Shown here one piece after another: positions 1 to 31,302 of a DNA stretch of 31,302 nt. Origin of the DNA: a virus; IMG/VR virus record IMGVR_UViG_3300042939_000215, positions 1 to 31,302 of that record; one strand, written 5' to 3'. Made by a program: the position numbers and the translations under genes. The first letter of the stretch is position 1. The number at the start of each line of letters is the position of its first letter. Under the pieces are notes generated by a model. That model worked only from the letters and a program-made list of their open reading frames with translations, did not search any database and was not told where the DNA came from.

Positions 1-1653
1 CATCAATACCTCCATCCCTCTTTGTGGGTATGAAGTATTTGTCTGGCTACCTGCCGTAGTCAATTCAACATATACACCACGTGGTAAGTATGTATATGTT
101 GTCGGGTAAGTTGCAGTAAGGTGCAACCCATATTGTTTTGTTGTTTGCGCTAAAGTACCTGCAACTATATGAGCCTTTGAAGTAGGAGAAGCAGTTCCCA
201 ATCCAAGCGTATCATTCGTATTATTGAAGAACAACTGAGCGTTGTCCTGAGTCAGCACACCACTCGTACCGGCAAACAAGATGCTGCCAGCAGTCATCGT
301 GCTGAAGGTAGGTGCAGAACTGAATGTCTTAGCACCAGCGAATGTCTGTGTATTGGTAGTGACCAAACCACGAGCAGAAGCCGAAGCATCAGGTATGTTG
401 AATGTGTGTGTAGTTCCTGCACTGCTAATCGCAAAATCAGTACCAGTAGTGCCTACTGCAAAAGTCTGCGTTGCGCCAGTCAGAGCGTTCAGCGATGTGA
501 TACCTCCACCACCTCCACCCGGTGCTGCCCATGTTCCATCGGCTCTCAAGAAGTTCGTAGTACCACCACCCGATGCAGGAGCAAGACCCTTCAATGAACT
601 TGTGAAGGTGTTAAGCATCGCAGTGGCTTGAGTCACTGTCAACGCAATCGGTGTCGCTGTTGAGCCAGTATTGTTGCCTATGATACTATTGGCAGCAAGG
701 TTCGACATCGATGCCAACGCTACGTTGCTCGCTACCCATAGAGTACCATTGTAGGTAAGCACGTTGTTAGCTACCGGAGGAGTAGTGATGAGATCGACAT
801 CATGAATCTCGTCCATCTCATACCCATTCTGCACACGCACATATATCTGACCATTGCCAGCATTCGCCCTCTCTACGATTCCAATGTAAACAAAGTGATT
901 CGGTGCATACGGCTTGACATTCGTATATGATCCTGCCGTGTTGCCCAAGTACAAAATATCTCCTGCCGTGAACATTGAGGTATTCAATCCATCAATCACA
1001 CCTTGACAGATCACCATTCCATTCTGCCCAGCACCAATGTTTTCAGCAGCCAATCCGAAGGTCTTAGCACTCGTAGCATCGCTCGTATTGTTCGCAAGCT
1101 TCACGCTCGCCTTGTTGCCCGAAGCACTGAACAAGAACACCGCTTGACCTTTGGTAATGGTGATTGCTTCGCCATTATGCACATAAGCGTGCATAGTCTG
1201 ACCAATGCTACACATCACGTTGCTATTGTTGAACAGGTAGCTCAATGCACCAGTATTCCCTTGATATGCTATCTGACCTGCACCCGGTGCTGCAACTGGA
1301 GTCAGGTCGAAGCTGACGAAGTCTGTGATCAGACCATTCGCACCCAAGTCAACATTGCCAGTCGCACCAACGTACGGCACATACCCACCAGCAGGCACTG
1401 CATAGTTGTTCAGGATAGCATCAACCGCAGTCTTCAAAGCTGCTGCACTCGCAGTCGCTGGATTCGTGCAATCATTGTAGTCAATCGCCCATTGCTGCCT
1501 GAAGTAGTTCTGCTCAACCTGATGAGCATAGAAGTACAAGTAGTCACCAAAGACCGCAGTCGAGCAGTATGCTTTCTTGTAGACATATTCATCCAAGTCC
1601 ACCGTCACCTTGACGGTAGTAGAGGAGAAGTCGACTATGGTATATGTTGGCAT
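1..1653 (-). CDS. Tail fibre / tail tip protein, C-terminus cut by window edge
   Basis: An uninterrupted minus-strand reading frame of 551 codons runs from an ATG at 1653 through the left window edge, so the C-terminus is missing. The start ATG shares one base with the stop of the upstream gene (TAATG). The N-terminal ~120 residues are not recognised. Further on the protein is Gly/Ser/Thr/Ala/Asn-rich and low in charge, with the phage-fibre motif '[18 protein letters not shown]' about two thirds along, then '[12 protein letters not shown]', and a '[15 protein letters not shown]' element often seen ahead of C-terminal fibre domains. These are typical of trimeric fibre or tail-tip proteins that contact the host surface. 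The missing part may hold an intramolecular chaperone domain; that is inference. Function as an exposed fibre is likely, the receptor unknown. Confidence 0.8.
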
Positions 1654-1961
1654 TAGGGAATGAAACTTGCTACATCAGCAACTACTGCATCAATGAATTC
1701 ATTTAAATTGATATATGGATCGCCATTCGGATCTCTCCATTCAGCATATTCATCTGTTATTTGTAGCTTGTTATGGTTGAACATCAACTCGCCAAAATTA
1801 ATTGACCTACCTTGTTGAAACGCAGCAAATTTAGTAGCATCAAAGATGAAATTAAAATTGTTCAAAGCTCCATTATCATCCTCTATTATGAAATTTGATA
1901 CGAGTATTCTTGCACCCAGCAAATTACTTGTCGAAACGTATTGTATATACTTAGCCATCAT
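1653..1961 (-). CDS. Small virion-associated protein, paralogue of the upstream 102-residue gene
   Basis: This encodes 102 residues, starting at a double Met (ATGATG) whose first ATG overlaps the upstream TGA as ATGATG. I do not recognise a named family. It aligns by eye along its C-terminal half with the preceding gene: '[19 protein letters not shown]' here against 'VELMFGPNKFQITDSYLEF' there, followed by a D/N-G turn and an acidic helix ending in 'VVADVASF' against 'VIDDVSQY'. Both are acidic, soluble, predicted beta-rich proteins of the same length. The position between a tail-chaperone-like gene and a tail fibre gene suggests a tail or baseplate role or fibre attachment; this is inference from context. 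Confidence 0.75.
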
Positions 1962-2266
1962 GCTGAATATTGAGATACATCATCAATTACGTAGTCAGCA
2001 AGAGACTTGGCATCGGCTACTGGATTACCAGTCCCATCGATAAACTCAAGATAACTGTCTGTTATCTGAAATTTATTCGGTCCAAACATCAACTCAACCA
2101 TGCCCAGATATTCATTGTCGAATACACAAGAGAAGTTTTGAACATCAAAATAGAAAAAATAACCATTGACAGTACTGCCAGTATCAATATCTTCAACAGT
2201 AAATACACATTGTATTAATGTATTTTGTTGTTGAGTTGCATCGTTATATATTATTCGTAATCCCAT
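1958..2266 (-). CDS. Small virion-associated protein, paralogue of the downstream 102-residue gene
   Basis: This encodes 102 residues and belongs to a tandem pair of diverged duplicates with the next gene. The N-terminal half (residues 1-45) carries beta-strand-like alternation, and the central segment 'FDVQNFSCVFDNEYLGMVEL' matches the corresponding segment of its partner in pattern (FDATKFAAF...FGEL). The start ATG at 2266 shares its A with the TGA that ends the -1 frame extension of the upstream gene (TGATG). That junction supports both the start and the reality of the extension. No catalytic motif or membrane segment is visible. A structural or assembly role in the tail is inferred from neighbours only. 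Confidence 0.75.
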   Translation of the reverse strand: MGLRIIYNDATQQQNTLIQCVFTVEDIDTGSTVNGYFFYFDVQNFSCVFDNEYLGMVELMFGPNKFQITDSYLEFIDGTGNPVADAKSLADYVIDDVSQYSA

Positions 2267-2397
2267 CAGTCCTTAGTTTTTGAAGTGTGTTCTATCAATA
2301 GTAAGTATTCCCACAGTGTGAGCTTGGTGCAATTCACTCCGTACCGCTGATTCAAGAGGGTACGCTGGATAAATCCATCTTCGTTTTGCTTGGCGAG
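2266..2397 (-). CDS. -1 frame extension of the tail-assembly-chaperone-like gene
   Basis: The upstream gene stops at 2352 in its own frame, but its -1 frame stays open to a TGA at 2268-2266 that overlaps the next ATG (TGATG), filling the 85-base gap exactly. Read from a candidate slip site C AAA AAC at 2403-2397, the extension adds 43 residues to residue 208, giving a protein of about 251 residues. The added part looks coding: it is helix-rich and includes 'LLNQRYGVNCTKLTLWEYLL'. Tail assembly chaperones of many long-tailed phages are made as a short and a frameshifted long form (lambda G and GT), which is the model here. An upstream T7 run (2526-2520) is a second possible slip site. A sequencing deletion is the alternative. 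Confidence 0.6.
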   Translation of the reverse strand, partial: LAKQNEDGFIQRTLLNQRYGVNCTKLTLWEYLLLIEHTSKTKD

Positions 2398-3020
2398 TTT
2401 TTGCCCAGCACTTTGTTCAATTGGAGTTCCTCCATCTTGTCTATTACCGTCAAACAGATCCGCAAATCTTGCTCTGATAGCGTTGGCAAGGGCAGCATAT
2501 CCTTGAGCTGCATGACGATAAAAAAATCGCTAATGTCTGCTGCCTCCTTCCAGCGAGCTATCTTCTCCTTGCAGTATTCAGGATCATAGCTATACGGTGA
2601 TTCATTCTTGTCGAAGAACGCTACTGATGCAAATTTATATATGATTTCACTCGTTGGCACTATCCACTCCATCCTTTCTTTCATCATCGCTACCAACTTG
2701 ATAATCTCGCCAATCTTGATACTCTTCGGATCATTGGTGACCTTCTCCATAGATTCGATGAAAGCTACCAGATGCTCACGCTGGAATCTCATGTTCCACT
2801 CCTCGTACACCTGCAACGCCATCAGTCCACGCATCGAGAAGGTGTTGAAGTAATCCTTCAGCCGATAGTATTGCACTCCTCCACTGATGAACGCAGGCTC
2901 AATGACATGACCCTCCTCCAGTTGCCATATAGGCTTATGCCCCAGCTTCGTGATGAGCTTCGCCCACCAGTTGCTGATAGTATTCCTTAATCTCGTCAAT
3001 CGCAGTTTCAATTTTTCCAT
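2352..3020 (-). CDS. Tail assembly chaperone-like protein, zero-frame product
   Basis: This 222-residue, mostly helical, soluble protein has a basic Trp-containing N-terminus (residues 1-30). A middle part follows with 'GGVQYYRLKDYFNTFSMRGL', 'MKERMEWIVPTSEIIYKFAS' and 'VAFFDKNESPYSYDPEYC'. It resembles a family I associate with tail-gene clusters of Bacteroidota phages, with a role in tail assembly. It starts at an ATG inside the upstream gene, an unusually long overlap of 86 bases; no other ATG occurs before 'MRGL', so the start could also be a non-ATG codon. The last ~15 residues after the slip site look non-conserved in character (SPSKTKMDLSSVPS), consistent with the short form of a frameshifting gene. 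The chaperone assignment rests on this arrangement and on context; no tape measure gene is visible beside it. Confidence 0.7.
   Translation of the reverse strand: MEKLKLRLTRLRNTISNWWAKLITKLGHKPIWQLEEGHVIEPAFISGGVQYYRLKDYFNTFSMRGLMALQVYEEWNMRFQREHLVAFIESMEKVTNDPKSIKIGEIIKLVAMMKERMEWIVPTSEIIYKFASVAFFDKNESPYSYDPEYCKEKIARWKEAADISDFFIVMQLKDMLPLPTLSEQDLRICLTVIDKMEELQLNKVLGKNSPSKTKMDLSSVPS
2397..2403 (-). other. Candidate -1 ribosomal slippery site C AAA AAC
   Basis: In the frame of the 222-residue gene the codons read GGC AAA AAC TCG. The last seven bases before TCG fit the X XXY YYZ register with AAA AAC, and a shift back by one base enters the -1 frame that runs to 2266. Only 14 zero-frame codons follow before the stop, as is usual for phage G/GT-type sites. 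The heptamer is not ideal, because its first base is C rather than A. A perfect T TTT TTT heptamer, also in register, lies upstream at 2526-2520, two codons after a -1-frame TAG, so it could also serve. Confidence 0.4.
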
Positions 3021-3180
3021 ATCTTACTATTCCACCGACAATCAATTGCCAGTTGTTATCCTTATAATGCTTCACCTCGTGACCCTCACGGTTCTTCCAT
3101 CTGAACGGCTTGCCTTTGCAAGCGCATCGCCCCAGCGGATAGTACCCGATGCCTACGAGGTATGCGTTTAGTTCACTCAC
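2935..3180 (-). CDS. Small protein of unknown function
   Basis: This encodes 81 residues from a GTG start that overlaps the end of the membrane-protein gene upstream. The sequence has two cysteines (CAC) near residue 20, a basic 'GKPFRWKNREGHEVKHYKD' segment that looks like a small beta-hairpin, and an acidic C-terminal helix. I do not know a named family. It lies in the tail-gene stretch between a CxxC membrane protein and the chaperone-like gene, and such small genes are common here in phages of Bacteroidota. A DNA- or protein-binding role is possible from the basic patch but not supported further. The long overlap with the next gene (86 bases) is notable. Confidence 0.6.
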   Translation of the reverse strand: MSELNAYLVGIGYYPLGRCACKGKPFRWKNREGHEVKHYKDNNWQLIVGGIVRYGKIETAIDEIKEYYQQLVGEAHHEAGA

Positions 3181-3454
3181 TGAAGAACTTGTTGTAGATG
3201 ATTGTATTCACCGCAGCCAATGCAGGGATATACATGATGAGCATCGCTATGTTCCAATCAAACGTAATCCAGTAGGGTATCGAGTACACCGAAGCCATAC
3301 AAGTCACACATCCGCCTAACGGCATCCATAAGTAGCCAAGCCACTTCTCTCCCCACTTACCAAGCCATTCAAGTATCATGCCTTCCTCCATCGCAATCTT
3401 GAGTCCGTTGATGAATAGCGAATTGATGATTAAGAATATGAGTGTGTCCATCAT
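3173..3454 (-). CDS. Small membrane protein with CxxC motif
   Basis: This encodes 93 residues, starting at ATGATG directly on the stop of the upstream gene (TAATG). There are probably two or three membrane segments: residues ~4-20 (LIFLIINSLFINGL), ~50-65 and ~68-86 (IAMLIMYIPALAAVNTII). A 'GGCVTCMASVY' motif sits at the start of the second hydrophobic segment. The pattern recalls small inner-membrane proteins with a CxxC near a helix end (DUF1360-like), found among structural genes of Bacteroidota phages. The role is unknown: it might act in genome entry, in superinfection exclusion or with the tail. Assignment to a named family is tentative; the membrane location is well supported by hydropathy. 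Confidence 0.7.
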   Translation of the reverse strand: MMDTLIFLIINSLFINGLKIAMEEGMILEWLGKWGEKWLGYLWMPLGGCVTCMASVYSIPYWITFDWNIAMLIMYIPALAAVNTIIYNKFFSE

Positions 3455-4107
3455 TAGTCGAATACTACTGTGTTAGGTGTGAACGTGAGACGGTAGCAAT
3501 CATACTCTACCGCATCCATTGACAAAACCATTGGGTTGCCTGCATTATCATAGATGCTCACTGTGTACGTTGAGTATGGATTGAATACGCCATCGGGAAA
3601 GTTCGTTGTGTCAATCGTGATGATTCCCTCTTCGTTTGTCGAATCGAAGTATGTATACTGCACGTTGCTTTGGTTATCGGTGAACACAAGCTTGTAGGGA
3701 CTCTCTGCGTTGAGACCACTCAAATCAAAATTCTCATCGCAGTTGGCTATGTTGACATCCATACAATCGTTACATACCTCAACGGCTTCGAATGCGCCAG
3801 TGAAGGTTCCACCGTCATCATCGAGCAGACTCAACGCAACCAAGTCATCAGCACTCACCGCAGGGTCGATGCCCATGCTTCGTATCTTAAATGTGATGTA
3901 GGTGTACGTGCCAATCAACTGTTGCGTGTATGTAGTAGTCGATGAGTAGGTACTGTCAAGCGTGACTACTATGTCATCGAGCAGTGCAGTCAGACTACTA
4001 TAACCGCTGCCAGAACCTGAGGTGATTTGCTTCCACAAGTAATATCCTGAGTTAGTCCAAGTGCTAATGATTGGAATCTTGATTGTGCAGTTGTAGCTCG
4101 TTGCCAT
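3454..4107 (-). CDS. Tail/structural protein with Ig-like C-terminal domain
   Basis: This 217-residue acidic protein is rich in Ser, Thr, Tyr and Asp with hardly any Lys, which is typical of virion surface proteins. The first ~110 residues are Ser/Thr/Tyr-rich. The part from ~125 onward ('YKLVFTDNQSNVQYTYFDS', then 'GVFNPYSTYTVSIYD') alternates as an Ig/FN3-like beta sandwich. Cysteines cluster at 'VCNDCMDVNIANCDEN'. It follows the large terminase gene, separated by a 15-base gap that contains TATATTTG five bases before the ATG, possibly a promoter for a nearly leaderless mRNA. Role: tail or neck decoration, inferred from composition and place; no specific family is recognised. Confidence 0.7.
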   Translation of the reverse strand: MATSYNCTIKIPIISTWTNSGYYLWKQITSGSGSGYSSLTALLDDIVVTLDSTYSSTTTYTQQLIGTYTYITFKIRSMGIDPAVSADDLVALSLLDDDGGTFTGAFEAVEVCNDCMDVNIANCDENFDLSGLNAESPYKLVFTDNQSNVQYTYFDSTNEEGIITIDTTNFPDGVFNPYSTYTVSIYDNAGNPMVLSMDAVEYDCYRLTFTPNTVVFD

Positions 4108-4112
4108 GATTA

Positions 4113-4141
4113 CAAATATACATCACAAAAAGCGAATCCAA
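4113..4141 (-). promoter_or_regulatory. Candidate Bacteroidota-type promoter, leaderless spacing
   Basis: On the minus strand TATATTTG (4120-4113) matches the TAnnTTTG -7 consensus, with TTG (4141-4139) 18 bases upstream in the -33 position. The ATG of the 217-residue gene begins 5 bases after the box, so transcription from it would start at or next to the start codon. The -33 part overlaps the end of the terminase gene. Similar boxes without a clear -33 occur at 5676-5669 and 26361-26354. Confidence 0.4.
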
Positions 4142-5346
4142 TCACGGTGAAAACTATGGCAGTAGTACCGCCAACAGTCAAGCAAGTCAGCCTTGCGCAG
4201 GTCCGTGCTTCGGTCCTTGATGATATCACCATCCTCGTCCACCTCCACGTACTTGAGGTCTGTTATTAATCCCTTGCAGGAGGAATCAATCCGCACGGCA
4301 TAGTTCTGAAGTAGCGAGTTGACCAAGACCCTCGTATCCCTGATACTCGGATTCACCGATGGCTGACGCATCTGCGCCCTACCAAGATGCAAGCGAGTAG
4401 ATACCACGTCATAGTATCCAGTATTGCCACTGGTCAACGCTGACCGATTCGCCCCAGTCGCATCGCCAGTGACGATGAAGCTTGCCTTCGGGAACGCTGC
4501 GATGATACTGTCGCATAGCTGATAGATATCAGAGTTCCGTAATGCGAACTCCTGCACCACGTTAATGCAACCATTGATGTGCTGCACTGCGATGCAGGTG
4601 ATCGGGTCCACGTTGAAGTCGAAGCTCAGATACAGATGATGGAGCTGGTCGAAGTTGACCGATTTCACGTGCTTGGCTTCATCGAAAGCATAAGCAAATG
4701 GATTGTTGGCAAGGTCAACATCTTCAGCCAGTATCTCACATCTGAATGTAAGCTCATCCAACTGCTCACGCAGATGGTCAACCTGTTCATGGCTGATATG
4801 CGGATTATCGTAAGTTGATAAGTTGAACGATGACCAACTCGTATCATCTTTTGCGAACAGTTCCTTGAAGAATGTCCTGCCAAACTTCGGTGTGCTGAGA
4901 ATCCACGCATCGCCTTTGAAGTCCAGCAGCGTAGCCATGATTGTCTGCGTCCACGCCTCCCTGAACTTCTTCGCCTTCTCAGCCTCATCAATCACGACCC
5001 TTGCATACTTGCGACCTCGCCCTGAGTCCGGTTCGTCCATACTCCAGAAGTCGATAATGCCACCAGTGATCAGGCGCATCTGTTTGGTCTGTTCGTTCTT
5101 GGTCTCGATGATTGGCTTGAGCGTGTACTTGAGTTCAAGCCATACATCATGCAGGTCCTTGTACGTGGGAGCATAGTACGCACACGGCTTGCCATCAAGC
5201 GCAACCTGAGGAAGCAACTCATTCACCGCAAGCGTGGTCTTACCCCATCGCCTGCCAATCTTCAGCACGTTGTACCGACTCGCATCTCCAAGCACCTTCT
5301 CCTGACCTGAGTGCAGTCGCTTGAGCTTGACGTCGATGTCAGTCAC
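4123..5346 (-). CDS. terL: Terminase large subunit
   Basis: This 407-residue DNA packaging motor has an N-terminal ATPase and a C-terminal nuclease. Walker A is 'GRRWGKTT' at residues 31-38, Walker B 'VVIDEAE' at 117-123, and a coupling motif 'LSTP' at 150-153. The RNase H-like nuclease has acidic residues in 'SFDFN' (D243), 'VTGDATG' (D295) and 'KADLLDC' (D387, D390). The length is at the short end for the family but all motifs are present. The start ATG overlaps the end of the preceding small gene by eight bases. It packages DNA into the prohead through the portal encoded at 27290-28972. Because portal and terminase are far apart in the window, the genome may be circularly permuted or rearranged relative to standard maps. 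Confidence 0.95.
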   Translation of the reverse strand: MTDIDVKLKRLHSGQEKVLGDASRYNVLKIGRRWGKTTLAVNELLPQVALDGKPCAYYAPTYKDLHDVWLELKYTLKPIIETKNEQTKQMRLITGGIIDFWSMDEPDSGRGRKYARVVIDEAEKAKKFREAWTQTIMATLLDFKGDAWILSTPKFGRTFFKELFAKDDTSWSSFNLSTYDNPHISHEQVDHLREQLDELTFRCEILAEDVDLANNPFAYAFDEAKHVKSVNFDQLHHLYLSFDFNVDPITCIAVQHINGCINVVQEFALRNSDIYQLCDSIIAAFPKASFIVTGDATGANRSALTSGNTGYYDVVSTRLHLGRAQMRQPSVNPSIRDTRVLVNSLLQNYAVRIDSSCKGLITDLKYVEVDEDGDIIKDRSTDLRKADLLDCWRYYCHSFHRDWIRFL

Positions 5347-5536
5347 GGATGATTCTGATGTTGATACTTCCGTCCTCCGGCTTGATCTCCTGACGGTTCA
5401 TCTTGGGAGTAATGTACTCAGCAAGTGTAGCCAGCATCTTGAGTCGCTCGCCCGGACTGAGTTCAGCCAAGTCTCGCCTCATCTGGTACTCATCGTACTC
5501 GTTCAGCACTCGTTCTATCTTTTCCTTCAGCTTCAT
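5339..5536 (-). CDS. Small protein, possible terminase small subunit
   Basis: This encodes 65 residues with a helical charged N-terminus and the segment 'RLKMLATLAEYITPKMNRQE', a pattern common in small phage proteins directly upstream of large terminase. In many phages such short proteins are the C-terminal, portal- or TerL-facing part of the small terminase; here no DNA-binding helix-turn-helix is seen. Its ATG overlaps the stop of the 43-residue gene (ATGA), and its end overlaps the start of terL by eight bases, so the three are likely translated together. The packaging role is inferred from order and the helical motif. Confidence 0.6.
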   Translation of the reverse strand: MKLKEKIERVLNEYDEYQMRRDLAELSPGERLKMLATLAEYITPKMNRQEIKPEDGSINIRIIRD

Positions 5537-5664
5537 TTCTTCTTCTTCACTTTAGCAGGCAGAGACTTCATCTGCTTAGGAGATGTCTTCTTGGCGAACT
5601 CCTTTGCGACCTTCGGATTACTTGCGTATAGAAACGCTCGCTGTGCTTTTGATTTGAATGGCAT
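5533..5664 (-). CDS. Small basic protein (MPFKSKAQRxF family)
   Basis: This 43-residue protein begins 'MPFKSKAQRAFLYASNPKVA' and ends with a run of lysines ('SLPAKVKKKK'). The form 'MPFKSKAQ..F..A..P..A..(F/W)....KSLP..VKKK' is a widespread tiny phage protein of unknown function, usually close to packaging genes. It is strongly basic and probably binds nucleic acid or an acidic protein surface. The stop overlaps the next gene's ATG (ATGA). The start follows the previous gene's stop by 12 bases that consist of TATATTTG plus TAGT, so this gene may be read from a nearly leaderless transcript. Confidence 0.8.
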   Translation of the reverse strand: MPFKSKAQRAFLYASNPKVAKEFAKKTSPKQMKSLPAKVKKKK

Positions 5665-5676
5665 ACTACAAATATA

Positions 5677-5985
5677 CTATTCTATTTCGCCTTCTTCACG
5701 CAGCACCCTCTCTGCCCATCTCAGCGCAGGCTCACCGCCCCAAAGCAAGTATGATATCGTTCCGCACGCAGTAGTATCGCCCGGCTCATAGTATTCGGCT
5801 GCTCTGCTCAAGTACGAGTACATACGCTTCACCGTCTGCGTTGTGATAGTCTCCCGGTTTGCCAGTTGCTGCGCTCGTATCTTGCCGACCTGCGTAGCGC
5901 ATCGGTTGTTGATCTCAGCGTTCAATCGGATTCCTCGTTCAGCCTCATCGCTTATAGCTTGAGGGTAGTCATCGTATGTTGCCAT
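5677..5985 (-). CDS. Conserved phage protein of unknown function
   Basis: This encodes 102 residues with motifs 'RGIRLNAEINNRCATQVGKI', 'VKRMYSYLSRAAEYY' and 'CGTISYLLWGGEPALRWAE'. The combination is familiar from Bacteroidota phages, where the same block occurs as a short protein or joined to head-maturation proteins; no activity is established to my knowledge. It appears all-helical and soluble. The start shares bases with the preceding stop (TAATG), and a 12-base gap with a TATATTTG box separates it from the next gene. A link to head maturation or packaging is plausible from the location just before the terminase genes but is not shown by the sequence. Confidence 0.75.
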   Translation of the reverse strand: MATYDDYPQAISDEAERGIRLNAEINNRCATQVGKIRAQQLANRETITTQTVKRMYSYLSRAAEYYEPGDTTACGTISYLLWGGEPALRWAERVLREEGEIE

Positions 5986-6563
5986 TACTTATTGCTTATG
6001 TATTGGTAGAAGTAAAGATAGTCATTGACAAGGCAATCGTCCTTGACCAGTCCTGACTCAGCCAATCGCATTGAATAGTCTCGGTCCTCGCCAAAGCTGA
6101 TAGGCTTGTATCCAATCTCCTTAGCTATGCTCGTCATCACCGGGTTGAGATGATTCAGTGGTCTTGTGTACCTCATCGCACCATCATACCTTACTGGCTT
6201 CTCTGAGTAACTGAGTCCTGCCTTATGGATGAACTCGTATGGTATCATTCCATTCGTGGTGATGATTCCTCTGAAGCCAACACCATAAGCATCACGCTTC
6301 AACCAGTATAGAATCTTGTCAACATAACTACCTGCAATGATATCATCATCATCGATAAACGCAATGTATTTCGTGGTACAGTTGTCAACTGCATACTGAC
6401 GCTTCTCACCAATCGAGAACTCACGATTATCCTTCAACACCACCACATCAACGAGATACGTAAGTTGTGGATCAAGCAATCCTCTTAGCCGTTGCAGGAA
6501 CTTCTCCCTGCCATTGATGGTCAGGATGAATATTGTCCAAAGTGCCTTAGATGGGGAAGCCAT
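5985..6563 (-). CDS. Glycosyltransferase, GT2-like (GT-A fold)
   Basis: This encodes 192 residues from the ATG at 6563, which lies just before the stop of the preceding glycosyltransferase (16-base overlap). An upstream in-frame ATG would extend it far into that gene and is less likely. The N-terminal strand 'ALWTIFILTINGREKFL', the segment 'GEKRQYAVDNCTTKYIAFID' and the acidic cluster DDDD at residues 71-74 match the nucleotide-sugar and metal site of family 2 glycosyltransferases. The C-terminal part 'EIGYKPISFGEDRDYSMRLA' resembles the ED-type acceptor-side motif. It would transfer a sugar from a nucleotide donor to an unknown acceptor: virion protein, host surface glycan or DNA. It is shorter than typical cellular enzymes, as is common in phages. 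Confidence 0.8.
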   Translation of the reverse strand: MASPSKALWTIFILTINGREKFLQRLRGLLDPQLTYLVDVVVLKDNREFSIGEKRQYAVDNCTTKYIAFIDDDDIIAGSYVDKILYWLKRDAYGVGFRGIITTNGMIPYEFIHKAGLSYSEKPVRYDGAMRYTRPLNHLNPVMTSIAKEIGYKPISFGEDRDYSMRLAESGLVKDDCLVNDYLYFYQYISNK

Positions 6564-7203
6564 TGCGCTTGCGATGTTCAAACACTCGTTGCCCATGATC
6601 CCAAGCAATCTTGCTATTCTCCTTCTGGTAGGTTCTATCCAGCTTGCTCTTGCCTACCGTGTAGTGCCTATGGTCAAACTCTAAGTTCTTATCGACCCGG
6701 TAGAATCCGTGCTTGCGTGCGGTCTCAGCGAGGTCATTGTCTGCGAACATCGAGATGTAGGCAGGATGATACAAGTACCCAAGCTTCTCATACGCCAGTC
6801 GGTTCATGATGGGTAGTGTCACTATGTCACTGCGGATTCCATCGAAGACCTGCAATACCACTGGCTCATCGCCATATTCATCGAAGCGTTCAATGAGTTT
6901 GGTATCCCAGCCAAGCGTTGGAAACATATCATCGCTCACCAGCACCAAGATATCGCCCTGACTGCGATCAGCAGCAGCGTTGCTTGCCTGCACCATGTTG
7001 GTCGAATCGCCCACGATGATAGTCACTGGCTCGTTGTCGAAGACCCGGTAGTAGTCATCGACATCAGGGTCGTTACTGGATAGGCTGATGATCCACTCGA
7101 TCTCATCGTAGTTGGTCTCAGCCATGACCCAAGCATTATGGCAGAATAGTGCCTGCTCGGACCTTCCGAAGCTGGGGTGGATTACGCTAATTCTTTTATC
7201 CAT
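6547..7203 (-). CDS. Glycosyltransferase-like protein (GT-A fold)
   Basis: This encodes 218 residues beginning 'MDKRISVIHPSFGRSEQA' at 7203, where the first beta strand of the Rossmann-like fold starts; an ATG further up would run through the terminator hairpin. Motifs: 'MVQASNAAADRSQGDILVLV' followed by SDD at 90-92, which takes the DxD position of GT2-type enzymes, and a 'FADNDLAE' element at about 170. The C-terminus ends in a basic stretch. It overlaps the next glycosyltransferase by 16 bases, so the two are probably coupled and may act in one glycosylation pathway. The acceptor is unknown. Confidence 0.78.
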   Translation of the reverse strand: MDKRISVIHPSFGRSEQALFCHNAWVMAETNYDEIEWIISLSSNDPDVDDYYRVFDNEPVTIIVGDSTNMVQASNAAADRSQGDILVLVSDDMFPTLGWDTKLIERFDEYGDEPVVLQVFDGIRSDIVTLPIMNRLAYEKLGYLYHPAYISMFADNDLAETARKHGFYRVDKNLEFDHRHYTVGKSKLDRTYQKENSKIAWDHGQRVFEHRKRNGFPI

Positions 7204-7219
7204 AAAATTAAGATAAATA

Positions 7220-7243
7220 AGGGGAGGCAACAACTCCTCCCCT
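7220..7243 (-). terminator. Rho-independent-like terminator
   Basis: An 8-bp stem (AGGGGAGG-type arms at 7220-7227 and 7236-7243) encloses an 8-base loop. On the minus strand it is followed by TTATTTATCTTAATTTT. It lies after the 79-residue gene and before the glycosyltransferase pair, so it would end the replication operon transcript. The same GGGGAGG/CCTCCCC arms form the hairpin at 21238-21259. Confidence 0.6.
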
Positions 7244-7305
7244 ACAGACAACAAATTAACTATGAACGAATTTCGCTTTACGGAGCGTTTTAAGACACTT
7301 TCGTC

Positions 7306-7545
7306 TTAGAATGGTAGGTCACCCCCGCCAAAGTGGATAACGTTCGCCTGAGGGCTTGTATTGGCGTTGTACGGCTTTTTAAAAGCGACTGACAAGTATT
7401 TCTCGCCAGCTTTCGATGTTTTCACCCAAGCACTGAGTTCCATCGCTTCACCGTTGACAACGCACTTGCCAGTGTAGTCCGGGTGTGTTTCTTGTTGTTT
7501 CTTCTTGTTGGCGAACAGTGCGCCTGAGTTATCCTTCTGATCCAT
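7306..7545 (-). CDS. Small conserved phage protein, possible DNA-metabolism accessory
   Basis: This encodes 79 residues from the ATG at 7545, beginning '[20 protein letters not shown]'. This N-terminus (DNSG(A/V)LF.N..K...HPDY.G) is the usual beginning of a small family near replication genes in phages and plasmids, so I prefer this start to the in-frame ATG at 7599. The middle '[19 protein letters not shown]' has the beta-strand pattern of DUF736-like proteins, and the C-terminus 'GGGDLPF' recalls the acidic/aromatic tail of single-strand-binding proteins. A role beside the primase-helicase, perhaps ssDNA binding, is inferred. It is the last gene before the terminator at 7220-7243. Confidence 0.7.
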
Positions 7546-7599
7546 TTTGAATATTGGTTTGGCGTTAAATATCGGAAACGATTCGATTCGTCCAAGCAC

Positions 7600-7884
7600 T
7601 TAGTAGAATCTTCATTAATTCTTCATCAGTGAAGAAGAATGAAATAAAATGAAGGAACACAATCACATAAGTGATTGATAAATAACAAGTATGAAGGAGT
7701 GAAGGAAACTTTTCCAACTTCACGGAAAAAAGGGTTTCGTAAAAACATAATAAAAATAAAAGAAAAAGATAAAACCCTTGCTTCACTCCTTCACTAAGTA
7801 TTATAACTATACTGAGAATCATTGCGTTGAATAGTGAAGCAAAAAAAAAAATTCCTTCATTTCGTGTCAGTTTCCTTCACTTTT
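7600..7884. repeat. AT-rich region with repeated TTCCTTCAC motifs; possible origin or control region
   Basis: There is no confident gene in 7546-7866. The stretch is very AT-rich and holds many copies of a (T)CCTTCAC/GTGAAGG(A) motif in both orientations: 7629-7637, 7649-7657, 7691-7699, 7699-7707, 7718-7723, 7781-7786, 7788-7794, 7834-7839, about 7853-7859 and 7872-7880. It also has an AAGGGTTT/AAACCCTT inverted repeat (7730-7737 and 7772-7779), AATCAC-ATAA-GTGATT (7661-7676), and eleven A in a row (7841-7851). Iteron-like repeats with AT-rich DNA beside a primase-helicase gene suggest a replication origin; a regulator-binding region is the alternative. An 85-codon minus-strand frame crosses it (see rejected items). 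Confidence 0.5.
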
Positions 7885-10248
7885 TACCGTAATTCTGACC
7901 CAAGTACCCGAACTGAGGTGCTTTTTTTCTAATTCCTGCCCATTGTATTTGGAAACCTCGCTCAACCACTTGGTGAACTGCTTGACCGAAATCTTGGAAT
8001 GATCTGGGAACGCTGCCTTGAATTCGTCAGTTTTTTCGCTGCATTTGAACAATTCATGCACCGGGATGAAGTCATTGTACCAGTTTATGAACTCTTCAGG
8101 TACGGTATTCAATAGCTTTTTAAAGTTCAGATTGTTTGGTTTGGTGCGTACCAATCCGTCACGCAGGTAGTCATGTACGCAGGACATCATGAAATTATCG
8201 AACAGTTGCCACTGGTACTGATCCCAATCATCGTACAGATTATGACCGAAGTGGTCTCTTGGTGTGTACTTCGGTGAGAAGAACTGCTTGAGTTCTATCT
8301 CATGCCTGCGCCTATCGTGGCTTGCTCCTTGCCCATTGACGACATAGTTGCTGGTGAGCATGACCTTTGGCGAATCGGGATATTCGATTTTGAAGGTGTC
8401 TTTGTTTTTCTTTTCGACCTCCACGCCTTCCGTGATGATTGAGAATAGCTTCTCAAAATTGAATGACTTACTTACGTCCTCCCAAACCATGACTTGCGTT
8501 GATAGTTGTATGCGTTGGAATAGGAATGACTTATTCCATGACCAGTTCTTGCCGTCAAATGTGATGAGGTTCTTGATGTGTGCTATACCTTTAATGAATA
8601 CTCCTTTGCCAATTCCTCCTTCAGGATTGTCGCTGATGACTTCATCAGTTAGGATGATTGCCTTAGGATTAGATGGGTCCTTGTAAGAGTGTAGAATATA
8701 GCCTATGGTATTGCATAGCATTTGGAAATTATCGCAATACTGCCCAGCGCACCCTATGAGGTCTATGAATTGCAGGAACTCGTTATGATTGAAATCTAAG
8801 TCGGTGACAGTATGGAAATCTCTTGGAATGATTTGATCCTGCCATATACAGTTGGGGAGGTTGATGTATTCAATTTCCTTCAGTGATTGCCCGGTGATTT
8901 CAAGTGCTTTGTTTTGGAAATAGAAGTACGCAGTTCTACGGTCATCTTTCTGCCAATTTATGTCGAGGTAGGGCAACCATGCAATCTTCTCAGGTTTGAG
9001 GTAGTTGGCATCGAGTTGGTCTTCGATGGCTTGCTGAATTATTGACTTGCGAGTACCATCGATTTCCTTTGGGAGTTTCTCGAAATGCTCACGGATTATG
9101 TCTCGAATGTTGTCGATAGTTATCTCTTTGACAATACCGTTGAGGACCTGCACAATCATCCACGTTTGGTTGTTGAGTTTGTATCGGTGTATTCCGTTCT
9201 TCACATAGAAGTCTCTCAAGAGCTGCTTGTCAATCTTAAAATATGGTTTACCGTCACGCTTGTATTCGGTCCAGAATATGTCATCTGCGTTCTTGGAAGC
9301 CTCGTCTATTATGTGATTAGCTTTGGCTGGATTGATGCCGTACTTCGTTTCAAGGTCCTTTTGAATCTCGTATGATGGTTTGCTTTGGTGTAGTTGTGTG
9401 CGAGCGTAGTGTATAGGCTCTTTGTCTATCATGCGTTTGGTGTCGAACTCGTTTGTGCGTTTGTATGCACTCCTGACTGTTGTCTCTATTTCAGTTGTTG
9501 TGAAGTCCTTCTCTTGGTACTGGCAGCAGAACTGATAGGCTTGTGATTCAGGTATGCCGAAGCGATTGAGGTCCGATGCTAAAAGATGGATGAAGTTATT
9601 GCGACCATCACGAAAGCTTGCTGATTTCTCGATTCCTTTAAGGACGTATCGCATAATTCTATCGGGGTCCTCGCAGGTGAATGCCAGTGATGTGGTTTCT
9701 TGTTTCTTGTCAACGATGTGTGTTATGACTGATTTGCTAAGAAATACCGGAGCATTGAGATTGATATAGATATTGGGATCATAGGAATCGAAGCAAGCAC
9801 GGCTAATGTCCTTAGCTTTGATATCCAATGTAGGCAAGTCGAAGTAGTCCTTGAGCGAATCAAAGTATTCACCATGTTCTTCAATGCTTGGAGGTATGCG
9901 TATGATCACCTTGTATCCGGTTCCACGTGGTGATAGGAAGCAACATAGTATGAACTCAGGCTTTCGCATGATGTTCTGAAGCTTCTCCTCATCGAAGTCA
10001 AGGCAGATGAGTCCTGAATGCTCTTGGATAGATGCTGCGTTGCGCTGGGAAAATATGCCTGACCATGTATAGACTGGTAGGCGTTTCTTGAGTAGGTCTT
10101 GTTGCTTCTTGTCTTTTATGCCCCGAATCTCTTGTATGAGTTCACGTTGCTTTGGATTGGTGCGTATGCGTTGAAATGCATCGAGCATTGATATTTCCTT
10201 GCCTACGTTGGTTTGAGTTACTGTGGCGAATATGGATAGTTTGGTCAT
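7867..10248 (-). CDS. Replicative primase-helicase (BT4734-type N-terminus, SF3-like helicase C-terminus)
   Basis: This 793-residue protein is expected to prime and unwind phage DNA. Residues ~1-170 match the BT4734-type primase N-terminal domain of Bacteroidota elements, with 'HSGLICLDFDEEKL', 'LSPRGTGYKVIIRIP' and 'DISRACFDSYDPNIYINL'. Residues ~195-270 look like a PriCT-type helical linker. The C-terminal ATPase has a Walker A variant 'GGIGKGVF' at 544-551, Walker B 'VMVWED' at 586-591, a sensor-like 'MLTSNY' at 630-635 and an arginine cluster 'DRRRHE' at 645-650, the order seen in D5/VirE-type SF3 helicases. It is preceded by a ~116-base structured leader and followed by the repeat region that may be its target. 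Confidence 0.9.
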   Translation of the reverse strand: MTKLSIFATVTQTNVGKEISMLDAFQRIRTNPKQRELIQEIRGIKDKKQQDLLKKRLPVYTWSGIFSQRNAASIQEHSGLICLDFDEEKLQNIMRKPEFILCCFLSPRGTGYKVIIRIPPSIEEHGEYFDSLKDYFDLPTLDIKAKDISRACFDSYDPNIYINLNAPVFLSKSVITHIVDKKQETTSLAFTCEDPDRIMRYVLKGIEKSASFRDGRNNFIHLLASDLNRFGIPESQAYQFCCQYQEKDFTTTEIETTVRSAYKRTNEFDTKRMIDKEPIHYARTQLHQSKPSYEIQKDLETKYGINPAKANHIIDEASKNADDIFWTEYKRDGKPYFKIDKQLLRDFYVKNGIHRYKLNNQTWMIVQVLNGIVKEITIDNIRDIIREHFEKLPKEIDGTRKSIIQQAIEDQLDANYLKPEKIAWLPYLDINWQKDDRRTAYFYFQNKALEITGQSLKEIEYINLPNCIWQDQIIPRDFHTVTDLDFNHNEFLQFIDLIGCAGQYCDNFQMLCNTIGYILHSYKDPSNPKAIILTDEVISDNPEGGIGKGVFIKGIAHIKNLITFDGKNWSWNKSFLFQRIQLSTQVMVWEDVSKSFNFEKLFSIITEGVEVEKKNKDTFKIEYPDSPKVMLTSNYVVNGQGASHDRRRHEIELKQFFSPKYTPRDHFGHNLYDDWDQYQWQLFDNFMMSCVHDYLRDGLVRTKPNNLNFKKLLNTVPEEFINWYNDFIPVHELFKCSEKTDEFKAAFPDHSKISVKQFTKWLSEVSKYNGQELEKKHLSSGTWVRITVKSEGN

Positions 10249-10258
10249 AGAATAAAGA

Positions 10259-10345
10259 ACCCAAGCAGGTTCAGAGTAGCCGCTCCTCCCCCACTTGGGT
10301 AATGATGATAATGAATGTCTTGTGTAAGTACCGGCTATTACTTAC
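10259..10345 (-). other. Structured leader upstream of the primase-helicase gene
   Basis: The 116-base gap 10249-10364 has no supported gene. It contains a 7-bp inverted repeat GTAAGTA/TACTTAC (10324-10330, 10339-10345; 8-base loop) and, nearer the start codon, ACCCAAG/CTTGGGT (10259-10265, 10294-10300) around a GC-rich loop with a purine run GGGGGAGGAG on the minus strand. The second could act as a weak terminator or leader switch because TTCTTT follows it. I see no TAnnTTTG promoter box here. Confidence 0.4.
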
Positions 10346-10364
10346 TAATGCTAAGATACATCAA

Positions 10365-10508
10365 TCATCGCCATCTCCAGCCGGGTGGCACGAAGGTCGT
10401 GGTCTTGGTCTTAGCAATGCGTGTGAGAATGTCGACTGCGGTGGGAATGCCGTTGACCTGACGGCAGCGCAGGAAGCAGTTTAGCAGGTCATAGTTGATG
10501 TTTATCAT
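10365..10508 (-). CDS. Small protein of unknown function
   Basis: This encodes 47 residues whose ATG overlaps the stop of the helicase-methyltransferase gene (TAATG), so translation is probably coupled. It begins 'MININYDLLNCFLRCRQVNG', has a helical middle, 'AVDILTRIAKTKTTTF', and ends in 'PPGWRWR'. Codon composition is back to the moderate GC of most of the genome, unlike the AT-rich gene before it. I do not recognise it. A plus-strand frame over the same bases is likely a shadow. Support is from the junction and its complete reading frame; no homologue is known to me. Confidence 0.5.
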   Translation of the reverse strand: MININYDLLNCFLRCRQVNGIPTAVDILTRIAKTKTTTFVPPGWRWR

Positions 10509-12748
10509 TAGAATAGTGATAGTTGAGTTTTAGAGTTTACAGCATTTTTAAGATTTGTTTTAGCCAAATCAAAATAACTTTCTTTTAATTCAAATCCTAT
10601 TCCTTTTCTATTCATCATTATTGCCTCATAAACTTCACTACCTATTCCCATAAAAGGAGTGAATACTGTTTCATTTTGATTTGTCCATAATTGAATACCT
10701 CTATGAATTACATCAAGTTGTAATGGGCATATATGTCTTTCATCTTTTTCGTTTCGAGCTGCCATATACTGTAATGTATTACTTGGATCAATATCCATCC
10801 ATACAGGACTTGCATATTTTTGCCAAACATCAATACTAAAATTTCCATCACTTTTAAAAGTTGATAGATCTCCCGCATAATGGTCTAATTCACCTGCTAC
10901 TGGTATATCATTTATTCCCGGTTTCCTCATTGTAACTAAATAATCTGGAATACCTTGTCTGCTCATCGTACTATCTTTACACATTTGCTTATGTAAAAGT
11001 CCTATTGCTTTAGTTCTTTGCATCGCAATAACTGGATCTTTCCAAATACATACTTCGGAATGATAAATGAATCCGCATTTTTGAAATAAACGAATTATAT
11101 CACCACGAAAATCCTCAATTCCAATATAACCATGATGAGATTTAGTAGTTGGTATATTCATGCAATGAATAGAAACATTTCTGCCTGGCTTTAAAATTCT
11201 AAATATTTCATTTACTAAGAATTGAAAATGCTCAAAGAATTCATTATAATTACTACTATTCCCCATATCTTCAATATGGTCAGAATAAGTATAAAGTGAT
11301 GCAAATGGAGGACTAAATATGGAGTAATGTACAGATTCACTTTCAATTTCTTTAATTAATTGACAAGAATCTCCTCTTTTAATTTTATACCATTCATTTT
11401 CATCTGGAATTGTATCTAATTCATATTTATTGGCAAAATATCCTGCAAGGTTTGCATTGATTGCGTCACTCATTTCTTTTTGCATAATTTCAAATTGTTG
11501 TTGTTTAATTTTTATTGATTCATTGACATTTTTCATAGTGTCTGTTGTTATTAAATAAATATTGACTTCATTTCTTTGACCAAAACGATAACTGCGTCTA
11601 ATGGCTTGGTATAATCCTTCAAATGAAAAGTCCAAAGAAGCAAATATTTGATTACGGCAATTTTGATAATTAAGTCCGAACTGAGCTATTTTTGTTTTTG
11701 TTATTAAAACTCTAAATTCATTATTTGCAAATCCTAAAAGCATCCTCTCTTTATATTCTGGAGAGTCGCTTCCAGAAACTTCTACTGCTTCAGGTATTAA
11801 TTTTTTTAATAATTCACCTTCCTCATTTTGTTTAATCCATATAATAAAGTTTTCATCACTATTATTTACTATTCGTGCAGCTTCATCTAATCTTTCAATT
11901 TTAGTTAATCTTAACTCATGATTGAAGTTTGTTGCTGATATTATAGCATCATTAAATAATGATCCATTGTTTCGTTTAGGAGTTATAATTTGTTTTTCAT
12001 ATAGGTTTAATTTTGGTAAATCATACCCATCCATAACATATCCTATATCTTGTGGTTTATTTAACATAATAGACCAGCTACCAACAAACTGATAGAAAAG
12101 TTTAGTTGCATGACCTTTTAATCTCCATTTTGCAGTTTCACCTCCATCATGAATAAAATACATAGATAGCATTTGCGTTCGAGTCATAATATCTAAGAAC
12201 TCAGAATGATTTCCAAGTTCCATCGGATCATTAGGACTTGGTGTAGCAGTACAGGCTAATTTGTATGGAGTTTTGCTAAATGAGTCAAGTATTAATTTTT
12301 TAGTAGCACCTTCATAATTCTTCAAAATTGAAGATTCATCTAAAACAATACCAGAAAAAATACTACAATCTATATTTTCAAGTTGCTCATAATTTGTTAT
12401 ATAAACTCCAAATCCAAATATATCCGTCTTAAATTTTTCACAATGCAACTGAAATTTAATTGCTTCTTTTATTGTTTGACCGGCAACGGCAAGTGGAGCA
12501 AGTATTAATACAGGCTTATTTGTGTATCTACTAACTTGATTTGCCCATTCTAATTGCATTAATGTTTTACCAAGTCCACAATCAGCGAATATTGCATATT
12601 TGCCAGCTTTTAGTGCACGTTTGACTATAAACTTTTGAAAGTCAAACATTAAAGTGTTTAATTCTGAATCATCCAAATCAAATCCTGAATGAATGATGTT
12701 TTTCTGTTTGCGTTGAATAAACGCATCATAGTTTTGTTGTTGTTCCAT
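10508..12748 (-). CDS. SF2 helicase - DNA methyltransferase fusion
   Basis: This 746-residue two-domain protein has an SNF2/DEAD-type SF2 helicase at residues ~30-440: Walker A 'CGLGKT' 57-62, Walker B 'LDESS' 136-140, motif III 'TATPSPND' 167-174, and motif VI 'QAIRRSYRFGQ' 381-391. Residues ~455-746 form an amino-DNA methyltransferase with catalytic 'SPPF' at 479-482 and the SAM loop 'PFMGIGS' at 698-704. The order IV-then-I is that of beta-class N4-cytosine/N6-adenine enzymes, and SPPF favours N4-cytosine. No nuclease domain is seen, so it is not a complete type ISP restriction enzyme. It is strikingly AT-rich relative to its neighbours, suggesting recent transfer. Likely role: modification of phage DNA against host restriction, or a link between replication/repair and methylation. 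Confidence 0.88.
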   Translation of the reverse strand: MEQQQNYDAFIQRKQKNIIHSGFDLDDSELNTLMFDFQKFIVKRALKAGKYAIFADCGLGKTLMQLEWANQVSRYTNKPVLILAPLAVAGQTIKEAIKFQLHCEKFKTDIFGFGVYITNYEQLENIDCSIFSGIVLDESSILKNYEGATKKLILDSFSKTPYKLACTATPSPNDPMELGNHSEFLDIMTRTQMLSMYFIHDGGETAKWRLKGHATKLFYQFVGSWSIMLNKPQDIGYVMDGYDLPKLNLYEKQIITPKRNNGSLFNDAIISATNFNHELRLTKIERLDEAARIVNNSDENFIIWIKQNEEGELLKKLIPEAVEVSGSDSPEYKERMLLGFANNEFRVLITKTKIAQFGLNYQNCRNQIFASLDFSFEGLYQAIRRSYRFGQRNEVNIYLITTDTMKNVNESIKIKQQQFEIMQKEMSDAINANLAGYFANKYELDTIPDENEWYKIKRGDSCQLIKEIESESVHYSIFSPPFASLYTYSDHIEDMGNSSNYNEFFEHFQFLVNEIFRILKPGRNVSIHCMNIPTTKSHHGYIGIEDFRGDIIRLFQKCGFIYHSEVCIWKDPVIAMQRTKAIGLLHKQMCKDSTMSRQGIPDYLVTMRKPGINDIPVAGELDHYAGDLSTFKSDGNFSIDVWQKYASPVWMDIDPSNTLQYMAARNEKDERHICPLQLDVIHRGIQLWTNQNETVFTPFMGIGSEVYEAIMMNRKGIGFELKESYFDLAKTNLKNAVNSKTQLSLF

Positions 12749-12775
12749 ATTTATATCTATTTAGGTTGTCATTGA

Positions 12776-12840
12776 ACCCGATGGGGGATTCGAACCCTCA
12801 TACCCCACAGTGTGGATGTTACCAGTTACATCAATCGGGA
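12776..12840 (-). tRNA. tRNA-like element with nearly absent anticodon loop
   Basis: On the minus strand this 65-base stretch has tRNA organisation. Acceptor arms TCCCGAT/ATCGGGT pair at 6 of 7 positions. TG follows at 8-9, then a D arm ATGT/ACAT with loop AACTGGTA carrying A14, A15, G18-G19 and A21. The T arm GAGGG/CCCCC has one A-C mismatch and the exact loop TTCGAAT. The anticodon arm is only CCACA-C-TGTGG: a perfect 5-bp palindrome with one base where a 7-base loop should be, and no base at position 26. It is about seven bases shorter than a normal tRNA. It is therefore a tRNA pseudogene, an attachment-site relic or a tRNA-like RNA without an anticodon. It fills most of the 96-base gap between two genes. 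Confidence 0.5.
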
Positions 12841-12844
12841 ATTG

Positions 12845-13087
12845 TCAGTATCGCTCAAGGAGTCTATTCAGGTAGTAGCGTGCCTTCTCCAAGTCTTCCT
12901 TTGGTCTTCCTTTGTGCTTATATCTTGTCACATACTTGATGATATTTCCCTCGCAGAAGTCCAGTGAGTTGGCTTGTATGTATTCGATAGCTTCAATATT
13001 GCCTTGCTTGTAGTGGCTTACAGATATTTCCAGCTCAGGTGATTGAAGATTCCTCCCAATACTGCCGTTATTGCGACTGTGGTCCAT
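12845..13087 (-). CDS. DUF3310 family protein
   Basis: This encodes 80 residues ending in the DUF3310 pattern: 'SHYKQGNIEAIEYIQANSLD', then 'FCEGNIIKYVTRYKHKGRPK', then 'EDLEKARYYLNRLLE'. The family is widespread in phages near nucleotide and DNA metabolism genes; its activity is not firmly known. The domain begins at about residue 22. The ATG at 13087 gives an N-terminal tail that overlaps the previous gene by 70 bases, so the true start could be a non-ATG codon further down. It is the last gene before the tRNA-like element. Confidence 0.85.
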   Translation of the reverse strand: MDHSRNNGSIGRNLQSPELEISVSHYKQGNIEAIEYIQANSLDFCEGNIIKYVTRYKHKGRPKEDLEKARYYLNRLLERY

Positions 13088-13440
13088 AGTCTCTTGGCTT
13101 TTGTTTTCTTGTTCAGTTGCTTAGTTAGTTTGATGATTGACTGCTGCTGATCATCGCTGAGTTGCTCCAGTGCAGTGATGTGTTCATCCTTTGCTTTTAT
13201 CTTGGCATCAAGTCTGCCACGCAGTGACTCAGATACCTCCAGCGCAGCAGCTTGTTGGTCGTTGAGGTCCTCGCATAGTTGCAGTTGCTCCCGGTCTGAG
13301 TCGGCAGTGATCAGGTCTTGTACGAACAGTGTGACAAGTCGCTTGGGCAGGTAGACGAGTGAGTCCTTACTTGTAGCGGTCTGTGAGTAGCTTGATAAGC
13401 TCGTCAGAACTATACTTGCTGATAGCAGCAGTTTTTTCAT
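13018..13440 (-). CDS. Coiled-coil envelope protein, spanin-like (second of pair)
   Basis: This encodes 140 residues with a clear signal peptide (MKKLLLSASIVLTSLSSYSQ) and a long charged, Gln-rich coiled coil at residues ~40-115. A C-terminal hydrophobic helix, 'TTVAITAVLGGIFNHLSW', would anchor it in the inner membrane with the coil in the periplasm. There is no lipobox cysteine, so it is not a classical Rz1 lipoprotein. It overlaps the preceding gene by 74 bases in another frame, the arrangement typical of nested spanin genes. A role in outer-membrane disruption at lysis is inferred; a periplasmic adhesion or exclusion factor is an alternative. It lies in the replication operon, well away from the endolysin. 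Confidence 0.6.
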   Translation of the reverse strand: MKKLLLSASIVLTSLSSYSQTATSKDSLVYLPKRLVTLFVQDLITADSDREQLQLCEDLNDQQAAALEVSESLRGRLDAKIKAKDEHITALEQLSDDQQQSIIKLTKQLNKKTKAKRLWTTVAITAVLGGIFNHLSWKYL

Positions 13441-13693
13441 GGTTGATACGTTTTAGTGTTTTGATACGGTTGCGACTCAGGTCAATCTCTTTGTATATAA
13501 ACTCAAGTGAGTCACGAAGTGAATGAATTTGCAAGTCATAGGACTGGCTGAGTTGTTCGTACTGCTCGATGCGAGCGATGAGTGAATCATTGCTTGGAGC
13601 AGGTGTGTACTCGATTCGTGGTGGCTTGAGAGCCAGCCATACGCATAAGAGTGCGAGGACTCCGATGGAGATGTAGGTGAGTTTTTGTGTCAT
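13367..13693 (-). CDS. Coiled-coil inner-membrane protein, i-spanin-like (first of pair)
   Basis: This 108-residue protein has one N-terminal membrane segment (residues ~6-23, 'YISIGVLALLCVWLALK'), then a periplasmic coiled coil to the C-terminus ('SLIARIEQYEQLSQSYDLQI', 'LRDSLEFIYKEIDLSRNRIK'). This topology (N-in, one TM, long periplasmic helix) is that of Rz-type i-spanins. The start ATG overlaps the preceding nuclease stop (ATGA), and its last 74 bases overlap the next membrane protein gene. The pair was recognised by topology, not by sequence similarity to known spanins, so function is moderately supported only. Confidence 0.6.
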   Translation of the reverse strand: MTQKLTYISIGVLALLCVWLALKPPRIEYTPAPSNDSLIARIEQYEQLSQSYDLQIHSLRDSLEFIYKEIDLSRNRIKTLKRINHEKTAAISKYSSDELIKLLTDRYK

Positions 13694-14133
13694 TTGATGT
13701 TATTATAGTCTTGAATGAATTGCTCCCAATTACGTGCAACGAGATAGACACCGCCAGCTGCTTCGTATTCGGCTTTGATTTTCAGTTGGTCCTCTGAGAG
13801 TCTATCCTTGCCCCACTTGACCTCGATTGCTACCGGAACTGCGAATATACGGTCATCGTACTGGATTTTCTTGGATGCCATGATGTCTGCGATCCCCTTG
13901 CGAGTTCCTGACTTTCTCCACTTGCCAGTCTTGGCATCGTATATTCCAGTGTTGTTGATACGGTCTGCGTAGCCTCCAGTGACTCGTATGTATGCTTCAA
14001 TGCAACGAGTAAGTGAGTTTGCTGAGTTCGCTACGAATGGTATAGTGGGAAAGTATTCAGGCAACTTGGCGCAGTGGGGATACTTAGCCATCTTGAGGTC
14101 GTGGACTGCTTGGGTGAGTTCTTGTAGGGTCAT
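13690..14133 (-). CDS. VRR-NUC-type nuclease (PD-(D/E)xK)
   Basis: This encodes 147 residues. The C-terminal half has the VRR-NUC catalytic layout: 'GTRKGIADIMA' with D83, then 'VAIEVKWGKDRLSEDQ' with E104 and K106, then 'AGGVYLVARNWEQF'. Such small enzymes act on branched or flapped DNA, and stand-alone phage versions are thought to serve as junction resolvases. A proline-rich N-terminal part (residues 1-50) may contact DNA or a partner. Its location between an unknown gene and the spanin-like pair, in the ERF operon, fits a recombination/replication role. Overlaps of four bases with both neighbours indicate coupled translation. Confidence 0.85.
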   Translation of the reverse strand: MTLQELTQAVHDLKMAKYPHCAKLPEYFPTIPFVANSANSLTRCIEAYIRVTGGYADRINNTGIYDAKTGKWRKSGTRKGIADIMASKKIQYDDRIFAVPVAIEVKWGKDRLSEDQLKIKAEYEAAGGVYLVARNWEQFIQDYNNIK

Positions 14134-14417
14134 ACTGGTTCACGCAGTTGCTGATAGATGCTTGGTAGGTTTGATGGCACTGGGCATATCTCATCGTCAA
14201 GCTTGCGAAGATTGGCAGATATAACATCGAGTTCAGCTTCCAACAAATGTATGAAATCTCTCTTGTGCCTGCCATAATCATAGGTACGATTGTATAGATG
14301 CTGAGTCTTGAATTGGTACTTGCCGTTGCGCCAATCTTCGATGCGCTGGTAGAGGTCAAGATACCTATCGAATAGGTCATCCCGGTAGTGGATGAGTGAT
14401 TGCTTGAGTTGGTTCAT
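14130..14417 (-). CDS. Unknown helical protein in recombination operon
   Basis: This encodes 95 residues that appear wholly helical and charged: 'MNQLKQSLIHYRDDLFDRYL' followed by 'YQRIEDWRNGKYQFKTQHLY', then an aromatic/basic 'RTYDYGRHKRDF' and an acidic helix. I do not recognise a family and see no catalytic motif or membrane segment. It overlaps the preceding gene by 41 bases and the nuclease gene by four. Placement between an unknown gene and the VRR-NUC nuclease suggests a DNA-metabolism accessory role, by context only. Confidence 0.6.
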   Translation of the reverse strand: MNQLKQSLIHYRDDLFDRYLDLYQRIEDWRNGKYQFKTQHLYNRTYDYGRHKRDFIHLLEAELDVISANLRKLDDEICPVPSNLPSIYQQLREPV

Positions 14418-14742
14418 CTGAGATTTGTATGTTTCCGTTAATGAATTCTACCATGCCTGCGTACAGTAGTTGTTTTTTCTCAAGTGGCAGTTCGAACATC
14501 AGCTTGAGCAGGTCTCCCCATACTGCGGAATGCTCGGAAAGTTCGTCCATGTCATATAGGTCCTTGATGTGATTGTTGAGAGACCTTGCACCGTTGAGGT
14601 AGCGGTTTAATATCATCTTAGACTCCATCTTCAAGTTGTCCTTCAAGAAGTACGCCCACCCCTCAGCCTGCTGGCTGAGGGTGATGAACATGAATAAGGC
14701 AAATTGCCTATTTGTTATATTCTCAAATGTTACTTTTTCCAT
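14377..14742 (-). CDS. Unknown helical protein in recombination operon
   Basis: This encodes 121 residues beginning 'MEKVTFENITNRQFALFMFI'. It is helix-rich, with a moderately hydrophobic stretch near residues 14-35 that is too polar for a clear membrane segment. The C-terminus ends 'ITHPLPG'. No family was recognised. The ATG lies inside the end of the preceding gene (13-base overlap), and its own end overlaps the next start by 41 bases. Likely part of the replication/recombination set by position. Confidence 0.6.
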   Translation of the reverse strand: MEKVTFENITNRQFALFMFITLSQQAEGWAYFLKDNLKMESKMILNRYLNGARSLNNHIKDLYDMDELSEHSAVWGDLLKLMFELPLEKKQLLYAGMVEFINGNIQISDEPTQAITHPLPG

Positions 14743-15230
14743 GAGATAGAGTAGGTTGATGTGCTGCGTTTGATAGGTGCGTTGATAGTGATTATCTCAC
14801 CAGTAGACTGGTCAACGATAGTGATGGGATCTTTGATGCTACGCAGGAACTTCTCTCGCTCCTTCATCTTCTCCTTCAAGAATGTAAGTGTATCATTAAA
14901 ATCATTCCAAGTAGGGTCTCCGCAGCCTGAATAGTCATAGCTGACTCCTGCCTCCTTGAGAGCGAATGTAGCACCATGCTTGGTACACTCCTCTCCTTTG
15001 GAATACTTGTGCAACTCATCGCAGACAAGCTCACGTATGCGCTCCTTAGTAGCCTCCAGCACCTCAGTGAGGTACTTGGCTTGGATGGCTATGGAGATGG
15101 CATCTGTGTGACCGTTGTCGATGAGTTCAAGCAACTGGTCTGCGTGCTGCTTGATGAGTTCCTTAGTTATATCGTATGAGCCAAGCATGACTTGGTCTCT
15201 AATGTCGAGTGGGTGTTGCATATCAGTCAT
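14730..15230 (-). CDS. Conserved helical protein next to the annealing protein
   Basis: This 166-residue soluble protein has a long helical middle ('YLTEVLEATKERIRELVCDE') and the block 'GVSYDYSGCGDPTWNDFNDT' followed by 'LKEKMKEREKFLRSI'. The block (YDYS.C.DP.WN.L/F) is one I associate with small proteins directly behind ERF or RecT genes in Bacteroidota phages. Its ATG overlaps the end of the ERF gene by eight bases. A helper role for ssDNA annealing or exonuclease function is plausible; no nuclease motif is visible. Confidence 0.65.
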   Translation of the reverse strand: MTDMQHPLDIRDQVMLGSYDITKELIKQHADQLLELIDNGHTDAISIAIQAKYLTEVLEATKERIRELVCDELHKYSKGEECTKHGATFALKEAGVSYDYSGCGDPTWNDFNDTLTFLKEKMKEREKFLRSIKDPITIVDQSTGEIITINAPIKRSTSTYSISWKK

Positions 15231-15807
15231 TGGTCACCTCCTTGAGTTGTTGAGCAGTGAGTTTGTACTTGCTGGTGACTTGATTGATGTCACCGCCATT
15301 AGCAATCCACTTCTTCATTTCAGGTATCTTGGCATCAGGCAATGGTACAAGTACAGACCCGGTAGAGCTTGCGCCATCATCGTCATCTTCTGCGTTGATG
15401 CAGAGCAGTGCTGAGATACAGTACCTCTTGAGGTAGGTCAATCCTCCTCCTGCGTTTTGGAGGTTGTTGGTGTTGTTGCCGGTCATTGGTACGAATCCGA
15501 CCTTGCTGGCGATGAACTGCCCTGATTCATGCGTGAGCATCGTCACTACCTCTCCACCTGCAAGATACTGGTGCAGGACAAGTCCGCAGTCGGTAAGCAC
15601 TGGCTTGATCTTGCTTAGAATCTCGTCAAGCGTGGTGTAGCTTCGGGTGCGATTGCCACCTACCGGGACAGTGCGGTCCTTTGAGATTCGCAGTTCGGAC
15701 TTGTGGAATTTCAAGAGCGCAGGAATCATCTTGTCCTGCTTTTCGGACTGCCATAGTGAGTCCGTGTGCCACATGATGCCAGTGGCTTGGCTTGTTGTTG
15801 TTGTCAT
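15223..15807 (-). CDS. erf: ERF-family single-strand annealing protein
   Basis: This 194-residue protein promotes annealing of complementary single strands in phage recombination. ERF hallmarks: 'YTTLDEILSKIKPVLTDCGL' at 57-76, strands with 'VVTMLTHESGQFI', then 'GGGLTYLKRYCISALLCI' at 120-137 and the acidic run DDDD at 141-144. The C-terminal 45 residues form a separate helical tail, probably an SSB or partner contact. It starts 'MTTTTSQ', written with a CAA/ACA repeat directly after the ATG, a feature shared with other starts in this operon. It probably works with the VRR-NUC nuclease and primase-helicase. Confidence 0.85.
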   Translation of the reverse strand: MTTTTSQATGIMWHTDSLWQSEKQDKMIPALLKFHKSELRISKDRTVPVGGNRTRSYTTLDEILSKIKPVLTDCGLVLHQYLAGGEVVTMLTHESGQFIASKVGFVPMTGNNTNNLQNAGGGLTYLKRYCISALLCINAEDDDDGASSTGSVLVPLPDAKIPEMKKWIANGGDINQVTSKYKLTAQQLKEVTND

Positions 15808-15809
15808 AG

Positions 15810-15989
15810 TTATCTGAATTTGAAATCTTTTGTCATTTCATACGCCAGCTCATACAGTTCCAGAGCAGCAGCGAGGTCAATCAGTTCATCTGCATAGTCA
15901 TCGTCCTGAGTAACATCGAACTCGGTGCGGATGATGCTTGCAAGCATCGTCAAGTGCTTAGAGGTCAAAACTAAAGAGGAGTTTTCCAT
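15810..15989 (-). CDS. Small acidic protein of unknown function
   Basis: This encodes 59 residues from the ATG at 15989 ('MENSSLVLTSKHLTMLASII'). An earlier in-frame ATG at 16034 would add 15 residues lying wholly over the 41-residue gene and is less likely. The protein is acidic, with 'DVTQDDDYADELIDLAAALE' and an amphipathic helix. No known domain. The start lies 31 bases inside the preceding small gene; the end is two bases from the ERF start, so it belongs to the same operon. Confidence 0.55.
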   Translation of the reverse strand: MENSSLVLTSKHLTMLASIIRTEFDVTQDDDYADELIDLAAALELYELAYEMTKDFKFR

Positions 15990-16083
15990 TGGCAGTGATG
16001 TATATGTTAGTACAGTCCGATTCGAGCAGTTCACACCAGCGCAGGTACTGGCTGAAGCTATTGGTGACGAGCATCCTAATCAT
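15958..16083 (-). CDS. Small protein of unknown function
   Basis: This encodes 41 residues: 'MIRMLVTNSFSQYLRWCELL', then a short strand-rich tail ending in FSFDL. The chosen ATG lies across the stop of the preceding HTH gene (ATGATTAG), as is usual in this operon; a longer frame starting at 16170 would lie inside that gene. The pattern of an amphipathic helix followed by two strands is protein-like, but no family is recognised. It overlaps the next gene by 32 bases. Support is the junction only. Confidence 0.45.
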   Translation of the reverse strand: MIRMLVTNSFSQYLRWCELLESDCTNIYITANGKLLFSFDL

Positions 16084-16315
16084 CGGTGCGCTTGTATAGT
16101 GGTTTGATGACTGATTTGAGGTACTCGATACGCTCGGCACGTTGCTGCACAAGCTTTTGCGCGTGGGCAATGACCATCTTGGCGGTCTCTGTCATCGCAG
16201 TGCCTCGTATTGCTGCCTGCACGGTTGCAGTGCTACATCCTACTTCGTTGGCGATTGTTGTGACATCCCCGAATTTGAGGTCGCTTCGGAGTTGTTTGAG
16301 TTCGTGTTGTTTCAT
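16076..16315 (-). CDS. Small helix-turn-helix protein
   Basis: This encodes 79 residues from the ATG at 16315 ('MKQHELKQLRSDLKFGD'). The frame is open further up to 16372, but that part overlaps the preceding gene. Residues ~17-40 ('DVTTIANEVGCSTATVQAAI') form a helix-turn-helix with the usual A-x3-G-C-S turn. The remainder is a basic amphipathic helix. It is the second gene of the operon behind the promoter at 16562-16591, so it is a good candidate for an early regulator, perhaps of this very promoter; targets are not known. The family resembles small HTH proteins found in Bacteroidota phages. Confidence 0.7.
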   Translation of the reverse strand: MKQHELKQLRSDLKFGDVTTIANEVGCSTATVQAAIRGTAMTETAKMVIAHAQKLVQQRAERIEYLKSVIKPLYKRTDD

Positions 16316-16319
16316 ATTA

Positions 16320-16517
16320 TTAATATCTATTTTTGAATTCAGCTTGTTCCCACGCAGCCTGATCACACACAAGCATGATGGTCACTTGACCATTGTCATC
16401 ACGCACCAGTGCGCCTTGCACCTCTTGACCTTCATAGGTCACAGTTGTAGGTGCTACTGAGTTTGCATTGCAAGCAGTTACGAATGCTTCGTTGTTGTTG
16501 TAGATTTGAGTGTTCAT
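16320..16517 (-). CDS. Unknown small protein, first gene of early operon
   Basis: This encodes 65 residues starting 'MNTQIYNNNEAFVTACNANS'. It is a compact acidic protein with strand-rich middle 'TTVTYEGQEVQGALVRDDNG'. No family was recognised. It is the first gene after the best promoter in the window and has a leader composed of AAC/CAA repeats and no Shine-Dalgarno. Being first in an early operon suggests an early, possibly host-directed function; that is inference from position. Confidence 0.65.
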   Translation of the reverse strand: MNTQIYNNNEAFVTACNANSVAPTTVTYEGQEVQGALVRDDNGQVTIMLVCDQAAWEQAEFKNRY

Positions 16518-16561
16518 GTTTTTGTTGTTGTTGTTGTTGTTTATGTTGTTGTTTGATGGAG
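16518..16561 (-). repeat. AAC/CAA-repeat 5' leader
   Basis: Between the -7 box and the ATG at 16517 the minus strand reads CCATCAAAC and then two runs of AAC triplets (about two and six units, broken by ATA) before AAAAC-ATG. The leader lacks G after the first bases and cannot fold. Unstructured CA-rich leaders can promote translation where Shine-Dalgarno pairing is not used. As a triplet repeat it may also vary in length. Confidence 0.6.
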
Positions 16562-16591
16562 CAAATATACATCAACTTTTGTAATTAGCAA
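16562..16591 (-). promoter_or_regulatory. Bacteroidota -33/-7 promoter of the early/replication operon
   Basis: The minus strand has TTG (16591-16589), 19 bases, then TATATTTG (16569-16562): an exact match to the TTG-N19-TAnnTTTG consensus used by the primary sigma factor of Bacteroidota. The transcription start would be near 16556, giving a leader of about 40 bases. It sits just after the hairpin at 16617-16650, as expected for a boundary between two transcription units. Confidence 0.75.
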
Positions 16592-16616
16592 CATTGAAAA
16601 GCAAGAAAGCACAACT

Positions 16617-16650
16617 ATATTGCTAACTGATTGAGTATCAGTAGCAATAT
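16617..16650 (-). terminator. Long hairpin at operon boundary
   Basis: Arms ATATTGCTA (16617-16625) plus CTGAT (16627-16631) pair with ATCAG (16637-16641) plus TAGCAATAT (16642-16650): 14 pairs with a single bulged base and a 5-base loop. It directly follows the metallophosphoesterase gene and precedes the early promoter. On the minus strand the following bases are T-rich but interrupted (GTTGTGCTTTCTTGCTTTTC), so it is a terminator or transcript-end stabiliser. Confidence 0.6.
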
Positions 16651-16657
16651 TTGCAGT

Positions 16658-17641
16658 TCAGAACACCTTTCCGTTGGTTATAATCCGATTCTGAAGCCAA
16701 AATTCTCCAGATTCCTCGACCTGACAACGAGCAAATCCATGCAGCCACTTATTGTATGGCATATATGTCGCATTAAGCTGGCACAAGCACCCGGTACTAT
16801 AAGTCACGTAGATCCTACCATCAAGCGTTTTCTCATAGTGCGTGCTTGGCTGATGACAATCGCCTTGCAGAGCAGAGGTCATAGCTCTGGTCCATAGTCC
16901 ACGAGCAGGATTGACTGGCGATGACATACCTCTTCGAAATTCATGACCATGCAGGACATTCAAATTGCCAATCTTGACTATGCGCTTGTCCTTGACGATG
17001 GTGAGACCGTCCTCCACTCTCCTGAGTATGCAGGCTTGCAGTTCAAACTCAGGTATGCCCTTCATCTCTCCGGCTCGCTTTAGTATGTAGTTGTCGAACC
17101 TCTCCTCATGGTTGCCAAACTTCAGCACTATGTCAACACCGAACTCGTCTTGAAGCATCTTGATTAGATCACACCCACCATCAAGTTCATCCTTGACACG
17201 CATGAGTCGAGGGTCCTTCATATAGTCACTGGCTTGATAGAAATCAAACCAATCACCGTTGATGAATATCTTGTCAAGATTCTTGTATTGCTGCTTGGCG
17301 TACTTGACTGCTATGCGAAAAGCATCTGCATCGTAGTATGGAAATTGCAAGTCTGATAGTATCAGAATGTCTTTAGCCTTGATGACATATGCTGAATTGT
17401 CAATCTCTACTCGTGGTAAGTTGTCAAGAATTGACTTGTCAAAATGTGACAAATCCATCTCCTCTGGTCGGTTGATGACATTACGCAAGATTCCACGCAC
17501 GTCTTCGATATCATTGAATAGATGACCTACCTCTGACTCTAAGATGATACGAGCCATCTGCCTGACTCGTTTAATCTGCTCCTTGTTTGGATATGTCCTG
17601 AGAAAGTCACGTATGATATCGGACTTAGTTACTTTGCTCAT
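16658..17641 (-). CDS. Metallophosphoesterase (phage calcineurin-like) with N-terminal helical domain
   Basis: This 327-residue protein has an N-terminal ~80 residues that form a helical, possibly DNA-binding unit ('KSDIIRDFLRTYPNKEQIKR'). From 91 the metal centre motifs follow: 'ILSDLQFP' (D97, with Q99 where DxH would have His), 'INGDWFD' (D130), 'FGNHE' (N177, H178), 'LHGHEF' (H231, H233) and 'GDCHQ' (H263). These are the five signature motifs of the superfamily, with a variant first motif. Phage members may act on DNA ends or nucleotides; no substrate can be read here. It shares a base with the upstream gene and ends at a strong hairpin, so it closes its operon. Confidence 0.85.
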   Translation of the reverse strand: MSKVTKSDIIRDFLRTYPNKEQIKRVRQMARIILESEVGHLFNDIEDVRGILRNVINRPEEMDLSHFDKSILDNLPRVEIDNSAYVIKAKDILILSDLQFPYYDADAFRIAVKYAKQQYKNLDKIFINGDWFDFYQASDYMKDPRLMRVKDELDGGCDLIKMLQDEFGVDIVLKFGNHEERFDNYILKRAGEMKGIPEFELQACILRRVEDGLTIVKDKRIVKIGNLNVLHGHEFRRGMSSPVNPARGLWTRAMTSALQGDCHQPSTHYEKTLDGRIYVTYSTGCLCQLNATYMPYNKWLHGFARCQVEESGEFWLQNRIITNGKVF

Positions 17642-17904
17642 CAGTTGCTCAACGATTGAAAGAAGTATCTACGAGTATCATTCTGCCAAGCCTGCCATTG
17701 CTCGCTAATGATATCAAGCTTCTCGTCTGATACCAGTATTTCGCCATCAATCAAGACCAGTTCAATCGTTTTCTTATCTACTCCCTCACAGATGTAGCCT
17801 ATCGATTCATACGGCACTACGGCTCGCCTACGATAGGTCTTGTCTTGCCCGGTCAATTCGTCCTCATCAGTGATGAGTATTGTGAGGTGTAGTAGCTGGT
17901 CCAT
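17641..17904 (-). CDS. Unknown small protein
   Basis: This encodes 87 residues: strand-rich first half ('MDQLLHLTILITDEDELTGQ', 'VVPYESIGYICEGV', 'KTIELVLIDGEILVSDEKLD'), then a Trp-containing helix. It looks like a small beta barrel or SH3-like fold, but I cannot name it. It lies 22 bases after the FkbM gene start region ends and directly before the metallophosphoesterase, with which its end overlaps, so the two may act together. Confidence 0.6.
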   Translation of the reverse strand: MDQLLHLTILITDEDELTGQDKTYRRRAVVPYESIGYICEGVDKKTIELVLIDGEILVSDEKLDIISEQWQAWQNDTRRYFFQSLSN

Positions 17905-17926
17905 GCTACTACTAAGTTACAACCGT

Positions 17927-18499
17927 TCATCGCCCTATTATGATATTTTCAGCATTGAAATACAATACTTTCCACCCACTGCATAGCTTCCGAATAGCTT
18001 GGTCATTGTTATCATGCTCTATACACCAGCACTGCACAGTAGTCAGGATCGGGAACAAACCGAAGAACAACTCAACACTACCTCCTTCGACATCAATTGA
18101 CACAAAATCGAACTCAGTCCCGGTAGTCTCAAGCATTTTCTCGTAGTGCGTGGTCCTTCGTTGTATCGTTGTGAACGGTGTTTCCTTCTCCCACTTTCGC
18201 ACGTTCTCCAAGTTCATCGTGGCAGTCGCTTGCAGATTATCGTAGAAAACCACATCAGCATCGTTGTCCGTGCTTACTATCATGTTGAGCTTGGTGATAT
18301 CATTGCTCGGTACGTTCTCACATAGCAATTCGTAAACACTTGGAGAGCCTTCAACCATCACTCCAGTCCAACCACGTTGAACGAGTGCATAGGTATTGCT
18401 GAGTGCTTTACCATCATAAGCACCAATATCAAGGAAGCGACCTACCTTGTTTTTGAAATATTCAAGGATGTACTTCTCCTCTTGATTCTGACTGAACAT
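17927..18499 (-). CDS. FkbM-family SAM-dependent methyltransferase
   Basis: This encodes 190 residues. Motif I 'FLDIGAYDGKALSNTY' at ~22-37, then 'GVMVEGSPSVYELLCENV', 'MIVSTDNDADVVFYDN', and the FkbM-typical 'FDFVSIDVEGGSVELFFGL' near 128-146, where D-V-E-G forms the active-site edge. FkbM enzymes put methyl groups on hydroxyls of sugars or polyketides. In a phage that also carries three glycosyltransferases, the likely target is a glycan on the virion or on the host surface. The start ATG at 18499 lies inside the preceding 41-residue membrane-peptide frame. Confidence 0.85.
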   Translation of the reverse strand: MFSQNQEEKYILEYFKNKVGRFLDIGAYDGKALSNTYALVQRGWTGVMVEGSPSVYELLCENVPSNDITKLNMIVSTDNDADVVFYDNLQATATMNLENVRKWEKETPFTTIQRRTTHYEKMLETTGTEFDFVSIDVEGGSVELFFGLFPILTTVQCWCIEHDNNDQAIRKLCSGWKVLYFNAENIIIGR

Positions 18500-18587
18500 A
18501 TCTATTCTTTGGTTTTGACTTGTGTGCTATCCACGCACACGCAGGTACAATGCTGATGAGAACTGGTATCAAGATGACGAGTATCAC
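18462..18587 (-). CDS. Small single-pass membrane peptide
   Basis: This encodes 41 residues from a GTG that overlaps the stop of the holin-like gene (GTGA). A strong hydrophobic helix, 'ILVILIPVLISIVPACAWIA', is followed by a basic tail (HKSKPKNR), so it should insert with its C-terminus in the cytoplasm. It follows the holin-like gene and overlaps the start of the FkbM gene by 38 bases. It could be an antiholin, a second holin or a lysis accessory. Support: junction, hydropathy and the positive-inside rule; no homologue is known to me. Confidence 0.5.
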   Translation of the reverse strand: MILVILIPVLISIVPACAWIAHKSKPKNRYVQSESRGEVHP

Positions 18588-18829
18588 GATTGTGGTAGAT
18601 TATCGTCAGACATATCGCCAGAGTCAGCAGGAGGAGTTCTACCTTCATCTTTGGTAAAATTAGTTAAGAATTTACCTACCACGCCACTGCCAAGACATAG
18701 CATGGCAATGTCCTTCTCGCCCTCCATGATCCCGTAGCTTGATGCCAGCGTACCGACTCCAAGCAGAGTATCACCGACTGCTCTCATGGTCTTGGTTGTA
18801 GGCTTCCAATAGTTGCTCCACTTAATCAT
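18584..18829 (-). CDS. Putative holin
   Basis: This encodes 81 residues from the ATG at 18829, which overlaps the upstream TGA (ATGA). Layout: 'MIKWSNYWKPTTKTMRAVGD' then a first hydrophobic helix (LLGVGTLASSYGIM), a short charged turn (EGEKD), and a second helix (IAMLCLGSGVVGKFLTNF) with an acidic tail. The two-TM design with the 'KPTTK..R..GD.LL.VGT' and 'G.VGKFLTNF' patterns is familiar from small holin-like proteins in Bacteroidota phages. It would make the inner-membrane hole that releases the M15 endolysin encoded upstream in the same operon. Confidence 0.7.
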   Translation of the reverse strand: MIKWSNYWKPTTKTMRAVGDTLLGVGTLASSYGIMEGEKDIAMLCLGSGVVGKFLTNFTKDEGRTPPADSGDMSDDNLPQS

Positions 18830-19302
18830 AGTAGTTGTATTTGCATTGTTGCAGGCGCAGGGCATTGACCTCCGAAGTATGGCATCAAGTTGTATCCTAT
18901 CGATGGCTTCTTGGAGTACATCATGTATGCTGACTTGTCGTTCAGCTTGAACTCGATGACACCAGTCACCGGGTCATAGTTGATAGAGACTTGATTCATC
19001 ACCTCTACATTTGCCCAAGCAAATCCTTTGATGTATCGCTTGCCGTCCTCATAGGTATACATAGCAAGGCGTATCTTGTTATCAACTGCTTTCCAGCCAA
19101 TGCGGATGCTATTGCGGTGATGCCACCCATACGACCAGCCGAAGAGCTTGTTGAAGTCTCCATCACACTCAAACACTCCGGGCAACTCCAAGCACGATGC
19201 ACTGAAATTAACCATGTAACTCATCGAGGTCCTTCCCCAGTGAGTGTTGCCAATACTCCATCCGTTTGAGTAGTGAGAGTTCTGAGGGATGATGATTATC
19301 AT
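18826..19302 (-). CDS. Virion-associated protein, companion of the fibre (lectin-like?)
   Basis: This encodes 158 residues rich in Trp, Tyr, Gly and His: 'GWSIGNTHWGRTSMSYMVNF', 'GWHHRNSIRIGWK' and 'IRLAMYTYEDGKRYIKGFAW'. The alternation indicates a beta-sandwich similar to carbohydrate-binding or concanavalin-like folds. The block 'H..NS.R.GW' occurs in proteins of Bacteroidota phages near fibre genes. It overlaps the collagen-like fibre by four bases and the holin by four. A role as fibre tip or adhesin is inferred from composition and neighbour; there is no enzyme motif. Confidence 0.65.
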   Translation of the reverse strand: MIIIIPQNSHYSNGWSIGNTHWGRTSMSYMVNFSASCLELPGVFECDGDFNKLFGWSYGWHHRNSIRIGWKAVDNKIRLAMYTYEDGKRYIKGFAWANVEVMNQVSINYDPVTGVIEFKLNDKSAYMMYSKKPSIGYNLMPYFGGQCPAPATMQIQLL

Positions 19303-20558
19303 TTCACGCTGACTCCTTGCAAGTATTGTTTCTGACCATTAGTATCATAGCCGTTGATGCTTATGTTGATAGGCAAAACACTCAGCCATCTACTCGCATC
19401 CGTGATAAGGAATGTCGCAGGTGGATTGATGAACTGCCAGCGACCTGCCGTGTTGATGTTATTGAACTTAGTGCCTGATGTTAGGTATGGTATGGTGTCG
19501 ACAATCATCTTGCCGTAAGCACTCGCATCGAAGCTGATGAGCGTACAATCGTACTGCGAGTAGATTCCTCCAACATGAGCGTATCCGTCCTTCAGTCTTA
19601 CGTGGAACGCTGCAATGCTTGGCTGCTGCTCTACGTGGTTGCCGTAGATGAAGACCTCCTTGACCACATTGCTTGCATTGTCATCAAAGAATACCTCGTA
19701 CTGCGGTCCTGCCTGCACGCCTTCGAAGATGTTGTGAAGAATCTGCAAACCACTGACTGCGATAGCACGAATTGCTGCGAACTGACCTGCGGAGTGTCTG
19801 AACTTGCACTCTGTGACCTTTGAATGATTGCACTGGCTTGCTGAGTTGCTTCCTCCGGTGAATCGAGCGTAGTCGAAGTCGATGCTGATGTTGTTCTCCC
19901 AAAAGTAGCACTGATGTACCAGCGTACCCATCATCCATCCGCACTTGATTGCGGTTGCAAAGTTGTAGAACCTACATCCTTCGAATGAAGAGCCATACGT
20001 TGCCTGCACGTTTATTGCATTCGATGTTCTTCCTGAACCTAAGAAAGTCACATTCTTGAAGCGGAGTTGACAGTCTATGCCTGCATTGGCTTCTGATAGA
20101 CTATTGTAGGATCTGAAGAATCCGTTGGCTACATTAGTCGGAACCGTCAGCGTGAAGCCATGACCGTCCAACTCAAGTATGTTATTGTACGCAGCAGGAA
20201 TCGTCAGTGTATCCTGCATGGTTATGTTGGCAGCGAGGTGAATGCTACGCACACTACCTAACGATTGCCACGCAGACTGCAATTCAGCCCACGTAGTGAC
20301 ATATCTCACTCCTCCGATACTACCTACACCACCACCACTGCCAGCAGGACCCTGAGGACCCTGAGGACCCGCAGGACCTTGCGGACCGACTGCGCCCTTC
20401 AATGGATTGGTCACCTTCACCCACCCGGTTGATTGCCATACGTAGCTATCGCCATTGTCAAGTATGAGCAAGTCACGATTGGTTATGAGACTATCAGGCT
20501 TAGTTGCAGGTAGCGTGTCACGATAGAATAATCGTGCTTGGTCGAGATTAAATTCCAT
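19299..20558 (-). CDS. Tail fibre with collagen-like repeat and beta-helix
   Basis: This encodes 419 residues. The N-terminus (1-55) is a short virion-binding-like domain, then a collagen-like stretch of Gly-Pro-Gln/Gly-Pro-Ala triplets at about 56-72, then Gly/Ser. From ~80 onward it has the pattern of a right-handed parallel beta-helix ('SIHLAANITMQDTLTIPAAY', 'LRFKNVTFLGSGRTSNAINV', 'HKVTECKF'-like turns), as in pectate-lyase-fold tail spikes. The C-terminal ~50 residues form a different strand-rich cap. It probably forms trimers that bind or cleave surface glycans; no catalytic residues can be assigned. Starts inside the end of the endolysin gene (11-base overlap). Confidence 0.8.
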   Translation of the reverse strand: MEFNLDQARLFYRDTLPATKPDSLITNRDLLILDNGDSYVWQSTGWVKVTNPLKGAVGPQGPAGPQGPQGPAGSGGGVGSIGGVRYVTTWAELQSAWQSLGSVRSIHLAANITMQDTLTIPAAYNNILELDGHGFTLTVPTNVANGFFRSYNSLSEANAGIDCQLRFKNVTFLGSGRTSNAINVQATYGSSFEGCRFYNFATAIKCGWMMGTLVHQCYFWENNISIDFDYARFTGGSNSASQCNHSKVTECKFRHSAGQFAAIRAIAVSGLQILHNIFEGVQAGPQYEVFFDDNASNVVKEVFIYGNHVEQQPSIAAFHVRLKDGYAHVGGIYSQYDCTLISFDASAYGKMIVDTIPYLTSGTKFNNINTAGRWQFINPPATFLITDASRWLSVLPINISINGYDTNGQKQYLQGVSVK

Positions 20559-21033
20559 AAGAATCTTCTATTTTGATTTGAAAGTGCATTAGGTCAACTG
20601 GACTCTTCCAGTCAGCTCCGCAATCCACGTACTGCCGACTGGCTTGAATGAACTTCTCGCTGAACGGCTTTAGACCTTTGTCGATAGCCTGCTGGCGTGT
20701 ATGCTTAAAGGGATTGTGGCTGGCGTTGAAATCAATCGCCATACCGAATGAATGAATGCTTAGTGTGCTTCCTCCTCGCTTCTTCCTGACTACCCAGCAT
20801 CCGTCATAGGTGCGTATTTCTTGAATCAAGTCCGCAAATGTCAGTGCCGTGAACCAAACATCCACAACCTGCACGAACTTGCGGTGCATATAGATCACGT
20901 TGGGTAAAAATGGGTTCTTCTCTTTGACGAAACCCGGCACTCGATAGTAGGTCATGTTCTTGTGTTCCCAGTCCTGCGTTGCGACAGTGGGATCACCGTA
21001 GAGTTGTATGAGCTTACTGCTACTTACGAGCAT
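20548..21033 (-). CDS. Endolysin, M15-family peptidase
   Basis: This 161-residue peptidoglycan peptidase is of the D-Ala-D-Ala carboxypeptidase / L-Ala-D-Glu endopeptidase type. Zinc ligands fit H94 and D101 in 'SIHSFGMAIDF' and H150 in 'DLMHFQI', with 'VDCGADW' placed as in other M15 enzymes. The N-terminal ~55 residues have 'YGDPTVATQDWEHKNMTYYR', often found before the domain in phage M15 lysins. No signal peptide or wall-binding domain is visible, so it needs a holin (candidates at 18584-18829 and 21020-21232). It overlaps the preceding gene by 14 bases. Confidence 0.9.
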   Translation of the reverse strand: MLVSSSKLIQLYGDPTVATQDWEHKNMTYYRVPGFVKEKNPFLPNVIYMHRKFVQVVDVWFTALTFADLIQEIRTYDGCWVVRKKRGGSTLSIHSFGMAIDFNASHNPFKHTRQQAIDKGLKPFSEKFIQASRQYVDCGADWKSPVDLMHFQIKIEDSYGI

Positions 21034-21232
21034 AGAACTTTCCTTCTATGTTGTTTATTCGCCTATCGTGTTCTTGAATCTTCTCAGTATGCATGATGAC
21101 CTTATCTCTCGTCTGCTTGAAGTCTCGATACATATCGCCAAGCAAGAGCGCAATGACTGGCAGGAATATCAGCGTGAACCACTGATGCAGGTTCGTGACT
21201 ACTTGTTGTTTCTGTTGTGGTGACATAATCAA
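21020..21232 (-). CDS. Single-pass membrane protein in lysis cassette (holin-like)
   Basis: This encodes 70 residues: short polar N-terminus, one membrane segment 'WFTLIFLPVIALLLGDMY' (residues ~18-35), then a charged amphipathic helix ('KQTRDKVIMHTEKIQEHDRR'). The form is common directly before M15 endolysins in Bacteroidota phages and fits a class III-like holin or a pinholin regulator. The first two codons offer alternative ATGs (MIM). It is the first gene after the terminator-like hairpin 21238-21259, so it begins a new cassette. Confidence 0.65.
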   Translation of the reverse strand: MIMSPQQKQQVVTNLHQWFTLIFLPVIALLLGDMYRDFKQTRDKVIMHTEKIQEHDRRINNIEGKFYARK

Positions 21233-21237
21233 ATAAG

Positions 21238-21259
21238 TGGGGAGGTGTTACCCTCCCCA
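21238..21259 (-). terminator. Terminator-like hairpin
   Basis: TGGGGAGG/CCTCCCCA arms (21238-21245, 21252-21259) make 8 pairs around a 6-base loop. On the minus strand ACTTATTTGATT follows. A TATATTTG sequence (21265-21258) overlaps the upstream side, but no -33 TTG is suitably placed. The hairpin separates virion from lysis genes and repeats the arms of the hairpin at 7220-7243. Confidence 0.55.
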
Positions 21260-21270
21260 AATATAATTCA

Positions 21271-21828
21271 TCAAGGAACGATTGGCACGTAGCACTGGTC
21301 AAATATGCCGTCAGGAGTGTCGTAAGGACATGGCAGGCTTGAGTTCTGCCACTTCAATTGCACTTCATAGGTCAACACCGCCTTGAGGTCATCAGCAACC
21401 GGAATCTTCGGAGTGATAGTCACTGGTGCGCCTGCACCCCAAATCTTGCTGGAAGTCCTGAACCACACAGTGTAGTCAGACGAGTTCTTGATGGCGTTGT
21501 AGAAGTTACAGTTCGCAGTCGAGTTCGGGTCTTTGTAGGTTAAAATATGCGTAGAGCCTCCGTTCTGAGTCTCTGCATCGCCAAAGCCAACAAGCTCCTC
21601 GATAGTACCACCGTCATAAGTTCCGCTGGTTGCCCAGATCACGATGATGTCACCGTTGCCAAGACCAGTGTTCCATTCGGTCGGGTCCGATGGATCGGTG
21701 AAGCTGAATGTGTTCTTGACGAAAGCTATCGAGCGAATACGTGAGTATTCATACTCTGGGCAAGGATTACATGAGTATTGCGGAATTGCCCCTCCTCCGC
21801 AATTACTGGCAGGATAATATACTGACAT
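21271..21828 (-). CDS. Putative tail tube / major tail protein, Cys-rich N-terminus
   Basis: This encodes 185 residues. It begins 'MSVYYPASNCGGGAIPQYSC' and continues with 'NPCPEYEYSRIRSIAFVKNT' and 'FTDPSDPTEWNTGLGNGDII'. I know this N-terminal pattern (YYP.SGCGG, C.PC, R.RS.A...) from a conserved virion protein of Bacteroidota phages. Its middle is beta-rich, which suits a tail tube fold. The position behind gp10-like and tail-terminator-like genes agrees. Five cysteines at the N-terminus could form disulfides or a metal site in the assembled tube. Function by family resemblance and synteny, not by a defined domain. Confidence 0.65.
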   Translation of the reverse strand: MSVYYPASNCGGGAIPQYSCNPCPEYEYSRIRSIAFVKNTFSFTDPSDPTEWNTGLGNGDIIVIWATSGTYDGGTIEELVGFGDAETQNGGSTHILTYKDPNSTANCNFYNAIKNSSDYTVWFRTSSKIWGAGAPVTITPKIPVADDLKAVLTYEVQLKWQNSSLPCPYDTPDGIFDQCYVPIVP

Positions 21829-21840
21829 TGTTTCTTAGTT

Positions 21841-22434
21841 TTAACAGTTAGAGCAATCGTTGATGCACGTGATATCGTAATCGGTCGTTATCGTGTAGTC
21901 GAGAGCCAAGTATATATGCTCCGGATGAACCGGATACCTACTTGCTGCAAGCTTGTATTCGCTGGTGAAGATACCAACGCCATCGTAATTCGTTGTGTTC
22001 GCTTCAATGATACAACCGAAAAGACCTGCATAGCTGCTAATCTGCGAGGATGCAAGCTGCTGCTGAACGCCTGATGATAGCAGGAAACTCAGTTGTTGTG
22101 GTTGTAGTGATAGCTTTTTTCTATTGCCAAAGACAAGCATCCGCATCTCAGCCACTTCTCTTGCCGTGTTGAGTCCATCTCCGAAAAGCACTGCACCCTC
22201 CTCGATAGTTGTACTGAGGCAGCGGTGATAGATTACTATGTCGAACTTGTCATCGAATCCGCTGAACATCGTGCTGCCGAAGTTGGTCACCAGTGCAGGG
22301 ATTGTGTCTTGTGCGTTGTTAAAATTACGAGGCAGTAACTCAGATACACCGAAGAGCTTGCGGTTGTAAGTCTTCAACTTACCAGTCGCAAGAGTGGTGT
22401 TGACTATGTCTACAATCTCGTTGAGGTATGGCAT
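21841..22434 (-). CDS. Putative neck / tail terminator protein
   Basis: This encodes 197 residues. It begins 'MPYLNEIVDIVNTTLATGKL' followed by an extended strand-rich segment and ends with a cysteine motif 'TCINDCSNC'. Size and place (after the gp10-like protein, before the tail tube candidate) correspond to the tail-terminator/joining protein in siphovirus maps. No direct motif supports this, so the call is by order. The start shares a base with the preceding stop. Confidence 0.55.
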   Translation of the reverse strand: MPYLNEIVDIVNTTLATGKLKTYNRKLFGVSELLPRNFNNAQDTIPALVTNFGSTMFSGFDDKFDIVIYHRCLSTTIEEGAVLFGDGLNTAREVAEMRMLVFGNRKKLSLQPQQLSFLLSSGVQQQLASSQISSYAGLFGCIIEANTTNYDGVGIFTSEYKLAASRYPVHPEHIYLALDYTITTDYDITCINDCSNC

Positions 22435-22877
22435 TACTTTAGTGTGTTTGTGATGAACTCAGCAGCGACATCTTCAATCTGTTGGAACTCTTGCTCAGTA
22501 GGTTGGAAGATAATACCGAAACGGTCTTCTGCCCAGTTAGCCTTGTCAAAATTCAATCTATTGCTATATCCTAATCCATAGGCATTATCTCCAATTGGAG
22601 CTACGTTGAAATCATTCTGCATCTGCCCGGTGAAGAACAACGTCACATTGCTGGCACTCCCCTTGCCCTGCTCGATCCGGTAGTCAAGATAGGAATTTGA
22701 ATACGTACCTATCTGCGTTCCGTCCGACTTGATTCCCCTCTCATGAATCCGATCACGCATCTCAGCGAGCAGTGTGGTTGATATCTCACGCAACAATGAA
22801 TCAGTCTCCTCCAAGCTGAGCAGAGAATCCGTCAGGTCTTTGAGTTCCTTGATATCAATAGTGTACGTGGCACTCAT
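22434..22877 (-). CDS. gp10-like tail completion / virion morphogenesis protein
   Basis: This encodes 147 residues. An N-terminal helix ('DLTDSLLSLEETDSLLREIS') leads to 'LLAEMRDRIHERGIKSDGTQ', 'IGTYSNSYLDYRIEQG', then 'VTLFFTGQMQNDF' and 'LGYSNRLNFDKANWAEDRFG', the order seen in HK97 gp10 / phage virion morphogenesis proteins that complete the head-tail joint. The C-terminal helix has 'QQIEDVAAEFI'. Its ATG overlaps the stop of a 16-residue micro-gene (ATGA) upstream. Moderately strong on family pattern and position. Confidence 0.75.
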   Translation of the reverse strand: MSATYTIDIKELKDLTDSLLSLEETDSLLREISTTLLAEMRDRIHERGIKSDGTQIGTYSNSYLDYRIEQGKGSASNVTLFFTGQMQNDFNVAPIGDNAYGLGYSNRLNFDKANWAEDRFGIIFQPTEQEFQQIEDVAAEFITNTLK

Positions 22878-22924
22878 TTCTTGCCTCCACGCCTACCGCC
22901 TTTGCACCCGCATTTGTTTCTCAT
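22874..22924 (-). CDS. Micro-gene encoding a 16-residue Cys/Gly/basic peptide
   Basis: The 48-base gap between two structural genes is filled exactly by a complete frame ATG...TGA encoding MRNKCGCKGGRRGGKK. Its stop overlaps the next ATG (ATGA) and its ATG follows the preceding stop by one base. The peptide is strongly basic (K3+R3+KK) with CGC, so it could bind nucleic acid or metal, or serve only as a translation-coupling leader. No homologue is known to me; the context and filled gap are the evidence. Confidence 0.4.
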   Translation of the reverse strand: MRNKCGCKGGRRGGKK

Positions 22925-22925
22925 A

Positions 22926-23942
22926 TCAATAGAATTGTGTTGCTTCTCTAAGTTGTACTGATTCATTGCACTCGATACAACAGTCGCACGATAGCTTCAA
23001 GCCACCTGCAACCTGCTCCAATGACTTACTGTACTCGACTTGATACTCTGCCCTGAGTTCATTCAATCGTTGCAAGTTGACTGTCGTGAACTGGTTCAGT
23101 TTGCTGCTATACAACTGCTCAGTCAGGACTTCGATGCCCAGCAAGTACCAATATGCACGGCTGAACAAGGTCTTATTCTGACATATCATGGCATCCCAAT
23201 TGCAGACGATGCTGAAGATACCACTAACTCCGTAGGTATTATTGCTAAATGTTGCATTTGTCAATGGTCCACTATTAAAATTGAATCCTTGTACCCGCAC
23301 ATCGCAACATGACATCATTGAACGGCTATATGGCAATTCCATGTTATACATCAATCCAGTCAATGCTTGACTATCTACAACTATCGCAAGTCTCCATGAT
23401 GGACTGATGTATAGATTGTGGAATGTTTGATTGACTTCAATTACATTTTCTCCCTCAATAATATCTATCGTTGCACTCCATCTCACTTGATTAGTGTAGG
23501 TTGAGGGATCCAAATCCCAAATCTCAAATGGTACTCCATTCACAGTGTCATCACAATAGAACTTTATCTGCTGCACATGAATGCTGGCAAATGGAGAAGG
23601 CACGAACTCATAGTTCTGGTCTATCAACTCAATTGTAAATCCAGTATATGCAGGCACATTTGCTGCAAGACTCCCTACATCATTACCTACGTTGATTCCT
23701 TGCATTAGACTGTTCAACTTGTAATGCTTGCCCATAGCTTCACGAACATCAAGACTGAACCTATTCTGCGCACGAGTCTGCACCATAGTCCAGATGTCTG
23801 AGTAGGTAGGCTCGTCAGTATTGGTCAACGTGACCAGATTCTCCAAGCTCATTCCCGGCAGGTCGTTCACATACAAACCCGATGGGGGTGTGGTGCTACC
23901 GCAACCACGCAATCCAATATAGTTGTCTAAGCAGTGAGCCAT
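22926..23942 (-). CDS. Conserved structural protein (connector/neck region)
   Basis: This encodes 338 residues. It begins 'MAHCLDNYIGLRGCGSTTPP', then 'SGLYVNDLPGMSLENL', a start typical of a virion protein found directly after the capsid gene in phages of Bacteroidota. The middle is beta-rich with hydrophobic strands, and the C-terminus has helices and a cysteine group 'LSCDCCIECNE'. The first residues and the C-terminal cysteines may be joined by disulfides or metal. Probable role in connecting head and tail; the precise function is unknown. Confidence 0.7.
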   Translation of the reverse strand: MAHCLDNYIGLRGCGSTTPPSGLYVNDLPGMSLENLVTLTNTDEPTYSDIWTMVQTRAQNRFSLDVREAMGKHYKLNSLMQGINVGNDVGSLAANVPAYTGFTIELIDQNYEFVPSPFASIHVQQIKFYCDDTVNGVPFEIWDLDPSTYTNQVRWSATIDIIEGENVIEVNQTFHNLYISPSWRLAIVVDSQALTGLMYNMELPYSRSMMSCCDVRVQGFNFNSGPLTNATFSNNTYGVSGIFSIVCNWDAMICQNKTLFSRAYWYLLGIEVLTEQLYSSKLNQFTTVNLQRLNELRAEYQVEYSKSLEQVAGGLKLSCDCCIECNESVQLREATQFY

Positions 23943-23963
23943 AGTTGATGAGTTAGGTGCGTT

Positions 23964-23994
23964 ACCGGGCAGGTACAGTCAAGTCCTGCCCGGT
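23964..23994 (-). terminator. 10-bp GC-rich hairpin after the capsid gene
   Basis: ACCGGGCAGG (23964-23973) and CCTGCCCGGT (23985-23994) are perfect inverted repeats with an 11-base loop, in the 68-base gap between the capsid gene and the next. No U-tract follows on the minus strand (AACGCACC), so simple Rho-independent termination is doubtful. A role as a partial terminator, RNA-stability element or processing site that raises capsid relative to downstream expression is likely. Confidence 0.6.
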
Positions 23995-24010
23995 CAACAA
24001 CACCATTCAA

Positions 24011-25138
24011 TTAGGAATTTGTCATTGCATAACGCAGAGATCCGTTGCTACCAGCAAGACGGTCACCGCCATCGAACGCATCCTTTGGAGTGGTAAATAA
24101 GCCATAACGCTTCTTGATGTAGAGAGCATATCCACGACCAGTCAATGACTCAGTGTTCAGGTAACCGCTGGGCAGATTGTTCGCATCTTCAGGGCAATCA
24201 ATGTATTTGACTTGAAGGTCGAATGCAATGTTGCCAAGACCATTCGGAGTCCAGCACTGAGTGCGGGGGTCAACGATTGTGGTGAAGAACGAAGTGCCAC
24301 GCTGACCTGCGAAGCTTCCTACGTTGTCTTGACGTTCTACAAGGTGAACGCTACCCGGAGCGAACATACCTACGTGCTGCGCACCCCAAGTGCTACCAGT
24401 CTGACCGGAAGCGAAGAACTGGAAGTTAGCTGCAAGAGCTGATGGGTCGAAGCCGATAGCTTGTGCAAGTGCATTCTGATTCTTCTGAATGGAGTAAGCG
24501 TGCATGAGTGAACCAAGTGCGCCAACGAACATCGGAGTTCCGCAGAATTCGTTTGCAGCAGCATCAGTCAGAAGCTTAGTCAGACCAGTGCCAAGATCAT
24601 TCAGGTTTCCGTCCTGCTCGATGTTTACTGTTACGGCAGTAGCAGTACCAGTAGCAACGTGATTACCGAATGAAGAAGCCATAGCAGTGGTCAGAACGTT
24701 CTCCATCTTCTGATAGATTCCGTTCATCGCATGAAGGATTCCACGCAGGTGTTCAGTCATCATCTGCGTGGCAGGCTGACCAACTGCAACAGTGCGAGAA
24801 GCATCTTCGCAATACTGACGAACAGTGTCATCAGCTATCCAAAGACCAGTCTGAGCCACGTTGTTCACGCTCACAGTTGTCTCTTTGTATGCAGGTTGCA
24901 GGTCGATTCCGCAAGAGTCACTGGTAGATACCTGCGCAACAACAGTGCGTGGCATATACTTCACGTTGACTTGGCGATAGTGACCACCAACGTATCCATC
25001 CTGCAAAGGAGTAGGACGATCAGGTGAAGTCACCAACATATTCAAGAAACCCGGAATAGTTACTTTTTGTCCGGGATAATTTTGCCCAGCGATGCTATCT
25101 AAGTGCAAGAGCAGGGCTTCGCAATATCCGTTTGCCAT
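24011..25138 (-). CDS. Major capsid protein
   Basis: This 375-residue protein, expected HK97-fold, lies directly after the scaffold gene. The N-terminus 'MANGYCEALLLHLDSIAGQN' leads into strand-rich 'VNVKYMPRTVVAQVSTSDSC' and a helix with 'MMTEHLRGILHAMNGIYQKM', and the C-terminal half 'MFVGALGSLMHAYSI', 'HVGMFAPGSVHLVERQDN', 'FDLQVKYIDCPE' resembles the A-domain core of phage capsids. The length is in the usual range. No cleaved delta domain or protease is obvious, and a separate scaffold precedes it. The ATG sits behind an AT-rich stretch and the tetraloop-hairpin leader. Assignment from order (portal, MuF, scaffold, this) and composition. Confidence 0.85.
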   Translation of the reverse strand: MANGYCEALLLHLDSIAGQNYPGQKVTIPGFLNMLVTSPDRPTPLQDGYVGGHYRQVNVKYMPRTVVAQVSTSDSCGIDLQPAYKETTVSVNNVAQTGLWIADDTVRQYCEDASRTVAVGQPATQMMTEHLRGILHAMNGIYQKMENVLTTAMASSFGNHVATGTATAVTVNIEQDGNLNDLGTGLTKLLTDAAANEFCGTPMFVGALGSLMHAYSIQKNQNALAQAIGFDPSALAANFQFFASGQTGSTWGAQHVGMFAPGSVHLVERQDNVGSFAGQRGTSFFTTIVDPRTQCWTPNGLGNIAFDLQVKYIDCPEDANNLPSGYLNTESLTGRGYALYIKKRYGLFTTPKDAFDGGDRLAGSNGSLRYAMTNS

Positions 25139-25182
25139 TTTATTATAAGATATTTGAAGAGTTAAGTTTGGTACTATTTGTA

Positions 25183-25241
25183 TTGGCTTTCGCCCTGCTT
25201 TTGTTGTCCGAAGACCTTGATACTATCTTGGCTTGCGCCCT
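25183..25241 (-). promoter_or_regulatory. Three tandem tetraloop mini-hairpins in the capsid gene leader
   Basis: The 121-base gap before the capsid ATG holds three copies of a 14-base unit on the minus strand: AGGGCGCAAGCCAA (25241-25228), AGGTCTTCGGACAA (25217-25204) and AGGGCGAAAGCCAA (25196-25183). Each is AG + 3-bp stem + tetraloop + stem + AA. Stems change together (GGC/GCC, GTC/GAC, GGC/GCC) and the loops are GCAA, UUCG and GAAA, that is GNRA, UNCG and GNRA, each closed by C-G. This conserved form with compensating bases suggests a functional RNA, possibly a capsid-mRNA control or binding element. Confidence 0.6.
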
Positions 25242-25259
25242 ATCACGATGAACGATTGC

Positions 25260-26138
25260 TTATGATTGAGAACCTGCACGGAAGTCCGCAAGAGCTTTAC
25301 TCACTTGTGACTTGGCAGCAGGTGCAATAGGTTTGTTCGGTAGTGGTGTTTGTATTGGCACACCGGCAGGCGTGGGCGCAGGTGCTGGGTTGTTCACCTT
25401 GAGCAACTTCGCCTCTGCCAGCACGGACTCCGTAAATGTCTTGATATCTATTTGTTTGTTGTCAATTGTGAATGGAAGGTCAGGTGCTTCTGCATTGACA
25501 AGCTTCAAGCCATCAGCAGTGTACTGGTACTTGCCTCCTTTCTCTCTGAGTTTCTTCTCCCACAAGTTCCGTGCAGTGGCTACGGTGACATCCTTGTCAA
25601 GGTCAAGTGCATAGTTGTAACTGCCGAACATCCCTTGAAGTTCCTTGTCGGTCAACTGAGATTGCCACTGGCTATTGACTGTCTCGACATCCTTCTTGCG
25701 AGCTTCTTTCTCTGCATTATAGAGTGAGGAGAGTTCGTTGATTTTGTCAACCAACGCTTTCTTCTCGCCTCCAGTCGCAGTGATTGCTCTCTCTCTTGCA
25801 TCCGATATTGCTTTCGCCAATAGCGGAATACGGTTGTAAGTAGATTGCTCACCAAGAATTGCTGACTTGGTTTCGTCATCGAACTCATACGATTCAAGTA
25901 CGTCTTTGATTTTGGTATCAATGGTCGACAAAGCAGTTGCAGTGAAGTGCTTCTTCACCACTGGATTGTACTTGGCTTCGTCCTCAGTCATCAGTTTGCT
26001 CTGCATGGCAGATGCAATAGTTGACGGAACTTGCACGCTCGATAGCGCAGGATTGGTGACCACTGACTTCAATGATTCGTCAGCGTTGTCAATACCTACA
26101 CGGTCAGCAATTGATTGGATAAATTCAGCTAAATTCAT
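25260..26138 (-). CDS. Scaffold protein
   Basis: This 292-residue, Lys/Glu/Ala-rich, largely helical protein has a coiled coil about 110-165 ('KALVDKINELSSLYNAEKEA') and a proline-rich linker about 255-280. The C-terminal end ('SQVSKALADFRAGSQS') is a short basic helix as in capsid-binding tails of scaffolds. It is placed directly before the major capsid gene and after a small gene whose end it overlaps (ATGA), as is usual. It directs prohead assembly and is then lost. No protease motif is visible. Confidence 0.8.
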   Translation of the reverse strand: MNLAEFIQSIADRVGIDNADESLKSVVTNPALSSVQVPSTIASAMQSKLMTEDEAKYNPVVKKHFTATALSTIDTKIKDVLESYEFDDETKSAILGEQSTYNRIPLLAKAISDARERAITATGGEKKALVDKINELSSLYNAEKEARKKDVETVNSQWQSQLTDKELQGMFGSYNYALDLDKDVTVATARNLWEKKLREKGGKYQYTADGLKLVNAEAPDLPFTIDNKQIDIKTFTESVLAEAKLLKVNNPAPAPTPAGVPIQTPLPNKPIAPAAKSQVSKALADFRAGSQS

Positions 26139-26347
26139 ATTTGTTTTTCCGATTTTCTCGGCTTGGTTTTACTCATATCGATGACAGTCTCCTTGATGAC
26201 TTTCACTTCGGAGTTCACTGGCAGGATGTCGCAGACACCATCGATGCCTTGTTTCATCAGCATAATCCTGACTTCATTTTCATTGACAGATGGGAACTGA
26301 AACCATTCCTTGCCGTCTCTCATTACTTTACAAAATTTCTGATCCAT
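26135..26347 (-). CDS. Small protein in head gene cluster
   Basis: This encodes 70 residues. It starts 'MDQKFCKVMRDGKEWFQFPS', is strand-rich, and ends with a basic, probably flexible tail ('MSKTKPRKSEKQI'). No family was recognised. The ATG follows the MuF-like gene's stop by 16 bases that include TATATTTG, ending six bases before it, possibly an internal promoter for scaffold and capsid; a -33 element is not evident. Overlap with the scaffold start (ATGA) suggests coupled translation and a head role. Confidence 0.6.
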   Translation of the reverse strand: MDQKFCKVMRDGKEWFQFPSVNENEVRIMLMKQGIDGVCDILPVNSEVKVIKETVIDMSKTKPRKSEKQI

Positions 26348-26363
26348 ACTTTACAAATATACA

Positions 26364-27290
26364 CTACAAATTAGCGAATTCGTCACGCAATTCTTTAGGC
26401 ACTACGGCTGCGCTGACCGGGTATAATTGGTGATTGCAGTTGTATCCTCCCCGATTGATGCGGAAATTAGCAGCATTCGTGCCTGGTATCATGCCTTGTG
26501 GCAGTCCAGTCTTCTCGTAGATTGGCACTCGCTCCCCACATACATAACCATTGACGATATCATCGAGCTGGCTGCGGTGGATATATTCCATGCACTTGCT
26601 ACGCTTGGCTTGTATCAGCGCATCGCAGATAGGTCTGCTGGTGTCCTGCAGGCTTCCATCGTATTTGTACCATACCAAGCCAAGATCATCCGTTAGAACT
26701 GCGTTGTAGTTGGCTGAGTATTGGTTCAGTGAGTCAGTGACAATCTGCTTAGTATACCTCACTAATCTGCCATCTCCAGCATCGGTGTCAAGCATAAATT
26801 CTCTGACCTGCTCGATGAACTCTGCACGGCTTCCGCCAGTTGTCACGTTCTTGACAAGTATGTCTCTCACCGGGTCTACGAAGTTCACCCCTATCGCATC
26901 CTGACCAAGCTGGTCGACTACGGCTTCCTTTGCAAGGGATTGAATCTGCTCCATCACACTCGGCACTTTGAACTTGCCTACCGTTGCAGTGAAGTATTGA
27001 TTCTGAAGTTTGGTCAGTTCATTGTAGTCCTCCAGCAATAGGTCGAGATCGTCTTGATACTTCTTATCAAAGATGACCCGGTTCAGTTCGTCCTTTATGC
27101 GTGATATTGTCTTAATGTTCTTAGCAGTTGGCTTAATCTTACCATCCGCATCGGTATCGAGGTCAGCAGTAAGATTCAGCACCACATCATAGGACTGCCG
27201 TTGGAGTTGAGGCATACGCTCATTCCATTGGCTGACACGCATCTCAATCAGCTCAGTGATTTTCTCTATGATTTGTGCTTGGGTAGCCAT
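26364..27290 (-). CDS. Head morphogenesis protein, MuF-like
   Basis: This encodes 308 residues. An N-terminal helical half (to ~170) precedes a compact C-terminal domain with 'RYTKQIVTDSLNQYSANYNA', 'WYKYDGSLQDTSRPICDALI' and the cysteine-histidine motif 'GGYNCNHQLYPV' near 275-290. That motif is typical of Mu gpF / SPP1 gp7-like minor head proteins. In the family the protein sits at the portal and helps genome ejection or head assembly. The ATG shares a base with the portal stop, which is the standard gene order. Confidence 0.82.
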   Translation of the reverse strand: MATQAQIIEKITELIEMRVSQWNERMPQLQRQSYDVVLNLTADLDTDADGKIKPTAKNIKTISRIKDELNRVIFDKKYQDDLDLLLEDYNELTKLQNQYFTATVGKFKVPSVMEQIQSLAKEAVVDQLGQDAIGVNFVDPVRDILVKNVTTGGSRAEFIEQVREFMLDTDAGDGRLVRYTKQIVTDSLNQYSANYNAVLTDDLGLVWYKYDGSLQDTSRPICDALIQAKRSKCMEYIHRSQLDDIVNGYVCGERVPIYEKTGLPQGMIPGTNAANFRINRGGYNCNHQLYPVSAAVVPKELRDEFANL

Positions 27291-28972
27291 TACAATCCAG
27301 CATCAGCAGCAGTCGGGGCAGGAGAAGGCAGGACCCTGCGTTCCTGCGAATATCTGAGCATCACCGCCATCTGGTCAGCGTAGCTGAGATTGGCAAAGTC
27401 CTGCACCTCTTCCAAAGCTCTTGTCACGAATTTATTGATGTTAGCGTGTATTATGAGGTCGTTCTGGTCAATAGCGTTATACATCCGTTGCAGACTGATG
27501 TTCTCCTCCGGTACTCCTGCGAATGGGTCAAGCTTCAGCTTGAGTACCACTAAGTCCTTCACCTCTGAATCGTTGAACTTCTTGCCTGCGAGTTCTATCT
27601 GTGCAGCGTTGATGATTGCCGGGTCAACCTTTGCATTCACCATTGATGTCAGCTCATCCACAAGCACCTTGCCCGATAGCATATCGAACCTCTCAGGCAC
27701 TGGTATATATGGCAGCAGCGCACGGATGTCGCTGGTCACTCCTGAATATCTCCATGCACAGATATCGTAAATAATCTCATCCATAATGCGTACGATGTCC
27801 TCTGCGATGCTATGAACAAACGAGTACAACTCCTCACGGTCAACTTGCTTGGCAACACCTGACTGACTCAGCGGTGTATCAGCAAGGAACTCCATGTTGA
27901 TAGCACTCAGCGCATCGTAGATATGCTGGCGAATGCGCTCCTCTTGAAGCTTGGCGATGTCGGTCTGCTTCTGTACGTAACCGATGGGAGGCGTTGGTAT
28001 CGCAGGATCTCCCGGTCTTGGTGCTGGCAGGACAAGATGCTCAAACGGATTCAATGGTAATAGTCCTTTGCCTGAACAAGATGGACACTTGATAGGTGCT
28101 GAGTTCTCCTTTGGAATCTCTCCAAGACCCTTGCATCGTCCACACTGTTGAGGCTGCATGGACCACATAGTAGAGTGGATGTGCTGCACGATCTCAGCCT
28201 GCAAGTCACTGTACTCACGCAGAGCCTCGTTCATCTTAGGCACGATACCGCTGATGCGTGACTCATACAACGCACGATCCTTGTAGTTCTCGATGATCAT
28301 GCCATACAGATGGCGCACTGGAATATAACCAAGCGTATTGACCATCTGAAATACCTCACGCACTGCGTAATCTTTGACCTCAAACTTCTGAATGATATCA
28401 GGCTGAATGACCCAATACAAATCTTCATCGTGTTCCTTCAACACATAGTACAATCCTTCCTTGTAGTCAAGCACATCTTCTGAATTGAAGATCATCGGAT
28501 AAGGCTCGTAGTATTGATTGTCTTGCTTCTCCCAGTTGGTAGGCAGAGTCAGCACCGCAGCATTCGCATCGATGAGATACTGCTTGAAGCACACGCTGAA
28601 CATCCAATTGGTGATACTACCATTGCGAGGCATCTTATACATCAGATACTTCTCAGGACTCTCGTCTTCAGCAATCACCGCAGGCAGTTCATTCTGGAAT
28701 GAAATCATCCAGTCCTGACTCTTGCGAATCTTCATGAGTGAGTTGTAGACCTTCGTGAAGACTGGCTTCGTGATCGGCACGAAGATTTTCTTGCGGTAGT
28801 GCTTTATCTCATCACTCTCGGCAGGTCTTCGCTGGTCAATCAGCTCACCGGGATACTCACCATCTGCATGGGTCTCCAGCTCTTCGTACATTTCTACGGC
28901 ATCATCGTAGTCTTCGTGTCGAAGACCTTGCATCAGGTACGGTTCAAGAAACGAGGGGGAGATTGCTGGCAT
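27290..28972 (-). CDS. Portal protein with zinc-ribbon-like insert
   Basis: This encodes 560 residues. The dodecameric portal sits at one head vertex; DNA enters and leaves through it. The N-terminal half has 'MYEELETHADGEYPGELIDQ' and basic helices, the C-terminal half long helices ('IYDALSAINMEFLADTPLSQ', 'SIAEDIVRIMDEIIYDI') as in clip/stem regions. A DnaJ-type insert CxxCxGxG-x15-CxxCxGxG occurs at 277-303 ('CGRCKGLGEI', 'CPSCSGKGLL'), very likely binding zinc. Similar inserts occur in portals of some Bacteroidota phages to my knowledge. Identity from order and overall form. Confidence 0.8.
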   Translation of the reverse strand: MPAISPSFLEPYLMQGLRHEDYDDAVEMYEELETHADGEYPGELIDQRRPAESDEIKHYRKKIFVPITKPVFTKVYNSLMKIRKSQDWMISFQNELPAVIAEDESPEKYLMYKMPRNGSITNWMFSVCFKQYLIDANAAVLTLPTNWEKQDNQYYEPYPMIFNSEDVLDYKEGLYYVLKEHDEDLYWVIQPDIIQKFEVKDYAVREVFQMVNTLGYIPVRHLYGMIIENYKDRALYESRISGIVPKMNEALREYSDLQAEIVQHIHSTMWSMQPQQCGRCKGLGEIPKENSAPIKCPSCSGKGLLPLNPFEHLVLPAPRPGDPAIPTPPIGYVQKQTDIAKLQEERIRQHIYDALSAINMEFLADTPLSQSGVAKQVDREELYSFVHSIAEDIVRIMDEIIYDICAWRYSGVTSDIRALLPYIPVPERFDMLSGKVLVDELTSMVNAKVDPAIINAAQIELAGKKFNDSEVKDLVVLKLKLDPFAGVPEENISLQRMYNAIDQNDLIIHANINKFVTRALEEVQDFANLSYADQMAVMLRYSQERRVLPSPAPTAADAGL

Positions 28973-29826
28973 TAGATTACAGTTCTTTCGGGTAGTTGAT
29001 TCATCTTGTGTGTTACCTTTAAGGTCGGCATATTCATCCGATAGGATGCGTTCTTGCAGAATTCTTCATAGATATTCTGCTGCTGCTTGGTCATCATTCT
29101 ACCACCTACGGAATAGGCATAGTATTGTTTCTTAATCTCTACCGAGCCAAGCACTCGCTTGACTGCTGGTTGCCAGTAGGTAGGTTGATATGGCATAGCA
29201 TGAGGCAGATGTCTCACTTTGTTCAGCGCAAGATTGAAGAATGGTTCATCAGGTTTGTCTCCTGCGAAGCTACGAGTGGTCAGCTTGCCTTCGTCATAGT
29301 ATTGCCTTGCACTTACAAATATACTATCAGATAGGTCGGATTTCTTCCAACATATCCACTCACTCGATAGGTCCACCCACTGCTCGATATCGTCATAGGC
29401 TTCCTTGAGTTTGTCAGCATTGACCCATTCTGATATTCCTTTGTCAGGATCATTCTTCCCTCTGTTCGCCATAGTCCACTCTATGCCTTGCATCTGCTCC
29501 CAGAACTCATTGAACTTAGCCAACGGACTGAATATCATGTCTGCATCAACGAACAATGTCTGCTCGTATGGTGTCAGCTCGTTGAGATAGAACTTGCAGA
29601 CCAGTGGCACGGTCTTGCCGTCTCGCATATAGCACTCGGAAGATGGCTTGATTATCTTATCGAATATCATTCGCTGACCTTCGTGCAGATGGCTGATACC
29701 GACATCATCGGCAATCACGCACACCTGCTGAGTAGGGTCAGCTGACTTGATGCTCAGAGCTAAGTTGTAGGCGTATCTGCCGTACAACGGATGCTTCAGA
29801 GCCATTGTGATTATTCCTCTTAGCAC
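28972..29826 (-). CDS. Glycosyltransferase, GT8/GT-A-like
   Basis: This encodes 284 residues from a GTG that overlaps the preceding stop (GTGCTAA). That start keeps the first strand 'RGIITMALKHPLYGRYAYNL' whole; the ATG at 29805 would cut it. Nucleotide-sugar fold with 'LALSIKSADPTQQVCVIADD', DxD in 'QTLFVDADMIFSP' (D94, D96) and later 'FAGDKPDEPFFNLAL', where DEP(F) is the usual second acidic motif. It probably adds a sugar to virion protein or a surface glycan. Its place between a tail protein and the portal suggests that the target may be on the particle itself. Confidence 0.8.
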   Translation of the reverse strand: MLRGIITMALKHPLYGRYAYNLALSIKSADPTQQVCVIADDVGISHLHEGQRMIFDKIIKPSSECYMRDGKTVPLVCKFYLNELTPYEQTLFVDADMIFSPLAKFNEFWEQMQGIEWTMANRGKNDPDKGISEWVNADKLKEAYDDIEQWVDLSSEWICWKKSDLSDSIFVSARQYYDEGKLTTRSFAGDKPDEPFFNLALNKVRHLPHAMPYQPTYWQPAVKRVLGSVEIKKQYYAYSVGGRMMTKQQQNIYEEFCKNASYRMNMPTLKVTHKMNQLPERTVI

Positions 29827-31302
29827 GATTTATTGTATAGTGTTAGTTCGTTCACATCAATCAAATTCACTCTGCTCTGCGCAAGGTTATATCGTCCATT
29901 CTGACCCCACTCAGGCTCGTAATCTTCAGCCTCGCAGAAGTATTGCGCACCATTGATGATTAACTCATCGCTGAGAATCTGCAAGCGTATGACATCATGT
30001 GTCAATTCATCCACGTAGTCGAACCATGCAGTGCGAATCTTACTGCTCTGGGCAAAGCTCCTACTACGTCCTCCATTGCTGAACAAATACTCCTCACTCA
30101 CTGCCGGGTAGACTGGATTGAACTGAAGGACTCGCAGGCGTTGGACCAACTTGAAGGTAGTGGCAGTGCTTGGGTCACTGAAGAAGAAACCGAAAGCGAA
30201 GCCATCGTTGTTGCCCTCCACCCAGAAAGAGCAATCCCATCCGGTTGTCGAGTAGTTGATGAAGTTCGTGCTGACAGTTTGCTCAGATGTGCAGCAGTCA
30301 GTGACACGCAGATAGTAGCATCCATTCTCGATGACCAATGGATACCCATCAGGGTCCGTTAAGTTGTTTAGCTGGAACTTCCAGACCAAGCGATCTTGAT
30401 AGTAGGTGATGGGATATGTCAAGTCGCTCGCATCGTATGCTTGACTGATTGGATTCAAATCGCTATCAAGCACCTCAAAAGTATGGTCATAGCACATCTC
30501 CTCGATAACAATATCGTAGATGATGCCATCAAAAAGTGAATCACTTGTGAAATTGATTGCGCCAGTCGCTACGTTGTGCGTATAGTATACTGTGTAGTCT
30601 CCGTTGCCATTGGCAGTATAGAACGAACCTCCTGAGTTGTTGACGAATACATTCCCATCAGTCGAGTTCATTATGCTGAACGTAATCTTGTAGTGATTAT
30701 TCAGTACAAGCGATGAAGATGTTGTGATGTTGTTGAAGCTTGCATCGTAAGACTTCAACTGAAACCCATTCACCGACTCTACATATTGCCAATATCTGCC
30801 TGATGAAATTGCAGTGTTTGGTACAAAGCATTGACCATTATCGGTCAAATTGTACGCCTGCACATCGTTGATGATGAAATCCGATGTTCCTGCAAAGCCG
30901 TATATGACAAGATTCAATCCGACTGCACTACTAACCAAGACTGTGTATCTTCCATCTATATTTTGATTGATGTTAACACCAGTAACAGTCACTACGTTAT
31001 AGCTTGGTGTTGTGAGGTCAGAGAAACCTATGTATATCGGATTGACAACGATATCAGCCGTGAAGCTTATCAAGAACACATCTCCTGCAGTTCCCGGTAG
31101 CACTTGGTAGATACCATTATCAGCTATTGGTGGATTCTGCGCTCCGTTGGCTGCTTGACTCCAAGTTACGATAGAGCCTACTGGCACTCCAGTGCTGACC
31201 ACAAATTCATCCCAGTTACCTGCAGTCAGCAAGTTTGCCAAGTCACCATCAACAACATCATCAGTATATGAACTCCAATCACATCCCAAGAACGTACTGC
31301 AA
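29820..31302 (-). CDS. Structural tail protein, N-terminus cut by window edge
   Basis: The frame is open through the right edge; it reads ...CSTFLGCDWSSY..., and I see no ATG near, so the true start is outside. About 494 codons are inside. It is composed of repeating beta-sandwich-like units: an FlgD/Ig-like region at the end ('VLDSDLNPISQAYDASDLTY'), CBM-like units before it ('GNVFVNNSGGSFYTANGNGD'), and cysteine elements 'CYYLRVTDCCTSEQ'. Acidic with few Lys, like virion surface proteins. A 'GCY.LRVTD.C' pattern occurs in large tail proteins of Bacteroidota phages. Function: tail tip or baseplate, by inference. Confidence 0.7.
   Translation of the reverse strand, partial: CSTFLGCDWSSYTDDVVDGDLANLLTAGNWDEFVVSTGVPVGSIVTWSQAANGAQNPPIADNGIYQVLPGTAGDVFLISFTADIVVNPIYIGFSDLTTPSYNVVTVTGVNINQNIDGRYTVLVSSAVGLNLVIYGFAGTSDFIINDVQAYNLTDNGQCFVPNTAISSGRYWQYVESVNGFQLKSYDASFNNITTSSSLVLNNHYKITFSIMNSTDGNVFVNNSGGSFYTANGNGDYTVYYTHNVATGAINFTSDSLFDGIIYDIVIEEMCYDHTFEVLDSDLNPISQAYDASDLTYPITYYQDRLVWKFQLNNLTDPDGYPLVIENGCYYLRVTDCCTSEQTVSTNFINYSTTGWDCSFWVEGNNDGFAFGFFFSDPSTATTFKLVQRLRVLQFNPVYPAVSEEYLFSNGGRSRSFAQSSKIRTAWFDYVDELTHDVIRLQILSDELIINGAQYFCEAEDYEPEWGQNGRYNLAQSRVNLIDVNELTLYNKSC

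Follow-up and report, generated by a model that had tools for sequence, protein, structure and literature searches.

The window, by which we mean the whole stretch of DNA analysed, is a single viral contig of 31,302 bases that carries, on its minus strand, a gene for a 375-aa protein and, 5′ of it, a noncoding leader with three mini-hairpins (Table 1). The protein has no Pfam or PHROG match. Structure prediction from 20 close homologues was of too low quality to use (pLDDT 39), and an AlphaFold model from 27 diverse homologues reached pLDDT 76 and pTM 0.78; a Foldseek search of the PDB with the latter found HK97-fold proteins, namely phage capsids and encapsulins (best E 6e-9, TM ~0.42). On this medium-confidence model we take the ORF as the major capsid gene, which agrees with the identity proposed for it in the initial annotation made from the bare sequence. 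The genes upstream of it encode a portal protein (phrog_7376), a 308-aa head-module ORF and a 292-aa ORF that had no family match in family-model searches, and whose putative scaffold role follows from gene order. In most relatives the capsid frame is open for no more than a few codons 5′ of the AUG (374–388 aa; 403 aa in G008 and G012).

Table 1. Features of the capsid gene and its leader in the window.
Feature	Position	Strand	Basis
Major capsid protein gene (predicted), 375 aa	24011..25138	(-)	predicted fold; position after portal and scaffold-position ORF
Noncoding leader, 121 nt, houses the array	25139..25259	(-)	gap between the 292-aa and 375-aa ORFs
46-nt tract from hairpin 3 to AUG, low G+C	25139..25184	(-)	length kept across clades
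Hairpin 3, AUG-proximal, GGC-GAAA-GCC	25185..25194	(-)	sequence; covariance-model match, E 0.003 over 389 kb
Hairpin 2, GUC-UUCG-GAC	25206..25215	(-)	sequence; covariance-model match, E 0.84 over 389 kb
Hairpin 1, GGC-GCAA-GCC	25230..25239	(-)	sequence; covariance-model match, E 0.011 over 389 kb
Upstream ORF in scaffold position, 292 aa	25260..26138	(-)	conserved in 15/15 records compared

Three other regions of the window deserve mention. Residues 276–306 of the portal protein (27290–28972, minus strand) weakly match the zinc-binding Anti-TRAP (E 4.6e-6, under the curated cut-off); an SNF2-like helicase is fused to an N4/N6 DNA methylase at 10508–12748 (minus strand); and two ORFs resemble glycosyltransferase family 2 (5985–6608 and 6547–7203, both minus strand), the family of the second being present in most of the larger array-bearing genomes compared.

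Each of the three hairpins in the leader has a 3-bp stem and a tetraloop, with AG 5′ and AA 3′ of it, and their starts are spaced by 24 and then 21 nt. The initial annotation had described these compensated stems, stable loops, flanks and spacing exactly. It had also proposed folding of the leader as a check; the minimum free energy of the whole leader is ordinary (z = 0.11 versus shuffles). Because the hairpin signal is local, whole-leader energy is uninformative, and we abandoned it as a misleading test. The local mini-hairpins of the window leader, however, do stand out. Only 2 of 60 dinucleotide shuffles were as good, and the local-hairpin statistic (z = -3.7) was equally low in 2 of the 65 other windows of the record. 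The 3-bp hairpins, with energies of -1.3 to -3.5 kcal/mol, are marginal when taken alone.

Searches with the capsid protein gathered ~75 contigs, and in ~65 of them the leader keeps an array of 2–4 mini-hairpins, at capsid identities down to ~45%. Every array-clade leader that was read has tandem mini-hairpins, ~55 of these belonging to close to intermediate relatives and the others including deep branches, namely L047 (three units), the L058/L115/L117 group, L126 and L163. In L117 the units are GACC-GAAA-GGUC, GGUC-AUCA-GACC and UGUC-GAAA-GACA; in L115 only the hairpins at the two ends of the array can be made out clearly. A tandem array is kept in relatives, the number of units being 2–4 and not the fixed three of the initial annotation. 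When 27 capsid proteins were placed in a tree, a single branch (support 99/98, recovered in 200/200 bootstrap trees) split the array rows from those without (L156, L164, L165, L166, L169, L170 and L179). The latter have no comparable leader, the capsid gene coming directly next or after a short gap, and these array-less outgroups have the same gene order; depending on the root of the capsid tree, the array was gained once or lost once. A single hairpin 5′ of a head-region gene was seen in two Bacteroides phages, BK649P1 (L190, 7583–7637) and BF486P1 (L191, 7466–7514), with 6 bp and GCGA in one phage and 3 bp and GATA in the other, which hints at a possibly broader occurrence of small hairpins 5′ of structural genes among the phages of Bacteroidota.

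We found that the stems covary across the family. In 32 distinct units with 3-bp stems and 4-nt loops, picked because they form hairpins and taken from related rows, 96/96 cells hold standard pairs and 17 of these cells show two-sided changes. The covariation score of the stems was 0.578 against 0.089 in shuffles, none of 500 shuffles reached it, and the signal was lost when the partner was slid. A whole-leader shuffle test, which is free of unit choice, gave a similar picture for most of 23 leaders with 60 shuffles each, and a far stronger case in relatives than in the window: 15 had 0 or 1 shuffle as good and 6 had 2–4, with L022 (13/60) and L027 (6/60) unremarkable. The selection on RNA shape claimed in the initial annotation, a claim that stood to fail if relatives kept neither stems nor loops at this site, is thus borne out, with covarying stems in 20-odd lineages. 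The array is a real RNA element, the hairpins of which are kept while nearly every base has changed.

The loops reveal what is being kept. Stable GNRA or UNCG loops cap 24 of the 32 distinct units with 3-bp stems and only 2 of ~40 stems of at least 4 bp (Fisher p 3e-10, from rows that are not independent). Stable tetraloops were therefore correctly recognised on the 3-bp stems, whereas longer stems carry arbitrary loops. Since short stems keep stable loops and longer ones take any, the sequences indicate that selection acts on the stability of the hairpin and not on the sequence of its loop.

The array is bound to the start of the capsid gene in a regular geometry. From start to start the hairpins are 17–31 nt apart (median 23), with linkers of mostly 8–17 nt, and the last hairpin ends 29–52 nt before the AUG (median ~45.5) in clades that differ at half of the capsid residues. 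Because this distance holds over divergent clades, we conclude that the array is positioned relative to the start codon; none of these hairpins occur in the intervening tract. The bases flanking the stem are G/A in 50 of 77 distinct units and U/U in 12, in leaders whose overall composition is 15% G and 40% A. The AG/AA flanks seen in the window are thus conserved, with the exception of one clade where UU/UU replaces them. As a rule the 3′ side reads AAYA for the window's clade and UUAYA for the L058 group, and L126 has both. The flank consensus could come from stacking energy and not from recognition. We do not claim a sheared G.A helix cap for the G/A flanks, as the published table of such caps appears to give a strand orientation opposite to the one here (PMC3972237); stacking of the 3′ A is the safer reading.

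Short segments recur on both sides of the hairpins. In the tract that leads from the last hairpin to the AUG, several leaders, the window's among them, share a AACUUCUUAAU-like stretch. In the same tract of the L030 and L041 leaders UUAACUUUA is present, the sequence of the T7 gene 10 leader enhancer. These likenesses may be due to chance in A+U-rich DNA. In the window's clade (leaders of L022, L027, L028, L029, L030, L032 and L034) a conserved CUGAUGCAAG or UCGUGAUA segment lies 5–20 nt 5′ of hairpin 1, and could be a mini-ORF start, a processing site or a promoter element.

Tandem units appeared at the capsid leader and nowhere else in the first 15 records fetched (11/15; in the remaining records the leader array fails the strict flank rule of the scan). 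A covariance model of the unit, run over 389 kb, placed its 17 best matches all at capsid leaders, the first match elsewhere having E 1.2. A pattern of a single unit plus ATG matched viral_contigs 35 times, and the 12 matches outside the capsid-leader family, mostly in coding DNA, were judged to be chance; a two-hairpin pattern matched family members only. By the local-hairpin statistic, the leader was extreme in five of six genomes, where 0–2 of 37–83 other windows were as low, and unremarkable in G002 (5/80). Unit-based scans, which would miss arrays elsewhere with quite different flanks, place the array at the capsid leader alone in the genomes that they covered.

In some divergent members the array can be placed in the transcript. 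L117 and L058 have an intrinsic terminator and a TAnnTTTG promoter directly 5′ of the leader, L126 is alike, and in L047 a TAnnTTTG promoter stands 5′ of the leader, after an inserted FkbM-type methyltransferase gene. Because the promoter is just upstream, the array belongs to the 5′ UTR in these members, and it begins ~10–25 nt after the expected transcript start (estimated from the promoter position). The inserted ORF of L047 (2507–3244, minus strand; FkbM-like on reading of its sequence) runs in reverse and separates the scaffold-position ORF from the capsid gene; the latter retains the hairpin leader, which has a promoter of its own. In the window's clade no TTG-N-TAnnTTTG-type promoter was found directly upstream of the leader, and transcription there probably reads through from further upstream or begins at a promoter of another type. 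The promoters of the divergent members also bear on the host. No relatives of the capsid protein were found among named phages, or in two scans of cellular genomes, and the portal matches in named phages are distant (21–24% identity) and all in Polaribacter or Bacteroides phages. These nearest portal relatives, together with the TAnnTTTG promoters, make a Bacteroidota host likely.

Rfam 15 gave no covariance-model match above the gathering threshold on either strand of the window, and no published description of such an array was found in the literature searched, the coverage of which was partial; the array is apparently undescribed. It is a cis-acting structured leader RNA in the broad sense, with conserved covarying RNA structure 5′ of one orthologous gene, and is in no named family. 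The leader of T7 gene 10, a tailed-phage leader that like ours precedes the major capsid gene, is generally regarded as raising expression; it works with a strong Shine-Dalgarno sequence and has no covarying hairpin array, and the likeness is one of position. CsrA/RsmA sites are likewise tandem small hairpins in leaders, binding one protein with avidity, but carry GGA (ANGGA) in their loops, whereas the loops of the array units tabulated are without GGA (it is present in some stems, e.g. in the L037 group). Phage T4 intercistronic CUUCGG/GNRA hairpins share the short stems with exceptionally stable tetraloops but are scattered singly, whereas the array is ordered and tied to one gene. The boxB hairpin of lambda nut has ~5 bp and a GNRA-like pentaloop after boxA, unlike the variable loops and stem lengths here, and ToxI-like RNAs of type III toxin-antitoxin systems consist of near-identical tandem repeats of ~35–45 nt before a toxin endoribonuclease gene, whereas our units differ in sequence and precede a capsid gene. 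A small hairpin also makes up the operator of the phage T4 gene 43 (DNA polymerase), placed in the mRNA leader ~40 bases before the start codon (PMC3014915). It is, however, a single hairpin with conserved loop bases contacted by the protein, and the operator reaches into the ribosome site, whereas the array has 2–4 hairpins with freely varying loops and ends well before the AUG.

The array probably sets how much capsid protein is made. As our leading though tentative reading, held at a little under even confidence, we propose a cis-acting 5′ UTR element that raises or tunes capsid translation. Two to four compact hairpins selected for stability, with conserved flanks, would stand at a set distance 5′ of the ribosome docking site and act post-transcriptionally, raising or tuning initiation on a capsid message without a Shine-Dalgarno sequence. 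Two points favour a leader that raises expression. The array does not cover the start region and so is in a poor position to block it, and initiation in Bacteroidia relies on upstream adenines and low structure in place of Shine-Dalgarno pairing (PMC9976891), a need with which the hairpin-free tract before the AUG agrees. Less certainly, each hairpin with its flanks would dock a trans-acting RNA-binding partner, as the conserved flanks and repeated units suggest, and the copies would add avidity; the 30S platform, a host RNA-binding protein and a late phage protein are candidate kinds of partner. A bolder form of the proposal, in which the leader recruits the ribosome or a protein in place of the missing Shine-Dalgarno sequence, is recognised by its shape and flanks and drives very high capsid translation, we regard as doubtful.

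The hairpins could alternatively stabilise the mRNA, hindering 5′-end-dependent or scanning ribonucleases so that the capsid message outlives the rest of the operon. Selection for stability rather than loop sequence fits such a role, as does an array that starts near the inferred transcript start where a promoter is recognisable, and a number of hairpins free to vary is what additive barriers would predict. However, many of the stems are weak, having just 3 bp, a barrier needs no conserved flanks, and the array is tied to the AUG and not to the transcript start; we consider stabilisation unlikely, if well above negligible.

In a translational feedback operator, the idea put forward in the initial annotation, the capsid, scaffold or another late protein would bind the units and repress or balance capsid synthesis; protection of the mRNA 5′ end and an effect on the capsid:scaffold ratio were further hypothetical roles named there. 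The units of one genome share a flank consensus though their stems and loops differ, and in one clade the flanks are U/U in place of G/A, as if they tracked a partner. Yet the hairpins stop short of the AUG and leave the start region uncovered, a position that lends no support to plain blocking of the ribosome site, and the loop bases, through which the gp43 operator is contacted, are unconserved here. The sole protein candidate, a small head-module ORF (26135–26347), goes with array genomes and was missed in one array-less genome compared; it is a weak candidate for a trans partner, since divergence alone could explain its absence. Overall, we find feedback rather improbable.

We think it very improbable that the nascent hairpins modify RNA polymerase in the late operon, as an antitermination or pausing element comparable to nut or put RNAs. 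In L058, L117 and L126 the array does head the capsid-tail operon, right behind a terminator and promoter, but most members carry it inside the operon, where no promoter was found, its placing goes with the AUG, and outgroups of the same gene order are without it. A leader peptide was rejected and retains almost no credence: in leaders near the window's a GTG or ATG (CGTGATA / ATGCAAG) opens short frames through the hairpins, such as GTG ATA GGG CGC AAG CCA AGA TAG, but the frames vary from ~4 to 30 codons with no conserved peptide, and the divergent L058, L117 and L126 keep the hairpins with no ATG upstream of the array seen by eye. Equally slight is the prospect of a packaging or replication hairpin in the DNA: compensated inverted repeats would be kept there too, but the array invariably sits on the capsid gene's sense strand, its distance to the AUG is fixed, and its GNRA/UNCG loops are RNA-stabilising. 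The same holds for chance, which covariation over deep clades excludes.

Whatever its mode of action, the array places a structured RNA before the most heavily made phage protein, in uncultured phages of probable Bacteroidota hosts, and its trade-off between loop and stem is a clean natural demonstration of stability selection on very small hairpins. Since these hosts generally do without Shine-Dalgarno pairing, high translation of the best-expressed genes is a real question in them. A recruiting leader, if true, would represent a new type of translation enhancer in bacteria, and the array, if it enhances expression, could serve as a part for Bacteroidota genetics.
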